Assembly: GCA_023265625.1 (NCBI GenBank)
Contig: JAHFST010000004.1
Span: 62,001 to 126,000, forward strand
DNA: 64,000 bases
Direction: 5' to 3'
Source: Deltaproteobacteria bacterium
Lineage (GTDB): Bacteria > UBA10199 > JACPAL01 > JAHFST01
In this document: positions 1 through 64,000 of the stretch, piece after piece
Position numbering within the stretch: the first letter of the stretch is position 1
How the letters are laid out: every line of letters begins with the position of its first letter
Notes under the pieces: generated by a model
The model's input: the letters and a program-made list of their open reading frames with translations, nothing else
Databases searched by the model: none
What the model was told of the DNA's origin: nothing
Made by a program: the position numbers and the translations under genes

Positions 1-1
1 T

Positions 2-418
2 CCCGAAGAAATTTTTACCCGCAGCCGATTACAACCCAACATCCTTGCCCGGGGCCGCTGGCTGGCCGATAAAATTTCCTTTGCCCCCTCCTTGCTATCT
101 TCCGAACAAGTTGTCTGGGACATGCTGGAAGGAAGGGAGAGGTGGCGAGACACCGTGGCCACTTGGTTCCAAGGCCAGGGCCTCCCAACCGCCCTCTTCT
201 GGTGCCGTGAAACGGAACGTCTCCTCCCCCCGGAAAAACGTCCCGGCTTCTATGAATTTTTGTCTGTCATCGAAGGTTCAGTAGGAGCGGCGTTGCTCGA
301 GAGTTGCGGCCTCATGCCAGTCCATTACCGCGTCCAAGGAGGGATCGCCCCCCTCGATCCGGATTCATTTGAAACACGCATGAGAGAGCTCCAACATCGG
401 CGAAAAAGTTTTATTTGA
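2..418 (+). CDS. C-terminal part of an unrecognised protein
   Basis: The frame is open from the first complete codon of the window to a TGA, so the start lies upstream and about 138 residues are visible. An internal ATG at 92 is not needed as a start. I recognise no family. The visible part has Trp, Cys and Pro-rich stretches (an LFWCRETERLLPPEKRPGF motif near the middle) and ends in a basic tail. It is followed after 37 bases by a small ORF on the same strand and may be co-transcribed with it. No function is proposed. Confidence 0.55.
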   Translation, partial: PEEIFTRSRLQPNILARGRWLADKISFAPSLLSSEQVVWDMLEGRERWRDTVATWFQGQGLPTALFWCRETERLLPPEKRPGFYEFLSVIEGSVGAALLESCGLMPVHYRVQGGIAPLDPDSFETRMRELQHRRKSFI

Positions 419-455
419 TTGATCATCCAACTCACAAGAGTATGATGGCAATCTC

Positions 456-629
456 ATGCCCCTTTCTTTAAAAGAAAAGCACGCGGATCAAGAATGGATC
501 GAAAAGGGAGTCGACGTTTGGTTGATACGTGAGAATCTAAAGTTGACGTTTGAAGAACGCATTGCCCAACACGAAGATATGGTGCATCTCATCAATGAAT
601 TAAACGAAATTGGTCTCCAAAAAAAATAG
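456..629 (+). CDS. small hypothetical protein (57 aa)
   Basis: A 57-codon ORF starting at an ATG and ending TAG. The product has a VDVWLIRENLKLTFEERIAQHEDM segment (here split: WLIRENLKLT then FEERIAQHED) like small helical proteins that often accompany nucleotidyltransferase or toxin-antitoxin-like genes; that comparison is from memory and weak. The overlap is in a different frame from the next gene, whose preferred start lies 13 bases after this stop. The upstream truncated gene could be its partner. Confidence 0.4.
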   Translation: MPLSLKEKHADQEWIEKGVDVWLIRENLKLTFEERIAQHEDMVHLINELNEIGLQKK

Positions 630-642
630 AATAGCCCTTCTT

Positions 643-1155
643 ATGGAGAACCACCCTCCCACTCCGGAACGCGCCTACTGGAAAAAGTGCAATATCTGCA
701 AAAAAGAGATCGGTTTCGGCGCCGTCTATCACGTCTGCTCGGTCAGCACCTGCCGTGGGGAGCGGCTGGGGTTGGTGTTTTGTTCGGTCGATTGCTGGGA
801 CGGGCATTTGGGGGACGCCCGGCATCGGGATCCTTGGTCGGAGGAAAAACGCGCCCCCACTCAGGCAGAAACCTTGCCAGAGCACAAGACCAGCATTCCC
901 AACCAGGAACCACAACGCCGCATCGTCACGCCCTCCCCCGTGTCACAAGCTTCCCCCAAAAAAACCGAAGTGGAAACCCTGGTCGTCGTCTCACGGGTGA
1001 AGGACTTGATCCACGAGCAATCGGGCTTCAACACCAGCCAATGTGCCATTGACGCCTTGACCAAGGCCGTCATGCGCGAGTGCCAAAACGCCATCGAAAA
1101 CGCCCAGGTCAGCGGCCGAAAAACGGTCATGGGGCGGGATTTCCGAAAATCTTAG
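643..1155 (+). CDS. zinc-ribbon protein with C-terminal bacterial histone fold
   Basis: The product is 170 residues. Residues 16-61 carry Cys16, Cys19, Cys32, Cys37, Cys47, Cys51 and His55/His61, enough for one or two zinc-binding knuckles (CNICKK, CSVSTC, FCSVDCW). Residues about 70-108 are a Pro/Gln-rich linker. Residues 109-170 (LVVVSRVKDLIHE, IDALTKAVMRECQNAIENA, GRKTVMGRDF) match the pattern of bacterial histone-fold proteins: two helices, the long central helix and a terminal RKTV-x-x-x-D motif. I chose the ATG at 643 because the upstream one at 610 lies inside the preceding ORF. A nucleoid or nucleic-acid-binding role is inferred. A full-length family member, not a fragment. Confidence 0.75.
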   Translation: MENHPPTPERAYWKKCNICKKEIGFGAVYHVCSVSTCRGERLGLVFCSVDCWDGHLGDARHRDPWSEEKRAPTQAETLPEHKTSIPNQEPQRRIVTPSPVSQASPKKTEVETLVVVSRVKDLIHEQSGFNTSQCAIDALTKAVMRECQNAIENAQVSGRKTVMGRDFRKS

Positions 1156-1243
1156 GATTTTTCAACGAAATTTTCCCCTGATTATCCCCATAATAAACAA
1201 GCAACGTTTTTTAATGAAAGCCGATAATAAGAACTGAGGATTT

Positions 1244-2278
1244 ATGGTTACCCAGCCTATCGACTTTCAGCTGCATAAATCTCCCATCCAACCGGCGGAG
1301 GCTCATCTGCCTCGCTTGTATGTCACTGAGGGGTTGAGCCAAACCATTGGAGAGACCGCAAATGAGACTCTCGGAGAACAATGCCGCTTATTATCCCAAA
1401 TGGTCCAAATAGATCCATCCCACTCCCCATCCTCACAGTCTGCTATCCTCATGGGAAACCCATGGGAACTTCCGGAAATGGCAGCCATCCAAGGCTACCA
1501 CCCTCAGGGAGAAATCGACTACTTGTCTTCGATGTGCCACACAATTTTTTTAACTCTCGCACGGGGATGGCCTGTTCCCCTGCAAATCCTTGCTCTCTCT
1601 ACCGCCATCCACCGAGATACGTTGCCATGGATGACTATCCTATTACCCCAGGGTGCCCAATTAGTCTTGAACGGACAACATCCCATGGCCCTCACCCGAT
1701 CAACGCTACATAACAATATGTTCCACCATCCCGACAACATGCACCACCAAACACTTCCCAGGCCAAATGATATAAAGCCGCTCCAAAAAAATCATGCCTC
1801 CACCTTTTTTGATGGAAGTCTCTGGAACAATCCTGACGGGACAATGCCGGCTGGTGTCGCACTATTTGAGGCTTCTCACTACGCAAATTTCGCTCGGCTA
1901 CAAAAGTGGATGACGGACAACAAGGCCAAATCTGAAGGAAGCCGAGATGCGGCTTTTACCAGACATGTCGTCTTGGAAGCCGATGGTACTTGTAAAATCG
2001 ATTTTGGATTCGCCACCCTGTTTATGGAGTTGTCGGCCTGTTTTGCCAAATGGGTTTATTTTGATATGCTGTCAAATATACTACCAAGTGACGTTCATGT
2101 AGCCAATCAAACAATTTCGAGCCTCGTCAAGGCTGTAGGTTATATCACTAGTCCGATTTACAGAACTTATTTTGAACAAGCACGTATCACAATTCCCGAC
2201 TTTACCGATCCCAGGGCCATTGTCACTAAAGTCCCAAAAATAATAACAGAAATCATGTCCCTCGTTGCCGCAAAATGA
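1244..2278 (+). CDS. unrecognised 344-residue protein
   Basis: A complete ORF with a GAGGAT ribosome binding site seven bases before its ATG. No signal peptide or membrane segment is evident. The middle (about residues 150-185) is rich in His, Asn and Met (LHNNMFHHPDNMHHQ). Codon use and AT content differ from the neighbouring ettA and resemble the other orphan genes of the window (29714, 34198 minus). Its TGA lies at the edge of a GAAAACGGAGCAAAT sequence similar to the repeat at 58668. No domain is recognised and no function is proposed. Confidence 0.6.
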   Translation: MVTQPIDFQLHKSPIQPAEAHLPRLYVTEGLSQTIGETANETLGEQCRLLSQMVQIDPSHSPSSQSAILMGNPWELPEMAAIQGYHPQGEIDYLSSMCHTIFLTLARGWPVPLQILALSTAIHRDTLPWMTILLPQGAQLVLNGQHPMALTRSTLHNNMFHHPDNMHHQTLPRPNDIKPLQKNHASTFFDGSLWNNPDGTMPAGVALFEASHYANFARLQKWMTDNKAKSEGSRDAAFTRHVVLEADGTCKIDFGFATLFMELSACFAKWVYFDMLSNILPSDVHVANQTISSLVKAVGYITSPIYRTYFEQARITIPDFTDPRAIVTKVPKIITEIMSLVAAK

Positions 2279-2431
2279 AAACGGAGCAAATCAATAGATC
2301 GTTTTGCCGATCAGAAGTTCTCCATGACCGATGCCGTCTCGTTTAGCGTGATGGCAGCCCAGGACCTCACCCAGGCCTTCACCTTTGATCATCACTTTGA
2401 AGTGGCGGGGTTTATTCGCTTCACTTTTTGA
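2279..2431 (+). pseudogene. remnant of a PIN-domain (VapC-like) toxin, C-terminal end
   Basis: Reading from just after the previous stop, the frame encodes DRFADQKFSMTDAVSFSVM, then DLTQAFTFDHHFEVAGF, and ends TGA at 2429-2431. That is the typical end of a PIN-domain ribonuclease: the FSMTDAVSFSVM helix with the third acidic residue, and the TFDHHF motif with the fourth. The N-terminal two thirds, including the first catalytic Asp, are missing and no start or ribosome binding site is visible. It is therefore read as gene debris left from a VapBC module. Confidence 0.7.
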
Positions 2432-2630
2432 AGCAATTAAGGTGATCAATCGCCTACTGGATACCGCTCCGGAAGGATTTTTAGGGGGACTGACCACTCG
2501 AAAGTATGTCGCCATGACCAAGACCAGCCGGGCAACCGCTTATCGGGAGATGAAAGATTTGGTGCAAAAGAAGATCCTCGTTCCCAATGCCTCCGGCGGG
2601 CGGAGCACAAGTTATAAGCTTGATTTCTGA
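2432..2630 (+). pseudogene. remnant of a Fic-family protein, C-terminal winged helix
   Basis: The segment encodes EAIKVINRLLDTAPEGFLGG, LTTRKYVAMTKTSRATAYR and [20 protein letters not shown], the winged-helix tail that follows the Fic domain in many Fic/DOC proteins (a GLTTRKY...TSRATA...DL pattern). The catalytic HPFxxGNGR motif and everything else upstream are absent. The open frame formally begins at an ATG at 2385 inside the preceding PIN remnant. I read this as a fragment, though a short stand-alone winged-helix protein cannot be excluded. Confidence 0.6.
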
Positions 2631-2658
2631 TAGCGTATTCCTTTACAAACTTTCTCCA

Positions 2659-4332
2659 ATGGCCGAACAGATCATTTACACCATGAAAGGGGTCGGGAAG
2701 GTCGTGCCCCCCAAGCGGGAGATCCTCAAGGACATCTACCTTTCTTTTTTTTATGGCGCCAAGATCGGGATCCTCGGGCTGAACGGTTCCGGGAAGAGCA
2801 CGCTGCTCCGGATCATGGCGGGGATCGATCAAGACTATGTCGGGGAAGTCTTGCCCTCCAAGGGGTACAGCATCGGGATCCTGGAACAAGAGCCCCAGCT
2901 CGACCCGAGCAAGACCGTTCAGCAGATCGTCGAAGAAGGCGCCCACGAGACCATTGCCTTGCTCAAGCAATATGAATCGATCAACAACCGCTTCGCCGAA
3001 AATCCTGATCCTGACACGATGGAGAAGTTGATCTCCCAACAGGCCGAGGTGCAAGAAAAATTGGAAAAACTCAATGCCTGGGACCTGCAGAGTCGGTTGG
3101 ACTTGGCGATGGATGCCCTGCGCTGCCCTGCCCCCGAAACCTCTGTGGGCAAACTCTCCGGCGGGGAGAAAAGACGCGTGGCCTTGTGCCGTCTGCTGTT
3201 GACGGAACCGGACATCCTATTGCTCGACGAACCCACCAACCATTTGGATGCGGAATCGGTCCAATGGCTGGAGCGGCATCTGCAACAATACAAAGGCACC
3301 GTCATCGCGGTGACGCATGACCGGTATTTTCTCGATAACGTCGCCGGTTGGATCCTGGAACTCGACCGCGGGCATGGGATCCCCTGGAAGGGCAATTACT
3401 CCTCCTGGTTGGAACAAAAGCAGCAACGACTCCAGACCGAAGAAAAATCCGATCTCAAACGCCAAAAGGTCTTGGAGCGAGAGCTGGAATGGATCCGAAT
3501 GGCCCCGAAGGCCCGCCATGCCAAGAGTAAGGCCCGTATCTCTTCTTATGAACAGATGCTCTCTGAAGAACATGAAAAGCGCTCGCAGGACCTGGAAATT
3601 TTTGTCCCGGCCGGGCCACGTTTAGGAGAATTGGTCATCGAGGCCAATCAGGTCTCCAAGGCCTTTGGGGACAATCTGCTCTACGAAAATTTGAGTTTTA
3701 AATTGCCCCAAGGCGGCATCATCGGAATTATCGGGCCCAACGGCGCCGGCAAGACCACGCTATTTAAGATGATCATGGATCTGGAAAAACCGGACAAGGG
3801 GACCTTCCGTGTCGGTCCTACGGTCAAGCTGGGCTACAGTCATCAAGAACGCGATCTGCCCGCGGATAAAACTCTCTGGGAGCTCATCTCCGGTGGGCTG
3901 GACATTATCAAGATCGGGAATCGCGAGATCAACTCACGGGCCTATGTGGCCCGTTTCAATTTTTCCGGAACCGATCAACAAAAGAAGCTGGGCGTCCTCT
4001 CCGGGGGCGAACGAAACCGCGTGCAATTGGCCCTCACCCTCAAAGAAGGCGTCAATGTCCTGTTGCTCGATGAACCCACCAACGATTTGGACGTCAACAC
4101 CATCCGGGCCCTGGAAGAGGCCTTGCAGAACTTTGCCGGTTGTGCGGTGATCATCAGCCATGACCGCTGGTTTTTGGACCGGGTCGCAACACATATCCTA
4201 GCTTTTGAGGGGGAGAGTCAGGTCACCTGGTTTGACGGGAATTATTCGGAATATGAAGAAGATCGCAAGCGACGCTTGGGCATCGCCGCGGATCAGCCGC
4301 ATCGGATACATTTTAAGAAGTTGAAGAGATAA
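2659..4332 (+). CDS. ettA: energy-dependent translational throttle protein EttA (ABC-F)
   Basis: This 557-residue protein matches EttA (555 residues in E. coli) end to end. It begins [19 protein letters not shown], as the family does, which is why the ATG at 2659 was preferred to the one at 2587. It has two ABC domains (Walker [10 protein letters not shown] near residue 40 and GPNGAGKTT near 357; signatures [10 protein letters not shown] and [10 protein letters not shown]; Walker B ending in [10 protein letters not shown] and [10 protein letters not shown]) joined by the basic linker that touches P-site tRNA. It has no membrane segments and gates the first elongation cycle by sensing ATP/ADP on the ribosome. 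Its TAA overlaps the first bases of a palindromic repeat. Confidence 0.95.
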
Positions 4333-4418
4333 CACCCCCCAGCCCCCTCTTACATTAAGAGGGGGAGACTACAGAGCCTTTCCCCCCTCTTAATGTAAGA
4401 GGGGGGTTGGGGGGTGTT
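4331..4418. repeat. C/T-rich double-hairpin repeat, copy B1
   Basis: The sequence runs AACACCCCCCAGCCCCCTCT through two hairpins (TCTTACATTAAGA and its inverted copy TCTTAATGTAAGA) to TTGGGGGGTGTT, so its two ends are inverted copies of each other. It fills most of the ettA-hisF gap. The AA of the ettA stop codon TAA is the first two bases of the repeat. Similar copies lie at 15383-15470 and 48658-48763. Confidence 0.9.
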
Positions 4419-4434
4419 AAGGAGATAGCATAAT

Positions 4435-5199
4435 ATGCTCACCAAACGAATCATCCCCTGCTTAGACGTCCGTGACGGCCGAGTCGTCAAAGGCACGAAG
4501 TTCCTGAGTCTTCGTGACGCCGGAGATCCGGTCCTGGTCGCGGAACAATACGACACCCTTGGGGCCGATGAGCTGATCTTTTTGGACATCACCGCCTCCC
4601 ATGAAAAACGCAGCACCATCCTGGATGTCGTGGAAAAAACCGCCGAGAAGGTCTTTATGCCGCTCACCGTGGGAGGGGGCATTCGGTCGCTGCAGGATAT
4701 CCGTGACTTGCTCAATGCCGGGGCCGACAAGGTCTCGATCAATACAACGGCGGTCACCCATCCAGACCTAGTGCAAAAGGCGACCGAAAAATTTGGCAGT
4801 CAGTGTATCGTCGTGGCGATTGACGCGAAACGGGTGCCTAAGGCAAAGAAAAAATGGCGTGTCTACACTCATGGCGGACGTCAATCCACTCGGTTCGACG
4901 CCGTCCAATGGGCTAAGAAGATGGAAAGTTTTGGCGCCGGGGAAATCCTTTTGACGAGCATGGACGCCGATGGTACCAAGGTCGGGTACGACCTAGCCTT
5001 GACCCGGGCGGTCTCCGAGGCGGTGGGCGTCCCGGTGATCGCCTCCGGCGGGGCGGGAAATCCGCATCATATTTTGGAAGCGTTTGATAAGGGTGGGGCG
5101 AGCGCCGCGTTGGCGGCCAGCATTTTTCATTTTAGGGAGTTTAGTATCGCGGAGGTAAAAGAATATTTATGGCAACACGACATACCCGTGCGTTTGTAG
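4435..5199 (+). CDS. hisF: imidazole glycerol phosphate synthase, cyclase subunit HisF
   Basis: A 254-residue TIM-barrel protein of normal length. It makes IGP and AICAR from PRFAR with ammonia from HisH, in the cytoplasm. Visible marks are [15 protein letters not shown] at residues 5-19 with the catalytic Asp11, [15 protein letters not shown], the second catalytic Asp in AIDAKR (near 130), and VIASGGAG. An AAGGAG ribosome binding site precedes the ATG. HisI follows two genes later, so part of the His pathway is gathered here; hisH and hisA are not in the window. The TAG stop is part of a TGTAGGGG repeat. Confidence 0.96.
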
Positions 5200-5248
5200 G
5201 GGCAGACCCATGTGTCTGCCCGGGCGGCCACACGGGGCCGCCCCTACA
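5195..5248. repeat. TGTAGGGG palindromic repeat, copy A1
   Basis: Starts TGTAGGGGCAGACCCATGTG and ends GGGGCCGCCCCTACA. It consists of two adjacent GC-rich palindromes between inverted ends. The hisF stop codon TAG is bases 3-5 of the element. Confidence 0.9.
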
Positions 5249-5327
5249 TAAAACCATTGTTGTTATTTTATTGTTTTTTTCTATTGGAATAGGCCACGAC
5301 CTCATCGGTCGGGAAAGGAAGAAGGTC

Positions 5328-5822
5328 ATGAGCAAGTCATTTAAGGAACCAACCGTATCGACGGTCGATGGGAATAAAAAATATCTCGCCGATATCAAGA
5401 CAGACAAGGGGGAGATTGTTGTGGAACTCTTCGCCAAAGAGGCCCCTCTCTCGGTGACCAACTTTAAACAGCTGGCCGACGGCGGCTTTTACAACGGGCT
5501 GACCTTCCACCGAGTCGTCCCTAATTTTGTGATTCAAGGGGGAGACCCCGAAGGAACCGGTCGTGGTGGGCCTGGCTACACAGTCCCTGCCGAGATCAGC
5601 TCCCACAAGCATATCTTGGGGGCCTTGGCCTGGGCGCGTCTGGGTGACGAGGTCAATCCGGAGAAACGTTCCAGTGGAAGCCAATTTTATATCACGCTCG
5701 CCCCGACCCCGTTTCTGGATGGGGGCTACACGGTGTTTGGCCAGACCGTTAAAGGCATCGAGGTGGTGCAAAAGATCGCGCAGGGGGATAAGATTATTTC
5801 GGTAACGGTAAAATCTGAATAA
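5328..5822 (+). CDS. cyclophilin-type peptidyl-prolyl cis-trans isomerase
   Basis: A 164-residue cyclophilin with the core motifs [19 protein letters not shown] (catalytic Arg in FHRVV), [25 protein letters not shown] and YTVFG. I chose the ATG at 5328, which has a GGAAAGGAAGAAGG ribosome binding region, over the longer frame that runs back into repeat A1. From that start there is no signal peptide, so the enzyme should be cytoplasmic. A start further upstream would add a hydrophobic stretch ([14 protein letters not shown]) that could be a signal sequence, so periplasmic export remains a minor possibility. Its place between hisF and hisI says little about its clients. Confidence 0.92.
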
Positions 5823-5832
5823 CGATGGTGAT

Positions 5833-5899
5833 TGTAGGGGCAGCCCTATGTGGCTGCCCGGGCAACCACGGAGGGCGGCCACGCAGGGCCGCCCCTACA
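5833..5899. repeat. TGTAGGGG palindromic repeat, copy A2
   Basis: Begins TGTAGGGGCAGCCCTATGTG and ends GGGCCGCCCCTACA, with two internal palindromes. It fills the gap between the cyclophilin gene and hisI and stops 10 bases before the hisI ATG, so it lies in the leader and may fold next to the ribosome binding site. Confidence 0.9.
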
Positions 5900-5909
5900 G
5901 GGACAATTT

Positions 5910-6290
5910 ATGGATTTTTTAAAAGACCTAAAATTCGACGATAAAGGCTTGATCCCGGCGGTCGTGCAAGACGCCACCAACGGCGAAATCCTCATGGTCG
6001 CCTACATGAACGACCAGGCCGTCAAACAAACCATCGAAAGCGGCCTCGTCACCCTTTGGTCCCGGTCGCGGCAAAAATATTGGGTCAAGGGGGAAAGCTC
6101 CGGTCATACCCAAACCGTGAAGGAAGTTTTTTATGATTGTGACGGTGACACCTTGCTCATCAAGGTGGAACAAAAGGTGGCCGCCTGCCATGAAGGTTAT
6201 CGCAGCTGTTTCTTTCGTAAGGTAGAAAATGGGGTTGGAAAAATTATCGCCAAGCCGCTTTTTGATCCCAAGAAGACGTATGACAAATAG
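5910..6290 (+). CDS. hisI: phosphoribosyl-AMP cyclohydrolase HisI
   Basis: This 126-residue protein opens the adenine ring of PR-AMP in His biosynthesis. It shows the family hallmarks EILMVAYMN, TLWSRSRQKYWVKGESSGH, the metal-binding YDCDGDTLLIK and the Cys-containing AACHEGYRSCFFR. Only the HisI domain is present; a HisE pyrophosphohydrolase domain is absent. The ATG at 5910 starts the normal N-terminus (FLKDLKFDDKGLIPAV), whereas the upstream ATG at 5850 would translate repeat A2. The end overlaps the HIT gene by 11 bases. Confidence 0.95.
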   Translation: MDFLKDLKFDDKGLIPAVVQDATNGEILMVAYMNDQAVKQTIESGLVTLWSRSRQKYWVKGESSGHTQTVKEVFYDCDGDTLLIKVEQKVAACHEGYRSCFFRKVENGVGKIIAKPLFDPKKTYDK

Positions 6291-6618
6291 CGAATGCTTA
6301 TTCTGCAAGATCGTCCAAAATGAAATCCCGGCCAAACGGGTGGCAGAATCGGATCGGGCCCTCGCCTTCAACGACATCAACCCCCAAGCCCCGACCCATG
6401 TGTTGATTATCCCCAAGCAGCACACCTCACAGGTCAGTGATCTCGCCAACATGGAGGTCATCGCCGACCTTTATCAACTCGCCGCAAAAATTGCCCGCGA
6501 TCAGGGATTAAAAGATTACCGCCTGGTGACCAACAACGGCGCCGGGGCGGGCCAGTCGGTCTTTCACATCCATCTGCATCTCTTGGGAGGACGCCCCTTT
6601 TCCTGGCCTCCGGGGTGA
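6280..6618 (+). CDS. HIT family hydrolase (HINT-like)
   Basis: The product is 112 residues with CLFCKIVQNEIPAKRV near the N-terminus (a Cys pair that often binds zinc), FNDINPQAPTHVLIIPKQH in the middle and the catalytic histidine triad in HIHLHLLGGR. This is the usual HINT layout, expected to hydrolyse purine nucleoside phosphoramidates. Its ATG lies inside the last codons of hisI, which implies translational coupling. Confidence 0.93.
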   Translation: MTNSECLFCKIVQNEIPAKRVAESDRALAFNDINPQAPTHVLIIPKQHTSQVSDLANMEVIADLYQLAAKIARDQGLKDYRLVTNNGAGAGQSVFHIHLHLLGGRPFSWPPG

Positions 6619-6628
6619 CATGATAAAG

Positions 6629-6700
6629 ATCGGTGAGCGAAGTCGAACCATCACTAAACAGGACATAAAAGAGATGGTTCGACAAGCTCACCGATATTTT
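6629..6700. terminator. long hairpin between convergent genes, probable bidirectional terminator
   Basis: ATCGGTGAGCGAAGTCGAAC on the left is matched by GGTTCGACAAGCTCACCGAT on the right, an imperfect stem of about 22 base pairs, followed by a T-rich run on the plus strand. It separates the HIT gene from the minus-strand gene ending at 6733. The GTTCGACAAGCTCACC form is also common as a dispersed repeat in other genomes. Confidence 0.6.
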
Positions 6701-6732
6701 TTCTAGTTCAGTCCCTATCTTTAGCTCAGCCC

Positions 6733-8157
6733 CTATCTTTGGAGCAAAAGAGAATTAATCAAATAATAGAGCAAAAATCCAACCGTAGAAAAACAAACAA
6801 AGTAAGTCAGGATCACAAACCACTTAGGATGCTGTTTCCAATTTCGCTGGTTCATGACCAAGCGATACCAGGGGACAAAACCGGGGACGATCTCGGTATC
6901 ATAACCTGCCGTGCGACGGCGTTTTTTGCCAAACAGTCCCAAGAAACCCGCCAGCCCTGACCCGGCACTCGCCTCCCTGCGGTCCACGAGAGCAATTATT
7001 TCCGGCCGGGCGTCTTTGGGCTGAACCGCCGTGCGCCAGTTCAGATCGAGGGCCTGAGACGCCATCTGTTCCGCCCGGCTAGAGAGGGCCATGCCTTGGC
7101 CAATCCGCCGCATCGCCTCGGCAACACCCTTATCATCGCCATTGGCCATCGCCTCGCCCAATTCAAACCTCAGTTGCTCCACCGTCATCCCCAACTCCTG
7201 ACTGACTGCAAGCAACAATTCCGGACGCACGATTTGATGGGACAGGGAGAGGTAAGTCAGATCTGCCCCGCCGGCCATCTCCGCGAGCAACGTTTGCCCG
7301 ATGGCATCACCCGGAAGCAGGGTTGCCAATTGCTGCAAGAGGGTCTGCCCCTTTAATTCCATCCGGGCAAACTTCTCCACCCGGCCGTTGGCCAGGGTGA
7401 GATCGGAAACCAAGGTCCCTGCCAATAAGAGTTGCTCCTGCAAATTGGCCGGCAGTTTTTGCAGCTTCTGCCCGTCCTTGGTTACAAAATTGAACAGTCC
7501 CCGAAAAACGGCCGCCTTGATCTCAGCCAGTTTGGATTTCTTTTCTTGGGCCAGAGGCGAGGTCTTGAGAAAGAATTTTTGCTGCTGTTCCTCCGTCTTC
7601 ATCGCAAAACTCTGCTTCCCCTCCGGCAGGGTCTGCTCCCCCATCGATAAACCACCTTCGTAACGGGCCAAAAAAACTTTTTCAAAAAGAGACAGGCCTT
7701 TTTCCGATCCCGACTTGGCAAAAGGCTTCCCCTTTTCATCCAAGGTCTTTTTGAGTTCCTGTTTGATGGAATCGGGGAGGATCTCGGCAGGCAATTTCTG
7801 GGCACCCCCAAGCTCTGTCGCCTCTCCTTGAAAGAGGCTATGAAGCAACGCCTGCCCTTCCGGCGATACCCCCTCTTGTTGTGTTTGATGATCCGCCTTC
7901 GAGGCCAATTCATACCCCTTACCCGCACGGAAATTGAGCAGACCCTTGAGGTTGCGAATCACTTCATTCAGGGTCTTTGGGGTGTAACGATCCAACAACC
8001 CCGAAATATCCCCGCCTTTCTGACCTCTTGCCTCTTTGCCTCTGGCCTGTTCGCCTTTTGCTTCTGACGTCTCTCGAGACCGTTCACTGGCGGCAGGCCG
8101 TCCCGCAGGCGGGGCAGCGGGTGTCTGGGGGCGTTGGGTGGGGATCCGATCACTCAT
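6733..8157 (-). CDS. unrecognised 474-residue protein with C-terminal membrane anchor
   Basis: The N-terminal 50 residues are Pro, Arg, Gly and Lys rich and look disordered. A helical, Leu/Gln/Glu-rich body follows (about residues 50-400), then a basic FGKKRRR segment, and a single hydrophobic helix (WFVILTYFVCFSTVGFLLYYLI) ends the protein. It therefore looks like a cytoplasmic domain anchored by its tail. It has no signal peptide and I recognise no enzyme motif. It diverges from acpS, with 74 bases between the starts. Confidence 0.65.
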   Translation of the reverse strand: MSDRIPTQRPQTPAAPPAGRPAASERSRETSEAKGEQARGKEARGQKGGDISGLLDRYTPKTLNEVIRNLKGLLNFRAGKGYELASKADHQTQQEGVSPEGQALLHSLFQGEATELGGAQKLPAEILPDSIKQELKKTLDEKGKPFAKSGSEKGLSLFEKVFLARYEGGLSMGEQTLPEGKQSFAMKTEEQQQKFFLKTSPLAQEKKSKLAEIKAAVFRGLFNFVTKDGQKLQKLPANLQEQLLLAGTLVSDLTLANGRVEKFARMELKGQTLLQQLATLLPGDAIGQTLLAEMAGGADLTYLSLSHQIVRPELLLAVSQELGMTVEQLRFELGEAMANGDDKGVAEAMRRIGQGMALSSRAEQMASQALDLNWRTAVQPKDARPEIIALVDRREASAGSGLAGFLGLFGKKRRRTAGYDTEIVPGFVPWYRLVMNQRNWKQHPKWFVILTYFVCFSTVGFLLYYLINSLLLQR

Positions 8158-8231
8158 GATTCACAATATACCTGATTACGGGCCGTTCGGCCAGCTTGAC
8201 TTCCCCCCTGTTCTTATGGTCATCCATTTGT

Positions 8232-8570
8232 ATGATTGGTATCGACCTGGTGGAAATACCCCGAATGCGTGAGGCCCTGAAAAATCCGCGGTTTCGTGAG
8301 CGCGTTTTTTCCAGTGAGGAGCGACACTATTGTGATTCTAAAGTGGACCCCACCCCCCACTACGCCGCACGTTTCGCCGCCAAGGAGGCCTTCATCAAGG
8401 CGACCGGTGGTAAAATGGGACTCTTTGCTGGCATGAGCTCTGTAACGGTTTTCCACAACCCCCAAGGGCAACCGCGCTTAAAATTACCGACCAAGTGGAA
8501 AATCCGTAAACCAGAAATTTCCCTAACTCATACCAAAGAATATGCAGCGGCTGTATGCTTGATACCCTAA
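8232..8570 (+). CDS. acpS: holo-[acyl-carrier-protein] synthase AcpS
   Basis: A 112-residue phosphopantetheinyl transferase that moves 4'-phosphopantetheine from CoA to acyl carrier protein. The family signatures are MIGIDLVEIPRM at the N-terminus (metal-binding Asp5) and ARFAAKEAFIKATGG (metal-binding Glu in AAKEA), with SLTHTKEYAAA near the end. The ATG at 8232 gives exactly the family N-terminus. Its stop overlaps the start of the glycosyltransferase gene by one base (TAATG). Confidence 0.94.
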   Translation: MIGIDLVEIPRMREALKNPRFRERVFSSEERHYCDSKVDPTPHYAARFAAKEAFIKATGGKMGLFAGMSSVTVFHNPQGQPRLKLPTKWKIRKPEISLTHTKEYAAAVCLIP

Positions 8571-9661
8571 TGAACCCTATTAACGCCTACGCAGACATTG
8601 CCGGCAACATTGGTTACTCCATCCACGCCCGAAACTTTTTTTCGGCCCTCAATACATTGCATCCCATCTGCCTCGTCCCCAAAGGAGGATGGCCCAGCTT
8701 GCCCGATGAGACCTTTCAAAAGATGATGGACCGGCTTTTGACGATTAACCTGAATGCCGTAGCCATCAATCTGGACTATCCGGATGCGATGTTTCGTTTT
8801 GGCGGACGCAAACGGATCGGATATACCGTCTTCGAGACGGAGGTCCTGTCCCCCCCGGCCATCCATCAGCTCAAACAACTCGACCAAGTCTGGGTCCCCA
8901 CCCAGTGGGGACGGCAAGTTTTGCTGCAAAGCGGTTTGGCGGAATCCTCAGTCCAAGTAGTACCAGAGGGCGTTGATACCAGCCTGTTCCACCCCAACAC
9001 CCTTCCCTATCCTGAACTCGGTGCGTTAAATGGTTTCCGTTTTTTATCCGTCGGCAAATGGGAGGCCCGCAAAGGCGTGCAAGAACTGCTCAGGGCCTTT
9101 GACCAGGCATTTGGCCCCAATGACTCCGTCTATTTGGTCGTTTATTTCTTGAGCGAGGTCCGGGCCTTGAAGGGAATCAATGTCCGCATGGAGATTGACC
9201 GCATGGGGCTCAAAAATCGCGACAAAATCATCATCATCGAGACACCATTGGCCGCGGGCGCCGATATGGCCAGGTTGTACCGTTCCTGCGATGCCTATGT
9301 CAGCGCCTCCAAGGCCGAGGGCTGGGGCCTCCCCATCATGGAGGCCATGGCCTCCGGTCTACCGGTCATCGCCCCGTTCTACAGCGGCCCCACCGAATAC
9401 CTCACTCCTGAAAATAGTTATCCCTTACCCATCACCGAATTAGAACCCGTCTACTGCCCGATTTTTTTCCAAAACAAGGGAGAGTTTGGCCGCTGGGCCA
9501 AGATTGACGTCCAAGCGCTGGCTGAACGGATGCGGCACCTCTTCACCCACCAGGAGGAGGCCAAGCAAACCGGTCTCCAAGCGGCGCAAGACGTGCAAAA
9601 AAATTGGACCTGGCACCGGGCGGCCGAGCAGGCCTGTCGGCATTTGAAAGAATTTCTCTGA
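8570..9661 (+). CDS. GT4-type glycosyltransferase
   Basis: The protein is 363 residues with a GT-B fold, group 1 pattern: an N-terminal acceptor half with AGNIGYSIHARNF, the inter-domain VPEGVDTSLFHP, and the donor half with FLSVGKWEARKGV and the EX7E motif in AEGWGLPIMEAMASGLPVI. It should transfer a sugar from a nucleotide donor, probably for surface polysaccharide. The acceptor is unknown. The ATG at 8570 overlaps the acpS stop; an in-frame ATG at 8555 is also possible. Confidence 0.85.
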   Translation: MNPINAYADIAGNIGYSIHARNFFSALNTLHPICLVPKGGWPSLPDETFQKMMDRLLTINLNAVAINLDYPDAMFRFGGRKRIGYTVFETEVLSPPAIHQLKQLDQVWVPTQWGRQVLLQSGLAESSVQVVPEGVDTSLFHPNTLPYPELGALNGFRFLSVGKWEARKGVQELLRAFDQAFGPNDSVYLVVYFLSEVRALKGINVRMEIDRMGLKNRDKIIIIETPLAAGADMARLYRSCDAYVSASKAEGWGLPIMEAMASGLPVIAPFYSGPTEYLTPENSYPLPITELEPVYCPIFFQNKGEFGRWAKIDVQALAERMRHLFTHQEEAKQTGLQAAQDVQKNWTWHRAAEQACRHLKEFL

Positions 9662-9681
9662 GCAAGGAACTCTTCTGCTGA

Positions 9682-10011
9682 TTAAGACATCCCCAACTGC
9701 AGTTTCGCCGCCTCGGTCATCATGTCTTTGGTCCACGTCGGCTCCCAGACTAATTCAACCTTGGCGCTGGAGACACCTGAGACTCCCTTGACCTTGTTTT
9801 CCACTTCTGGCGGGAGGGAGCCGGCGACGGGGCACATGGGAGACGTGAGGGTCATGCGGATATGGACGTCATTATTTTGGGGCTCAATATTCACATCGTA
9901 AATCAGGCCCAGTTCGTAGATATTGACGGGGATCTCAGGGTCGTAGCAAGTCTTCAAGGTGTCGACGATCCGCTCGTACAAGGTTTTCTCAATGGGCGCA
10001 GTGGTGTCCAT
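9682..10011 (-). CDS. sufT: SufT, MIP18/DUF59 family Fe-S assembly factor
   Basis: A 109-residue DUF59 protein with the defining DPEIPVNIYELGLIYDV and TSPMCPVAGSLPPEV (conserved Cys). SufT proteins help in maturation of Fe-S proteins. It is the last gene of the suf operon and its start overlaps the end of sufU by 23 bases, which supports shared transcription and function. Confidence 0.9.
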   Translation of the reverse strand: MDTTAPIEKTLYERIVDTLKTCYDPEIPVNIYELGLIYDVNIEPQNNDVHIRMTLTSPMCPVAGSLPPEVENKVKGVSGVSSAKVELVWEPTWTKDMMTEAAKLQLGMS

Positions 10012-10543
10012 CGGGGCCCTCCTTTTCGAATGTCTCTTTCAATTTTCCCTCCTCCAGGCTGTGATCCTCCTGCTCGGTGGAAACCATGTCGCCTTTTCCC
10101 GCAAGGGCCGCACGCAATGTATGCCAACCCAAGATCGCGCATTTGACCCGCGACGGGAACTCACACACGCCGGAAAAAACGGCCAACTTACCCAACTCCG
10201 GTGGCACCGGGGCATGGGGCTTGCCCGTGATCATGCCATGAAACTTTTCAAACAGGTCATCCACCTCAGCGCGGCGCTTGCCCTTCACCATCATCGTCAT
10301 GATCGAGTTGGAAGATTTCGAGATGGCACAGCCGGAGCCCTGAAACCCAATGTCTTTGACCAAATCACCGTCCAGCACCGCGTACACATTCACCTTGTCC
10401 CCGCACAGCGGATTGAATCCCTCGGCGCTGCAATTCGTGCCGATCGGTTTTAAAAAGTTTCGCGGCTTTTTGTTGTGGTCCAAGATCACCTCTTGGTAAA
10501 GATCCTTCAATTCCGCATTCACTTTTTCATCGTGTTTATTCAT
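9989..10543 (-). CDS. sufU: SufU, Fe-S assembly / sulfur acceptor protein
   Basis: The 184-residue IscU-fold protein keeps the three cysteines that bind zinc in SufU or a cluster in IscU (NPLCGDKVNVY, GSGCAISKSSNSIM, PSRVKCAILGW) and the Asp after the first. The insertion between the second and third Cys is of the SufU type, consistent with accepting persulfide from SufS. It has a longer C-terminal tail than usual (from about residue 145, acidic and basic, ending DGHHCAH). The start touches the sufS stop. Confidence 0.93.
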   Translation of the reverse strand: MNKHDEKVNAELKDLYQEVILDHNKKPRNFLKPIGTNCSAEGFNPLCGDKVNVYAVLDGDLVKDIGFQGSGCAISKSSNSIMTMMVKGKRRAEVDDLFEKFHGMITGKPHAPVPPELGKLAVFSGVCEFPSRVKCAILGWHTLRAALAGKGDMVSTEQEDHSLEEGKLKETFEKEGPDGHHCAH

Positions 10544-11793
10544 CAGGAAAAAACCTCCTGCGCCTTACGAATCGCCCTCACCAAGACATCCACTTCTTCT
10601 TTCGTATTGTAAAAAGCCAACGAGGCCCGGGCCGTGGCGGGCACCTGGAATCGTTCCATCAAGGGCATGGCACAGTGATGGCCCGTCCGGATCGCGATCC
10701 CCTCCTGATCCAAGATCGTGCCAATGTCGTGGGGATGCACACCCTCCAACGCAAACGAAATGACGGCCGCCTTGTCACGAGCCGTCCCGATAATGGTCAA
10801 CCCGGGAATAGCCACTAAGGCATCCGTGGCATAATGCAACAAACCCTGTTCGTATTGCGCGGCCTGTTCCAAACCGAGCTGATTCAAATAATCAATCGCC
10901 GCGCCCAACCCAATCAGGGCCGCGATCGGAGGCGTCCCGGCCTCAAACTTGTAGGGGATCACATTGTAAGTGCTCTTGGCAAAACTCACCGCCTGGATCA
11001 TGTCCCCGCCCCCTTGATAGGGAGGCATCGCCTCGAGGGTGGCCGCCTTGCCATACAAGATCCCCACCCCGGTCGGGCCAAATAATTTATGACCGGAGAA
11101 GGCATAGAAATCACAATCCAAGTCTTGCACATCAACAGCCAGGTGCGGCACCGCCTGGGCCCCATCCACTAAGACGGGCACGTTCAATCGATGCGCGGCT
11201 GCAATCATCCGCTTGACGGGATTGATGGTGCCCAGGGCATTGGAGACGTGCGTAATGGAGACAAAACGGGTCTTGGCATTCAGGAGTTTTTCATACTCCG
11301 CCTCGATCAATTCTCCGCGGTCATTGACGGGGATCACCCGCAACACCGCCCCGGTCGCCTCGCAAATCAACTGCCACGGCACGATATTGGAGTGATGCTC
11401 CAGGACCGAGATGAGGATCTCGTCACCCTGCTTAAAATTTTTTCTCCCATAGGCACTGGCCACCAGATTGATCGCATCGGTCGTGCCGCGCGTCACCACA
11501 ATCTCACGGGCCTCCCGGGCATTGATAAAATGCTGCACCTTGATCCGGGCGGCTTCGTAGAGCTCGGTGGCGCGCTCGCTCAGCTTATGGATGCCGCGAT
11601 GAATGTTGGCGTTATCGTGTTGGTAATAATGCTCCAGGGCGGTGATCACCTGCTGCGGCTTCTGACTCGTCGCGGCACTGTCCAGATACACCAAGGGTTT
11701 GCCATGGACTAATTGATGCAGGGCGGGAAATTGCTTGCGCACGGCCTCCACGTCAAAAATAGTCTCTGGCAGAGGCTGACGCATCGTCTTCAT
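10543..11793 (-). CDS. sufS: cysteine desulfurase SufS
   Basis: A 416-residue PLP enzyme of the class V aminotransferase fold that removes sulfur from cysteine as an enzyme persulfide. PLP-binding Lys lies in [17 protein letters not shown], the N-terminal [13 protein letters not shown] is typical, and the catalytic Cys is in [13 protein letters not shown] chose the ATG at 11793, which has GGAGG upstream and forms an ATGA overlap with sufD, over a longer frame starting at 11838 inside sufD. Confidence 0.95.
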
Positions 11794-13109
11794 GCCGCCT
11801 CCAACTTTCCCTGGCCCGCCAAGCGGACAAAGAGCCATTCTTTCAAGCGGTTCCGCAAGGTTTCCACCTTGATGGAATCCACCACATCACTGGCAAACGC
11901 ATAAGTCAGCAAACCCTTCGCCTCCGGCTCACCGAGGCCGCGCGAACGCAGGTAAAAAAGTTGCTGTTCATCCAGGCGCCCAATCGTGGCCCCATGGTTG
12001 CATTTCACATCGTTGGCATAAATTTCCAACACCGGTTTCGTGTTCACTTGCGCCTCGTCGGACAAGACCAAATTTTTGTTGGACTGACGGGCGCTGGTCT
12101 TTTGCGCATCCGGACGGACGATGATCCGCCCATTAAACACCCCCGTGGCCTGATCGCTCAAAATCCCCTTGTAAAGTTCCCGACTCGTCCCATGCGGGCA
12201 GGCGTGATCAATACTGGTCTGGCTGTCAACATGTTGTTGTCCACCCACCAAATACAGGCCATTGAGGGTGGTATCACAGCCCTGATCGCTCAAGACGGTC
12301 GTGACATCGTTCCGGCTTAACTTTCCGCCCAAGGTAATCGCGTGAGAAGAAAAATGGCAGTCGCGTCCCTGGCGCACTTGGAGGGAACCCAGGTGAAACG
12401 CGAGCTTCCCCTCCTGTTGAATCTTGTAATGGTCAATGTGCGACCCGGCGCCACCCACCATCTCGGTCACGGCATTTGTTAAATAGGGGTCGCGTGCAAC
12501 GCCGACATAGCGTTCCACCACCGTGACTTGGGCCTCATCCCCCACCACGATCAAATTTCTCGGGTAAGACACACCGGCGATCCCCGCCCCATCGAGACTG
12601 GAAACGTAGATCAATTCCAGCGGCTGGGCCAACGCCAACCCTTTGGGAATATAAACAAAGGCCCCATCATGGAGGAAGGCGGTATTGAGCGCCACCAACG
12701 ACTGATCCTGGTACGGGGCATAATGTGTGAGTGATTCCTCGAGCAATTTGGGATGAGACACAATCATGTCGGACAAATTTCCAAAAATCACCCCATCGGG
12801 GAGTCCCTTCGCCAAAGACAGTTCGGAGGCGTAATGCCCGTTCACAAAGACGAGCCGCTGGGCCGCGATCGTATCGCCCATCAATTCCGCCAACTGGACG
12901 GTCTTGATGACACCGGGGCTGGAAAAATCGACGGATTTAAATGCAGTCTGTTGAATCGGATCCAAATTGGTGTACCGCCACGCCTCTTGCTGACGATTCG
13001 GAAACCCTAACGCGGCAAATCGATCCAGGGCGCTTCGACGAATGTCCCGCAACCAACCAGGTTCGTTGCCATAATCTTTGACAAACTGCTGGAGAAACCC
13101 TTCACTCAT
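11790..13109 (-). CDS. sufD: Fe-S assembly protein SufD
   Basis: A 439-residue SufB/D family beta-helix protein that pairs with SufB and SufC in the SufBC2D scaffold. Visible family features are [18 protein letters not shown], the repeated beta-helix core, [30 protein letters not shown] and the C-terminal [17 protein letters not shown]. It overlaps sufC upstream by 4 bases (ATGA) and sufS downstream by 4. The [10 protein letters not shown] Cys/His segment faces SufB in known complexes. Confidence 0.95.
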
Positions 13110-13867
13110 AAATTGGCCGCATCCTTTTCCAACCAGGCATACCCCTGTTCTTCCAACTTGAACGCCAGGCTCTTGTCCCCTGATTTGACAATCTGACCAT
13201 CCGCCAAGACATGGACGAAGTCCGGCACAATGTAATCCAGCAGGCGCTGGTAGTGAGTCACCAAAATTATCGCCCGATCCGGAGCACGCAGGGCGTTGAC
13301 GCCCTTGGAAACAATGCGAAGCGCATCAATGTCGAGGCCGGAATCCGTCTCGTCCAACAGGGCGAGTCTGGGCTCCAAGACCGACATCTGAAAGATCTCG
13401 TTGCGCTTCTTCTCACCGCCCGAAAAACCTTCATTGACCGCACGATTCAACAAACTCTCATCCATCTCCAGCAATTTCATCTGCTGCCGGGCCAAGCCCA
13501 AAAATTCCAGGGCATCCAACTCTTCCAGACCGCGATGTTTTCGGATCTCATTCAAGGCGGTGCGCAGAAAATAGGAGTTGCCCACCCCCGGGATTTCGAC
13601 CGGGTATTGAAACGCCAAAAAGATCCCCTCGCGGGCCCGCATCTCCGGGGCCATTTCCAACAAATTTTTCCCCTGATAAATGACCTCGCCGCTCGTCACT
13701 TGGTAATTTTCCCGCCCGGCCAACACATGCGCCAAGGTGCTTTTGCCCGAACCATTGGGCCCCATGATGGCATGCACCTCGCCGGCTCGCACCGTGAGGT
13801 TCAAGCCTTTCAGGATCTCTTCGTTGCCAATCTTGGCGTGTAGATTTTTGATTTCTAGTAGATTCAT
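13106..13867 (-). CDS. sufC: Fe-S assembly ATPase SufC
   Basis: A 253-residue soluble ABC ATPase. It shows Walker A GPNGSGKST, signature FSGGEKKRNEI and Walker B LALLDETDSGLDIDAL, the SufC-specific form. It drives conformational change in the SufBC2D scaffold. It lies between sufB and sufD in the operon and is separated from sufB by 58 bases that hold repeat A3. Confidence 0.97.
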   Translation of the reverse strand: MNLLEIKNLHAKIGNEEILKGLNLTVRAGEVHAIMGPNGSGKSTLAHVLAGRENYQVTSGEVIYQGKNLLEMAPEMRAREGIFLAFQYPVEIPGVGNSYFLRTALNEIRKHRGLEELDALEFLGLARQQMKLLEMDESLLNRAVNEGFSGGEKKRNEIFQMSVLEPRLALLDETDSGLDIDALRIVSKGVNALRAPDRAIILVTHYQRLLDYIVPDFVHVLADGQIVKSGDKSLAFKLEEQGYAWLEKDAANL

Positions 13868-13882
13868 AGATCACCTTTCACG

Positions 13883-13925
13883 TGTAAGGGTTCCCCGTAA
13901 GGGTTCAAAATTTTGAACCCCTACA
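13883..13925. repeat. TGTAGGGG-type repeat, copy A3
   Basis: Starts TGTAAGGG and ends AACCCCTACA, containing the perfect palindrome GGTTCAAAATTTTGAACC. On the minus strand the sufB stop TGA is followed at once by TGTAGGGG, so the element abuts the stop codon. It fills the sufB-sufC gap. Confidence 0.85.
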
Positions 13926-15365
13926 TCAACCCACACTCCCCTCTAAACTCACATTCAACAATTTCTGCGCCTCGACGGCGAATTCCATCGGAAGCTCGCG
14001 AAACACCTGTTTGCAAAAACCGTTGACGATCAACGAAACCGCATCCTCGGCGGCAAGACCGCGTTGTTGGCAATAAAACAACTGATCCTCGCCAATCTTC
14101 GAGGTTGAGGCCTCATGCTCCATTTGCGAGGAACTGTTCTTCACCTCGACGTAGGGAAACGTATGCGCCCCGCACTTGTCTCCCAACAGCAACGAATCAC
14201 ACTGCGAATAATTGCGCGCCCCGGTGGCCCCCTTCTGGATCTTCACCATCCCGCGATAGGTGTTCTGGCCGCGCCCCGCTGAAATGCCCTTGGAGACAAT
14301 GGTGCTGCGGGTGTTTTTCCCAATATGGATCATCTTTGTGCCCGTATCCGCCTGTTGATAATTATTCACAACGGCCACCGAGTAAAATTCTCCCACTGAA
14401 TTGTCCCCCAACAAAATACAGCTCGGGTACTTCCAGGTGATGGCCGAACCGGTCTCCACCTGAGTCCAGGATATTTTTGAATTAATCCCCGCGCACTTGC
14501 CGCGCTTGGTGACAAAGTTGTAGATCCCGCCCTTGCCCTCTTTGTCGCCCGGATACCAATTTTGCACGGTGGAATATTTGATCTGCGCGTTATCCAAGGC
14601 CACCAGTTCCACCACCGCCGCGTGCAATTGGTTGGTGTCACGCATCGGGGCCGTGCATCCCTCCAGATAGCTGACGTAGCTACCTTCATCCGCAATGATC
14701 AAGGTTCGCTCAAATTGCCCCGTATTCATGGCGTTGATGCGAAAATAAGTGGACAATTCCATCGGGCAACGCACCCCCTTGGGGATGTAACAAAAAGACC
14801 CGTCGCTAAAGACCGCGGAATTGAGGGCCGCAAAAAAATTATCCCCCACCGGGACGACGGAACCCAAATATTTCTTCACCAATTCCGGATGATTGAGCAC
14901 CGCCTCTGAGAAGGAACAAAAAATAATCCCCAACTCGCCCAACTTCGCCTTGAAGGTCGTGGCCACCGAGACACTGTCAAAAACCGCATCAATCGCCACC
15001 CCGGTGAGGCGTTCCTGCTCCTGCAACGATATGCCCAACTTGTTAAAGGTCGCCAACACCTCCGGATCGACCTCCGACAAACTCTTCGGCCCCGGTTGTT
15101 TCGCCTTGGGCGCCGAATAGTAAATAATGTCTTGGTAATCAATTTTTGGATAATGCACATTGGGCCAAGTGGGCTCCGTCAGGGTCAGCCAATGCCGATA
15201 GGCCTTCAAGCGCCACTCCAACATAAAGGCCGGTTCATTCTTCTTGGAGGAAATCAGTCGGACAATATCCTCGTTCAACCCATAAGGCGCAACATCGGAT
15301 TCGACATCCGTCACGAAACCGTATTTGTAATCCTGCGTCGCCAAACTCTCGATAGATGCTGTCAT
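13926..15365 (-). CDS. sufB: Fe-S scaffold protein SufB
   Basis: This 479-residue protein is the scaffold on which SufBC2D builds clusters. Family marks include the N-terminal [73 protein letters not shown], the core Cys-bearing [20 protein letters not shown], and near the C-terminus [29 protein letters not shown] ribosome binding site lies before the ATG. It is the first structural gene after the regulator. Confidence 0.97.
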
Positions 15366-15382
15366 AAAAATGTCCCTTTCAT

Positions 15383-15470
15383 AACTCCCCCCAACCCCCC
15401 TCTTACCTTAAGAGGGGGGAATGCTGCTGTGGTCTCCCCCTCTTAGAATAAGAGGGGGTCGGGGGGTGTT
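15383..15470. repeat. C/T-rich double-hairpin repeat, copy B2
   Basis: It begins AACTCCCCCCAACCCCCCTC and ends GTCGGGGGGTGTT, with the inner hairpins CTTACCTTAAGAGGGGGG and CCCCCTCTTAGAATAAGAGG. It fills the rrf2-sufB gap. On the minus strand the rrf2 stop TAA overlaps the repeat end, exactly as in ettA and copy B1. Confidence 0.9.
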
Positions 15471-15909
15471 ATCCGATCAATGCTTCCCCACTCTTACCCG
15501 CCAAATCCGCCAAACTGGTCTGGACCAATAAAGTCTGAATCTTATTATTCAACTCATAAAACGGATCCTTGATCAGGCACCCATCCCATTGAGGACAGGT
15601 AATTTTCTGCGCCCGAAAACATTCGGCCAGGGCCACCGGCCCGTCAAAAATCTGCACCACATCCGCCACCGAGATATCATGGGGTCGTTTCGTCAAGACA
15701 TAGCCCCCCTTGGTCCCATGCACCGACTTGACCAGGCCCCGCCCCGCCAACTTTTGTAACACCTTCGCCAACAACGGGTAGGGGATATGGTAAAGGTCCG
15801 AAATCTCCCGGGCACTGGTGATCAGAACCTGGGGATGCTGATATTCCTTCCGGACCATGTGCTCAATGGCCAACAGGGCATACTCGGTCTTACGGTTGAA
15901 ATGCAGCAT
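15469..15909 (-). CDS. Rrf2-family Fe-S sensing regulator of the suf operon
   Basis: The product is 146 residues: a winged helix at residues 1-75 (LHFNRKTEYALLAIEHMV, VLQKLAGRGLVKSVHGTKGGYVL) and a dimer helix, with three Cys in ECFRAQKITCPQWDGCLI that match the cluster ligands of IscR/SufR-type proteins. It is the first gene of the suf operon and has an IscR type 1-like palindrome directly upstream, so autoregulation by cluster occupancy is the likely mode. The ATG at 15909, preceded by GGAGG, was chosen over a GTG at 15921 that would consume that site. Confidence 0.92.
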   Translation of the reverse strand: MLHFNRKTEYALLAIEHMVRKEYQHPQVLITSAREISDLYHIPYPLLAKVLQKLAGRGLVKSVHGTKGGYVLTKRPHDISVADVVQIFDGPVALAECFRAQKITCPQWDGCLIKDPFYELNNKIQTLLVQTSLADLAGKSGEALIG

Positions 15910-15925
15910 AGGGACCTCCACCTTT

Positions 15926-15959
15926 ATATAAGACTAATTTAGTCGTATATTGGTGTCAA
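15926..15959 (-). promoter_or_regulatory. IscR type 1-like operator and -35 element for the suf operon
   Basis: The 25-base segment 15926-15950 is centred on GACTAAATTAGTC and flanked by ATA/TAT, which fits the IscR type 1 consensus (GACT, four A/T-rich bases, AGTC) closely. A perfect TTGACA lies just upstream on the minus strand (15954-15959). No strong -10 is seen at standard spacing, so the hexamer choice is tentative, but the operator would overlap any promoter here and sits directly before the rrf2 ribosome binding site. Confidence 0.75.
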
Positions 15960-15988
15960 GGTCATATATTCTTGATTTTTGGGGGATG

Positions 15989-17578
15989 TCAAGAAGGTTT
16001 TGGCTGAATTAACCCATATTTATACAGCCACATCAAATGATACCGCACCTGGTTGGGGTCGTATTTCCCCAAAGACAAGAGGTCCTTCCCACTCCTCCCC
16101 TTGTCCACTTTTTGAAGCAACACGGCGAGGAGCGACTGATCCAATAACTCCTCCATCGCGTTGTAGACGCGCAGCCGGAGGACACCTTGCAAGGCCTCGC
16201 CTCCCTGCGGTGTGAGGCCCCAGACCATGTCATCTTGGAATAACCTGGTCGGATACTCCCGAAAGACTTGAGAATATTGGAGAGAAGTCGATGTCGACGG
16301 ATCAGCCCTGCCATCGGCCTTGGCCTGTGCGGCCAGCTCCCGCCAAAGGGTTTCATAGCGACGGATCACCTGCGACCAATCATAAGACTGGGCATCCACA
16401 CGCGCCTGTTGGGCCAAGCGGGCTCGCTGTGCCGGGTTATCCACCAACGCTAAAACACGTTTGACAAACTGGACCTGATCGGTCGCAACAGCTTGCGAGT
16501 AGTAGAGGTGATTCAACGAATCGAGCTGTAATGGCGCCAAGGTGTCCAACCGCTCGGCCGCCGCCAGCCCGAGACTGGGAATCAAATACCCATTTTGCCC
16601 CTCCACCACGATCGAACGATACCCGTCCCAATCCGAGGCCACAATTGGCAACCCCGACGCCAAGGCCTCGATCAGGGTGATCCCAAAGGTCTCTTGATAA
16701 TTATCGGACAGGGCCAGAAACAGATTGGCGGATTGATACAGCGACCGCTTTAAGGTCTCATCCGGATTGGGGATCAACAGCACCTTCCCCTGAAGACGCA
16801 GTTCGACCAGTACCGTTTGCAACATCTCCCCATAGGATTCCCCCCCCTGCGCCCCGGCGAGGAGGAGTCGTACCTCTTGTTTCGTCCCTTTCACCACCTC
16901 GCGAAAGATCAGGAGCAACGGGATCAAGTCGGCCTTGGTGTAATAAGAAAACCTCCCCAGGGAGAGCAACACCACGGCCTCGGCAGGGATACCATACTGA
17001 GTTCGGACGTTCGGCGCCGGCTTTTGCAGGTCAGAAATAGACAAACCCAGTGGAATTACTTCGCTTTTTAGTTCCTCCGTCTTCTTATTTAGTTGCTCCG
17101 TCTTACGTGCCTGCATCCGGCGAATGGCCTGTTGGGCGGTGGGGGTGGTGCAGATTAATCGATCGTAGGCCTGAGGCCCGGCCAAGAGATTCATCGTCAT
17201 CCATTCCAAGAAGGGGTCATGCCCCAGCGAATGGGTCATCCCTGTCACGGCGCAAGGCTGGGCCAACAACCGGTCGCGCAGGTAAAAACCACGGTAGAGG
17301 TTGGGGCTCAAGAGATGGATGACATCAAAAGGGTTTTGTTGGAGATAACCTTCCAAGGACAACAGCGGCACAACGTTCGGGTTCAGGGATTGAAAATGAT
17401 GTTGGACAAACTCTTGTTCGGTGCGGGAAGAGACCACGAGGGTCACCGCCATGCGCTCAGAAGACTGCAAAAGGGCACGGACAAAACCCAGGTTGGCGAT
17501 GGTACGGCCATTGATCGAACCCAGGCCCGAGTTCATCGCAATGGTGTCTGAATAAAAAAGGACCCCGATCCGCAGCAC
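15989..17578 (-). CDS. GT4-type glycosyltransferase with an extra C-terminal domain
   Basis: A 529-residue protein starting at GTG. Residues 1-420 follow GT-B group 1 form: an N-terminal GSINGRTIANLGFVRAL, HLLSPNLYRGFYLRD, VVLLSLGRFSYYTKADLIP, and the EX7E motif in NYQETFGITLIEALASGLPIVASD. The last ~110 residues (from FREYPTRLFQDDMVWGLTPQ) are not part of a standard glycosyltransferase. Their end, SGKDLLSLGKYDPNQVRYHL then MWLYKYGLIQ, reads like a winged helix. Substrate unknown. It is convergent with nothing and upstream of the TA cluster on the other strand. Confidence 0.8.
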   Translation of the reverse strand: MLRIGVLFYSDTIAMNSGLGSINGRTIANLGFVRALLQSSERMAVTLVVSSRTEQEFVQHHFQSLNPNVVPLLSLEGYLQQNPFDVIHLLSPNLYRGFYLRDRLLAQPCAVTGMTHSLGHDPFLEWMTMNLLAGPQAYDRLICTTPTAQQAIRRMQARKTEQLNKKTEELKSEVIPLGLSISDLQKPAPNVRTQYGIPAEAVVLLSLGRFSYYTKADLIPLLLIFREVVKGTKQEVRLLLAGAQGGESYGEMLQTVLVELRLQGKVLLIPNPDETLKRSLYQSANLFLALSDNYQETFGITLIEALASGLPIVASDWDGYRSIVVEGQNGYLIPSLGLAAAERLDTLAPLQLDSLNHLYYSQAVATDQVQFVKRVLALVDNPAQRARLAQQARVDAQSYDWSQVIRRYETLWRELAAQAKADGRADPSTSTSLQYSQVFREYPTRLFQDDMVWGLTPQGGEALQGVLRLRVYNAMEELLDQSLLAVLLQKVDKGRSGKDLLSLGKYDPNQVRYHLMWLYKYGLIQPKPS

Positions 17579-17613
17579 GAGGGCAATCTAGAAGAATTGG
17601 ACCGGAAAGCGCA

Positions 17614-17632
17614 ATCAAAATCCCAGCAAGAA
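17614..17632. repeat. left copy of a 19-base direct repeat flanking hicAB
   Basis: ATCAAAATCCCAGCAAGAA occurs here and again at 18387-18405, where it is the end of the mazF-like gene. The two copies enclose the first hicAB module. Confidence 0.8.
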
Positions 17633-17719
17633 AATATTATCTCGCACGCAACTCGAGACCATTGTCCCACCGAAAAGATCGCCATCGGCATGGGCAAAAT
17701 ACCACCCATCACAAAGGGC

Positions 17720-17747
17720 TTTACTGACCAATTATAGTTGGTATAAT
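17720..17747 (+). promoter_or_regulatory. promoter and possible operator of the first hicAB module
   Basis: A perfect -10 TATAAT at 17742-17747 and a weak -35 TTTACT at 17720-17725, 16 bases apart. CCAATTATAGTTGG between them is a short imperfect palindrome that could bind HicB. An AGGAGA ribosome binding site follows before the hicA ATG. Confidence 0.6.
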
Positions 17748-17758
17748 AGGAGAGACAC

Positions 17759-17950
17759 ATGCCACTCAGTGGCGGGGAAATGGTTCGGCTCTACGAGCAG
17801 CATGGTTGGATCGTCTTGCGACAGCGGGGCAGTCATGTCCAGATGGGAAAATCCCAAGAACGGGAGACGATCCCCATGCATAGTGAATTGGGTAAAGGCA
17901 TAGAAAGTAAGTTATTGAAGCGATTAGGCCTCAGGAAAGGGCAACGATGA
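17759..17950 (+). CDS. hicA: HicA-family toxin
   Basis: A 63-residue double-stranded-RNA-binding-fold mRNA interferase. It shows the family pattern: MVRLYEQHGWIVLRQRGSHVQMGK with the catalytic His in GSH, then TIPMHSELGKGIESKLLKRLGL. Its end overlaps the start of the HicB gene by 4 bases, the usual toxin-first order. Confidence 0.9.
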   Translation: MPLSGGEMVRLYEQHGWIVLRQRGSHVQMGKSQERETIPMHSELGKGIESKLLKRLGLRKGQR

Positions 17951-18369
17951 AATATCACTTTAAAATTCACAAGCAAAGAACAGGCTATTGGGCAGAAAGC
18001 GTTGAGTTAAAAGGCTGCCTGAGTCAGGGAAAGAATCTGGACGAGCTAAAAGAAAACCTCAAAGAAGCGTTGGATCTTTATCTCGATGAACCGGAAGATT
18101 CCAACGTCCTCTTCCCCCTGCCTAAAAAAAACTTGCATGGGAAAAATATCGCCACCATCGCAGTCAATCCCCAAATCGCCCTTACTTTATTGGTACGCAC
18201 GGAGCGACTGAGAAAAAAGTGGACTCAAAGAGTCACCGCAAAACATTTGGGAATTCCGCTCTATAGTTACCAAAAGCTGGAAGATTCAAAAACAGCCAAT
18301 CCCGAATGGAAAACCTTGATCAAACTTCGCCGGGTCTTTCCCAATCTTAATTTAAATTGGGCGACTTGA
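17947..18369 (+). CDS. hicB: HicB-family antitoxin with C-terminal helix-turn-helix
   Basis: A 140-residue antitoxin. The N-terminal half is the partial RNase H-like HicB fold (YWAESVELKGCLSQGKNLDEL, LDLYLDEPED). The C-terminal half, from about residue 85, has an XRE-like helix-turn-helix (RVTAKHLGIPLYSYQKLEDSK, IKLRRVFPNL) for binding its own promoter. It neutralises the HicA encoded just upstream. Confidence 0.9.
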   Translation: MKYHFKIHKQRTGYWAESVELKGCLSQGKNLDELKENLKEALDLYLDEPEDSNVLFPLPKKNLHGKNIATIAVNPQIALTLLVRTERLRKKWTQRVTAKHLGIPLYSYQKLEDSKTANPEWKTLIKLRRVFPNLNLNWAT

Positions 18370-18386
18370 TCGGAGCGCAACGCGCC

Positions 18387-18405
18387 ATCAAAATCCCAGC
18401 AAGAA
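18387..18405. repeat. right copy of the 19-base direct repeat flanking hicAB
   Basis: Same 19 bases as at 17614-17632. In this copy they encode the last residues and TGA of the minus-strand mazF-like gene. The left copy thus looks like a duplicated 3' end of that gene. Confidence 0.8.
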
Positions 18406-18732
18406 GCGGACTCCGTCTTGGATCTTTTCGAAAGAAACAGGTGCCACGGGCCCCAGACATTCGATAAAAAAACTTCGATCGATCGTGTGGACTTGATCGA
18501 GCAACACATCGGAAGGCTGCTTGACCTCCAAGGTGTTGGACGGGTCCAAACGCACTCGCAAGATATTGCCGTCGCGCAATTGTGTCGTGAGGGGCACCAC
18601 CACGACACCCGGACTTCCCGCCTCCAAGGTATCGGAGGCCTGAATGACCACCACGGGACGAATCTTGCCAGGCTTGGAGCGCCGGGGAGGGTTCATGTCG
18701 ACGACGTAACAATAACCTTGTTCAATCTGCAT
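18388..18732 (-). CDS. MazF/PemK-family endoribonuclease toxin
   Basis: A 114-residue toxin with the MazF fold: QGYCYVVDMNPPRRSKPGKIRPVVVIQ (the RPV motif and the loop before it), VVVPLTTQLR, and DQVHTIDRSFF. It cleaves mRNA at short single-stranded sites. The ATG at 18732 gives the family start and overlaps the antitoxin gene by 11 bases. It lies opposite to the two hicAB modules that surround it. Confidence 0.92.
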   Translation of the reverse strand: MQIEQGYCYVVDMNPPRRSKPGKIRPVVVIQASDTLEAGSPGVVVVPLTTQLRDGNILRVRLDPSNTLEVKQPSDVLLDQVHTIDRSFFIECLGPVAPVSFEKIQDGVRFLLGF

Positions 18733-18955
18733 GGGTCCTGAGGTTGGCAAACTCGCTTAAAACATCCTTGGCCTCATCCTGGTAATGATGAAAATAACTC
18801 CGAAGCCGCTTGAGCTCCAGCTGCCGGTTTAACTGCTTGTTAAACGCCGCAATCGCCCGATTGATGTAGTCCGTCTTGGAATGCACCTGGGCCTTCGGCA
18901 GGAGTCGTTCCATTTCCTGTTCGATGTCTGGGCGGATGTTGAGTTTAAGTGCCAT
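18722..18955 (-). CDS. antitoxin of the MazF-like toxin
   Basis: The product is 77 residues: an N-terminal ribbon-helix-helix-like strand and helix (LKLNIRPDIEQEMERLLP, KTDYINRAIAAFNKQL) and a charged C-terminal helix that would wrap the toxin. I chose the ATG at 18955, preceded by AAAGGA, over one at 18991. The stop lies inside the start of the toxin gene. A promoter and inverted repeat directly upstream suit autorepression. Confidence 0.85.
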   Translation of the reverse strand: MALKLNIRPDIEQEMERLLPKAQVHSKTDYINRAIAAFNKQLNRQLELKRLRSYFHHYQDEAKDVLSEFANLRTHAD

Positions 18956-18996
18956 AGTATATTCCTTTATTATATATACTATTAGGAACATATCAA
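18954..18996 (-). promoter_or_regulatory. promoter and operator of the mazEF-like module
   Basis: On the minus strand TTGATA (18991-18996) and TATAAT (18969-18974) are 16 bases apart. Inverted ATAGTAT/ATACTAT arms (18954-18960 and 18976-18982) span the -10 region and the start codon, a probable antitoxin-binding site. Confidence 0.75.
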
Positions 18997-19140
18997 GAGA
19001 TATCCACCGAACGCAAAAATATTGTCGATTAAGGATTATTTATGAGTTAGTTGACTTAGTGGACAACGTCCCTACTTCCTACTACTTCCTATACTTCCTA
19101 CGGCAAAAAGGTTGCCTAAATTCACGCATTTTTTTAATTC

Positions 19141-19168
19141 TTGACAGTGCCACTACCTGTAGTACCAT
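19141..19168 (+). promoter_or_regulatory. promoter of the second hicAB module
   Basis: A perfect TTGACA (19141-19146) followed 16 bases later by TACCAT. A short perfect dyad ACTACCTGTAGT-like (ACTAC, two bases, GTAGT) lies in the spacer and may be the HicB operator. The 60 bases upstream carry three CTTCCTA units. Confidence 0.5.
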
Positions 19169-19174
19169 TTTAGA

Positions 19175-19414
19175 GTGCCTCCCAAGGAGAAGCTGGTTGA
19201 AAAACTTTCGAATCAGACAATTAAGAAAGCAGAATTAGAGACTCTCCTTGGCCATATGGGATTTGAAAAACTTAGAGGTAAAGGGTCTCATGAAGTATGG
19301 GGACGAAGTGATTTTCATGATCTGCATATCGTGATGGCAACACACGATAAGGAAGTGCCCCGATATCAGTTGAGGCAAATTGAGAAATCTTTGAAAAAGC
19401 GAGGTTTGTTATGA
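19175..19414 (+). CDS. hicA: HicA-family toxin, second module
   Basis: The 79-residue protein has the HicA pattern ELETLLGHMGFEKLRGKGSHEVW with the catalytic His in GSH, then a C-terminal VPRYQLRQIEKSLKKRGL. It is about 15 residues longer at the N-terminus than the first HicA here. The start appears to be GTG at 19175, placed almost where transcription should begin. Overlaps hicB by 4 bases. Confidence 0.88.
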   Translation: MPPKEKLVEKLSNQTIKKAELETLLGHMGFEKLRGKGSHEVWGRSDFHDLHIVMATHDKEVPRYQLRQIEKSLKKRGLL

Positions 19415-19740
19415 AAGACTACCCCTACTTGATCAACATCTTCTGGTCTGAAGAGGATCAGATCTATATGGCGGAAGCACCTGAACTCGAGGGGTGCATC
19501 ACCCATGGGAACAGCCCGGAAGAGGCCGTTCGTAAGGCGGGGGAGGCCATCAAGAGTTGGATTCAGGCAGCGAAAAAGTTGAAACATCCGCTCCCACAAC
19601 CAGTCACCAAACGCCGCGTCAGCGGCAAGTTCAACGTCCGCATCCCCAAAACCCTACACAAATCGCTCATTGTGAAATCGGCCCAGGAAGGGGTCAGCCT
19701 GAACCATCTGGTCACAACCTTATTGTCACAAAATCTGTAG
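19411..19740 (+). CDS. hicB: HicB-family antitoxin, second module (ribbon-helix-helix type)
   Basis: A 109-residue antitoxin. The N-terminal HicB fold reads YPYLINIFWSEEDQIYMAEAPELEGC then THGNSPEEAVRKAGEAIKSWI. The C-terminal KFNVRIPKTLHKSLIVKSAQ, GVSLNHLVTTLLSQ is a ribbon-helix-helix DNA-binding unit, unlike the helix-turn-helix of the first HicB. The two modules are therefore not recent duplicates. Its TAG lies in the mfd leader. Confidence 0.9.
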   Translation: MKDYPYLINIFWSEEDQIYMAEAPELEGCITHGNSPEEAVRKAGEAIKSWIQAAKKLKHPLPQPVTKRRVSGKFNVRIPKTLHKSLIVKSAQEGVSLNHLVTTLLSQNL

Positions 19741-19757
19741 GAGAAAAACACCGCCTG

Positions 19758-22700
19758 TTGACCTACCCCTATTGTCTAGGATACGCCACCCCGGTGGATG
19801 TATCCCAAAAGATCCTGGCGCGGCTCTCCCAAGGAGACTCCCTCATTCGTTGCTCCGGCCTGACCCCGGCGGCACAGGCTTATCTGCTCACCCAACTCCT
19901 GCGGCAGGAACCGAAACGCAGCTACGTGCTCATCGCGCCCCACACCAAGAATGCCCTGGCCCTGCAGCAGGACCTGCAATTCTTTCTCGGGCCCGCCGCC
20001 GATCAACCGGTGATCTTGTTTCCGCCCCTGGACGCCCTCCCCTACTCCGGACTCTCGTCCCATCCGGAATTACTCTGTGAACGGATAAAGGCCTTGTGGG
20101 CCTTGCGAGAAGCTCGAACACCAATAATCCTCATCACCACCCCCGTGGCCCTTACCGAGCCATTGTTGCCCCGTGATCAATTGACCTCGCTCACCCTCGA
20201 AGTCGGCGAAACCATGCCGCGCGAACTGCTGCTCGAACAACTGCCCGAATGGGGGTATCAAAATGCCCCGTTGGTCACCGAGCTGGGGAATTTTGCGGTG
20301 CGGGGAGGGATCATCGATCTCTACTCGCCACTCTACGAACTGCCGATTCGCATTGAATGGATGGGGGATTTGGTGGAATCGATCCGGCTCTTTGACCCCA
20401 AGACTCAGACCTCGACCGGCGATAAGATGAAATCGGCCGCCCTGATCCCAGTGCGTGAAACCTTGTTGACCGCCTCGCATCGCACCCTGTTTGCCAGCCA
20501 ACTCAGGGCCCGTGCTGAGACGCGAGACATCCCTAAGACCGTTTGGGGACCGCTCATTGAAAAAATTAAAGAAGGCATCCCCTTTCCGGGTGTGGAGACG
20601 TACCTCCCCTGCTTTTATCAAACCACCACCTACCTCTGGGATTGGCTGCCTGCCAAAGCCGTCCTGATGAGAGGGAATGTGCAAGATGTGTTGGAAGATT
20701 ATCAGCTGGAGATGCAGGCCCTGCAACCCGCACAACATGCCTTGCTGGATCGCGCCGAGATTCGACTCGAACCTAGCCAACTCATGCAACGACTGAGCAC
20801 CTATCAACAAATTGAATTAGTGGACCAACAGGATCGCCCAGAGACCTTGAACTTCCCATTGGAGACACACGAGGCCATTCGTCCCGAGCTGGAGCAGGCC
20901 CGGCGCACCGCTCACCCGCTGGCCCCGCTCACGCAACGATTGCAAACTTGGCTAGATACGGATCCGGTTTATCTGGTCACAAGCAGTGATGCCCAAGCGG
21001 GACGGATCTCTGATCTGCTACAGGGGTTGCCCGCCGGCAGTTTCGTAGAACACCAATTTTCCGAAGTGAACCGCAGCACCAAACTCCGCATTGTCGTGGG
21101 ACATCTGAGCAATGGATTCCGTCTCCCCGGACAGATCAACCTGATCACCGAGGAAGAAATATTCGGCCTCAAGGTGCGTCGCCCCTCCCGCCTCAAAAAA
21201 GGCGTCTTTGATTTTTCTTCTCTCTCCAGTCTCAAATTAGGTGACCCCGTGGTCCACAACGAACAGGGGATCTGCCTCTACAAGGGGCTGATCCATCTCA
21301 CCATTGATGACATCGCCAACGACTTTGTCCTGCTCGAATTCCGGGACGGCGACAAGCTCTACCTGCCGGTCTATCGCATGAACTTGATCGGTCGTTATGT
21401 GGGCGGGGAAAATCCCCGTCTGGATAAGATGGGCGGCGGATCTTGGGTCGCGGTAAAACAAAAGGCCCAGAAGGCCATCCAAGAGATGGCGGGAGAGCTG
21501 CTCCAACTCTACGCGGCGCGCACGGTCGGCAAGGGGTTTGCCTATTCCCCGCCCAACGAGACCTTCGAGGCCTTTGAAGCAAGCTTTCCCTTTGAAGAAA
21601 CCCCCGATCAGGAAAAGGCCATTCAGGATGTGTTGCACGATATGGAATCGGAACAACCCATGGACCGCTTGGTACTGGGCGACGTGGGTTACGGTAAGAC
21701 CGAGGTGGCGATGCGCGCCGCCTTTAAGGCCGTGTTAGACGGGCGGCAGGTCGCCTTGTTGGTGCCCACCACCCTGCTCGCCTTTCAACACTACGAACGG
21801 TTTTTGGATCGATTCAAAGATTATCCCGTCACCATCGACATGCTCTCCCGGTTTCGCTCGACCGCGGAACAAAAGGCCACCGTGCAAAAAATCGCCCAGG
21901 GAAAGATCGACATCCTGATCGGCACCCATCGCATCCTGCAACCGGACCTCTCGTTTAAGAATTTGGGCCTGCTGGTCATCGATGAGGAACACCGCTTCGG
22001 GGTCAGTCACAAGGAAAAGATCAAACGCCTGCGAAAAAATATCGACGTCTTGGCCCTCTCCGCCACCCCGATCCCGCGCACCCTCCACATGTCGCTGATT
22101 GGGATGCGGCCGATCAGTGTCATTGAGACCCCGCCGGTCGATCGCCTGGCGATCCGCACCTATGTGACACCGTTTGAAGATCAGGTGCTGCGCGAGGCGA
22201 TCTTGCGGGAGATCAAGCGCGGCGGGCAGGTCTTCTTTGTGCACAATCAAATCGAAACCATCATGGGCATGAAGGAGCAACTCCAACAACTTGTGCCCGA
22301 TATCAAGATTGAAATCGCCCATGGGCAAATGGATGAAGAAATTTTGGAAACAATCATGATCCGATTTTTTCATCACGAGTTCGACCTCCTGCTCTGCACC
22401 ACCATCATTGAATCAGGCATCGACATCCCCACGGCCAACACGATCATCATTAACCGCGCCGAACGACTGGGCCTGGCCCAGATTTATCAGCTCCGTGGTC
22501 GGGTCGGGCGCTCCGGGCATCGGGCCTACGCCTATTTGGTGGTCTCCGATCAGGAGACCCTCACCCCGACCGCCACCCAACGCCTCTCCGTGTTGCAACG
22601 CTACTCCGAGCTCGGCTCCGGCTTCAAGATGGCCTCTTACGACCTGGAGATCCGTGGGGCCGGCACCTTGTTGGGCGAGAAACAATCCGGCCAGATGGCG

Positions 22701-23222
22701 GCCTTGGGTTATGAGCTCTATTCGGAAATTTTATCGGACGCGATCCGCAAACTGAAGGGGGAAGAGGTCTTGGAGAGCATTGATCCCGAATTTCATTTTA
22801 GGCTGCCGGCCTACCTCCCCGAATCTTATGTCAACGAACCCGCCATCCGGCTGGATCTCTACCTCCGCCTGGCCTCCTTGGATCAGGAAGAAGAGATTGA
22901 TGCCATTACGGAAGAGCTCACCGATCGTTTTGGCCCCAGTCCCGTGGAGGTGACCAACCTCTTGGAAATATCCGCCTTGAAGACCCATGCCAAAAAACTG
23001 CGGATCAAGCAGATTCGGTATGATGGCCGATCGTTTGTGTACGCCTTTGATGTCAGCTCACCGCTCGCCCCGGATCGGCTCTTGGAAAGAATTAAGCGCC
23101 AACCCAAGAAATTTAGGCTCACCCCCGATTTTCGATTTATCGTGCAAGAACCCTGGGACAAACCGGAATTGGCCTTGGTGGCCGCGAAAAAGCTGTTGCG
23201 CGACCTCGTCCTGCATATATAG
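19758..23222 (+). CDS. mfd: transcription-repair coupling factor Mfd
   Basis: A 1154-residue protein, the normal length. Mfd releases RNA polymerase stalled at DNA lesions and recruits UvrA. Order: UvrB-like domains at residues 1-~330 (with SHPELLCERIKALWAL and GNFAVRGGIIDLYSP), the RNA-polymerase-interacting domain (LKLGDPVVHNEQGICLYKGL), and RecG-like translocase motifs (GDVGYGKTEVAMRAA, DEEHRFG, LSATPIPRTL, TTIIESGIDIPTANTI, QLRGRVGRS), then a TRCF C-terminal domain. The open frame reaches back to 19557 inside hicB; I chose TTG at 19758, which has AGGAG upstream. UvrA is encoded at 31334. Confidence 0.95.
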   Translation: MTYPYCLGYATPVDVSQKILARLSQGDSLIRCSGLTPAAQAYLLTQLLRQEPKRSYVLIAPHTKNALALQQDLQFFLGPAADQPVILFPPLDALPYSGLSSHPELLCERIKALWALREARTPIILITTPVALTEPLLPRDQLTSLTLEVGETMPRELLLEQLPEWGYQNAPLVTELGNFAVRGGIIDLYSPLYELPIRIEWMGDLVESIRLFDPKTQTSTGDKMKSAALIPVRETLLTASHRTLFASQLRARAETRDIPKTVWGPLIEKIKEGIPFPGVETYLPCFYQTTTYLWDWLPAKAVLMRGNVQDVLEDYQLEMQALQPAQHALLDRAEIRLEPSQLMQRLSTYQQIELVDQQDRPETLNFPLETHEAIRPELEQARRTAHPLAPLTQRLQTWLDTDPVYLVTSSDAQAGRISDLLQGLPAGSFVEHQFSEVNRSTKLRIVVGHLSNGFRLPGQINLITEEEIFGLKVRRPSRLKKGVFDFSSLSSLKLGDPVVHNEQGICLYKGLIHLTIDDIANDFVLLEFRDGDKLYLPVYRMNLIGRYVGGENPRLDKMGGGSWVAVKQKAQKAIQEMAGELLQLYAARTVGKGFAYSPPNETFEAFEASFPFEETPDQEKAIQDVLHDMESEQPMDRLVLGDVGYGKTEVAMRAAFKAVLDGRQVALLVPTTLLAFQHYERFLDRFKDYPVTIDMLSRFRSTAEQKATVQKIAQGKIDILIGTHRILQPDLSFKNLGLLVIDEEHRFGVSHKEKIKRLRKNIDVLALSATPIPRTLHMSLIGMRPISVIETPPVDRLAIRTYVTPFEDQVLREAILREIKRGGQVFFVHNQIETIMGMKEQLQQLVPDIKIEIAHGQMDEEILETIMIRFFHHEFDLLLCTTIIESGIDIPTANTIIINRAERLGLAQIYQLRGRVGRSGHRAYAYLVVSDQETLTPTATQRLSVLQRYSELGSGFKMASYDLEIRGAGTLLGEKQSGQMAALGYELYSEILSDAIRKLKGEEVLESIDPEFHFRLPAYLPESYVNEPAIRLDLYLRLASLDQEEEIDAITEELTDRFGPSPVEVTNLLEISALKTHAKKLRIKQIRYDGRSFVYAFDVSSPLAPDRLLERIKRQPKKFRLTPDFRFIVQEPWDKPELALVAAKKLLRDLVLHI

Positions 23223-23231
23223 AGGTGTGCT

Positions 23232-24227
23232 ATGAAACGATCCACTCTCCAACATGTCTCATTATTTCTAATCTCCATAGGTCTGTTTGCCTGCGGCCGC
23301 GGGGGATGCACCTCGGTCGGACAAGACCCATGGGTCGCCCAAGTCAACGAGACCAAGATCACGGTCAAACAACTCCAGGCCTTGATGCAACTCGATCAAG
23401 ACAATTATGACCCCAATCTCTGGCAAGATGTCGACGGTGCCCTCGCCTTAAAAAAACAGCTGCTGCAATCGCTCATTGAACAGCAAGTGCTGGTGTTGGA
23501 AGCGGACCGCCTCGGAGTCAAGGTCACCTCGGACGCCCTGAAGGCGGCGATTGCCGAGCTGGAAGAAGGCTATGGGGATGGTCATTTGGCAGAGGCCTTG
23601 ACGCAACAGGGGATCGAATTCGGAGAATGGAAAAAATCCTTGGAAAAAAAGTTGCAGGTCGAACAGTTAATCGATCAGGAAATTTATCAAAAAATCAACA
23701 TCCCGGAAGACGAGATCAAATCCTATTACCAGGCCCATCGCAAACAATTTTACGAACCCGATCGCATCCATTGTCGGCACATGGTGAGCAATAAAAAGGA
23801 AAAGACCGAAAAAATGTTGGCCCTGCTCAACAAGGGAGAAACTTTTGCCACCATCGCCAAAAAATTCTCCGAGAGTCCGGATCATGCCCAGGGAGGGGAT
23901 TTGGGTTTTATCAAGATGGGGGAATACCCGGAAGTCTTCAATATGTGTTTTCAACTCGCCACCGGGCAGACCAGCCAGATTGTTCCATCGGAATACGGCT
24001 TTCACATTTTTTACGTGATTGAAAAAAAACCGGGCTACTTCCTCTCCCTGGCGGATGCCAGGGATAAGATCCAAGAAATCTTGGTGGGCACGAAGGGCGA
24101 GGCCCCGTTGAAATCATGGCTTGACGATTTGTTTAAACAGGCAAAGATACAAGTGCACGAGGATGTGTTACGGGACATCGTCTTGCAACCAAGCCCGGAG
24201 ACACGGCCCAACAATAACGGAGAGTGA
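23232..24227 (+). CDS. parvulin-type peptidylprolyl isomerase lipoprotein
   Basis: A 331-residue protein. A signal peptide ends in a lipobox (LFAC, Cys21), so the protein should be anchored in a membrane facing the periplasm. A SurA-like N-terminal helical domain follows (VNETKITVKQLQ...ALKKQLLQSLIEQQVLVLEA), then a PpiC parvulin domain (HCRHMVSNKKEKTEKML, FATIAKKFSESPDHAQGGDLGF, SEYGFHIFYV). The role is probably outer membrane protein folding. It follows mfd by 9 bases and a second SurA-like gene by 1. Confidence 0.9.
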   Translation: MKRSTLQHVSLFLISIGLFACGRGGCTSVGQDPWVAQVNETKITVKQLQALMQLDQDNYDPNLWQDVDGALALKKQLLQSLIEQQVLVLEADRLGVKVTSDALKAAIAELEEGYGDGHLAEALTQQGIEFGEWKKSLEKKLQVEQLIDQEIYQKINIPEDEIKSYYQAHRKQFYEPDRIHCRHMVSNKKEKTEKMLALLNKGETFATIAKKFSESPDHAQGGDLGFIKMGEYPEVFNMCFQLATGQTSQIVPSEYGFHIFYVIEKKPGYFLSLADARDKIQEILVGTKGEAPLKSWLDDLFKQAKIQVHEDVLRDIVLQPSPETRPNNNGE

Positions 24228-24228
24228 T

Positions 24229-24825
24229 ATGATAAAACTGCTGGTCTTGATCTTGCTTTTATCCGCCACAACGGTCATGGCGGAAACAGTCGATCGCATC
24301 GCCGCGGTGGTGGGTGATGAGATTATTCTGCAATCAGACATCAAGGCCTATGCCAATCGGCAGGCCCATAATCGTTTGGTGGATAACACCCAACTGACCG
24401 CCACCCGACGCGCCAAGACCCCGCTGGAGGAAATTATCCGGGAGAAACTTCTCCAGCACGAGATCAAACGGTTGGATGTTCAAATTTCTGATCAAGACCT
24501 TTCCGGTGGCATTGGCAATATCTTGCAACGCAACCAAATGACCTTGGACGCCCTCAAGCAGGAACTCGCCCACAAAGGAATTGCCTTTGAGACCTACAAA
24601 CAGCAGATGTCCGAACAGATCAAACAGATGAAATTTATCAGCCAGGTCATTTACCCGCGCATTCAAATCACGGATGGTGAAGTGAATAAGCAACTGCACG
24701 CCGGCGCCTCGGACACAGAACGACTACGCGCCAAGCAGGCCCTCATTGAGTCACGCATCAGCGACGAGCTGGATAAATATTTGGAAGATGTGCGCGCCAA
24801 GACCTACATTGAGCTTAAAAACTAA
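24229..24825 (+). CDS. SurA N-terminal domain protein without a parvulin domain
   Basis: The 198-residue product has a cleavable signal peptide (KLLVLILLLSATTVMA) and a SurA-type N-terminal chaperone module (VDRIAAVVGDEIILQSDI, LEEIIREKLLQHEIKRL, MTLDALKQELAHKGIAFETYKQQM, LRAKQALIESRISDELDKYLEDVR). It ends where the PPIase domains of SurA would begin, yet has a normal stop codon, so it is a chaperone-only form. Its ATG has GGAGA upstream and it lies between the parvulin lipoprotein and pdxA. Confidence 0.88.
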   Translation: MIKLLVLILLLSATTVMAETVDRIAAVVGDEIILQSDIKAYANRQAHNRLVDNTQLTATRRAKTPLEEIIREKLLQHEIKRLDVQISDQDLSGGIGNILQRNQMTLDALKQELAHKGIAFETYKQQMSEQIKQMKFISQVIYPRIQITDGEVNKQLHAGASDTERLRAKQALIESRISDELDKYLEDVRAKTYIELKN

Positions 24826-24826
24826 C

Positions 24827-25813
24827 ATGAAGATCGGAATCACCTTGGGGGATCCCTTGGGGATCGGGCCCGAGGTGGTGGTGAAGGCGCTGGCGGATCC
24901 GAAGCTCGCGGGGCGGGTGAGGTTTGTGTTGTATGGGTCGCCCATCGTCCTTCAGGCCGCGATGGAACTCGTCGGGGTTAAAAAATTTTCTCCCAATATC
25001 ATCTTAGTTGACTCCCTCTCCTTACAAAGGAGAGGGCTAGGGAGAGGTCCCGCCGCGAGGACCTCCCCCAACCCCCTCCTTTGTAAGGAGGGGGATAAAA
25101 AAAAACAAGCCGGCCACCTCGCTATCTCATCCGTCCGCCTTGCCACCGAGGCGGCCCTGCGTGGCGACATCGCCGCCATCGTCACGGCCCCGTTGAACAA
25201 ACATCATGCCCATCTGGCCGGTTTTAAATTCCCAGGACACACGGAATACCTGGCGGCCCTCACTGGGACCAAAACCTATCGCATGATGATGGCCGGACCC
25301 ACACTCAAGGTCACGCTCGCCACGATTCATGAACCTCTCGCCAAGGTCCCAGGCCTCCTGACGATTCAGAATCTCTTGGAAACAATCACCCTCACCCACC
25401 GGGAACTCCGTCGCCTCTTTAAAATCAAAAAGCCAAAGATTGCCGTCGCCGGACTGAATCCCCATGCCGGCGAGGAAGGTCTCTTTGGCCAGGAAGAACG
25501 GAAGATCATTACCCCCGCGGTGCGTAAGGCGCGGCAACAAAACATCCGGGTCGAGGGCCCCTTCCCGCCCGACACCATCTTTCGCCGGGTGGTGGCCGGT
25601 GAGTTTGACGCCATCATCGCCCTCTACCATGATCAAGGGCTAATCCCGCTCAAACTCTTGCATTTTGCGGAGGCGGTCAATATAACCCTCGGGCTGCCGA
25701 TTATTCGCACCAGCGTGGATCACGGCACGGCGGAGGACATCGCGTGGCAGGGAATCGCGGATCCGACCAACATGAAGGCGGCGATTAACATGGCGATTAA
25801 TTTGGCATTGTAG
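24827..25813 (+). CDS. pdxA: 4-hydroxythreonine-4-phosphate dehydrogenase PdxA
   Basis: A 328-residue enzyme of pyridoxal phosphate synthesis. It shows GITLGDPLGIGPEV at the N-terminus and the three metal-binding histidines in FPGHTEYLAALT, GLNPHAGEEGLFG and YHDQGLIPLK, plus SVDHGTAEDIAWQG near the end. About residues 63-90 (RRGLGRGPAART then NPLLCKEGDKK) are the translation of a C/T-rich palindromic element inserted in frame. The enzyme core is intact around it. The TAG stop belongs to repeat A4. The ATG lies one base after the previous stop. Confidence 0.93.
   Translation: MKIGITLGDPLGIGPEVVVKALADPKLAGRVRFVLYGSPIVLQAAMELVGVKKFSPNIILVDSLSLQRRGLGRGPAARTSPNPLLCKEGDKKKQAGHLAISSVRLATEAALRGDIAAIVTAPLNKHHAHLAGFKFPGHTEYLAALTGTKTYRMMMAGPTLKVTLATIHEPLAKVPGLLTIQNLLETITLTHRELRRLFKIKKPKIAVAGLNPHAGEEGLFGQEERKIITPAVRKARQQNIRVEGPFPPDTIFRRVVAGEFDAIIALYHDQGLIPLKLLHFAEAVNITLGLPIIRTSVDHGTAEDIAWQGIADPTNMKAAINMAINLAL
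25014..25094. repeat. palindromic element in frame inside pdxA (B-like)
   Basis: Two hairpins (CCTCTCCTTACAAAGGAGAGG and CCCCTCCTTTGTAAGGAGGGG; each shorter than shown when the loop is counted) flank a central GAGGTCC/GGACCTC pair. It is of the same C/T-rich double-hairpin type as B1, B2 and B4, and is translated as a roughly 27-residue insertion with no stop in the pdxA frame. Confidence 0.85.
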
Positions 25814-25888
25814 GGGCGCAATTTATTGCGCCCCATCCCGGAGGTTGGGTATAACACGGTGCAGGGCGTGATAAATCACGCCCCTACA
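25809..25888. repeat. TGTAGGGG palindromic repeat, copy A4
   Basis: Starts TGTAGGGGCGCAATTTATTG and ends TCACGCCCCTACA, with about 30 non-palindromic bases in the middle. Bases 3-5 are the pdxA stop codon. It fills the gap to the phosphohexomutase gene and ends 7 bases before its ATG. Confidence 0.9.
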
Positions 25889-25895
25889 GGAAAAA

Positions 25896-27362
25896 ATGGA
25901 TCAACAAAAATCAGACATTAAATTTGGCACGGATGGATGGCGGGCGTTGATCGCGCGTGAATTCACGTTCGAAAACGTCGCGCGTGTCCTGCAGGCCTAC
26001 GCCGATGTTCTTGCCTGTAGGGACGCGGTGCCCGCGCCCGGGCGGGGGCACCCCGCCCCTACACCCAATGACCAACCAATTCCGATCGGCTACGACCGGC
26101 GTTTCTTATCGCAAGATTTCGCCCAAGAGGCGGCCAGCGTACTCGCGGCCAACGGTTTCAAGGTCCTCCTCTCGAAAGACTTCTGCCCCACCCCCGCCAT
26201 TTCTTGGATGACCAAGGAGACCCAAGCGCCCGGCGGCGTCATGATCACCGCCAGCCACAACCCCGCCCCCTGGAATGGGGTAAAATTTAAAGAGGGTTAT
26301 GGCGGTTCCGCCTCGCCTGAGTTTACCGATCAGGTGGAAAAAAAGATCCGGCCGCTGGGAGACAAAAAATCGGTCGATTTTCAACACGCCGTCACGACTC
26401 AACAAATTACTTATTTTGATCCTTATCAACGGTACGTCCGCCAATTGCGGTCCCAGGTTGATGTCGCCAAAATCCGCAAGGCCGGTTGGAAAATCGCCTA
26501 TGACTCGCTGTTCGGCGCCGGGAGTGGGTATCTGACCAAGGTTTTGGAGACTCCCTTGCATGAAATTCACCATGAAGAAAATCCATCCTTTGGAGGACTC
26601 AATCCAGAACCAATCGCGCAAAACCTGCAACCGCTCATCCAACATATCCGAGATAACCATCTCGATGTGGGACTCGCCACCGATGGGGACGCCGATCGGA
26701 TCGGGGCGGTGGACGAGGCCGGAAACTTCGTCACCCCCCAGCAGATCTTCTCGCTGCTGCTCCGCCATTTGATCGACAAGGGGGGTAAAGGGGATGTCAT
26801 CAAGACGGTCTCCACCACCCAGATGATCGATCGAATCGCCGAAAAATTCGGGCTCCCGGTCCACGAAACCCCGGTCGGTTTTAAGCATATCTGCGGCAAA
26901 TTTTTGACAACCACGCCGTTGATTGGCGGGGAAGAGTCCGGTGGCATCGGCATCCCCTCGCACGTCTATGAACGAGACGGGCTCCTCTCCGGGCTCTTGT
27001 TGTTGGAGATGATGACGGAACGAAAGAAGCGCCTAAAGGTCCTCTTGGCAGACCTCGAAAAAGAGATCGGCCATTTTGTCTTTTTACGGGAAGACCTCCA
27101 CCTCACCCCGCAATCCATCGCCCGAGTCCGCGAACTCCTCGCCCAAAAAGACGGCCCAGCCCGCGGCCAAAACCAGATCGGCCCCCTCAAACTCACCCGA
27201 ATCAACCAGATGGACGGCTGCAAATACTACTTCGCCGACGGCTCCTGGCTCCTATTCCGCGCCTCCGGCACCGAGCCCTTGGTCCGAATCTACGCCGAGG
27301 CCTCGGACCCTGCAGTCGTCAAGCAACTTTTGGTCGCAGCGCGAACATTGTTGGGGGCCTAA
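25896..27362 (+). CDS. phosphoglucomutase / phosphomannomutase family enzyme
   Basis: A 488-residue alpha-D-phosphohexomutase with all four active-site loops: the phosphoserine loop MITASHNPAPWNG, the metal loop ATDGDADRIG, the sugar loop IGGEESGGIG and the phosphate loop FRASGTEPLVRIY. It should interconvert hexose 1- and 6-phosphates. Residues 41-56 (CRDAVPAPGRGHPAPT) are the exact translation of palindromic repeat A5, an insertion between two helices near the N-terminus. Which sugar is used cannot be told. Confidence 0.93.
   Translation: MDQQKSDIKFGTDGWRALIAREFTFENVARVLQAYADVLACRDAVPAPGRGHPAPTPNDQPIPIGYDRRFLSQDFAQEAASVLAANGFKVLLSKDFCPTPAISWMTKETQAPGGVMITASHNPAPWNGVKFKEGYGGSASPEFTDQVEKKIRPLGDKKSVDFQHAVTTQQITYFDPYQRYVRQLRSQVDVAKIRKAGWKIAYDSLFGAGSGYLTKVLETPLHEIHHEENPSFGGLNPEPIAQNLQPLIQHIRDNHLDVGLATDGDADRIGAVDEAGNFVTPQQIFSLLLRHLIDKGGKGDVIKTVSTTQMIDRIAEKFGLPVHETPVGFKHICGKFLTTTPLIGGEESGGIGIPSHVYERDGLLSGLLLLEMMTERKKRLKVLLADLEKEIGHFVFLREDLHLTPQSIARVRELLAQKDGPARGQNQIGPLKLTRINQMDGCKYYFADGSWLLFRASGTEPLVRIYAEASDPAVVKQLLVAARTLLGA
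26016..26063. repeat. TGTAGGGA palindromic repeat, copy A5, inside a coding region
   Basis: Begins TGTAGGGACGCGGTGCCCGC and ends CACCCCGCCCCTACA. It is 48 bases long, 16 codons, and starts exactly on a codon boundary of the phosphohexomutase gene, read TGT AGG so that no stop arises. Confidence 0.92.
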
Positions 27363-27462
27363 AAAATATTTTATTTTTTTGGCAACTTTCTCCGCATCCC
27401 TTTCGATAGTGAGGGAATAACATAACCACCCCGTGGGTTAGGGATGAAAAAGGATATCTTTT

Positions 27463-28986
27463 ATGGCAGCGAATCTTAATCCGGCAGTTCTGACGGAATC
27501 CTTGGCTAGGCATCTCTGCGGTCCTTGTTGGCAGTCTGCCACCACCCTGCTGGGAGAAATGTCGATCGATCTTCCAGCTCTTGCTGAAGATAAGAAAGTA
27601 AATCTCAAGCAAGCCTTGGGAGCTGCGCTGGCTGGCCAATCGGATAAATTCGAGCAATTGGATACATTCCTAAAGGCAAGACAATTGATGAGTGATGGGC
27701 CATCGCCTTATGCCGTACGCTTTAAACTTCCACCTACCCCTAATGAATCCACAGGAGAGAAATTTCTGGCAGGAGCGAAGGCCAAATTTTGGGGAGTGGC
27801 GCAATACGTCCAGGACAGTAAACTTGCCTTACGGGCCTTACGTCATCCCACCATATTACGCGAAATGACCCTGGCTCTTCCTATCGGTGGCAAGACCGCC
27901 TTTGTTTATGGTGTTTTTGCCTGTTATCAACCCATTTCTCCTTCCAAAGGGGGCATTCGTTTTGATGAGGGAGTCACACGAGATACTGTCAAGGCCCTGG
28001 CCTTTGACATGATGATTAAAAATGCGGTAGGAAACCTGCCTTTTTCCGGCGGCAAGTGCGGATTGAGGGTTGACAATACGCTCCTCACTCGGGAGGAACG
28101 CGAGCTTCTCGCGCGAACATTCATTCGGTCGATGGGTCCTGAACTGGGACCTCGCAGATATGTCCCGGGACCCGATATGGGGACATCCGACTTGATCGAT
28201 GTGATGGCCGATGAGTATGAATCTGTACATGGCGAGTGGGTTCCAGCGGTCATTACGGGCAAGAGCATCGCGCGCGGTGGGTCGGAAGGTCGACCCGAGG
28301 CCACCGGGCGAGGGGCCTTTCATGTATTTCAGAGTTATCTGCGAGAGCATGTGGGCAGGCATTCATTCCCGAATGGCCGGGCACGCATTGCAATTCAGGG
28401 TTTTGGTGGCGCGGCCCAACCTTTTGCAGAGCTAGCCTCAAAGGATTCGAATATTGTTGCAATTAGTGATCGTTATGGCTCGATGTACAACGAGCATGGA
28501 ATTGACGTCACAGCCGCCATTGCCGCAGTCAAAAAAACGGGGCGACTCCCGGAATACAACGGGCCTACCGATCCGGCCGATGTATTATTTTTACCTAATG
28601 TGGATGTCATCGTACCCGCCGCCACAGAGGGACAGCTGCGTGCAGATAATGCATCACGCGTGACTGCGAAGCTCTCGGTGGAAATTGCTAACGGTCCCAC
28701 GCAAACAGACGCCGACGAAATTCTAAGAGATAACGGCGTGGTGGTGTTGCCCGATGTACTGGCCAATCTTGGGGGAGTGACTGTTTCTTCTTTCGAGTGG
28801 AAACAAGGTTTACTCATGGAAGAGTGGGCCTTGGCTACCGTGCGTGAGCGACTGGAAACCTCCATGGTCGGAGCCTATACCCGCGTAAGTGCCGCCCAGC
28901 AGAGACATCAAGTTGACTTTCGCACAGCGGCCCACATTGTCGCCCTAGAGCGCATAGTCGGCCAACTCACACCGCTCTATCGGTAA
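27463..28986 (+). CDS. glutamate dehydrogenase family protein
   Basis: The 507-residue protein has a ~100-residue N-terminal extension of unknown nature, then the Glu/Leu/Phe/Val dehydrogenase fold: SPSKGGIRFDEGV, MMIKNAVGNLPFSGGKCG (the substrate and catalytic lysines), YVPGPDMGTSDLIDVM, GRGAFHVFQSYL, the NAD(P)-binding IQGFGGAAQPFAEL (GxGxxA), EIANGPTQTDADEIL and VSSFEWKQG. Reversible deamination of glutamate is most likely, but specificity is inferred. It is preceded by a GGATAT ribosome binding site and followed by repeat A6. Confidence 0.85.
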   Translation: MAANLNPAVLTESLARHLCGPCWQSATTLLGEMSIDLPALAEDKKVNLKQALGAALAGQSDKFEQLDTFLKARQLMSDGPSPYAVRFKLPPTPNESTGEKFLAGAKAKFWGVAQYVQDSKLALRALRHPTILREMTLALPIGGKTAFVYGVFACYQPISPSKGGIRFDEGVTRDTVKALAFDMMIKNAVGNLPFSGGKCGLRVDNTLLTREERELLARTFIRSMGPELGPRRYVPGPDMGTSDLIDVMADEYESVHGEWVPAVITGKSIARGGSEGRPEATGRGAFHVFQSYLREHVGRHSFPNGRARIAIQGFGGAAQPFAELASKDSNIVAISDRYGSMYNEHGIDVTAAIAAVKKTGRLPEYNGPTDPADVLFLPNVDVIVPAATEGQLRADNASRVTAKLSVEIANGPTQTDADEILRDNGVVVLPDVLANLGGVTVSSFEWKQGLLMEEWALATVRERLETSMVGAYTRVSAAQQRHQVDFRTAAHIVALERIVGQLTPLYR

Positions 28987-28989
28987 AAC

Positions 28990-29015
28990 GTAGGGGTGCA
29001 AAATTTTGCACCCCC
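28990..29015. repeat. short GTAGGGG palindrome, copy A6
   Basis: GTAGGGGTGCAAAATTTTGC followed by ACCCCC; a single perfect palindrome rather than the double form. It lies 4 bases after the stop of the dehydrogenase gene and could act as a terminator stem, though no T run follows. Confidence 0.85.
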
Positions 29016-29021
29016 AATAAA

Positions 29022-29113
29022 CTACCAGGACGTCTTCAACCCCAGCGGATGATAATCCTCCAAGGCCTTGTCACAGGTGATGAGCGTTTTATGATGAGCC
29101 ATTGCACGTGTTG
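29022..29113 (-). pseudogene. remnant of a PIN-domain toxin, C-terminal end
   Basis: The minus strand reads AHHKTLITCDKALEDYHPLG and then LKTSW before a TAG. The ITCDKAL motif resembles the last acidic residue and terminal strand of VapC-type PIN toxins. Only about 30 codons remain. Between here and the antitoxin gene at 29237 I see about 120 bases with no convincing gene; a 53-codon plus-strand frame from 29131 overlaps the antitoxin and is not credited. Confidence 0.5.
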
Positions 29114-29236
29114 GCGAGGAATTTTCAACAATGGATACCCTTCTGTCTCGTGCACAACACAATGCTGAAATGTCACAAATCCCATTTGATCAAATCCTGA
29201 CCGATCGCCTCCGGACCTATCATCAATCAGCGGCTG

Positions 29237-29521
29237 CTAAAGATGCCGTTGCGCCTTCTCCTGCAACAAGCGTTCGTCGATCCAGACCTTGATGAGACTC
29301 TGATACCCAACGTCCATGCCGCGGGCGATCAGGCGAATTAAATCGACTTGTTGTATGGAAAAACGGATGGTCACCGGCTTGAGACCGCTGTGAAAATTAT
29401 CGGCATTGGTGACCTGGCCTTTGGACATATCAAAGTAGTCGGTAGCCTCGTGAGTTGTCCAAAACTCCCGCTCCTCATTTTCCGACTTAAATTTTGGCAG
29501 AGTTTTTGGGTTTTTCTTCAT
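29237..29521 (-). CDS. CopG/BrnA-type antitoxin without an intact partner
   Basis: The product is 94 residues: a KTLPKFKSENEEREFWTTHEATDYFD segment (split: KFKSENEEREFWTTHEATDY) characteristic of CopG-type antitoxins (BrnA family), then a ribbon-helix-helix-like PVTIRFSIQQVDLIRLIARG, VGYQSLIKVWIDERL. I chose the ATG at 29521, whose product begins MKKNPK. No BrnT toxin lies upstream, where it would be expected, and downstream there is only a PIN fragment, so this is an orphan or decayed module. Confidence 0.75.
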   Translation of the reverse strand: MKKNPKTLPKFKSENEEREFWTTHEATDYFDMSKGQVTNADNFHSGLKPVTIRFSIQQVDLIRLIARGMDVGYQSLIKVWIDERLLQEKAQRHL

Positions 29522-29713
29522 AAAACCTGACGCTTGTCCCAATTCTTCTTTCTATTGTGGTCTTGTGGTCATCCTATTCAAAATCCATCTCTGGTAAATA
29601 TTAAATAAATTATTGATACATGTCAAACATGTAATAAATTATTTTTTTATTTATTTCAAACGAAGCAAGAATTCCCACCCCCTTCCGATTAAGAGACAAA
29701 AGGGAGGTATGTC

Positions 29714-30769
29714 ATGGCCTTATTACGCTTGATGCAGGGAATGAATCTCTTGGCACAAACGGGGGATGCCCCCTTGGTGCGGTCGATGCTACACCAATCA
29801 GGGGTAACTGTTCGAGAGATTGGGACAATTGTGACCCAATTGGATAAGGCCGCTGATATCTCAATGACATCCACCCTTCTCAGTGGGGAGCTTCCAAGAT
29901 CACTCAGGCCTGGAGACTTTCCCCAGTTAAAGTCATTAAAAAATGGCCTCGCGAGGATCTATCCTGACGCCGGAACAAAGAACATCGCCGAACATGATAA
30001 AGTTGTCGCGGGCCAAGCAAATGCAATCGTCAAACATTTAGAACTGTCCGATAGCGCCAAGACTGCCTTACTCCGTCTGCTGGAATTGGTAACAGGATAT
30101 CGAAAACATGGTGCCGTCTTCCCAGCGGGGGAGTATAGGATATATGAGGGAAATGCACCTAAGCGGTTATCTGTGAGCGACCCGGGATTTTTTATTACCC
30201 CACCTCTCATGCGACAAGATTACGCCACATTGGCCTTGCGCTTGGGACTAACGTTGCCCGGAGAAAATGATATTTCCGATGTCATCAGCGTCCCTCCTCC
30301 CGATAGTCTCGCTCGCTTCTTGACAATGCTCAGCATCCTAGAAGGAACCGATGGTGTGGAACGAACCAGAATACCAACGGAATCAGAGTTTGCCCTCTTC
30401 GTCGGCACCGTAATGTGCGGGGGGAAGTGTGTCAGTCTAAGTGAATTGGCCTCAAGGCGCAGTAACACTCCGCAACAACTGGTGAAGGACTTATGGCTCA
30501 AACATAGAGGTCTGGCCAATGCCCGGTCCGATGAAGGAGGAGCCCCCATCCAAGACAAAAATCACGTCTTGGAGCTGTTGGAGAGCGGGAGAGATCTCTT
30601 GGTGACCGATTTCAGTGCCGGAGAAAACCATAATGTATCTGGATCCGTGACCAATACATTCGGCAAAACAGTCCTTCATAGGTGGAGCACCAGCAAGCAA
30701 CAAATAATACCGGAGTATGGATTCAATGGTCCCATGTTCCTAGCGGGAGAACTTCCCTCGTCGGCATAG
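29714..30769 (+). CDS. unrecognised 351-residue protein
   Basis: A complete ORF with an AAGGGAGGT ribosome binding site before its ATG, preceded by about 130 AT-rich bases that probably hold its promoter. No signal peptide, membrane segment or familiar motif is seen. Segments such as SRRSNTPQQLVKDLWLKHRG and LELLESGRDLLVTDFSAGEN suggest a folded alpha/beta protein. Base composition is lower in GC than uvrA and similar to the orphans at 1244 and 34198. No function is proposed. Confidence 0.6.
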   Translation: MALLRLMQGMNLLAQTGDAPLVRSMLHQSGVTVREIGTIVTQLDKAADISMTSTLLSGELPRSLRPGDFPQLKSLKNGLARIYPDAGTKNIAEHDKVVAGQANAIVKHLELSDSAKTALLRLLELVTGYRKHGAVFPAGEYRIYEGNAPKRLSVSDPGFFITPPLMRQDYATLALRLGLTLPGENDISDVISVPPPDSLARFLTMLSILEGTDGVERTRIPTESEFALFVGTVMCGGKCVSLSELASRRSNTPQQLVKDLWLKHRGLANARSDEGGAPIQDKNHVLELLESGRDLLVTDFSAGENHNVSGSVTNTFGKTVLHRWSTSKQQIIPEYGFNGPMFLAGELPSSA

Positions 30770-30901
30770 CCTAGACTTGGTGATGACCGCCTATCCAGCC
30801 CCCTGGCAACAAGACCTAGTCACCAACAGCGAATGGCTAGCAATTCTTTTGAGCCAATGAATTTGGGATATTTCTTGCTCGAAGCCTAAAAAAACAGCTA
30901 T

Positions 30902-30997
30902 ATGCAGCTCGTGGAATCACTCGAATTATCTTGGATTCAACAACAAATTCGGAAGAATCGTTATATTTTGACGTTGCATGCCGACGAGGGAAAATGA
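30902..30997 (+). pseudogene. truncated DUF4258-like toxin gene before ygiT-type gene
   Basis: A 31-codon frame encodes SLELSWIQQQIRKNRYILTL and HADEGK then stops. IRKNRYILTLHA resembles the beginning of DUF4258 toxins, which are normally ~75-100 residues and paired with a YgiT-type zinc finger antitoxin. The rest of the toxin is missing, and the stop overlaps the ATG of the next gene (ATGA), keeping the original operon junction. Confidence 0.6.
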
Positions 30998-31230
30998 AGC
31001 CTTACGACGATTGCATTCATTGCGGCGGGTCTGTGAAAGAAAAAAAAGAGCGGTTGGATTATCGTTATCATGGACAGCTCTTCATCGTGGAAAATGTCCT
31101 GGTAGGGGTTTGCCTCCAATGCGGAGAAAAATACCTGAAGGCAACTGTCGCTAAGAAATTGGAGAAATTAGTTTCCACCAAAAAGACCGTTTGGAAATCC
31201 GTCGTTGTTCCGGTCGTTTCAGCCATCTAA
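30994..31230 (+). CDS. YgiT-type zinc finger protein (antitoxin)
   Basis: A 78-residue protein with two CxxC knuckles (CIHCGG near residue 7 and CLQCGEKYL near 45) and the typical body KKERLDYRYHGQLFIVENV. The family pairs with MqsR or DUF4258 toxins. Here the toxin is reduced to a 31-codon remnant, so the gene is an orphan antitoxin. The ATG at 30994 was chosen over 30931 since it gives the family start. The C-terminus lacks an obvious HTH. Confidence 0.8.
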   Translation: MKPYDDCIHCGGSVKEKKERLDYRYHGQLFIVENVLVGVCLQCGEKYLKATVAKKLEKLVSTKKTVWKSVVVPVVSAI

Positions 31231-31333
31231 CCCCCCCCAATATTTTTTCACCCATTCCAATATTTATTCCAAAATGAAGCAACTTATTGATATGGGGGAC
31301 GATACCGCTTGAGCTGTACGTTTTAAAAAACAC

Positions 31334-34189
31334 ATGGAACCAACTGCAATCATCGTCAAGGGCGCCCGGCAACACAATCTCAAGGGGATTGATGTCACCA
31401 TTCCGCGCAATCAATTGGTGGTGATCACGGGGCTCTCCGGTTCCGGAAAATCATCGTTGGCCTTTGATACCCTGTATGCCGAGGGGCAGCGGCGGTATGT
31501 GGAGTCGCTCTCCACCTATGCCCGGCAATTTTTGGAGCAGATGGGCAAGCCGGATGTGGACACCATTGAGGGGCTCTCCCCCGCGATCTCTATCGAACAA
31601 AAGACCACCTCAAAAAACCCCCGCTCCACGGTGGGTACCGTCACAGAAATTTATGACTATCTAAGGCTCTTGTTTGCCCGGGCGGGTCGGCCACATTGCT
31701 ACAAGTGTCACAAACCCATCAGTTCCCAGACTATTTCACAAATGGTCGACCAAGTGATGAAGATCCGGGACGGGGCTAAGATCCACATCCTCTCCCCCAT
31801 CGTGCGCGGGCGCAAAGGCGAATACACCAAAGAGTTGGCACAATTTCGAAGTCAGGGTTTTGTGCGCGCCAAGATTGACGGGGCGATGATTGAGTTGGAC
31901 GAAGGGGTCAAGATCGACAAAAAGAAAAAGCATGACATCGATCTCGTGATCGACCGCCTCATCTTGAAATCCGGCATCGAGCAACGCCTGGCCGACTCCC
32001 TGGAAACCGCCCTGCGCCATGCCGAGGGGCTCGCCAAAATAGACGTCTTAGGGGGTGAAACCCTGCTCTTTTCCGAGCGTTTTGCCTGTATTGACTGCGG
32101 TATCTCCTATCCGGAGATCACCCCCCCGATGTTTTCCTTCAACAGTCCGGTCGGGGCCTGTGAAGAGTGCAAGGGCCTGGGAACTCGGATGTTTTTTGAT
32201 CCGGACCTGGTCATCCCCAATAAAACCCTGTCCCTCCGCGAGGGGGTCATTGCCCCCTGGGAAAACCGGGCCTCGGAGTTTTATTGGAACACCATCGAGG
32301 CCCTGGCGGCACACTATCACTTCGATATCAGTTCCACTTGGGACAAACTCCCGAAAAAGATCCAGCAGCTCATCTTACACGGCTCCGGGGAGGAACACAT
32401 CCGCTTCTCTTACACCTTTGATGAAAAACGAGAATTTTATGACCGTCCGTTTGAGGGCGTGATCCCCAACTTGGACCGCCGTTACAAGGAAACGGATTCG
32501 GATTGGATCCGCGAGGATATTGAACGCTACATGAATATCCGCCCCTGCGCCGAGTGCCACGGGGCTCGGCTCAAGCCCGAGAGCCTGGCCATCAAGGTTG
32601 GCAAACTCTCCATCTTTGAAATTACCAAAATGTCGGTCAAAAAATGCATCGCTTGGTTTGGCACCTTGGAGCTGACCAAAAAAGAGTCAGAGATTGCCGA
32701 ACGGATATTAAAAGAGATCCGGCAACGACTCGAGTTTATGGCCAATGTCGGGTTGGATTACCTTACATTGGACCGCTCCGCAGGGACCCTTGCCGGTGGC
32801 GAAGGCCAGCGCATTCGTTTGGCGACCCAAATCGGCTCCTCCTTGGTGGGTGTGCTCTACATCCTCGATGAGCCCTCGATTGGGTTGCATCAGCGCGACA
32901 ATGATCGCCTGCTTGCCACCCTCAAAAAACTTCGCGATATTGGGAACAGCGTGTTGGTGGTGGAACACGATGAGCAAACCATCCTCGACTCGGATTACGT
33001 CATTGATATGGGCCCCGGGGCCGGCATCCATGGCGGCGAAGTGGTGGCCGCCGGCACCCCGCGCGAGATCCTCGCCCATCCCAAGTCGCTCACGGGTCAG
33101 TACCTCTCGGGTAAATTAAAGATCGAGGTCCCGACAAAACGGTTGAGCCCCGGAGACAAATTTATCACCATCGTCGGGGCGAAAGAAAACAACCTGAGAA
33201 ATCTGACGGTGAAAATCCCGCTCGGTTTGTTCGTCGGCGTCACCGGGGTCTCCGGTTCCGGCAAGAGCACCTTGATCAACGACACCCTGTACCAAGGCCT
33301 GGCGCAGCGTCTCTATGGCTCCAAGGAGCCGGCCGGCAAGTGCGATGACATCCAGGGCCTGGGAGAGATCGACAAGGTCATCAATATCGACCAAAGCCCC
33401 ATCGGCCGCACCCCGCGTTCCAATCCGGTCACCTATACGGGCATCTTCACGTTCGTACGCGACCTGTTCGCCACCCTCCCCGAGGCCAAGGCGCGCGGCT
33501 ACAAGACCGGGCGTTTTTCCTTCAACGTCAAGGGTGGGCGCTGCGAGGCCTGCGAGGGCGATGGCATCATCCGCATTGAGATGCACTTTTTGCCCGATGT
33601 TTATGTGGAATGCGAACAATGCAAGGGCAACCGCTTCAACCGCGAGACCTTAGAGATCCATTACAAGGGCAAGGCCATCTCCGATATCCTGAAGATGACC
33701 ATCGAACAGGCCCACGATTTTTTCCAAAACATCCCGGGGATCGCCGGCAAACTCAAGACCCTGCTGGATGTAGGCCTGGGCTACGTCGAACTGGGCCAAT
33801 CCGCCACCACCCTCTCCGGCGGCGAGGCCCAACGCATCAAACTGGCCCGGGAACTCTCCAAACGCAGCACGGGCCGAACGCTGTACATCCTCGACGAACC
33901 GACCACCGGCTTGCATGTGCATGACATCAAAAACCTCTTGGAAGTCCTGGGACGCTTCGTCAAGACGGGCAACACCGTGGTGGTTATCGAACACAATCTT
34001 GATGTGATCAAAACCGCCGATTATTTGATCGACCTGGGGCCGGAGGGCGGCGAAGGGGGTGGAACGATCGTCGCCCAGGGAACCCCGGAGGAAATTGCGC
34101 GCAACCCGCGGTCGCATACGGGACGGTTTTTGGAGAAGATGTTGTTCAAGGACAAAGCCAAGACAAGACCATGGGTGCGCGCGGTCTGA
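31334..34189 (+). CDS. uvrA: excinuclease ABC subunit A (UvrA)
   Basis: A 951-residue damage-recognition ATPase of nucleotide excision repair. It has two ABC modules: Walker [11 protein letters not shown] at residues 33-42 and [10 protein letters not shown] in the second half, signatures [12 protein letters not shown] and [12 protein letters not shown], and Walker [13 protein letters not shown] and [12 protein letters not shown]. The zinc modules include [17 protein letters not shown] with [10 protein letters not shown], and [20 protein letters not shown] with CEQCKGNRF. It is a normal long form and would work with Mfd encoded upstream; UvrB/C are not in the window. The gene has no obvious strong ribosome binding site. 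Confidence 0.97.
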
Positions 34190-34197
34190 GAAAAATG

Positions 34198-36012
34198 CTA
34201 GGCCGTTCCGTAACGAGGACCGATTGCCCGCCCATCAGACAGTTTTGGATTCCACGTCGCAGCCACCATTTCCTTGCCATCGTGTAACGGAGAAACCCCG
34301 CGACGATGCGCCGCTAAGGAACGATAAAACAACCCCCGCAATCTGAGATTGGCCTCCTCAATTCGCTCCGATGAAAGTCCCAAGGCATCCGCCAAAACCA
34401 CCAAGGCCCCCATAGGGTTAATCATCGGTCCCCACGGGATAAAAATATTATGATTTACCGCCCTTTGTGCCAGGGATTCCCGTGTTAAAGGATTATTGGC
34501 CCCCCCAACAAAACCAGCCACGTCATAAGTTTTCGCAAAGTCGAGCTCATTCGAACCAACCACATGGGCATTGGCATTGGTAGAAACCAGCCGAGGGATT
34601 CGATCCATGATGCGCAATTTTTCCAAGCATCCTGCCAATCCCCCCTGTTCAACGAGCGTAAAACGAGCACGCTCCGCCTCAGCCACCATATCACGAAGTC
34701 GTGCGTCATCCCCACCAAGCCGCTCTCGAGCTCCGCTAACATCGAAGAGTAGGGGGACAGCTCCAAAACCATGGCGATTTATGTCCTTGCCCGCTCGCTT
34801 CAATGCCGCAACATCCGAATCCATAATCGCCGAAATGTTCAAGCCCTGACGAATAGCCATATCTACCAAGGGGGCCCCTACCCCTCCATAACCCTGAAAG
34901 GCAACCGGGGCCCGCATATCTCCCACATGCTCTCTGAGGGCCAGGAGCAACCATTCATTCACCCCCCCTGCCGTATATGGACTAGGAACACGGCCACGAT
35001 AAATAGGATCCGCCATTCTATTGCCCGCAAAGTTTCTGGGGGCCATGGCCGATAAGAGGGCAGCCTCGGACTGATAGACCCCTTGATCGTTGCCTCCAAT
35101 GTAGATCCCGAGAAACCGCATCACAATCGCATGAATCGTCAAGGCCGCATATTTTTCACTGGCATAGACAAGGAGCGATTTAGCAGGTCCAAGTTGTACA
35201 TCCGCACCCAAAAGCTCATTGATCACCTCCCACTTGATCATATCATTGGCCTTATCAACCACCGTTGGAAGTGCCTGATCCAACGTCATCCCTTCAGCCA
35301 TGACGCCCCCCAAAGACATGTAGGCCCCTCGTTGTAGGCTATTCCAATCGTTCCGAACCGCTCCAGTCACCTGAATCGCCCCGACCACTCCCACGCGTTC
35401 ATTTCGGTAAATGACCATTCCCACCGAGCCGTCCATCCAATAGGGGGTCACTACCGAAGCCAGGCCTCCCAAATCACTCGGGCATCTCATCCACAATACT
35501 TCCGTCCCCGTCTTATCCTCGATAATCGGTGCAAACCCGTCCCGAGGATTCGACGCACGCTCCCCCTTGGCAAGATAAGCGGTTGGCAAGGCATCCACAT
35601 GGTTGTTCGCAAAATCGGCACGATGGCTCTCAAACAGCTCCACCAAACGTGCATCTTCTATGGCTGGAACCGGCCTCGTGACTCCCTCAGCACTGGCTAA
35701 TAATTCCCTCTGGTGATGGTGGAGGTCTCGTTCGGCGACTCGCATAGCGACCAGTAGGGCATCCGGGTCTGAAATCACTCCCCCTTCAGCAAAGGCGGCT
35801 AACTTATCATAGGAAGTCCGAGACACCCCAGCTTGTCCCATCTCACCCAATTTACCTTTAATGCCTGATTGTAATTGTAACAATGCCCTATTATCAGGAC
35901 CTTTATCAAAAGACTCTAGCTGAACCCCCGGAGCCAAGACCCCGATACTGTGCGCTGCAGTGTCGATACCCAATAATGTCAATGTTCTAGTCGTTACAAC
36001 GGCATCCATCAT
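34198..36012 (-). CDS. diverged leucine/glutamate dehydrogenase-like protein with long N-terminal region
   Basis: The 604-residue product has about 190 residues of unknown N-terminal sequence, then a chain that can be aligned by eye to leucine dehydrogenase. The landmarks are DMIKWEVINELLGADVQLGPAKS (two lysines in the positions of the catalytic pair), YIGGNDQGV for YITAEDVGT, SPYTAGGVNEWLLLAL, the NAD-binding GYGGVGAPLVD, and GGANNPLT with IPWGPMINPMGALVVLAD for the C-terminal nucleotide motif. The glycine-rich substrate loop (LGPALGGTR) is replaced by VVGAIQVTGA. Catalysis of an amino acid or other substrate is possible but unproven. A TAGGAGGA ribosome binding site precedes the ATG. It converges on uvrA. 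Confidence 0.65.
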   Translation of the reverse strand: MMDAVVTTRTLTLLGIDTAAHSIGVLAPGVQLESFDKGPDNRALLQLQSGIKGKLGEMGQAGVSRTSYDKLAAFAEGGVISDPDALLVAMRVAERDLHHHQRELLASAEGVTRPVPAIEDARLVELFESHRADFANNHVDALPTAYLAKGERASNPRDGFAPIIEDKTGTEVLWMRCPSDLGGLASVVTPYWMDGSVGMVIYRNERVGVVGAIQVTGAVRNDWNSLQRGAYMSLGGVMAEGMTLDQALPTVVDKANDMIKWEVINELLGADVQLGPAKSLLVYASEKYAALTIHAIVMRFLGIYIGGNDQGVYQSEAALLSAMAPRNFAGNRMADPIYRGRVPSPYTAGGVNEWLLLALREHVGDMRAPVAFQGYGGVGAPLVDMAIRQGLNISAIMDSDVAALKRAGKDINRHGFGAVPLLFDVSGARERLGGDDARLRDMVAEAERARFTLVEQGGLAGCLEKLRIMDRIPRLVSTNANAHVVGSNELDFAKTYDVAGFVGGANNPLTRESLAQRAVNHNIFIPWGPMINPMGALVVLADALGLSSERIEEANLRLRGLFYRSLAAHRRGVSPLHDGKEMVAATWNPKLSDGRAIGPRYGTA

Positions 36013-36282
36013 AAAAATCCTCCTAAAATTTAAAATTAAGTGAACTCATCGTCCCCGCCGCAAAAAGGTTGCTAAAAAAAATTCTCCCCCTTTTTTGACC
36101 AGAGACGTGAGGCTAATTCATTTTTCTCACAAATGTCAAAAGGTTGCAAAGAAGCATGGATGCCTCCCCTAAGGACATAAAAATAACCTTGTAATATAGA
36201 AGTTGTAATTCTATTTTGCAGATTCTTTCCTACGCCCAACTTCGATTCCCAAGAACACGAGGCAGATAATCAACTCATCCCA
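36013..36282. other. 270-base intergenic region
   Basis: AT-rich spacer between two minus-strand genes. It contains the ribosome binding site of the 604-residue gene and probably its promoter, but I see no strong -35/-10 pair, ORF, RNA gene or terminator in it. Confidence 0.5.
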
Positions 36283-36819
36283 TTACCTAACCCCATCCAC
36301 CGTCGTAGCATGCTGAATCCCACCCTCCGTCTTGGTGGTGCTCCCCTCTACCGTGGCACTCTTGCCCGATTGGGTCGTGAGCGTGGTGCTCGTCCCCGTG
36401 TCAGTCCTCGTCGTCGTGCTGTTCACGCCATGCGTCTGCCCCCCGGGGCCGGTGTAGTTGGAGTCGTGTTGCAAACCTTCGGAGGTCCTGGCCGTGGAGC
36501 CTTCTCGGGTGGCATTTCTCCCACCTGGACCGGTGATCGCACCACTGCTATCAATCCTTCCCTGGGAATGGGTCACCGACTGTTCGGTCGTGGTCGTCTG
36601 GCCGCGAGGCCCGGTGAAGGCCCCCTCTCGTGAAGCACCTCCCCGCTGAAACGTGGTGCCTGACTCACGAGAACTCGTTCCACCCCGCGGTCCGCTAAAA
36701 GAACCCTGCGAGTTGAAGGTCCTCCCTCCCCCACCCCCTCCGTGGAATCCACGAGCCTCGGCGACAGGTGTGAGAAACAACCCAAAACCCATCAATAGAG
36801 AAAAATATTTCATTTTCAT
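36283..36819 (-). CDS. secreted Gly/Ser/Thr-rich repeat protein
   Basis: A 178-residue protein with a signal peptide (YFSLLMGFGLFLTPVAEA) followed by a GFHGGGGGGRTF stretch and four imperfect repeats built on F/A/Y-xGPxGxxxxxEG (SFSGPRGGTSSRESG, AFTGPRGQTTTTEQS, AITGPGGRNATREGS, NYTGPGGQTHGVNS). The rest is rich in Thr, Ser and Gly with no predicted globular core. It probably lies in the periplasm or at the surface. It has no Cys. The start has a ribosome binding site CAAGGAG. Confidence 0.7.
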   Translation of the reverse strand: MKMKYFSLLMGFGLFLTPVAEARGFHGGGGGGRTFNSQGSFSGPRGGTSSRESGTTFQRGGASREGAFTGPRGQTTTTEQSVTHSQGRIDSSGAITGPGGRNATREGSTARTSEGLQHDSNYTGPGGQTHGVNSTTTRTDTGTSTTLTTQSGKSATVEGSTTKTEGGIQHATTVDGVR

Positions 36820-36831
36820 GAGAGCTCCTTG

Positions 36832-37146
36832 TTAGGCGATCTTCTTTTCTATCTTATCAACCCGACGCTTCACTTGACTTAGATCGATGGCAAACACTTG
36901 GATATCCTGCGAGAGGGTGTTAAAAACCTTATCAATTTCTGATACCAGTTTTTCCTCTAACTGCCCCACACTACGCCTTACCTCACCTATGTCTCCCGAT
37001 AATTGTCCCACTTCCACTGACAACTGCCCAACCTCCCCCGATAACTGATCAAACTTCCCCGACAACTGCCCAAACCGGGCATTATTCAGGTCCCTTTCCT
37101 CTTGGACAATCTTGAGAATCGCAGCGATCTGTTCATCAGTAGTCAT
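36832..37146 (-). CDS. small coiled-coil protein with heptad QLS repeats
   Basis: A 104-residue, highly charged helical protein. Residues 24-60 hold a strict seven-residue repeat (FGQLSGK FDQLSGE VGQLSVE VGQLSGD, then IGEVRRS VGQLEEK), which predicts a continuous coiled coil. It has no signal peptide or membrane segment. The stop lies 13 bases before the start of the secreted repeat protein, so they may be co-transcribed. Function unknown; the heptads could come from slippage in the DNA (21-base unit). Confidence 0.65.
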   Translation of the reverse strand: MTTDEQIAAILKIVQEERDLNNARFGQLSGKFDQLSGEVGQLSVEVGQLSGDIGEVRRSVGQLEEKLVSEIDKVFNTLSQDIQVFAIDLSQVKRRVDKIEKKIA

Positions 37147-37238
37147 CGGGAGGAAGGCTAGAAGAACAATGAACCCAAGTCAAAATAAAAATCGTGTCAC
37201 TTGCTTCAATTTTCCATGTGTGTGAAATACCTTGAGAT

Positions 37239-38135
37239 ATGAAGAAGTTCTGGATCTGCCTGACGCTACTCATCTCGCCACCCCTGTTCGCCTCTGAACG
37301 TTTCTCCCGTTCCCAACTCATGATGGGGGATGTGGAGGTTACCATCACTGTCTCCGCAGCGTCTGTTGATGAAAAAAACAAGGTATGGACAACCATGGAA
37401 CAGGCCTTTGCGGCCGGGAGTGCGATTGAGAAACGAGTTTCGGAGTGGAATCCGGAGAGCGACACCTCGCAACTCAATCAAAGCGGCGGCCAACCCCCTC
37501 GCGTGGTCAATGACGACCTGCTCCTGATCTTGCTGCTTGCCCGCGACGTCTCGGATTGGACCGGCGGGGCCTTTGACGTGACCTTTGCCTCCCCCGACAA
37601 AACAGCTTCCTACCGGGACATGGTGATCGATGAAGCCACGCATCAGGTCTCGTGGCAAAAACCCGGGATCAAGATTGGCGTCTCTTCAACGGCCAAGGGG
37701 TACATTGTGGATCAGATGATCGACGTCATGAAAAAAGCCGGGTTCCAAAATGTCTTGATCAATGCCGGAGACATCCGGGCCATCGGCCAAGATGGCAAAA
37801 AGCCTTGGACGGTGCTTGTGCGCAATGAGCCCAAGCAGCGAGACTGCACATTTTCCCTCAAGGATCAGGCCCTCTCCACCTCGGGGACAGCCGCACGTGG
37901 ACTCCACCTCATCGATCCCCGCATCAAGCAACCCGTGGACACCATCTCCAGTGTCTCCGTCTTGGCCCCCACCTCGAGCCTCGCCAGCAGTCTGGCCACC
38001 GGGCTGTTTGTGCTGGGTAAACCCAGCGGGCTCCAGCTCCTCAAAAAATCACAACGCGTCAGTGTCTTGTTTATCGACCATCAAGGGGGGATGGCGTGGA
38101 CGGGAAAATTACAGCCGCGGTGCACTAGCCGGTAG
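37239..38135 (+). CDS. apbE: ApbE-like FAD:protein FMN transferase
   Basis: A 298-residue protein with a signal peptide (KFWICLTLLISPPLFA), lacking a lipobox Cys. It carries the ApbE pattern RVSEWNPESDTSQLNQ, GAFDVTFAS, GIKIGVSSTAKGYIVDQ (flavin-binding segment), NVLINAGDIRAIGQDG and STSGTAARG with the metal/substrate-binding HLIDPR. It attaches FMN to Thr/Ser of periplasmic flavoproteins, e.g. Rnf/Nqr subunits, none of which are seen here. The TAG stop is supplied by repeat A7, and the 3' end overlaps mltG. Confidence 0.9.
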   Translation: MKKFWICLTLLISPPLFASERFSRSQLMMGDVEVTITVSAASVDEKNKVWTTMEQAFAAGSAIEKRVSEWNPESDTSQLNQSGGQPPRVVNDDLLLILLLARDVSDWTGGAFDVTFASPDKTASYRDMVIDEATHQVSWQKPGIKIGVSSTAKGYIVDQMIDVMKKAGFQNVLINAGDIRAIGQDGKKPWTVLVRNEPKQRDCTFSLKDQALSTSGTAARGLHLIDPRIKQPVDTISSVSVLAPTSSLASSLATGLFVLGKPSGLQLLKKSQRVSVLFIDHQGGMAWTGKLQPRCTSR

Positions 38136-39176
38136 GGGTTCAAAATTTTGAACCCCTACTGTTTCTGGCTTTTGTTTTTTAATCTGATACCGATAAACCG
38201 CCCGTTGATGGTCCTGAAAATTTTTAGAAAACTCATGCGACCCATCCCCTTTGGCAACAAAATAGAGATACTCGCTGGTGGCGGGAAAGAGCACGGCGCT
38301 GAGCGAGGCCCTGCCTGGATTGGCAATGGGCGTGGGTGGGAGCCCCGCATTTAAGTAGGAATTATACGGGTCAGGCCGCACCAAATCAGCCTTGGTCAGA
38401 TTGCCGGAAAAATTGGGAATACTATAGATGATCGTTGGATCACTCGCGAGCGGCATGTTAATTTTGAGCCGATTGAAAAAAACCGAGGCCACCAACGGGG
38501 CTTCACTGCTATTGGCGGTTTCTTTTTCAACCATGGAGGCCAAGGTCACCACCGTGTGTTCATCCATCCCTGATTGGGTCACCCGGGCCGCGAACTCCCC
38601 CTCGTACACATCCTTGAACTGGTGCACAAAACGGCTGATCAGCTCTTCCTCGCTTTTAGGTTTGTAGACCTGATACGTCTCTGGAAACAAATATCCCTCA
38701 AGCGAGGTGCCGGACAAGCCCAACGATTGGATGAAGGCGAGATCATGACATTTATCAATAAAACGCTGCTCTTGGACATACCCTTGATTGGCCAAATAGT
38801 GGGCGATATCCCGAATCGTCCAGCCTTCCACCAAGGTGATCGTCACCCGGGAAAAATCCCCATTTTTCAAAAGCTGTAAAACCTGGATGGGTGTCACCTG
38901 GGCCGGAAATTCGTAATCTCCCGCACGAATCTTCCCGCCCATGCCGGTGAACACCGCATAAATCTTGAATAAGGTAGTATGACTGATCACGCCCTGGTCA
39001 TGAAGTTGTTTGATAATCTGATTAAAAGAACTCCCCTTGGGAATTTCTATGTTACGCACCCCTTGTTCCGCTTCCATGGCGGCATTCGGCGTGTTGAGAA
39101 AAAAGCATAGATTAACCCCAAAAACCCCCACCCCAATCAGCACTGAAAAAAAGACCACCGCAAAAAGACGTCTCAT
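38109..39176 (-). CDS. mltG: endolytic murein transglycosylase MltG
   Basis: The 355-residue protein has an N-terminal membrane anchor (LFAVVFFSVLIGVGVFGVNL), a LysM-like region, and the YceG catalytic domain with the key Glu in LASMVEKETANSSEAPLVA and the downstream FFNRLKINMPLASDPTIIY. It cuts nascent glycan strands in the periplasm. Its C-terminal residues (TVGVQNFEPLP) are translated from repeat A7. The ATG overlaps the ruvX stop (ATGA), so both are one operon. Confidence 0.92.
   Translation of the reverse strand: MRRLFAVVFFSVLIGVGVFGVNLCFFLNTPNAAMEAEQGVRNIEIPKGSSFNQIIKQLHDQGVISHTTLFKIYAVFTGMGGKIRAGDYEFPAQVTPIQVLQLLKNGDFSRVTITLVEGWTIRDIAHYLANQGYVQEQRFIDKCHDLAFIQSLGLSGTSLEGYLFPETYQVYKPKSEEELISRFVHQFKDVYEGEFAARVTQSGMDEHTVVTLASMVEKETANSSEAPLVASVFFNRLKINMPLASDPTIIYSIPNFSGNLTKADLVRPDPYNSYLNAGLPPTPIANPGRASLSAVLFPATSEYLYFVAKGDGSHEFSKNFQDHQRAVYRYQIKKQKPETVGVQNFEPLPASAPRL
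38132..38159. repeat. GTAGGGG palindrome, copy A7
   Basis: A 28-base perfect palindrome (GTAGGGGTTCAAAA and its complement). It supplies the stop of apbE on the plus strand and is read through by mltG on the minus strand. Confidence 0.92.
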
Positions 39177-39595
39177 GAGGGGCCCCGACTATCCAGATAA
39201 CCTTGCAAGATAAAGACCGCCGCCATTTTATTGATGACCTTTTTTCGTTTGTCTCGTGAAAGATCCGCCTCCAAGAGACTGCGCTCGGCGGCCATCGTGG
39301 ACATCCGCTCATCCCAGAAGATAATCGGCACTGTAATGGGGTAACGTTTTTGCCATTCGTCGACAAATCTGCGGACGGCCAACGCCTGGGTCCCTTCTTC
39401 ACCGCTCATGTGCAGGGGCAAACCCACCACGACCGTATCCACCCGATACTCCTCCATGAAGCCATGCAAGGCCTTGCTCGCCTCGTCCCACGAGGTCAGA
39501 TTCAGGGTCGTCACCCCCTGGGCCGTCCAACCCATTTCATCACTGACGGCCACACCGATGGTTTTTGATCCAACATCCAAGCCTAAGATTCTCAT
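39173..39595 (-). CDS. ruvX: RuvX/YqgF-family RNase H-like protein
   Basis: A 140-residue protein. It begins RILGLDVGSKTIGVAVSDEMG with the first catalytic Asp, then VVVGLPLHMSGEEG and VPIIFWDERMSTMAAERSL with the later acidic residues. The family processes pre-16S rRNA and was first proposed as a Holliday junction resolvase. It precedes mltG, an arrangement common in bacteria. Confidence 0.93.
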   Translation of the reverse strand: MRILGLDVGSKTIGVAVSDEMGWTAQGVTTLNLTSWDEASKALHGFMEEYRVDTVVVGLPLHMSGEEGTQALAVRRFVDEWQKRYPITVPIIFWDERMSTMAAERSLLEADLSRDKRKKVINKMAAVFILQGYLDSRGPS

Positions 39596-39652
39596 GAAAG
39601 AATAAAAAACCTATTTTGCAAGTAAAAGCCATAGCTAATTCATTAAATTCAT

Positions 39653-39680
39653 TTGACAATCTGCCTCGCTTTTCTATACT
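39653..39680 (+). promoter_or_regulatory. promoter of the parvulin lipoprotein gene
   Basis: A perfect TTGACA (39653-39658), a 16-base spacer and TATACT (39675-39680), followed by GAGGAG and the ATG at 39703. Confidence 0.8.
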
Positions 39681-39702
39681 CGCCCGCCTGAGGAGAAAAA
39701 CT

Positions 39703-40698
39703 ATGACAAAAAAGCTCTGGATCTTATCCGTCCCCGTGTTGACCTTGTGCCTGATCAATCTTTCTGGCTGCAAGGCCGGCGGTAAAACCCTGGTGAGGGT
39801 CGGCAATGAAAACATTACCGAAGATGATTTGGAGACCTTGGCCCGGGTCAACCCGCGTCTCAAGGCGCAAATCCAGAGCCCTGCGGGACAAAAAAGAGTT
39901 TTGGACAATTATGTCGACCAGGAAATCCTCTTTTTGGAGAGCAAGCGGAGGGGGTTAGGGAACAAATCGGACGTCAAGGATAAGATTGAGCTTTACACCA
40001 AGATTATCATCGCCCAGGCGGTGATTGATGATGAACTCGATAAGCAGGCACGCACTTACTACGAAGGCAATCGTGACGAGTTTGAACGGGCCAAGATTTC
40101 CCATATTTTTATTCGAACCGCCGCCGCCGAAGAACCGGCCAGTCCCATCAAAAAGGATCCCAAAAAGCCTGAACCCAAGGCCAAAAAAGCGGGTCCGGTG
40201 CGCTCAGACGATGAGGCCTTGAAATTGCTTCAGACCGCCAAAGACAGGATTGCCAAGGGCGAGGCCTTTGATGCGGTGGCCAAAGAGGTTTCAGAGGATG
40301 AGCGAACCCAAAAGGCCGGAGGCAGCCTTAATTATGTGACCTTACATGACAAACGTCTAGAGCGTTGGGGCTGGCTCTCATTAACCGAACGCGCCTTCAC
40401 CATGAAGACGGGCGAGGTTTCGGAACCGATCAAGACCAGCGATGGCTATCATTTGATCAAGGTTGATGAAGAGAAACAACTTCGTCCTTTTGAAGAGTCC
40501 GAGGCCTCCATTCGCTTCCGCATTCAGGAAGGCGCCAGGAACAAATTGCTCGAAGACTTAAAGAAGCGCTACAAGGTGCAATACGCCGCCGGGTCAACGC
40601 CTGAAACCAGACCGGTAAGCCCGGCCGCGCCTGCCGGAGAGCCTAACACCGCTCCCGCAGCGCCAGAATCAGCGCCGGCCGCCCCGGTCACCCCGTAA
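39703..40698 (+). CDS. parvulin-type peptidylprolyl isomerase lipoprotein
   Basis: A 331-residue protein. The signal ends in a lipobox (LSGC, Cys23). SurA-like N-terminal helices follow (VGNENITEDDLETLARV, VLDNYVDQEILFLE), then a PpiC domain split by a Lys/Pro-rich insertion (KISHIFIRTAAAEEP, then DDEALKLLQTAKDRIAKGEAFDAVAKE, AGGSLNYV, SDGYHLIKVDEE). The tail is Pro/Ala-rich. The gene is convergent with the DUF192 gene and overlaps it by 30 bases. ATG at 39703 was chosen for its ribosome binding site and signal peptide. Confidence 0.9.
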   Translation: MTKKLWILSVPVLTLCLINLSGCKAGGKTLVRVGNENITEDDLETLARVNPRLKAQIQSPAGQKRVLDNYVDQEILFLESKRRGLGNKSDVKDKIELYTKIIIAQAVIDDELDKQARTYYEGNRDEFERAKISHIFIRTAAAEEPASPIKKDPKKPEPKAKKAGPVRSDDEALKLLQTAKDRIAKGEAFDAVAKEVSEDERTQKAGGSLNYVTLHDKRLERWGWLSLTERAFTMKTGEVSEPIKTSDGYHLIKVDEEKQLRPFEESEASIRFRIQEGARNKLLEDLKKRYKVQYAAGSTPETRPVSPAAPAGEPNTAPAAPESAPAAPVTP

Positions 40699-41112
40699 CA
40701 TCACTTGATCGCCGCTCTGAACGTGAAACTTTTTGGAAAAACCACCCTGTACCTCCAACACGGAGGTGTATGGATGAGATGGGGTCAGCAGTTTTTCCGA
40801 AAGTGGTGTCGCCTGCTCGATCAAATCCACCACTTGTCCTGCGGAGTTTATAAATAAAAGGTCCAGCGGGATGAACGTATTCTTCATCCAGAATGAATCT
40901 TGGACGGGCTGTGAAAACAAAAACAACATGCCACGGTCTTCGGCCAATGCGCGCCGGTACATCAGTCCAAGCTCCCGAGACTTGGGTGTGTCAGCCACTT
41001 CAACCGTTATGCTCATTTGATGATGATCATGGGTCTTGATCACGACCTGTGATGGAAAATCTGCCGCTACTAAGAACAGTAGCAGTAAAAGAGTAAGTCT
41101 ATTCGCCTTCAT
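40669..41112 (-). CDS. DUF192 family exported protein
   Basis: A 147-residue protein with a signal peptide (LTLLLLLFLVAADF) and the DUF192 core: VEVADTPKSRELGLMYRRAL, GMLFLFSQPVQDSFWMKNTFIPLDLLFIN and VLEVQGGFSKKF. The family is periplasmic with unknown function. It overlaps the end of gyrA by 14 bases and is probably translated from the same message. Confidence 0.88.
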   Translation of the reverse strand: MKANRLTLLLLLFLVAADFPSQVVIKTHDHHQMSITVEVADTPKSRELGLMYRRALAEDRGMLFLFSQPVQDSFWMKNTFIPLDLLFINSAGQVVDLIEQATPLSEKLLTPSHPYTSVLEVQGGFSKKFHVQSGDQVMLRGDRGGRR

Positions 41113-43534
41113 CCTTCTCAGCCAACTTCGCCACCGCCTTCACCTTCTCACCCTCTTCGAGGTGGATCAACCTCACGCCTTGGGTGTTGCGCCCTTGCGT
41201 GGAGATCTCCTTGACCTTGAGCCGGATGATCTTACCGCGGTCGGTGATGATCATGATGTCGTCCTCGTCAGTGACCTGTAGGGCCTTCACCACCGAGCCA
41301 TTACGCTCCGTGGTCTTCATCGTGATAATGCCGGACCCGCCACGCCCCTGGACCCGATACTCCGCAGTTTCGGTCCGCTTCCCATAACCATTTTCTGCCA
41401 CACTGAGGAGCGTGGCACCCTCGCGCATCACTTCCAAGGAAACCACCTCGTCTCCCTTACCCAAATCAATCCCTCGCACCCCCACGGCCTGTCGGCCCAT
41501 TGGGCGCGTTTCATCTTCGTGGAAGCGAATGGCCTGCCCATCCTTGGTGGCCAAAAAGAGGTCCTCCTTGCCTTCCGTCACCGTGACCTGAATCAAGGAA
41601 TCCCCCTCATCAATGCCTAAGGCAATCAAACCGGAATTGCGCGGGTTGGAATAGGCCGAAAGCTCCGTCTTTTTGACCGTGCCATGCTTCGTCGCAAACA
41701 CCAAAAACCGATCCTGCGCAAATTCCTTCACGGGCAACACGGCCGCCACCTTTTCGTCGGAGGCCATTTGCACCATATTGACAATCGGCTTTCCCTTGGT
41801 GGCGCGCCCCGCCAACGGGAGTTCGTGCACCTTGAGCCAATACACCTTGCCCGCGGTGCTGAAGATCAAGACATAACTGTGGGTGGAGGCGATGAAAAGA
41901 TTGCTGACAAAATCCTCTTCCCGAGTGGTCATCCCCGACTTGCCATGGCCACCACGACGTTGCGCCCGGTACAGGCTGATCGGATTGCGCTTGATATAGC
42001 CTTGGTGCGAAATCGTAACCACCATCTCCTCTTCGGTAATCAGGTCCTCCACCGAGAGATCTTGTGTCCGGCCTTGAATCTCACTCCGCCGCTCATCGCC
42101 GTAATTCTTTTGCACTTCTTCCAGTTCCTCGGAAACAATTTTGAAAATCAGCGCCTCACTCTTCAAGATTTCCCGATACTTTGCGATCAATTTTTGAATT
42201 TCCTCATATTCCTCGACGATCTTCTCCCTCTCGAGGGCCGTCAGGCGATGCAATCTTAAATCAAGAATCGCTTGGGCCTGTAATTCCGAAAGCTCGAATC
42301 GCTTCATCAAGCCATCGCGGGCCTCCAACGGACTATTCGACTTCTTAATGAGGGCAATGACCTCGTCAATATTTTCCACCGCAATCTTCAAACCTTCCAA
42401 GATGTGGGCCCGTTTCTCCGCCTCACGCAGCTCAAAGGCCGTCCGACGCAGCACCACTTCTTTGCGGTGTTCAATGAAGATGAGCAGGGCGTCTTTGAGA
42501 TTGAGGGTCTTAGGCTGCCCCCCGACAATCGCCAGCATGATCACCCCAAAACTCGACTGCATCGCCGTATGCTTGTAGAGCTGATTCAAGACCACCTGGG
42601 CCACCACGCCCTTCTTCAACTCCACCACAATACGCATGCCGTCCTTATCCGACTCATCACGCAGGTCGGAAATCCCCTCCACCTTCCCTTCACGATGAAG
42701 TTCGGCAATCTTTTCAATCAGTTTGGCCTTATTGACCTGGAACGGAATCTCGGAAATGATGACGTTTTCTCGATCCCCCTTGGCCACCGGCTCGATCATC
42801 ACCCGCGCCCGCATCTGGATGATCCCCTTACCCGTCTCATAGGCCTCTTTGATGCCATCACGGCCGTAGATGAAGCCGCCCGTCGGAAAATCGGGCCCGG
42901 GAATTAACTTCATGAGATCCGCAATCGTCGTCTCGCGGTTTTTGATCAAGAGAAGGCAACCATTGATGATTTCTCTTAAATTGTGCGGTGGGATCTTGGT
43001 CGACATCCCGACGGCGATCCCATCGGACCCGTTAATCAACAAATTGGGGATACGAGAGGGCAACACCACGGGCTCCACCGTGGAATCATCATAGTTGGGG
43101 ATGAAATCGACCGTTTCCTTGTCAATATCGGCCAACATATCCTCGGCCAACTTGGTCAGACGCGCCTCAGTATAACGATAGGCCGCCGCCGGGTCACCAT
43201 CGACAGAACCAAAATTGCCTTGGCCATCGATGAGCGGATAGCGCATATTCCATTCCTGGGCCATACGCACCAAGGCATCATAAACCGCCAAGTCCCCGTG
43301 AGGATGGTACTTTTTCAGCACCTCCCCGACCACACCGGCGCACTTAGAGTAACGCTTATTGGAGAGCAGGCCTTCGCGAAACATGGCGTAGAGGATACGA
43401 CGATGGACCGGCTTCAACCCATCCCGAGCATCCGGGATCGCTCGCCCCACGATGACGCTCATCGCATAGGCTAAATAGCTTTCTCGCGTCTCGTCTTCAA
43501 TATTAACGGGGATGATTTCAGCCGACTTGGGCAT
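41099..43534 (-). CDS. gyrA: DNA gyrase subunit A
   Basis: An 811-residue subunit. The breakage-reunion domain has RDGLKPVHRRILYAM and the catalytic Tyr121 in AAYRYTEARL; the C-terminal DNA-wrapping domain has the GyrA box QRRGGHGKSG, which separates it from ParC. At the quinolone-determining position equal to E. coli Ser83 the residue is Leu82 (HPHGDLAVYD). The start at 43534 gives the usual PKSAEIIPVNIEDETRESYL N-terminus; the frame opens further up at 43555. gyrB is not in the window. Confidence 0.96.
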   Translation of the reverse strand: MPKSAEIIPVNIEDETRESYLAYAMSVIVGRAIPDARDGLKPVHRRILYAMFREGLLSNKRYSKCAGVVGEVLKKYHPHGDLAVYDALVRMAQEWNMRYPLIDGQGNFGSVDGDPAAAYRYTEARLTKLAEDMLADIDKETVDFIPNYDDSTVEPVVLPSRIPNLLINGSDGIAVGMSTKIPPHNLREIINGCLLLIKNRETTIADLMKLIPGPDFPTGGFIYGRDGIKEAYETGKGIIQMRARVMIEPVAKGDRENVIISEIPFQVNKAKLIEKIAELHREGKVEGISDLRDESDKDGMRIVVELKKGVVAQVVLNQLYKHTAMQSSFGVIMLAIVGGQPKTLNLKDALLIFIEHRKEVVLRRTAFELREAEKRAHILEGLKIAVENIDEVIALIKKSNSPLEARDGLMKRFELSELQAQAILDLRLHRLTALEREKIVEEYEEIQKLIAKYREILKSEALIFKIVSEELEEVQKNYGDERRSEIQGRTQDLSVEDLITEEEMVVTISHQGYIKRNPISLYRAQRRGGHGKSGMTTREEDFVSNLFIASTHSYVLIFSTAGKVYWLKVHELPLAGRATKGKPIVNMVQMASDEKVAAVLPVKEFAQDRFLVFATKHGTVKKTELSAYSNPRNSGLIALGIDEGDSLIQVTVTEGKEDLFLATKDGQAIRFHEDETRPMGRQAVGVRGIDLGKGDEVVSLEVMREGATLLSVAENGYGKRTETAEYRVQGRGGSGIITMKTTERNGSVVKALQVTDEDDIMIITDRGKIIRLKVKEISTQGRNTQGVRLIHLEEGEKVKAVAKLAEKDEGE

Positions 43535-43593
43535 AGGAGCGATGGAAACTCTCAAATGGGGCCTAAAAAGTCAATCAAATCTCTTTTTTTGTA

Positions 43594-43623
43594 TTGACTT
43601 TATTTTGGAAGTGCTAATATACG
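43594..43623 (+). promoter_or_regulatory. promoter of the HU gene
   Basis: TTGACT (43594-43599) and TATACG (43618-43623), 18 bases apart; TAATAT three bases earlier is an alternative -10. The transcript would have a ~110-base GC-rich leader with a GGCTTGGCGGGTTGGCCGGT stretch, and a GAGGGGGGTG ribosome binding site. Confidence 0.6.
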
Positions 43624-43734
43624 CCGACTTGCTGGCCGTGTGATCCGCTAAGCCTTTTTTGATAGGGCTTGGCGGGTTGGCCGGTGGGTTTAAATAGGTT
43701 TCATCAAACGTCAACCGAGGGGGGGTGATTCAAG

Positions 43735-44007
43735 ATGACCAAAGCTGGATTAATCGCGTCGGTAGCAAAAGAGTGCAAGATCTCCAAGGCGATCGCGGAG
43801 AAGACCCTGAATTCTGTCACGAGCAACATCACCAAGGCATTAAAAAAGAAGGACAAGCTGACCCTGACAGGTTTCGGGACCTTTTCGGTGGCGAAGCGCA
43901 AGGCTCGGGTGGGGAGAAATCCTCAGACCGGTGCTGAGATCACGATCAAGGCTTGTATTGTTCCTAAGTTCAAGCCCGGTAAGGAGTTGAAGAAGGCGGT
44001 TTCGTAA
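43735..44007 (+). CDS. HU-family DNA-binding protein
   Basis: A 90-residue HU/IHF protein of normal length. It shows MTKAGLIASVAKECKISKAIAEKTL, the hinge LTGFGTFSVAKRKARVGRNPQTGAEI with the Pro-containing arm, and the C-terminal PKFKPGKELKKAV. It bends and compacts DNA as a dimer. It has its own promoter and a terminator directly after it. Together with the histone-fold protein at 643 it gives two nucleoid-type proteins in this window. Confidence 0.95.
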   Translation: MTKAGLIASVAKECKISKAIAEKTLNSVTSNITKALKKKDKLTLTGFGTFSVAKRKARVGRNPQTGAEITIKACIVPKFKPGKELKKAVS

Positions 44008-44044
44008 GAAACGACCTTTTGATGTGAGGGAGCTGCAAAATTTA

Positions 44045-44077
44045 ACCCCTCCTGGCGATCCCAGGAGGGGTTTTTTT
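44045..44077 (+). terminator. Rho-independent terminator of the HU gene
   Basis: CCCCTCCTGG, a CGAT loop and CCAGGAGGGG, followed by seven T. The stem is perfect over ten base pairs. The ATG of the next gene comes directly after the T run, and AGGAGGGG of the right arm is at ribosome-binding distance. Confidence 0.92.
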
Positions 44078-44995
44078 ATGAAAATACTCGTCCTGTTAAA
44101 TCGATTTGAGGGATACAATTTTCACCACGATACCTCCCATCTCTTGATGTACGAGTCGTATCAAAGAGGTCATGAAGTTTTTTATGGCACCTTCGACGGG
44201 CTCTCGTACCTAGGCGTACCACAGGTGAGCTGCCAACCGGTTCAAGTCCGGCTAACGGCGCCCTATTTTGAGTTTGGTGCGGAGATATCGCTCGCCTTAA
44301 CCGATTTTCAAGCCATCTTGATTCGCCCTGATCCTCCCGTGGATGCCGCTTATCATTATGCCATGCAGCTGCTGAGTTTATTGCCGGCGCATCAGGTCAT
44401 GCTAAATCCCCCTGCCGTCTTGCGTGATTTCAATGAAAAACTCATCATCTTGCAGTTTCCCCAGTGGATACCCAAGACCCTCGTCTCGTCACGCATCGAA
44501 GAAATTCGCAACTTCCACACCAAAGTTGGCAACAAGATCATCCTAAAACCGCTGAATGGTTTTGCCGGGCAGGGTGTTCAGGTGTATGGCCCAGGAGAAT
44601 CCCCCCTCTTGCCTGCCTCACTGCCCATCATGGCTCAAGAGTTCCTCCCCGCCATTCACGCCGGAGAAAAGCGACTCTTTTTTCTTGAGGATCGGGTCTT
44701 GGCAGTGTTACTCAAGATTCCGCTACCGGGGAAGTTTTTGGCCAACCCGGATCAAGGCGCCAAGCTTGCCACTTGCACCTTGACCGATCGGGAACAACGC
44801 ATCGCAACCGATTTAGGCGTTTTCTTTAAAAAGCAGGGAATCTTCCTGGCAGGGGTGGATCTGATTGGGGAACATCTCACGGAGATCAACATCACCAGTC
44901 CGGGACTTTTATGGGAGTTAAATGAAGCCTATCAAGCCCACTTTGAGCAGGATATTATGGATGCCTTGCACCGTCGTTGCCAAAATCCGACTTAA
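44078..44995 (+). CDS. ATP-grasp protein related to glutathione synthetase
   Basis: A 305-residue protein. It follows the prokaryotic GshB layout: an N-terminal domain (KILVLLNRFEGYNFHHDTSHLLMYESYQRGHEV, shown here in part: KILVLLNRFEGYN), NPPAVLRDFNEKLIILQFP, the ATP-grasp IILKPLNGFAGQGVQVYG, AGEKRLFFLEDRVLAV and the metal-binding GVDLIGEHLTEINITSPG. Ligation of a carboxylate to an amine is expected; the glutathione assignment is unsure since key substrate residues cannot be checked by eye. The start lies directly on the HU terminator. Confidence 0.8.
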   Translation: MKILVLLNRFEGYNFHHDTSHLLMYESYQRGHEVFYGTFDGLSYLGVPQVSCQPVQVRLTAPYFEFGAEISLALTDFQAILIRPDPPVDAAYHYAMQLLSLLPAHQVMLNPPAVLRDFNEKLIILQFPQWIPKTLVSSRIEEIRNFHTKVGNKIILKPLNGFAGQGVQVYGPGESPLLPASLPIMAQEFLPAIHAGEKRLFFLEDRVLAVLLKIPLPGKFLANPDQGAKLATCTLTDREQRIATDLGVFFKKQGIFLAGVDLIGEHLTEINITSPGLLWELNEAYQAHFEQDIMDALHRRCQNPT

Positions 44996-46187
44996 TGGCA
45001 TTAAGATCTTTGCCTCTTGCCTCTTGCTTCTTGCTTCTGCTCCAATCCAAGCCTGGAACGGCACGGATCATCACGCCATGGGTCACATCCCCTTGGAAGC
45101 CGTGGCCCAAGACTGGGAATTGAAAACTCCTTGTCCGATTCGCCCCATCAATTCGCTACTAGAAAAATTAGGCCAGTTGGAACCCAGTCTGGGTGATCTT
45201 TGGCATTTATCGGATTTCATCAAGATCAATCCAGCGGTCGCTTGGGAGCAGTTGTTTCCAGAGGAGTTGGGGCGTACCAGCATCACCCCCTTGGAGATCT
45301 TGCAACTCCACTCCACCGACCCGGACGATGGCCGGGATCAAAATCTCTTGATCCGAGACGCCCGTGGCAATCCTCACTTCGCCTTTGCCGATCAGCTTTG
45401 GTTTGGCTCACTCCTCGGGGGGAATTCGCAGGCCTTCCGTCATTTGGAGAAACCACCCTTCTCTTGGTCGAACCGCCAGGCCACCTTTGGTTTTCCATTT
45501 CGGGCGGTTGGGGAAGCTACCAGCCGGGCGGAGATTTATTATCAACTGGCTCGGCTGGCCTTTGAACTAGGAGAAGACTATTGGGGCTGGCGTTTTCTGG
45601 CCGGTTCCTTTCACTATCTACAAGACCTCCACAATCCTTACCATTCCGGACAGATTACCCCTAAACTCTTAAGAAAAGGCTGGAAGGCCTATTGGAGTTG
45701 GGGAAGAAAAGGGCACAAGGAATTATTCGCCACCTTCGCGCACATTGTCTCCAACTCCCACCGTTTTATGGAAACCTATTTGGAAAAAAATCCCAACTAT
45801 GCCCCGCTCAAGGGGACGGATACTGTCGACCTTCCGTCAATTCATGAACTGGCCCTGCTAAGTCGAGACAGCTCCAACAAACTTTTCCCGGCCCTAACCG
45901 AGGCGGTGGGAGAGATCACTGATGAACGTTTGGAAGGTCCCCATCTCTTCAATTCAGAACGGGAACCCTACGATGACCCCATGCCCTATGTCTTTCACGG
46001 CCCCAACTTCGACAAGGCCCAAGCCATCATCCAAGGCATTGTCCAAGACCGTTTCGCCGCCACGGGGCGAGTGCTGCGAACCGAAGTTAAATTAATATTG
46101 CAGGACCGCTCCATTAAGGAAGACCCAAAGTTAATCCTACAAACCATCGAAACCCTAGTGTCCCTCCACCCAGCCATCGAGCCGTAA
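44961..46187 (+). CDS. exported zinc-dependent phospholipase C / S1-P1-like protein
   Basis: A 408-residue protein. A signal peptide (IKIFASCLLLLASAPIQA) is followed by a mature N-terminal Trp (WNGTDHHAMG), as in zinc phospholipases C and P1 nucleases where this Trp binds zinc. FLAGSFHYLQDLHNPYHSG matches the HxxxD...H zinc motif, and KELFATFAHIVSNSHRFMET adds further His. It would act on phosphoesters outside the cytoplasm; lipid versus nucleic acid cannot be told. The ATG at 44961 overlaps the end of the ATP-grasp gene by 35 bases. Confidence 0.7.
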   Translation: MPCTVVAKIRLNGIKIFASCLLLLASAPIQAWNGTDHHAMGHIPLEAVAQDWELKTPCPIRPINSLLEKLGQLEPSLGDLWHLSDFIKINPAVAWEQLFPEELGRTSITPLEILQLHSTDPDDGRDQNLLIRDARGNPHFAFADQLWFGSLLGGNSQAFRHLEKPPFSWSNRQATFGFPFRAVGEATSRAEIYYQLARLAFELGEDYWGWRFLAGSFHYLQDLHNPYHSGQITPKLLRKGWKAYWSWGRKGHKELFATFAHIVSNSHRFMETYLEKNPNYAPLKGTDTVDLPSIHELALLSRDSSNKLFPALTEAVGEITDERLEGPHLFNSEREPYDDPMPYVFHGPNFDKAQAIIQGIVQDRFAATGRVLRTEVKLILQDRSIKEDPKLILQTIETLVSLHPAIEP

Positions 46188-46217
46188 CCAAGACGAAGGT
46201 TCGAAATTCGGTCGCCA

Positions 46218-46236
46218 CCGTCCGAATTTCGGACGG
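46218..46236. repeat. perfect palindrome upstream of the RAYT gene
   Basis: CCGTCCGAA, one T, TTCGGACGG. A related GTTCGAAATTCGG lies 17-25 bases to its left. It may be a recognition hairpin of the transposase encoded just downstream, or the terminator of the preceding gene. Confidence 0.7.
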
Positions 46237-46314
46237 TTTCTTCCAACTTGTCATGCTAACCCATTGTTTTCTCGTCTTCTCCAATTTGGCCCGAAATTTG
46301 CTTTAGTCTTGACC

Positions 46315-47019
46315 ATGGCTTCTCTACCCCGATCCGCTATCCTAGAAGATAACTCCTGTTTCCATGTCACTTGGCAATGTCATAATCAGGACCGGTTACT
46401 GAAAGAATCTTGGGCAAAACAACTCTACTACAATCTCTTGTTACACTACAAAGACCGTTACCAAATCCAGATCTACTCTTACTGCCTAATGGATAATCAC
46501 CCTCACCTCTCGGGACATTTGAATTCGCTTCGTGACTTCTCCGACTTCTTTAGGGTCGTGAATGCCCGCTTCGCTAGACTCTACAACAAACATGTCAAAC
46601 GCAGGGGGCAGGTCGTCATGGACCGATTCAAATCGCCTATGATTCAAACTGATAAACACTTATTAGAAGTTATGCGTTACATCGACCTCAACCCAAAGCG
46701 TGCCGGAAAGGTCTTTCATCCTGATGATAATCAATTCTCCTCCTATCGCTACTATGCACACGGAGAGAACGACCCCCTCATCACACCAGCACCTTCTTAC
46801 CTCACCCTCGGCAACACCCCAGAACAACGTCAATCTGAATATCGTGCACTCGTGGAGCATCTGCTCCAAAATGACTGGAAAAATAAACAGCCCTACTCTT
46901 CACAACCCTTCATCGGTAATCCCGATTGGGTTCTGCATAAAAGCAAACAATTAGATCAGATCTACCAGCAGAAAATTGCCAACTGGAAACAACGCTATAG
47001 AGAACGATTCGGAACCTAG
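46315..47019 (+). CDS. REP-associated tyrosine transposase (RAYT, Y1 family)
   Basis: A 234-residue single-strand transposase of the IS200-like Y1 group. It begins LPRSAILEDNSCFHVTWQCHN and has the HUH-type motif in YSYCLMDNHPHLSGHL (His-x-His), then RRGQVVMDRFKSPMI and the tyrosine helix LLEVMRYIDLNPKRAG. Length and lack of terminal IS structures fit the REP-associated subgroup. The His pair reads HPH where HVH is usual, which should preserve metal binding. No second copy is in the window. Confidence 0.9.
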   Translation: MASLPRSAILEDNSCFHVTWQCHNQDRLLKESWAKQLYYNLLLHYKDRYQIQIYSYCLMDNHPHLSGHLNSLRDFSDFFRVVNARFARLYNKHVKRRGQVVMDRFKSPMIQTDKHLLEVMRYIDLNPKRAGKVFHPDDNQFSSYRYYAHGENDPLITPAPSYLTLGNTPEQRQSEYRALVEHLLQNDWKNKQPYSSQPFIGNPDWVLHKSKQLDQIYQQKIANWKQRYRERFGT

Positions 47020-47256
47020 GAAACCTTTTCAAAAAATAAAAATTAAAGTCAAAGAGACGGGTGTGTCTACGACAAGCTTAGATCAAGACATTTAACGTTA
47101 TTGGCATGTCTTCATGGCCAATTAATCAATAGTGAGGGTCATTTTTTCAATTAACCTATCGTTCTACGACTCTCAAAACTGTGATCGAAATAAATTGGAG
47201 GGAAAAAGATCAACTTAAAATAGAAACTCCGTCTTGAGCTCCGTCTTCAAACCAAC
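47020..47256. other. 237-base intergenic region with CTCCGTCTTCAAA repeats
   Basis: AT-rich spacer between the RAYT gene and the convergent TatD fusion gene. It holds no ORF or RNA gene that I recognise. Near its right end ACTCCGTCTT (47226-47235) and GCTCCGTCTTCAAA (47238-47251) are inverted copies of the GAAGACGGAG repeat found around the ORF at 58728. Confidence 0.6.
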
Positions 47257-48654
47257 CTAACCCACCTCATCATAGGGGCGGACTCGGAATGAGACTCCTA
47301 GTTCTTGTTCGGCGATGTAGCGACAGGCCTCGATATCTAGTTTTGGTAGCGCCACCGCGGAGGCGACGACTTCTGGGATGTGGTTTTTGGCCTCTTGAAT
47401 GAACTCCTTTACCGCCGGGTAGGCCAATTCGCCGAACCTCGAGGGACAAATCTTGGCGTAGGTCTTGGCATCGGGGGCATTCAAGCTAATCGAGATCGCA
47501 TCGATCAGGCCCTTGAGTTCCGGTAAAATGTTGCGACCATGGACGAGATTTCCCAAACCCTCGGTGTTGAGCCGGGTCTTAACACCTTTACCTTTTAGCC
47601 AGCTGGCAATTTCTTTCAATCGATCCAAGGCCAAAGTTGGCTCACCGTAGCCACAAAAAACCACCTCTTGGTAGTGGGTCGGATCACCAATGGCATCATA
47701 AATCTCGGCACTGGGTGGCTCGTGATCCAGCTTCAAGTAGTGTCCCTTCACCATCCAGTCATCAAACTTGGGACAAAAAGCGCAGGCCAAGGTGCATTGA
47801 TTGGTAATATTCAGATAAAGGCTATTGCGAATCCGATAAGCCAGTTTGGGTCGGTCCTCGGGCCATTCGATGGGGAGGCCAAAAAGGTCACGGGCATTGC
47901 GCGCGGTGACCCTTTCGATGTCATCCAGCGTGACCCCTTGCAACTCCGCTATTTTTTGGGCGGTAAAACGAATCAAGGCGGGTTCATTGCGCTTCCCCCG
48001 TTGCGGGACCGGGGCCAAATAGGGGGCATCGGTCTCAATCAAGAAGCGATCCCGCACCAAGCCCTGGGCCACTTCATGCAACTCCGTCGCCTTGGGAAAG
48101 GTCACAATCCCGGAAAAGGAGATATAAAAACCTTTTTTTTGAATCTTCCGGGCCGTCGCTAAATTTCCCGTATAACAATGAAACACCCCGCCACACTGCC
48201 ACCCGCGCTCTTCATCGAGAATTTTGAAAATATCGTCAAACACACCCTGTGGATCCGCCTGCGATCCCCGGCAATGAATGACCAACGGTAACTTCACCCG
48301 ATGCGCCAACTGAATCAGATCACGCAACCGTTTTTCTTGTTGCTCTGGGGAATGTTCGTAGTGATAATCCAACCCAATCTCGCCAATGGCCACGACCTTC
48401 TCATCGGCCGCCAACTGCTCCAACTCCCGCAACTCACCCTCAGCCATTTTTTCAACATCATGGGGATGAACGCCAACGGCCGCAAAGATGAAGGGATATT
48501 TTTGGGCGAGCGCAACCACCTGTCGACTCGTGGCTAGATCCGTTCCCACATTGACAAAATAGGCAACGCCGACCTGACGCGCTCGTTCGATGACCTGGTC
48601 GACTTCACCTTTGAAATCGTCGAAGAATAAATGTGCGTGGGAATCGATGAGCAT
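47257..48654 (-). CDS. TatD family nuclease fused to a TatD-linked radical SAM domain
   Basis: A 465-residue fusion. Residues 1-260 are a TatD hydrolase with its metal ligands (DSHAHLFF, VAIGEIGLDYHY, LPLVIHCRGS, GVFHCYTG, IETDAPYLAP). Residues from about 270 are a radical SAM domain with the cluster motif CTLACAFC (C-x3-C-x2-C) near residue 288, then VVFCGYGEPTLALDRL, VKTRLNTEGLGN and IDAISISLNAPD. In other genomes a TatD-linked radical SAM gene lies next to tatD; here both are one chain. The nuclease should act on DNA 3' ends; the radical SAM reaction is unknown. Confidence 0.92.
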   Translation of the reverse strand: MLIDSHAHLFFDDFKGEVDQVIERARQVGVAYFVNVGTDLATSRQVVALAQKYPFIFAAVGVHPHDVEKMAEGELRELEQLAADEKVVAIGEIGLDYHYEHSPEQQEKRLRDLIQLAHRVKLPLVIHCRGSQADPQGVFDDIFKILDEERGWQCGGVFHCYTGNLATARKIQKKGFYISFSGIVTFPKATELHEVAQGLVRDRFLIETDAPYLAPVPQRGKRNEPALIRFTAQKIAELQGVTLDDIERVTARNARDLFGLPIEWPEDRPKLAYRIRNSLYLNITNQCTLACAFCPKFDDWMVKGHYLKLDHEPPSAEIYDAIGDPTHYQEVVFCGYGEPTLALDRLKEIASWLKGKGVKTRLNTEGLGNLVHGRNILPELKGLIDAISISLNAPDAKTYAKICPSRFGELAYPAVKEFIQEAKNHIPEVVASAVALPKLDIEACRYIAEQELGVSFRVRPYDEVG

Positions 48655-48657
48655 AAA

Positions 48658-48763
48658 AATCCCCCTTAATCCCCCTTTTTCAAAGGGGGAGACCCCACGA
48701 TTCCCCTTTCCTGAATTTCCCCCCTTTGAAAAAGGGGGGCAGGGGGGATTTGAGGGGGGATTT
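48658..48763. repeat. C/T-rich double-hairpin repeat, copy B4
   Basis: Starts AAATCCCCCTTAATCCCCCT and ends GGGATTTGAGGGGGGATTTA, with two inner hairpins around CTTTTTCAAAG and CTTTGAAAAAGG. It fills the gap between the ferredoxin gene and the TatD fusion gene (both minus strand). The ferredoxin stop TAA overlaps the repeat end. Confidence 0.9.
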
Positions 48764-49466
48764 ACGATTTTGCGACAATGATATCCAGGACCTTATCCTG
48801 CGCATTGTAGTTCTGTTGAATCTCTTTCGCCGGCTGACTCAAAGGAAACTCGCATAAAAACCGATCCGGAAACGAGTTGGCCACCCCGCACAGCTTGCGC
48901 ACCCGATCATCCTCCAACCAACCCTTCACCTTCAAGGTCTTGCCCTCATTGGTGAGCTGAACGTCAAACTTATAATCCGGCATCTTGTCGGGGAGGTTCC
49001 ATTTATACTTAAATCGATGTTCCGGAACCTTGGCTGGGAGGGCAAAGCGAAACAGGAACTTATCCAAGGTTTCTTCCAGTTCAAAGGCCTGGCCATATCG
49101 TTTCATCCGCTCCCACTGGCTCTCCCCATCACGCCGACTGGCCTCGGCCCAACGGATCTCCCACGGGCGATGATCGGTAATCAACGACGGATCAAGCACA
49201 GCCTCTTCCTTGTGCCCGGATGCCTTCTTCTTCCCCTCGGGCGGCGGAGGCAAGTCCCCCTTGATCAGCGAGATCGCATCAACCGGACAAATATAAATCG
49301 CATCCCAGGGATCAATCTTCCCCTTGGGGGCCTGGGCATAGGCAATCGCCCGGGTGTGATCGCCATTCATCTTAAAAATGTCAGGAAAGTCATTGCAACA
49401 AGCATCGCAGGCAATGCATGCCTCGCTGACGGCATATTCTTCCATGGGGGCGGCGGCTTCGGGCAT
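48762..49466 (-). CDS. ferredoxin fused to an Hsp20/alpha-crystallin-like domain
   Basis: The product is 234 residues. Residues 10-70 are a single 4Fe-4S ferredoxin (CIACDACC, then YICPVDAI). A charged linker follows (PPPPEGKKKASGHKEE). From about residue 145 the sequence (YKFDVQLTNEGKTLKVKGWL, SFPDRFLCEFPLSQPAKEIQ, QNYNAQDKVLDIIVAK) matches the strands of an Hsp20-type beta-sandwich, including the closing V-L-x-I-x-x-A-K. I chose the ATG at 49466, with an AAGGAG site, over 49487. Reads as a redox protein with an attached chaperone-like or protein-binding module; function unknown. Confidence 0.78.
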   Translation of the reverse strand: MPEAAAPMEEYAVSEACIACDACCNDFPDIFKMNGDHTRAIAYAQAPKGKIDPWDAIYICPVDAISLIKGDLPPPPEGKKKASGHKEEAVLDPSLITDHRPWEIRWAEASRRDGESQWERMKRYGQAFELEETLDKFLFRFALPAKVPEHRFKYKWNLPDKMPDYKFDVQLTNEGKTLKVKGWLEDDRVRKLCGVANSFPDRFLCEFPLSQPAKEIQQNYNAQDKVLDIIVAKS

Positions 49467-49655
49467 AAAATCTCCTTGAGTAAACAAACATCTTATAGAG
49501 GGCGGTTTTTCTTGTCAACACAATGAACAGGGGATACAGAGAGAGCGAGTATTGGCCGGGCGGACTTGCTCCGACCGGTCAAACGGAACGAACGATGAGT
49601 TCACGATAACCAGATGGGGGTTAAAGGGGGAGAGCGGTATCTCCCCCCTAATATT

Positions 49656-50750
49656 ATGGGCTTCAAATGCGGCATCGTCGGCCTGCCAAACGTCGGCAAA
49701 TCCACCATCTTCAACGCCATGACCGCCGCCAAGGCGGAGGCGGCGAATTATCCGTTTTGTACGATTGATCCGAACGTGGGCATTGTGCAAGTCCCGGACG
49801 ATCGCTTGCAAAAGCTCGCCGCCCTTTTCCAGCCAGATAAGATAACGCCAACGGCCATTGAGTTTGTCGATATCGCCGGCCTCGTCAAAGGGGCCTCGCA
49901 GGGGGAAGGGTTGGGCAACCAATTCTTGGGACACATCCGCCAGGTGGATGCGATCGCTCACATTGTGCGCTGCTTTGATGATCCGGACGTGGTCCACGTC
50001 CATGGCGGGGTGGACCCGGCGCGGGATATTGAGGTGATCAATACCGAACTGGCCCTGGCCGATCTCGATACCGTCACCAAGCGCGTGCAGAAACTGGAAA
50101 AACAGGCCAAGGTCGGGGACAAGACCGCGCAACAATCACTGGGGGTTTATCAAAAAGTGCTGCAGGGGTTGGAAGCGGGCCAGCAGGTCCGATCGTTGGG
50201 ACTCAAACCAGAAGAGTGCCATCTCATCGCTGATTCCTTTTTACTGACATTAAAACCAATCCTCTACGTCACCAATGTCTCGGAACAAGAAGTGAAGACA
50301 GAAAACGCCGCTGTCGCAGAAGTCCGACGCCTAGCGGCCCAGGAAGGGGCCGAGGTGGTGGTGATCAGTGGCAAGGTCGAATCCGAGATCGCTGAACTGG
50401 CCCATGACGAGCGCGAGGCCTTTCTTCACGACCTAGGCCTGAAAGAATCCGGCCTCGCCCAACTGGCCCGGGCCGGCTACAAACTCCTGGGGCTGGCCAC
50501 TTTTTTTACCGCAGGCAAACAAGAAGTCCGCGCATGGACCATTCGACACAACACCTTGGCCCCTCAAGCCGCCGGGGTGATCCATTCCGATTTTGAAAAG
50601 GGTTTCATCCGGGCCGAGTGTTATCATATCAACGATATCTTCACATTGGGCTCGGAGCAAAAAATCAAGGAGTCTGGAAAAATGCGGTTGGAGGGGAAGG
50701 AATACGTTGTCAAAGATGGCGATGTCTTGTTTTTCCGGTTTAACGTGTAG
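49656..50750 (+). CDS. ychF: redox-regulated ATPase YchF (OLA1 family)
   Basis: A 364-residue Obg-like P-loop protein of normal length. It shows GIVGLPNVGKSTIFNAMT, FVDIAGLVKGASQGEGLGNQFLG, the altered NKxE position YVTNVSE (the ATP-preferring form) and a C-terminal TGS domain ending in KDGDVLFFRFNV. It binds ribosomes and prefers ATP. The ATG at 49656 gives the family start. The TAG stop is supplied by repeat A8. Confidence 0.96.
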   Translation: MGFKCGIVGLPNVGKSTIFNAMTAAKAEAANYPFCTIDPNVGIVQVPDDRLQKLAALFQPDKITPTAIEFVDIAGLVKGASQGEGLGNQFLGHIRQVDAIAHIVRCFDDPDVVHVHGGVDPARDIEVINTELALADLDTVTKRVQKLEKQAKVGDKTAQQSLGVYQKVLQGLEAGQQVRSLGLKPEECHLIADSFLLTLKPILYVTNVSEQEVKTENAAVAEVRRLAAQEGAEVVVISGKVESEIAELAHDEREAFLHDLGLKESGLAQLARAGYKLLGLATFFTAGKQEVRAWTIRHNTLAPQAAGVIHSDFEKGFIRAECYHINDIFTLGSEQKIKESGKMRLEGKEYVVKDGDVLFFRFNV

Positions 50751-50795
50751 GGGCGTGATTCATCACGCCCGGGCGCCATGAATGGCGCCCCTACA
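50746..50795. repeat. TGTAGGGG palindromic repeat, copy A8
   Basis: Begins TGTAGGGGCGTGATTCATCA and ends GAATGGCGCCCCTACA. It holds two palindromes. It occupies the whole gap between the convergent ychF and lipoprotein genes, supplying the ychF stop. Confidence 0.92.
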
Positions 50796-50796
50796 A

Positions 50797-51306
50797 TCAA
50801 TATTTTGTAATCACAAACGTCCGTTTCCAATAATTATTGTAGTAATGAACCTCCTCAAACTCCTCGGCGATCACCTTTTCCGGGATCATGAGGTTGAAGG
50901 TGACTTCATAACTAACGGGAATATTTTCCGGATATTCGATCTGACGGCGCAACTCCGAAGGGAGCCCGCGCCAGATCTTGACCTTGCTAAGCTTCACGCT
51001 GTTCATCAATCGATGGACCCGTCCCTCATGATCCACCAAGGTCCAACGATCCTTGGTGGGACTCATCGGCACAATGAATGGCGAGGTGTTCCGCACCGCC
51101 ACATTGAGCAACTTGTATCCCGGCACCAAGCCATCCAGGCGGTTGTCGTAAGAGGCGTCCACGGAAAAACCAAAATAAGGGATCAGGGCCCCACCCTGGA
51201 CTTCGATGGGCTTGGTGCGGCTACCCGGGGGTTTTTTGACACGATCGGAGACACATCCCGAGAGGATGGAGAGGCAGACCAGGAGGACCCAAGTTTTTTT
51301 AAACAT
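50797..51306 (-). CDS. hypothetical lipoprotein
   Basis: A 169-residue protein with a lipoprotein signal (VLLVCLSILSGC, Cys18) and a beta-rich body (VDASYDNRLDG, LLNVAVRNTSPFIVPMSP, WTLVDHEGRVHRL, VSYEVTFNLMIPEKV). The middle looks like an immunoglobulin-like telokin/DUF4352-type sheet, but I do not recognise a family with confidence. It starts next to the oppF stop and may be the last gene of the opp operon. Confidence 0.7.
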   Translation of the reverse strand: MFKKTWVLLVCLSILSGCVSDRVKKPPGSRTKPIEVQGGALIPYFGFSVDASYDNRLDGLVPGYKLLNVAVRNTSPFIVPMSPTKDRWTLVDHEGRVHRLMNSVKLSKVKIWRGLPSELRRQIEYPENIPVSYEVTFNLMIPEKVIAEEFEEVHYYNNYWKRTFVITKY

Positions 51307-52277
51307 TATCCAATCCTATCGATAAAATGACAACTCGCCCAATGGTCTTTTTGCCACTCCTTAAACACCGGCTTCTCCTCACGACAACGCGCCTCCGCAA
51401 ACGGACACCGGGTATGAAAGGTACACCCGCTGGGAGGGGCCAATGGCGAGGGCACCTCCCCGGACAACACCAACTTCTTGCGCGCCTTTCCCAGATCCAC
51501 CACCGGAATCGCGGCCATCAGGGCCTGGGTGTAGGGATGCAAGGGTTTTGCAAACGCCGCCTTGGGCGCCAGCTCCACAATTTCCCCCAAATACATCACA
51601 GCAATCCGGTGGGAGAGATACTTCACCATTTTGAGGTCGTGGGCAATGAAAAGATACGTGAGCTTAAATTTCTCCTGCAAATCTTGCAAGAGATTGACAA
51701 TTTGCGAGGCCACCGAGACATCCAGGGCGGAGACGGGTTCATCGGCGACAATCACGTCTGGCAACAAGGCAATCGCCCGGGCAATCCCAATGCGTTGCCG
51801 CTGTCCGCCGGAAAATTCATGGGGATACCGATCATAATGCTCCGGCTGCAAGCCCACCAAATTCAATAACTCGGCAACCTTCTCCCGCTGCTGACGGCGT
51901 GTTACCATCCCGTGGATACGGAGTGGCTCGGCGACAATCGAGCCGACGGTCATGCGCGGATTGAGCGAGGCATAGGGGTCTTGGAAAATCATCTGCAGCT
52001 TACGACGATAGGGCCTTAGTTCCCGACGCCCCAACGGGGCAATATCTTTGCCCGCAAATTCGATTTTCCCCGAATCCGGGTCGACCAACCGCATCACCAT
52101 GCGTGCCACGGTGGTCTTGCCACAGCCCGATTCCCCGACCAATCCAAGGGTCTCCCCCGGTTGAATCGAAAATGAAACCCCGCTGACCGCATGGACCCAG
52201 GCCTTGGGGCGGCCGAATAATCCGCCACGGACCGGGAATTTTTTGATCAGACGATTAATTTTTAATAATGGTTCCAT
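51306..52277 (-). CDS. oppF: peptide ABC importer ATPase, OppF/DppF type
   Basis: A 323-residue ABC ATPase: Walker [17 protein letters not shown], signature [15 protein letters not shown], Walker [15 protein letters not shown], and the oligopeptide-type C-terminal extension with Cys residues ([20 protein letters not shown]) that bind a cluster in DppD-like proteins. It works with the other ATPase and two permeases encoded in the same operon. It starts three bases after the oppD stop. Confidence 0.93.
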
Positions 52278-52280
52278 AAA

Positions 52281-53282
52281 TCACAATTCCGGAAAAAAAC
52301 AGCGCGCCACCTGCCCCTCCCCCATCACCATCAGTTCAGGATCTTCCTCCCGACATCGCTGCTGCACCCGATCACATCTCTCCTGAAACGAACACCCCCG
52401 GGGCAGGGCCGCCAGGCTGGGGACCGATCCCGGAATCGTGCGGAGACGGCCCGTCGTATGAAAAGTCGGCAAGGCCTCCAACAAGGCCCGGGTGTAGGGA
52501 TGCCGGGGATGCGAAAAAATCTGCCGGACCGTCCCCTGCTCGACAATCTTGCCGGCATACATCACGATCACCTCATCGGCCTGCTCGGCCACCACCCCTA
52601 AATCATGGGTAATTAAAATCAGAGACATCCCGAGCCTTTCCCTCAACTCACGCAATAATTCCAACACCTGGGCCTGCACGGTCACATCCAGGGCCGTGGT
52701 AGGTTCGTCGGCGATTAAAATCTCCGGCCGGCACCCCAGGGCAATCGCAATCATCGCCCGCTGCCGCATCCCGCCGGACAATTCATGGGGATAACTGCGC
52801 GCCGCCCGCTCGGGATCCGGGATGCGCACCAGGCGCAATACCTCCAAAACCTGTTCCCAACGCTGGGCCTCGTTCAACTCCTTCTGATGGAGGGCCACCG
52901 CTTCTTCAATCTGGTCGCCGATGGTAAAGACCGGGTTCAAACTCGTCATGGGTTCCTGGAAGATCATGGCAATCTTACCACCGCGAAACCTACGCATCTC
53001 CGATTCTTCGAGAGTCAGGAGGTCCACGGTCCCTGTAGGGGCGTATTGCAATACGCCCCTACACGACACCATGACCCTACCCCCCACAATTTTTCCAGGA
53101 GCCGAAACCAACCTTAAAATCGACAAGGCGGTCACCGATTTTCCGGAACCGGATTCGCCCACAATACCTACCGTCTTGCCACGTGGCACGGTGAAGGAAA
53201 CGTCATCGACCGATTTGAATACACCCCGTTCGGTGAAAAAATAGGTTTTTAGATTTTCGACTGTCAACAATGTATCATTCAT
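52281..53282 (-). CDS. oppD: peptide ABC importer ATPase, OppD/DppD type
   Basis: A 333-residue ABC ATPase with Walker A GIVGESGSGKSVTALS, IAMIFQEPMTSLNPVFTIG, signature LSGGMRQRAMIAIAL, Walker B ILIADEPTTALDVTVQA and C-terminal CSFQERCDRVQQRC. Just before the Q-loop region about ten residues (CRGVLQYAPT) are the translation of palindromic repeat A9, replacing part of the usual loop. The ATG at 53282 gives the family start; the open frame upstream runs into repeat A10. Confidence 0.93.
   Translation of the reverse strand: MNDTLLTVENLKTYFFTERGVFKSVDDVSFTVPRGKTVGIVGESGSGKSVTALSILRLVSAPGKIVGGRVMVSCRGVLQYAPTGTVDLLTLEESEMRRFRGGKIAMIFQEPMTSLNPVFTIGDQIEEAVALHQKELNEAQRWEQVLEVLRLVRIPDPERAARSYPHELSGGMRQRAMIAIALGCRPEILIADEPTTALDVTVQAQVLELLRELRERLGMSLILITHDLGVVAEQADEVIVMYAGKIVEQGTVRQIFSHPRHPYTRALLEALPTFHTTGRLRTIPGSVPSLAALPRGCSFQERCDRVQQRCREEDPELMVMGEGQVARCFFPEL
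53034..53063. repeat. TGTAGGGG palindrome, copy A9, inside oppD
   Basis: A perfect 30-base palindrome (TGTAGGGGCGTATTG and its complement). It is ten codons long and starts on a codon boundary, read TGT AGG GGC on the oppD strand, so the frame stays open. Confidence 0.93.
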
Positions 53283-53285
53283 AAT

Positions 53286-53348
53286 TGTAGGGGCAACCCT
53301 ACGTGGTTGCCCTCTCGGTCCGGGCGGCCACATAGGGCCGCCCCTACA
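53286..53348. repeat. TGTAGGGG palindromic repeat, copy A10
   Basis: Starts TGTAGGGGCAACCCTACGTG and ends ATAGGGCCGCCCCTACA; two internal palindromes. Fills the oppC-oppD gap. It lies 3 bases before the oppD start and 6 bases after the oppC stop, so it includes the oppD ribosome binding region. Confidence 0.9.
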
Positions 53349-53354
53349 GCAACG

Positions 53355-54209
53355 TCAAATTTTCAACCTTGGATCAATGGCATCCCGCAACCCCTCCCCC
53401 ACCAGATTGTAGGCCGTGACCGTTAAAAAAATGGCGGCGCCCGGGAAAATCGCCAGCCACCAGGCAATGTCCATAAAATCGCGGGACTGAGATAGGATCT
53501 CTCCCCAGGAAGGCGTCGGGGGTTGGACGCCAAAGCCCAGAAATGAGAGCCCCGATTCCACCAAGATCGCCGAGGCCACCCCGAAGGTGGACGAGACCAA
53601 CACCGGGGCCAAGCCATTGGGCAAGATATGCCGAAAAATAATCCGTAACGAACCCGCCCCAATCACCCGGGAGGCCAGGACAAAATCCTGACCGCGCAAT
53701 TTGAAAAATTCCCCGCGCACCAGCCGGGCAATCCCCGGCCAGCTGGTAAGACCAATCACCACCATGATGTTGTAGAGGGAAGGACCCACAAAGGCCAGAA
53801 CGGTCAGGATCAGAAAAAAGGTGGGAAAACAAATCATCACCTCGATCATCCTGGAAATCACCATATCGACCCAGCCCCCAAAATAACCGGCCAAGGCCCC
53901 CAAAAAAATCCCAATCGCCACATACAAAACAACCGCCACAAAACCCACCGAGAGCGACACCCGAGTCCCAAACACCATCCGGGCAAACACATCCCGCCCC
54001 TGCGCATCGGTCCCCAACCAATGATGCATCGAGGGTGAAAGCAAAATCGCATTGAGATCATAGGCCGTCGGCGAATAACGCGCGATCCAAGGGGCCGCAA
54101 AGGCCACGAGGAAAAGGGATAAGACGAAAATTAACCCTACCACGGCGAGCTTATCGCGCTGGAATTGCCGCCAGACTTGTCGCCAATAAGATTCGTGTTT
54201 GGTTCCCAT
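53355..54209 (-). CDS. oppC: peptide ABC importer permease, OppC/DppC type
   Basis: A 284-residue inner membrane protein with about six transmembrane helices: an N-terminal one (LAVVGLIFVLSLFLVAFAAPWI), then HWLGTDAQGRDVFARMVFGTRVSL (a family signature), and the ATPase-coupling EAA loop at VIGAGSLRIIFRHILPNGLAPV. It ends NLVGEGLRDAIDPRLK as usual for the family. The ATG at 54209 was chosen over 54275, which would translate repeat A11. Confidence 0.92.
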   Translation of the reverse strand: MGTKHESYWRQVWRQFQRDKLAVVGLIFVLSLFLVAFAAPWIARYSPTAYDLNAILLSPSMHHWLGTDAQGRDVFARMVFGTRVSLSVGFVAVVLYVAIGIFLGALAGYFGGWVDMVISRMIEVMICFPTFFLILTVLAFVGPSLYNIMVVIGLTSWPGIARLVRGEFFKLRGQDFVLASRVIGAGSLRIIFRHILPNGLAPVLVSSTFGVASAILVESGLSFLGFGVQPPTPSWGEILSQSRDFMDIAWWLAIFPGAAIFLTVTAYNLVGEGLRDAIDPRLKI

Positions 54210-54217
54210 ATTTCTCC

Positions 54218-54292
54218 TGTAGGGGCAGACCCATGTGTCTGCCCCCATTGTGGCCACCCGAGATAGGGCGCACACATGGGTGCGCCCCTACA
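54218..54292. repeat. TGTAGGGG palindromic repeat, copy A11
   Basis: Begins TGTAGGGGCAGACCCATGTG and ends ATGGGTGCGCCCCTACA. On the minus strand the oppB stop TAG (54288-54290) is bases 3-5 of the element. It fills the oppB-oppC gap. Confidence 0.92.
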
Positions 54293-55292
54293 TCCCCTCA
54301 AACGAAATCCTCGGATCGACCCACACATACATCAAATCACTCACCAAAATACCCACCAGCGTGAGCAAGGCCTCAATCGCCGCAATCGCCATCACGGTCG
54401 GGTAATCGCGCGACAAGACGGCCTCAAACCCGAGTTTCCCCATGCCCGGGATGGAAAAAATTTGTTCCACCACCACGCTCCCGCCGATCATGGCCGGCAA
54501 CAGGGTTCCGGAAAGCGTGATGAGGGGAATCAACGAATTGCGCAAGGCATGCTTGAGAATGACCGCCGATTCCGAAAGCCCCTTGGCCCGGGCGGTGCGA
54601 ATATAATCCTGCCGGATCACCTCCAAGAGCTGGGCCCGGGACAGCCGCGCCAAAAAAGCAAACCCCCCGTAGGTCAAGACGATGATCGGCAAGACAAGAT
54701 GCCACAACACATTGCCAAACTGTCCCCAGCGCGTGAGCTCTCCCACGCCCTGAGAGGAAATCCCCGCCACCGGAAAAAGGTTGAGGTACTCCCCTCCCCC
54801 CAAATAAATGATCAAGATCATCGCCACCCAAAAAGACGGCAGCGAGTACAGGATAAACAAAATGACCGTGACCGCCTGGTCCAATAGGGTCCGCGATTTG
54901 AGGGCCGAGAAAATCCCCAAGGGAATGGAGATGAGATAAATCAAAAAAATCGAAATGAAATTCAGCAAAAGGGTGACGGGCAACGCCTCCCGAATCTTCG
55001 TCAAAACGGGACGATGATCTTTGTAAGAATCCCCAAAATTAAACGTCGCCAATCGTTTGATCCACTGCAGATATTGAACATGAATCGGTTGATCGAGACC
55101 GTAGAGTTTCTTCGTCTGCTCGATCACAGCCTTGGAGACCGTCTCGGTCCGAATCCCCTCTCCGCCCATCTGCTGGATCTTGAGCGACACCGGGCTGCCG
55201 GGAGCCATTTGAATGATCAAAAAAGTGATGAGGGTGATCCCCAAAAAAGTGGGTATAATGAGCAACAACCGTTTAAAAAGATAAACGCCCAC
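54288..55292 (-). CDS. oppB: peptide ABC importer permease, OppB/DppB type
   Basis: A 334-residue permease with six predicted membrane helices, starting YLFKRLLLIIPTFLGITLIT as the family does. It has the periplasmic GPGSPVSL-like segment (MAPGSPVSLKI) and the EAA loop at AKGLSESAVILKHALRNSLIPLI, ending DLMYVWVDPRI. The start is probably the GTG at 55292; TTG at 55331 is possible. No substrate-binding protein (OppA) gene is present in the window. The stop TAG is supplied by repeat A11. Confidence 0.9.
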   Translation of the reverse strand: MGVYLFKRLLLIIPTFLGITLITFLIIQMAPGSPVSLKIQQMGGEGIRTETVSKAVIEQTKKLYGLDQPIHVQYLQWIKRLATFNFGDSYKDHRPVLTKIREALPVTLLLNFISIFLIYLISIPLGIFSALKSRTLLDQAVTVILFILYSLPSFWVAMILIIYLGGGEYLNLFPVAGISSQGVGELTRWGQFGNVLWHLVLPIIVLTYGGFAFLARLSRAQLLEVIRQDYIRTARAKGLSESAVILKHALRNSLIPLITLSGTLLPAMIGGSVVVEQIFSIPGMGKLGFEAVLSRDYPTVMAIAAIEALLTLVGILVSDLMYVWVDPRISFEGM

Positions 55293-55388
55293 GGGAACGG
55301 GTTCTCTAAAACAATTTTGGGACAAAGGCAATGAGTTAGCCTTATTACTTGCATCTCGATTTCATTTTCTGCTAACAGAAACCCACCG

Positions 55389-56546
55389 ATGAAGATCCAC
55401 GAGTACCAAGGCAAGGACATTTTACGAAAATACGGCGTCCCCGTACCCAACGGGCGGATGGCGACCTCGGTGGATGAGGCCGTCCAAATTGCGCGCGAGT
55501 TGGCGGGGGTCGTGGTGGTCAAGGCCCAGATCCATGCGGGCGGACGCGGCAAGGGCGGCGGGGTCAAGGTGGCCAAGAATGCCGACGAGGCCCGTGAATA
55601 CGCCGGCAAGATTTTAGGGATGCAGCTAATCACCCATCAAACGGGACCCGCAGGACAAAAGGTGCGTCGACTGCTGGTCGAACAAGGATGTGAGATTGCC
55701 AAGGAATATTATTTGGGTGCCACGCTGGATCGGGTCACTGGTTTTATCACCATCATGGCCAGCACCGAGGGCGGCATGGAGATTGAAGAAGTCGCCGCTA
55801 AACACCCCGAAAAGATTTTAAAAGTGGGCATCGATCCCGCTGCCGGTTTTCAGGCCTACCAGGGGCGTAAACTAGCCTTTGGCCTCGGCCTCGACAAAGA
55901 TCAGGCCAATAAATTCGTCAGTTTTGTCGCCAAGCTCTATCAGGCCTATGTGAAGAGTGACTGCTCGCTCGCCGAAATCAACCCCTTGGTCTTGACTAAG
56001 CAGGGAGATTTTCTCGCCCTGGATGCCAAGATCAACTTTGACGACAATGCCCTGTTCCGCCACAAAGACTTTGAAGAGCTGCGCGACCTGGATGAGGAGG
56101 ACTTGGCCGAGATCGAGGCCAAAAAATATGACCTCTCTTACATCAGTCTCAATGGCAGTATTGGTTGCATGGTCAACGGGGCCGGGCTCGCGATGGCCAC
56201 GATGGATATCATCAAGCACCAAGGTGGAGAGCCGGCTAATTTTCTGGATGTAGGGGGCGGGGCCACGGCCGAGAAGGTCACGGCCGCCTTCAAAATCATC
56301 CTGAAGGATCCCAAGGTGAAGGGCATCTTGGTCAATATCTTTGGCGGGATCATGAAATGTGACATCATCGCCACGGGGGTCGTCACCGCGGCCCGCGAGG
56401 TGCAGATCAAGGTCCCGGTCGTGGTGCGATTGCAAGGCACGAATGTGGATCTGGGTAAGAAAATTTTGCAGGAATCGGGATTGAAGCTGATCTCGGAGGA
56501 TGATTTGGCCGTGGCGGCGAAAAAAATTGTTGAGGTAGCGAGATAA
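55389..56546 (+). CDS. sucC: succinate-CoA ligase, beta subunit
   Basis: A 385-residue ATP-grasp subunit. It begins [21 protein letters not shown] and has [20 protein letters not shown], the metal-binding [15 protein letters not shown] and [37 protein letters not shown]. It makes ATP or GTP in the TCA cycle with SucD. It diverges from the opp operon with about 100 bases between starts, and is followed by sucD and ndk. Confidence 0.97.
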
Positions 56547-56549
56547 TGG

Positions 56550-56614
56550 TGTAGGGGCGGCCCTATGTGGCCGCCCTGGGGCAACTGGGGCAACCACATA
56601 GGGTTGCCCGTACA
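56550..56614. repeat. TGTAGGGG palindromic repeat, copy A12
   Basis: Starts TGTAGGGGCGGCCCTATGTG and ends CATAGGGTTGCCCGTACA, with a one-base change in the right end. It fills the sucC-sucD gap without ending the frame of sucC (stop four bases before). Confidence 0.88.
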
Positions 56615-56624
56615 GGAATCATCT

Positions 56625-57494
56625 ATGTCAGTTTTGGTAGATAAAAATACAAAGTTGTTGGTCCAAGGAATCACTGGAAACACCGGGCAGTTTCATACCC
56701 GGCAATGCCGTGAATATGGCACCAATATTGTCGCCGGGGTCACGCCAGGCAAGGGCGGGCAGGATTTTGAAGGAATTCCGATCTTCGACACCGTCGCCGC
56801 CGCCGTCAAGGCGACCGGGGCGAATGCCTCGATGATCTATGTCCCGCCGCCGTTTGCCGGTGATGCGATCCTGGAGGCGGTTGATGCGGGAATTGACTTG
56901 GCCGTTTGTATCACCGAGGGAATCCCGGTCATGGATATGGTGCAGGTGAAGCGGGCCATGGCGGGTTCCAAGACTCGGTTGATCGGACCGAATTGTCCCG
57001 GCATCATCACGCCGGGGGAATGCAAGATCGGGATCATGCCGGGGCACATCCATCGACCCGGCAAAGTGGGCATCGTCTCACGCAGCGGCACCCTCACCTA
57101 CGAGGCCGTGGATCAGGTCACCAAGATTGGTTTGGGCCAATCGACCTGCATTGGCATTGGCGGGGACCCGGTCAACGGCACCAATTTTATTGATTGCCTT
57201 GCCCTTTTCAACGCGGATCCGCAAACTGAGGCCATTATCATGATCGGCGAGATTGGCGGTTCCGCCGAAGAAGAAGCGGCGGATTATATTCGCAAAAATG
57301 TTAAAAAACCGGTGGTGAGTTTCATTGCCGGGAGTTCAGCCCCGGCCGGCAAGCGCATGGGCCATGCCGGCGCCATCATTGCCGGCGGCAAGGGCACCGC
57401 ATCGGACAAGATCAGGGCCTTGGAGGCCGCCGGTGTCGCGGTATCCAAGACGATCGCGGACGTGGGGCGGGTATTGAAGGAAACAATAAAATAG
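56625..57494 (+). CDS. sucD: succinate-CoA ligase, alpha subunit
   Basis: A 289-residue subunit with the CoA-binding [48 protein letters not shown] and the phosphorylated His in [15 protein letters not shown]. It is the partner of SucC just upstream. The ATG at 56625 is preferred because the frame above it is repeat A12. Confidence 0.97.
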
Positions 57495-57502
57495 GAAAAA
57501 AT

Positions 57503-57913
57503 ATGTCACAAGAACGCACCCTTTCCATCATCAAACCCGACGGCGTCCAAAAAAATGTCATTGGGGAATGTCTGCGTCGTTTTGAACAAGCCGGGCTCAA
57601 GATTGCCGGTGTTCGGATGCTTCAACTCAGCAAAAATCAGGCCGAGGAGTTTTATGCCGTGCATCGTGGCCGCCCCTTCTACGAATCCCTCGTCACCTAT
57701 ATGACCTCCGGACCGGTGGTCGCCTCAGTGTTAGTTGGGGACAACGCCGTCCTAAAAAATCGCGAGATCATGGGCGCCACCGATCCCAAAAAAGCCGCCC
57801 CCGGGACCATCCGCCGTGATTTGGCGGATTCCATCGAGGCCAATGTGGTGCATGGGTCTGATTCGGTCGAGAATGCCAAGATTGAGATTCGTTTTTTCTT
57901 TCCGGAACTTTAA
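57503..57913 (+). CDS. ndk: nucleoside diphosphate kinase
   Basis: A 136-residue kinase: [34 protein letters not shown] and the catalytic His in [16 protein letters not shown]. It balances nucleoside triphosphates and follows sucCD closely, as in many bacteria where it accepts the nucleotide formed by succinate-CoA ligase. The end overlaps the convergent unknown gene by 4 bases. Confidence 0.97.
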
Positions 57914-58638
57914 CCCACTCTGGGTGGTAGCAAATTTGTAAAAACCATAGGTCCTCTGGCATCAAACCTCATTAAATGCGCTTCCAAAAATCCTCTCTCA
58001 GGGGTTAGTAAAGTATCCCTTCCCAAAGCCGCCAATAAGCCAGCCTTAAGGCCCAGACCCATCGAATGAACTGGGTAACTAACGGTCTGGACGGATCGAG
58101 GATCAACCAGAGGAGTCGGGTCAATACCCAAAATACGGAGCAAGGCACGAGTCAATTCGTATGTCCTCTTTGTTTCCCGAATCATCGACGCAGGGACACT
58201 CTTACTGTCAAATGTGGGCAATTGATAGGTAAGATGAAACGCTGGATTCACTGATCCATTATGGACTTCTCTCTTACTGCCGATCGGCACAAGCGTGTCA
58301 TGCGCAAATTTGATCGCTCGGAGAAAGACCAGCTCATGAGAAAACCCCCAAAGATGAGCCGCTAGTCTGCGATCATCGGTCGTCCTAGTCTGCCCCATCA
58401 GCATTTGGGCCCTTTTTACTAGCCTCTCGGCAGGTCCAGGCAAGAAGCGACTCACGTTAAAGGACAGATCGGTGATATGGTCTCCCGAATCGGCAGGAAG
58501 CTGCGACAAAGAAAACTCGAGGCCTTGATGTAAGGCATTTAACCAACCATTTGCCAATCCGGCAAATTTTGAACTCACACAAGGAACCTCAACAATCGGC
58601 AAAAAGAGACGAAGAGCCATACTGGGATTATCGGCCAT
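57910..58638 (-). CDS. unrecognised protein, about 242 residues
   Basis: The frame is open to 58821; the likely start is ATG at 58638, since longer versions run into the repeat region and the opposite gene. The sequence is Leu, Arg and Pro-rich, with [34 protein letters not shown] and [20 protein letters not shown]. No signal peptide or membrane helix is evident. It diverges from the multi-HTH gene across a short AT-rich region with two GAAGACGGAG copies, suggesting a linked pair. No family recognised. Confidence 0.5.
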
Positions 58639-58667
58639 CCGTCGAAAAAGTTGCGCCCTGATTCTAT

Positions 58668-58709
58668 GAAGACGGAGCAAATTTAAATTCAAATATTTTG
58701 AAGACGGAG
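58668..58709. repeat. GAAGACGGAG repeat pair upstream of the HTH gene
   Basis: GAAGACGGAG at 58668-58677 and 58700-58709, separated by AT-rich bases with AATTTAAATT. Related copies at 60814-60834 and, inverted, 60868-60881 and 47226-47251. Confidence 0.75.
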
Positions 58710-58727
58710 TACAGGCAACCTTTCCGC

Positions 58728-60818
58728 ATGCCTGCCGATAAGGTGGCCATGTTTGTAGCCCGTACCATTCCTGTGGTGAGTGAGTTGTGGCCGTTGCAAA
58801 GTCAGTCACAATGCGCGGCACAACCCAGCAGTTTCGACTGGTTTAGGGTGAATGGTCGCAGTCTCTGGATAGGCGCTCCATCCGGCCCCTCTTGCTCATC
58901 GGCAGTCCAACTGCAGGGGCCTATCGAGGCAATCCTCCACCCTTCCCGTCAAGTGGCCTCACTCTTCAGTGAAGAACATGGTGCCGAACCAGTCCCATGT
59001 TCACTAACCCCGAATGTCCTCCATCATCCTGCGGATCCCGATACACGGCATTACCAAATCCGCTATCGTGATCACACCATCGACATCCGCTATACGCACC
59101 AGGCCAGGCTGAGCAGTACCGACCTCCCATACGTAGATCGGGTCGCCATCCTCGAAGAGATCATGCGGTTGGATTCTGTCTGGCCCCTGTTGACCGACTC
59201 TGTTCCCCTCCCCCTACCCGAGGCGGTGGCACGACTGGAGGTATTGACCCGTTGGTGGATCCTCAGGAATAAAAAACAACCGAGGCCAGTGGACTTGACC
59301 AATTTGACGGAGCGGCTCTTTCCGTCCGAGGCGGGTTTCTCCGCCACATTCCGAGCCCGGACACAACTCGTCTTGGTGCGTCTCGAGTTTCGCAGGCGTC
59401 ATGGATCGTTGGACGATTTGCAACAACCACTGACGCCGGAATTCCTAACCGCAGAGAGTCATCCTGGCGCCGCCTACCTGGCAACTCTTGTTAAACCGCT
59501 CGGCCTCTCTCTCCAAGCTTTTTTAACCGCCCTAGGGCTCAACATGGGCGTGGTCACTGAACCGATGCAACGCGGATTCTGCCTGCCCATCGAGCGCCTG
59601 GTTCCGATCGCCAACGCGCTGGAACTTAAAGACGCCTCACCCCTGGTGTATTGTGTTTATCATCTCTTCCTTGCGCCGTACTTCCAAGTCAAAATCAAGG
59701 GTAATACAGTACATCTCTATATCAAGACACCGGTTCATTCTATGGCGTTGTTGCGACGTTACGGTTTTGGAGGGTTACTACGCGCCCATCGAACCGTACG
59801 CGCCCAATATCTCACAAGCATCGGCAAGGACCCAGCCTTCCCGCTGGGCCATGAACCGGAAACCCTCAACGACTTGGAACTCAATCGGCGCCTACCCCAC
59901 AGCTTTCAGACCGTCTTGCGCCTCGTGGATTATTTCAAGATGGGCGCTGAGGGCCTGCTGGCTGTCTTGCCCGATCTGCCGTGTTTTATTCCCATCCATG
60001 ATCACAAAGGAAAATTATTGGAACCACCGCAACATCGTTCCTTTAAAGTCGCGGGTTATCATCCCGTCATTTTTAAAGAATCCGATTCCCGTACCGCTCC
60101 AACTATGCAGGGGGCCGGCAAACCACGGCGGCCGGGAAGCTTGAGCTGGCTAGTCACCTTTGAACGATCGTTTCGAAGCATGACCGTGAGTGCCTTTGCC
60201 GATTGCATCGGCCACGCAGATTCCGCACTGCAACATCTAGAATCTGAAAAGGGACGCCCCTCACTTGGGTTGCTGACCTCATTGTCTTCGGAACGAGCTC
60301 TTCATATACCTTTGGAACGACTGGCAGCCCTGGTAAACCAGCTTCCACCCCAGCAAGGCATTCTTCCTAAGTGGTCCACGTTCCGCGCCCAGCGGCCCTG
60401 CTTGCTCACAGACAAAGACCCCACGTCACCGGGAAACTCAAGCTCTCACGGAGATTTTTACAAGCTGCGGTTGTATGAGGCCCACTATCGGACTGGGAAA
60501 AAGCTTCCCTCCTTGGGGGAAATCTTTCTCTTCCTCCGAAAAGACCTGGAACGGTTGCAGCAAGATCAAAATTTAACACTCACCCGGGAAGAGCTCAGTG
60601 GTATTTTGCAAGTAAGACGCAAGGACATTTCCAATTTTGAATTAAACCGACGGCCGCCCTCGGCACGTGTTCTACAAAAGTATGTCGATTATTTCGGTGT
60701 CACTCCCGCCTCCCTGATACGGGCGATCCAAGAAACGGAATTTCCAACAGGAACTCCCCTCCCGGACTACAGTGGGATTCAACCTCCAGAGAATATTTTA
60801 GTCCGTTACTCATTTTGA
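58728..60818 (+). CDS. large protein with several XRE-like helix-turn-helix segments
   Basis: A 696-residue protein from the ATG at 58728 (TTG at 58698 is possible). The clearest unit is C-terminal: LTREELSGILQVRRKDISNF and ELNRRPPSARVLQKYVDYFG, a lambda-repressor-type helix-turn-helix. Weaker units seem to lie near residues 255-305 (LQAFLTALGLNMGVVTEPMQ, LPIERLVPIANALEL), 350-420 (LNDLELNRRLPHSFQTVLRL, VDYFKMGAEGLLAVL) and 490-550 (MTVSAFADCIGHADSALQHL, LPLERLAALVNQL-like). No enzyme motif is seen. A DNA-binding regulator is suggested but not shown. Confidence 0.6.
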   Translation: MPADKVAMFVARTIPVVSELWPLQSQSQCAAQPSSFDWFRVNGRSLWIGAPSGPSCSSAVQLQGPIEAILHPSRQVASLFSEEHGAEPVPCSLTPNVLHHPADPDTRHYQIRYRDHTIDIRYTHQARLSSTDLPYVDRVAILEEIMRLDSVWPLLTDSVPLPLPEAVARLEVLTRWWILRNKKQPRPVDLTNLTERLFPSEAGFSATFRARTQLVLVRLEFRRRHGSLDDLQQPLTPEFLTAESHPGAAYLATLVKPLGLSLQAFLTALGLNMGVVTEPMQRGFCLPIERLVPIANALELKDASPLVYCVYHLFLAPYFQVKIKGNTVHLYIKTPVHSMALLRRYGFGGLLRAHRTVRAQYLTSIGKDPAFPLGHEPETLNDLELNRRLPHSFQTVLRLVDYFKMGAEGLLAVLPDLPCFIPIHDHKGKLLEPPQHRSFKVAGYHPVIFKESDSRTAPTMQGAGKPRRPGSLSWLVTFERSFRSMTVSAFADCIGHADSALQHLESEKGRPSLGLLTSLSSERALHIPLERLAALVNQLPPQQGILPKWSTFRAQRPCLLTDKDPTSPGNSSSHGDFYKLRLYEAHYRTGKKLPSLGEIFLFLRKDLERLQQDQNLTLTREELSGILQVRRKDISNFELNRRPPSARVLQKYVDYFGVTPASLIRAIQETEFPTGTPLPDYSGIQPPENILVRYSF

Positions 60819-60881
60819 AGACAAAGACGGAGTACCTTTAAATCTAAATAATTTTAGATAGTTAATTAACTCCGTCTTCAA
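60814..60881. repeat. inverted GAAGACGGAG repeat after the HTH gene
   Basis: TTTGAAGACAAAGACGGAGT (60814-60833) and AACTCCGTCTTCAA (60868-60881) form an imperfect inverted repeat around an inner TCTAAATAATTTTAGA hairpin. The TGA of the gene lies in the left arm. It may act as a terminator or as the edge of a mobile segment. The rest of the gap to 60988 is AT-rich promoter-like DNA. Confidence 0.7.
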
Positions 60882-60988
60882 CATCTCTCTAAACATCCCC
60901 ACATAAAATAGCCAAATTAATTAAATTATATTGATATAATAATTAAAATAGCTATAATTGTCAGGTGACTTTTTGAAAGGATTTTCTG

Positions 60989-61270
60989 ATGAAAATGGTC
61001 CCGGCGACGGATGTCAAAAATCAGTTTGGTAATTATCTAGGGGAAGTCGTTTATGGCAAGGAACCCTTGGTGGTCGAAAAATATGGCAAGCCGGTGGCCG
61101 TCTTGGTTCGTTACGAAGATTGGATCGAGAAAACACAGGGCTCACCCAGATCTCCCCTACTAGACAGTTTTCACCAACTCGTCGACGATCTGACAAAAAA
61201 CCACCCCACCGCAAAATATCCTTCAGCCGTTGAATTAATTCATCAGGTTCGCGAAGAAGAGGATGCTTAA
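60989..61270 (+). CDS. Phd/YefM-family antitoxin
   Basis: A 93-residue antitoxin with the Phd fold: VPATDVKNQFGNYLGEVVYG, EPLVVEKYGKPVAVLVRYED. The C-terminal half is a charged toxin-binding tail. An AAAGGA ribosome binding site precedes the ATG, and upstream DNA is AT-rich (60885-60970) with TATAAT-like stretches. The stop is followed at once by the VapC start (TAAATG). Confidence 0.9.
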   Translation: MKMVPATDVKNQFGNYLGEVVYGKEPLVVEKYGKPVAVLVRYEDWIEKTQGSPRSPLLDSFHQLVDDLTKNHPTAKYPSAVELIHQVREEEDA

Positions 61271-61723
61271 ATGCAGGAACTCTGCCTGGATGCGAATATT
61301 CTAGTCGCCGCTTTCACCCCGCAAGAGCCACAACATAGTGTGGCCAAGAAGGTTATTCAATACGTCTTACAGAATAGCATCGCCCTTTTTGAACCTGCGG
61401 TGCTTTGTTTTGAAGTCGTCTCGGCAATTTCCAGAAAAAATAGCGCGGGCGATTTGACGGATGACGAAACCACCCGAATCTCAAACTTTATTTTTCAGCT
61501 CCCCCTCCTGCTGCAATGGCAACAAGACATTCTGGAGAAGGCCAGGCGCCATGCGCGCGAGTTGAATTTCAAAAATATTTATGACTGCACTTACCTGGCC
61601 GTGTCCATGGGGCGAGAAATACCTTTGGTCACTTTAGACAACGAACTCCTGGTGAAGGGACGCCGCGTTTACCAGCAGATTTACGATCCATCGGCATTCT
61701 TGACTCGCCAAGGCATTTCTTAA
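61271..61723 (+). CDS. vapC: VapC-type PIN-domain ribonuclease toxin
   Basis: A 150-residue PIN toxin with the acidic active site at Asp7 (LCLDANILVAAF), Glu48 (CFEVVSAI), Asp105 (NIYDCTYLAV) and Asp123 (LVTLDNELL). It would cut tRNA or rRNA and is neutralised by the Phd-type protein encoded directly upstream. It is intact, unlike the PIN remnants at 2279 and 29022. It overlaps the convergent EVE gene by 4 bases. Confidence 0.93.
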   Translation: MQELCLDANILVAAFTPQEPQHSVAKKVIQYVLQNSIALFEPAVLCFEVVSAISRKNSAGDLTDDETTRISNFIFQLPLLLQWQQDILEKARRHARELNFKNIYDCTYLAVSMGREIPLVTLDNELLVKGRRVYQQIYDPSAFLTRQGIS

Positions 61724-62196
61724 TCGCGATGGCGAACACGCCCCAACCTCCGTACCCCCTCAAAATGTATCTCCTCCACCGGTTGCACCGAGAGCCTCAT
61801 CCCTTTTTTTAACACCAGCATCCCATCCAGATCCGGATTCGCCTTAAGCTCTTGCAAAGAGACAAAATGGGGAAATTTTTCGACGAACTCCAGGTCCACC
61901 ATCATCCAGGTGGGCTTGGCAGGATTGGAACTGGGGTCGTAGTGCTTGTCCTTGGGATCCCAGGCACAAAAATCGGGATAGCCCGTCCGACATATCTTCG
62001 CAATCCCCGCCACGCCTGAGGGTTCGGCATTGGAATGATAGTAGAGCACCAGATCCCCTACTTTCATCTGATCGCGCATGAAGTTACGCGCCTGGTAATT
62101 GCGCACCCCATCCCAATACGTCTTGCCGTCCCGCTTCAAATCATCGATCGAATAGGCCTCTGGTTCCGATTTCATCAACCAATACTGTTGAGACAT
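61720..62196 (-). CDS. EVE domain protein
   Basis: A 158-residue protein of the EVE/PUA-like superfamily (thymocyte nuclear protein 1 type). It begins QQYWLMKSEPEAYSIDDLKR and has WDGVRNYQARNFMRDQMKVGDLVLYYHSN and KPTWMMVDLEFVEKFPHFVSL (shown in shorter pieces: WDGVRNYQARNFM, GDLVLYYHSN). EVE domains bind modified bases in DNA or RNA, so a role in reading modified nucleic acid is likely but the target is unknown. Confidence 0.92.
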   Translation of the reverse strand: MSQQYWLMKSEPEAYSIDDLKRDGKTYWDGVRNYQARNFMRDQMKVGDLVLYYHSNAEPSGVAGIAKICRTGYPDFCAWDPKDKHYDPSSNPAKPTWMMVDLEFVEKFPHFVSLQELKANPDLDGMLVLKKGMRLSVQPVEEIHFEGVRRLGRVRHRD

Positions 62197-62210
62197 GACG
62201 CTTGCGCTCC

Positions 62211-62375
62211 TTAGTTATCCGGCTTATTCTGACTATGAATCAATCGCAAGTAAAAGTACCTCCCAAAAAGCATCGCCATTCCTAAGACAACCAATCCCGA
62301 AATAATCCGCAACTTCCCGTTAGCATCATCGATATCTTTTTTTAGGAGAGGTAATGAGCTTAGTAAATGGACCAT
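62211..62375 (-). CDS. candidate small membrane protein (54 aa)
   Basis: The minus strand encodes 54 residues with one hydrophobic helix (LRIISGLVVLGMAMLFGRYF) between a charged N-terminal LKKDIDDANGK and a C-terminal YLRLIHSQNKPDN. Codons look coherent and the stop lies 14 bases before the EVE start, so the two could be one operon. Against it, its first 22 bases overlap the start of the hydrolase on the other strand. Not recognised as a known family. Confidence 0.45.
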   Translation of the reverse strand: MVHLLSSLPLLKKDIDDANGKLRIISGLVVLGMAMLFGRYFYLRLIHSQNKPDN

Positions 62376-63253
62376 TTGGAGACTATACACGCGGGTGGCA
62401 ATCGGGGGTCGTTCCCGTCCGTCACTATGCGCCCTCTTCCGGAGACCAACCCAGATCCCTGGTCATCCTCACCTCGGGGGCCAATACCAACGAGACCTGT
62501 TTCATCGACCTCCCCGCCCATTTGATGGCCCTCGGTCACAAGGTCTCCGTCAAGATTTTTCCGGGATATGAAGCAGGAGATCCTAACCACAATCCCACAA
62601 AACTACGATGTGATCCGACAGAACAACTCAATTGTTGGCTGTCCAACATGCCACGGGCCACGATCAATCTCATGATGGAGACCCCAGAAGATCGGGCCAT
62701 TTTTTTAGGGGGATTTTCCATGGGGGGTGCCGAGGCCCTGTTGACTCTGGCTCAGCTGCCACCACAGTTACAAGCGAGGGTGAAAGGGCTGATCCTCGTT
62801 GCCCCATCCCTGAGGATGACCAAACTCGAAAAATATTCCAAACCGGTTAATTGGCTCCTGCGCAACGTATATCTCCCCTTAAATAGTTGGGCCGATCGCC
62901 TGCAGTCAAGCTCCGGTTACAGCTTAGATCCAACGATTCAAGCACATACTCACTGTCTCTCCCCTCGTCCGTTTCGGGCTCAATTCGCTGCCGCCCGTTT
63001 CTGTGAAACCGCTGAGCGTGTGTTGGGTGAAACCCCTAACGATATTCGTAATACCCTTCCCGTCTTGTTAGTTCATTCAGGAAAAACGGATAAAACCGTC
63101 CACCACTCCAGCACCGCCCTGGTCAAGGCCGCCTTTGCCAAAGTTGATGAAATGGAAGTCGCATGGGATCACTGGCTCCTGGGCCACACCAACCGGGCTC
63201 AAGTCCAGGGAAGGATAGGCGCCTTTCTGGCAGTACACACCTTGGCAAACTAG
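62354..63253 (+). CDS. alpha/beta hydrolase fold protein
   Basis: A 299-residue protein with the serine nucleophile elbow GGFSMGGAEAL (Gly-x-Ser-x-Gly) near residue 120, a candidate Asp in SGKTDKTVHH and the catalytic His in LLGHTNRAQ near the C-terminus. No signal peptide is seen. TTTAGGAGAGG is a good ribosome binding site. The substrate cannot be told; the fold covers esterases, lipases and peptidases. Confidence 0.8.
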   Translation: MSLVNGPFGDYTRGWQSGVVPVRHYAPSSGDQPRSLVILTSGANTNETCFIDLPAHLMALGHKVSVKIFPGYEAGDPNHNPTKLRCDPTEQLNCWLSNMPRATINLMMETPEDRAIFLGGFSMGGAEALLTLAQLPPQLQARVKGLILVAPSLRMTKLEKYSKPVNWLLRNVYLPLNSWADRLQSSSGYSLDPTIQAHTHCLSPRPFRAQFAAARFCETAERVLGETPNDIRNTLPVLLVHSGKTDKTVHHSSTALVKAAFAKVDEMEVAWDHWLLGHTNRAQVQGRIGAFLAVHTLAN

Positions 63254-63337
63254 CACAAAAATCCCTCGACATCCCAACAAGAACTGGGCTAAGAAGCACC
63301 CCCTCAAAAGTATCCACCAGCGGTAAGAAAGGACGTT

Positions 63338-64000
63338 ATGCCAGACATTACCAAAGTCAGAAATATCGGGATTTCCGCTCACATTGATTCCGGAAAAACA
63401 ACCCTCACCGAGCGCATCCTGTTTTATACCCGAAAGATCCATAAAATCGAAGAGGTACGGGGCAAATCCGGCGTCGGTGCCACCATGGACTTCATGGATT
63501 TGGAGCGCGAAAAGGGCATCACGATTCAATCCGCCGCCACCTACTGCGAATGGAAGGAGACCAGCATCAATATCATTGATACCCCGGGGCACGTCGATTT
63601 TACCATCGAAGTGGAACGGGCCCTGCGCGTGCTCGATGGGGCCATCTTGGTCCTTTGTTCCGTGGCGGGAGTGCAAAGCCAATCGATCACGGTAGATCGT
63701 CAAATGAGGCGTTACAACGTCCCCCGTATCGCCTTCTGCAACAAGATGGACCGTGCCGGAGCCGATCCGTTCCGGGTCACCGAACAGCTGCGCGAGAAGC
63801 TCGGCCACAATGCCGTGCCCATCTCCATGCCCATCGGGGCCGAAGACAAATTTCAAGGCGTCATCGACCTAGTCGAGATGAAGGCCAATTACTTTGATGG
63901 TGATAATGGGGAGAAAATTCGCGTTGAAGAGATCCCAGCGGAGCTGCTGGAAGAGGCCAAGAATCGTCGGGATCATTTGGTGGAAACCATGGGAGACTTC
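63338..64000 (+). CDS. fusA: elongation factor G, N-terminal part (runs off the window)
   Basis: The first 221 residues are present and open to the end of the window. Translational GTPase motifs are [19 protein letters not shown] (G1), [14 protein letters not shown] (G2), IDTPGHVDF (G3) and [11 protein letters not shown] (G4). The sequence reads AHIDSGKTT and [15 protein letters not shown] where E. coli EF-G has AHIDAGKTT and DGAATMDWMEQE. That form resembles mitochondrial EF-G1 and the spdEFG1 type. GAAAGGA is the ribosome binding site. Confidence 0.94.

Follow-up and report, generated by a model that had tools for sequence, protein, structure and literature searches.

Few DNA-binding folds are as common in bacteria as the XRE domain, which normally occurs once per chain; repressors of the XRE/Cro-C1 class usually carry a single such domain and dimerise. 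XRE folds can also serve protein-protein contact, as in RodZ, and metazoan CUT-repeat factors (CUX1, SATB1) hold tandem lambda-repressor-like folds in one chain. Here we describe a bacterial gene from a window of 64,000 nucleotides, the whole stretch of DNA that was analysed (contig JAHFST010000004.1 of a Deltaproteobacteria bacterium, positions 62,001 to 126,000), whose product has XRE units arranged in tandem in one chain, which suggests a large DNA-binding protein. The features of the locus are collected in Table 1.

Table 1. Features of the multi-XRE locus, in window coordinates.
Feature	Position	Strand	Residues	Basis or remark
Multi-XRE protein gene, 696 aa	58728..60818	+		ORF list; paralogue in same genome
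Unit 1, possible degenerate XRE-like domain	59469..59663	+	about 248-312	HigA model, single-sequence AF2, Foldseek
Unit 2, degenerate XRE-like domain with insertion, first ELNRR	59766..59936	+	347-403	Unit HMM, hhalign
Unit 3, XRE domain	60138..60338	+	471-537	PADLOC, PHROGs, PDB profile, unit HMM
Unit 4, C-terminal XRE domain, second ELNRR	60510..60734	+	595-669	Pfam, unit HMM
Divergent ORF, ~242 aa	57910..58638	-		No recognised domain; without relatives among 46 genomes of the phylum
Two direct copies of RAYT-linked REP-like core GAAGACGGAG, upstream of gene	58668..58709	+		
Inverted pair of GAAGACGGAG core, downstream of gene	60823..60879	.		
RAYT (Y1_Tnp) transposase gene	46264..47019	+		Y1_Tnp match; repeats at 47227-47248, 211-223 bases away

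The open reading frame comprises 696 codons in the ORF list of the window, from an ATG at 58728 to a stop codon ending at 60818. A TTG further upstream, at 58698, lies within one of the flanking repeats, and the ATG was preferred for this reason. Since a paralogue encoded in the same 2.93-Mb assembly is 37% identical across aa 131-664 (E 6e-93), the frame is a real gene, as the first-pass annotation had it. The divergent neighbouring frame was considered as a partner and rejected: it has no relative in the phylum, and its similarity to the multi-XRE protein did not go beyond that of shuffled sequences. A Phd/YefM antitoxin and PIN toxin pair lies directly 3' of the multi-XRE gene (window 60989-61723). 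For the query, the analysis turned up neither a conserved gene neighbourhood nor a co-regulated operon, and no DNA site.

Three XRE-like units were demonstrated in the protein and a fourth is likely; most likely they comprise two better-preserved units (3 and 4) and two degenerate ones (1 and 2), with unit starts spaced about 97-125 residues apart. For a hidden Markov model of the unit, 14 units taken from distant relatives were used; the query, the paralogue and the homologues encoded by a second genome of the phylum (G032) did not contribute. This model found exactly three units in the query (units 2, 3 and 4), with scores of 11.6, 13.4 and 21.2 bits, respectively, against 4.8 bits for the best of 500 shuffles. 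The clear helix-turn-helix that had been noted at the C-terminus, unit 4, matches Pfam HTH_19 over aa 615-667 (E 2.1e-12, 47.2 bits, cut-off 30.2) and also HTH_3 (E 9.8e-9, 35.6 bits, cut-off 23). The match of a curated model above its cut-off at this unit, and the further XRE units in the same chain, show that the protein carries helix-turn-helix domains of the XRE/Cro-C1 type. Unit 4 carries a net positive charge (15 K/R versus 11 D/E), and the peptide RRKDISNFELN is presumed to be its recognition helix.

Pfam reports the C-terminal domain alone in the query, and the full-length single-sequence AF2 model is uninformative (pLDDT 34), both of which would fit a protein in which unit 4 is the sole real helix-turn-helix and the other segments resemble one by chance. 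Such a protein is nevertheless exceedingly unlikely, and for unit 3 the proposal is already contradicted. In the query itself, both PHROGs and PADLOC recognise unit 3, the latter with HTH_VI at E 4e-12 and a best stretch of aa 480-535. A profile of this unit from four homologues matches XRE repressors in the PDB, including the 434 repressor, DdrO, HipB and SinR (E 6e-7 to 4e-4), together with some designed proteins, and in a homologue the best stretch of an HTH_3 match (E 3.5e-12) falls at the unit-3 position. To this must be added that three units score above all shuffles.

Unit 2 has no match in curated domain libraries. In profile-profile comparison (hhalign) it matched the units of distant relatives with E 1.3e-7, and its sole PDB profile match was the XRE regulator ClgR, in register, at E 0.33. 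Unit 1 was not matched by the unit HMM, and its profile matches no XRE chain in the PDB. A weak match to the HigA model covers aa 243-272 (E 0.016), and single-sequence AF2 places five helices in XRE order within aa 241-320 (pLDDT 68). When this model was searched with Foldseek, the best hit was not significant (E 2.1), and 27 of the 35 weak matches were XRE regulators or antitoxins. These data are only suggestive of an XRE-like fold in unit 1. The long relatives have a degenerate fourth unit, and the idea that unit 1 is a copy of it was unsupported (hhalign E 0.16). The balance of charges in unit 1 (4 K/R versus 5 D/E) and in unit 2 (10 K/R versus 8 D/E) gives no support to a putative DNA contact there. 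Thus, of the up to four XRE-like segments claimed at first pass, three exceed all shuffles and the fourth, unit 1, is only likely; among the three noted in addition to the C-terminal one, unit 3 is confirmed by PADLOC and PHROGs and unit 2 is supported by the unit HMM, with unit 1 no further than suggestive.

The same annotation had pointed to a repeated ELNRR...DYF pattern as a sign of internal duplication. The pattern is indeed there: DYF at 401 follows the ELNRR of aa 384, and DYF at 654 that of aa 638. The local alignment of units 2 and 4 scores 52, which none of 1000 shuffles reached (maximum 46). XRE domains commonly have E-x-G-x-R-x-P at the turn after the recognition helix, and ELNRR-P occupies this position; ELELNKRKP stands at the same place in a distant relative. 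The two copies in the query are written with different codons (GAACTCAATCGGCGC versus GAATTAAACCGACGG), and in the paralogue ELNRR is retained in unit 4 only, unit 2 there reading VEKNET, so a recent internal duplication was rejected. The ELNRR match mainly reflects a generic turn motif shared by XRE domains, and the relation between the units is one of fold and old descent; the duplication claim therefore holds in that the units are homologous XRE folds and fails as regards a recent event.

Searching with a profile of the query and its paralogue retrieved two G032 proteins of ~850 aa; when these were added to the profile, long open reading frames in further genomes were reached as well. The distant relatives found in this way, in five further genomes, are 920-2,610 aa long and have one to six units by the HMM, and the order of units is the same in homologues. 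Pairwise BLAST of some long relatives against the query or the paralogue gave weak matches, mostly through the helix-turn-helix regions. Aligned over unit plus linker with the distant relatives, the paralogue and both G032 proteins scored 11.9-15.6 bits, versus at most 5.5 for shuffles; the linker between units is shared with the distant relatives. The phage, plasmid and viral collections yielded no relative except a single phage regulator of generic Cro type. Scans of genome contigs and viral contigs with single proteins and alignments, which depend on short stretches of conserved peptide and overlook distant members, likewise returned no relative. Within the collections searched, the family is restricted to one phylum, where clear long members occur in just 7 of 46 genomes, in keeping with the first-pass description of such chains as rare.

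Most long relatives share an N-terminal hydrophobic domain of ~300 aa, which the query does not have. Proteins with this N-terminus (L051-L055, L074, L075) differ in their C-termini, and the domain has no Pfam match. The C-termini comprise XRE arrays, a GGDEF domain in one long relative (L051:2957-5725), a GNAT domain in a shorter protein (L055:985-3120) whose N-terminus is that of one long relative, and in one case nothing recognised (L053:7263-9926). The longest, of 2,610 aa (L073:6505-14337), has HALLLNGHHRMAAL ahead of its XRE units, which looks ParB-like by eye; no Pfam match is reported. In three genomes (L053, L074, L075) a long multi-XRE gene lies directly 3' of an argG-like (argininosuccinate synthase) gene, so that its position is conserved among them. 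The two G032 homologues (L026, L031) each overlap a downstream gene with a YggS-like product, and both end in KNHRRGKARRA. In the same genome as the query, a fragment with an internal TAA matches the HTH profile of the long relatives (L076, G000:C21:124105-124395; E 5e-6) and is possibly a relic.

The multi-XRE gene is flanked by four copies of GAAGACGGAG, at 58668, 58700, 60823 (1 mismatch) and 60870(-), with two lying shortly before the start codon, an arrangement that would suit a protein binding these repeats and regulating itself or REP elements. REP elements are known to flank their RAYT transposase genes (PMC2817692). The repeats at this locus are best read, on the pattern of copies, as a dispersed REP-like family of a RAYT transposase. 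The genome has 16 exact occurrences of GAAGACGGAGT versus one of the reversed control, with copies both between and within genes. Eight Y1 transposase genes were examined: four are RAYT copies 82-95% identical to one another, each with the core AAGACGGAG about 210 bp away; within the loci examined, the exact core flanks two of them on a single side and two on both. One of the four is the RAYT gene of the window at 46264-47019. The remaining four Y1 transposases have no core within their loci. There is no exact copy of the core at the paralogue locus. As the repeats are dispersed, linked to RAYT genes and absent where the paralogue lies, binding of the protein to them is disfavoured and we consider it very unlikely; nothing ties the flanking REP-like repeats to the multi-XRE protein.

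With moderate confidence, we favour a role for the query as a solitary chromosomal multi-XRE protein that would bind DNA through units 3 and 4, units 1 and 2 having diverged, at a longer or bipartite site. DNA binding is predicted because units 3 and 4 belong to the XRE DNA-binding family; together with the regulatory role and the division of labour between units, it is inferred. In the proposed arrangement, tandem units joined by the conserved linker would act within one chain, the better-preserved C-terminal units 3 and 4 would contact DNA, and the drifted units 1 and 2 might be structural, dimerisation or weak DNA-contact modules. One chain could thereby span a longer or bipartite site compared with an ordinary XRE repressor. 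A stricter version, in which the protein is an array-type reader, each XRE unit with its linker contacting its own piece of sequence and the number of units and recognition helices changing between paralogues to set the target in a modular-repeat manner, appears quite improbable as a whole.

The tandem units could instead form a protein-protein scaffold that does not bind DNA, in the way that the RodZ helix-turn-helix binds MreB. Weak HTH_25 (RodZ-type) matches in some relatives are consistent with this, several units are degenerate and not basic, and the occurrence of other modules in larger relatives (the N-terminal hydrophobic domain and GGDEF, with GNAT in a shorter sibling) fits scaffolds or signalling proteins. 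By contrast, DNA-binding repressors, not RodZ, are the best matches of the query's units 3 and 4, and both an HTH_25 match and a strong transmembrane segment are lacking from the query. We regard a scaffold as a tentative and rather unlikely alternative. A family with three to six XRE units per chain offers a test case for a long DNA reader versus a scaffold. Because curated libraries detect just the best-preserved units, other proteins may hold comparable arrays that have escaped notice.

XRE domains occurring singly are well documented; no description of a tandem XRE array of this kind was found in the literature searched, a limited collection, in which the tandem arrangement with a shared linker is thus undescribed. 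Among known systems, the CUT-repeat factors CUX1 and SATB1 resemble the query in their tandem arrangement; the query is bacterial, and no homeodomain was found in it. RodZ offers an XRE-like fold outside transcription. It combines one helix-turn-helix with a transmembrane segment, whereas the query shows no HTH_25 match up to E 10 and no clear transmembrane helix (highest 19-residue hydropathy 1.57), and so does not belong with RodZ. Nor does it belong with HigA-type antitoxins, the HigA model scoring 15.1 bits against a cut-off of 47.7; the adjacent toxin-antitoxin pair is of the Phd/PIN type and has its own antitoxin. The flanking repeats do fall within the RAYT-REP systems, with the core near all four related RAYT genes and dispersed in the genome. 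The relatives within the phylum (L051-L055, L073-L075) are alike in unit and linker; most have the N-terminal hydrophobic domain and one has GGDEF, both of which the query lacks. Over the helix-turn-helix core, units 3 and 4 match the XRE/Cro-C1 repressors (HTH_3, HTH_19, HTH_31; 434 repressor, SinR, DdrO, HipB), from which the query differs in having three or four units per chain and a conserved linker.
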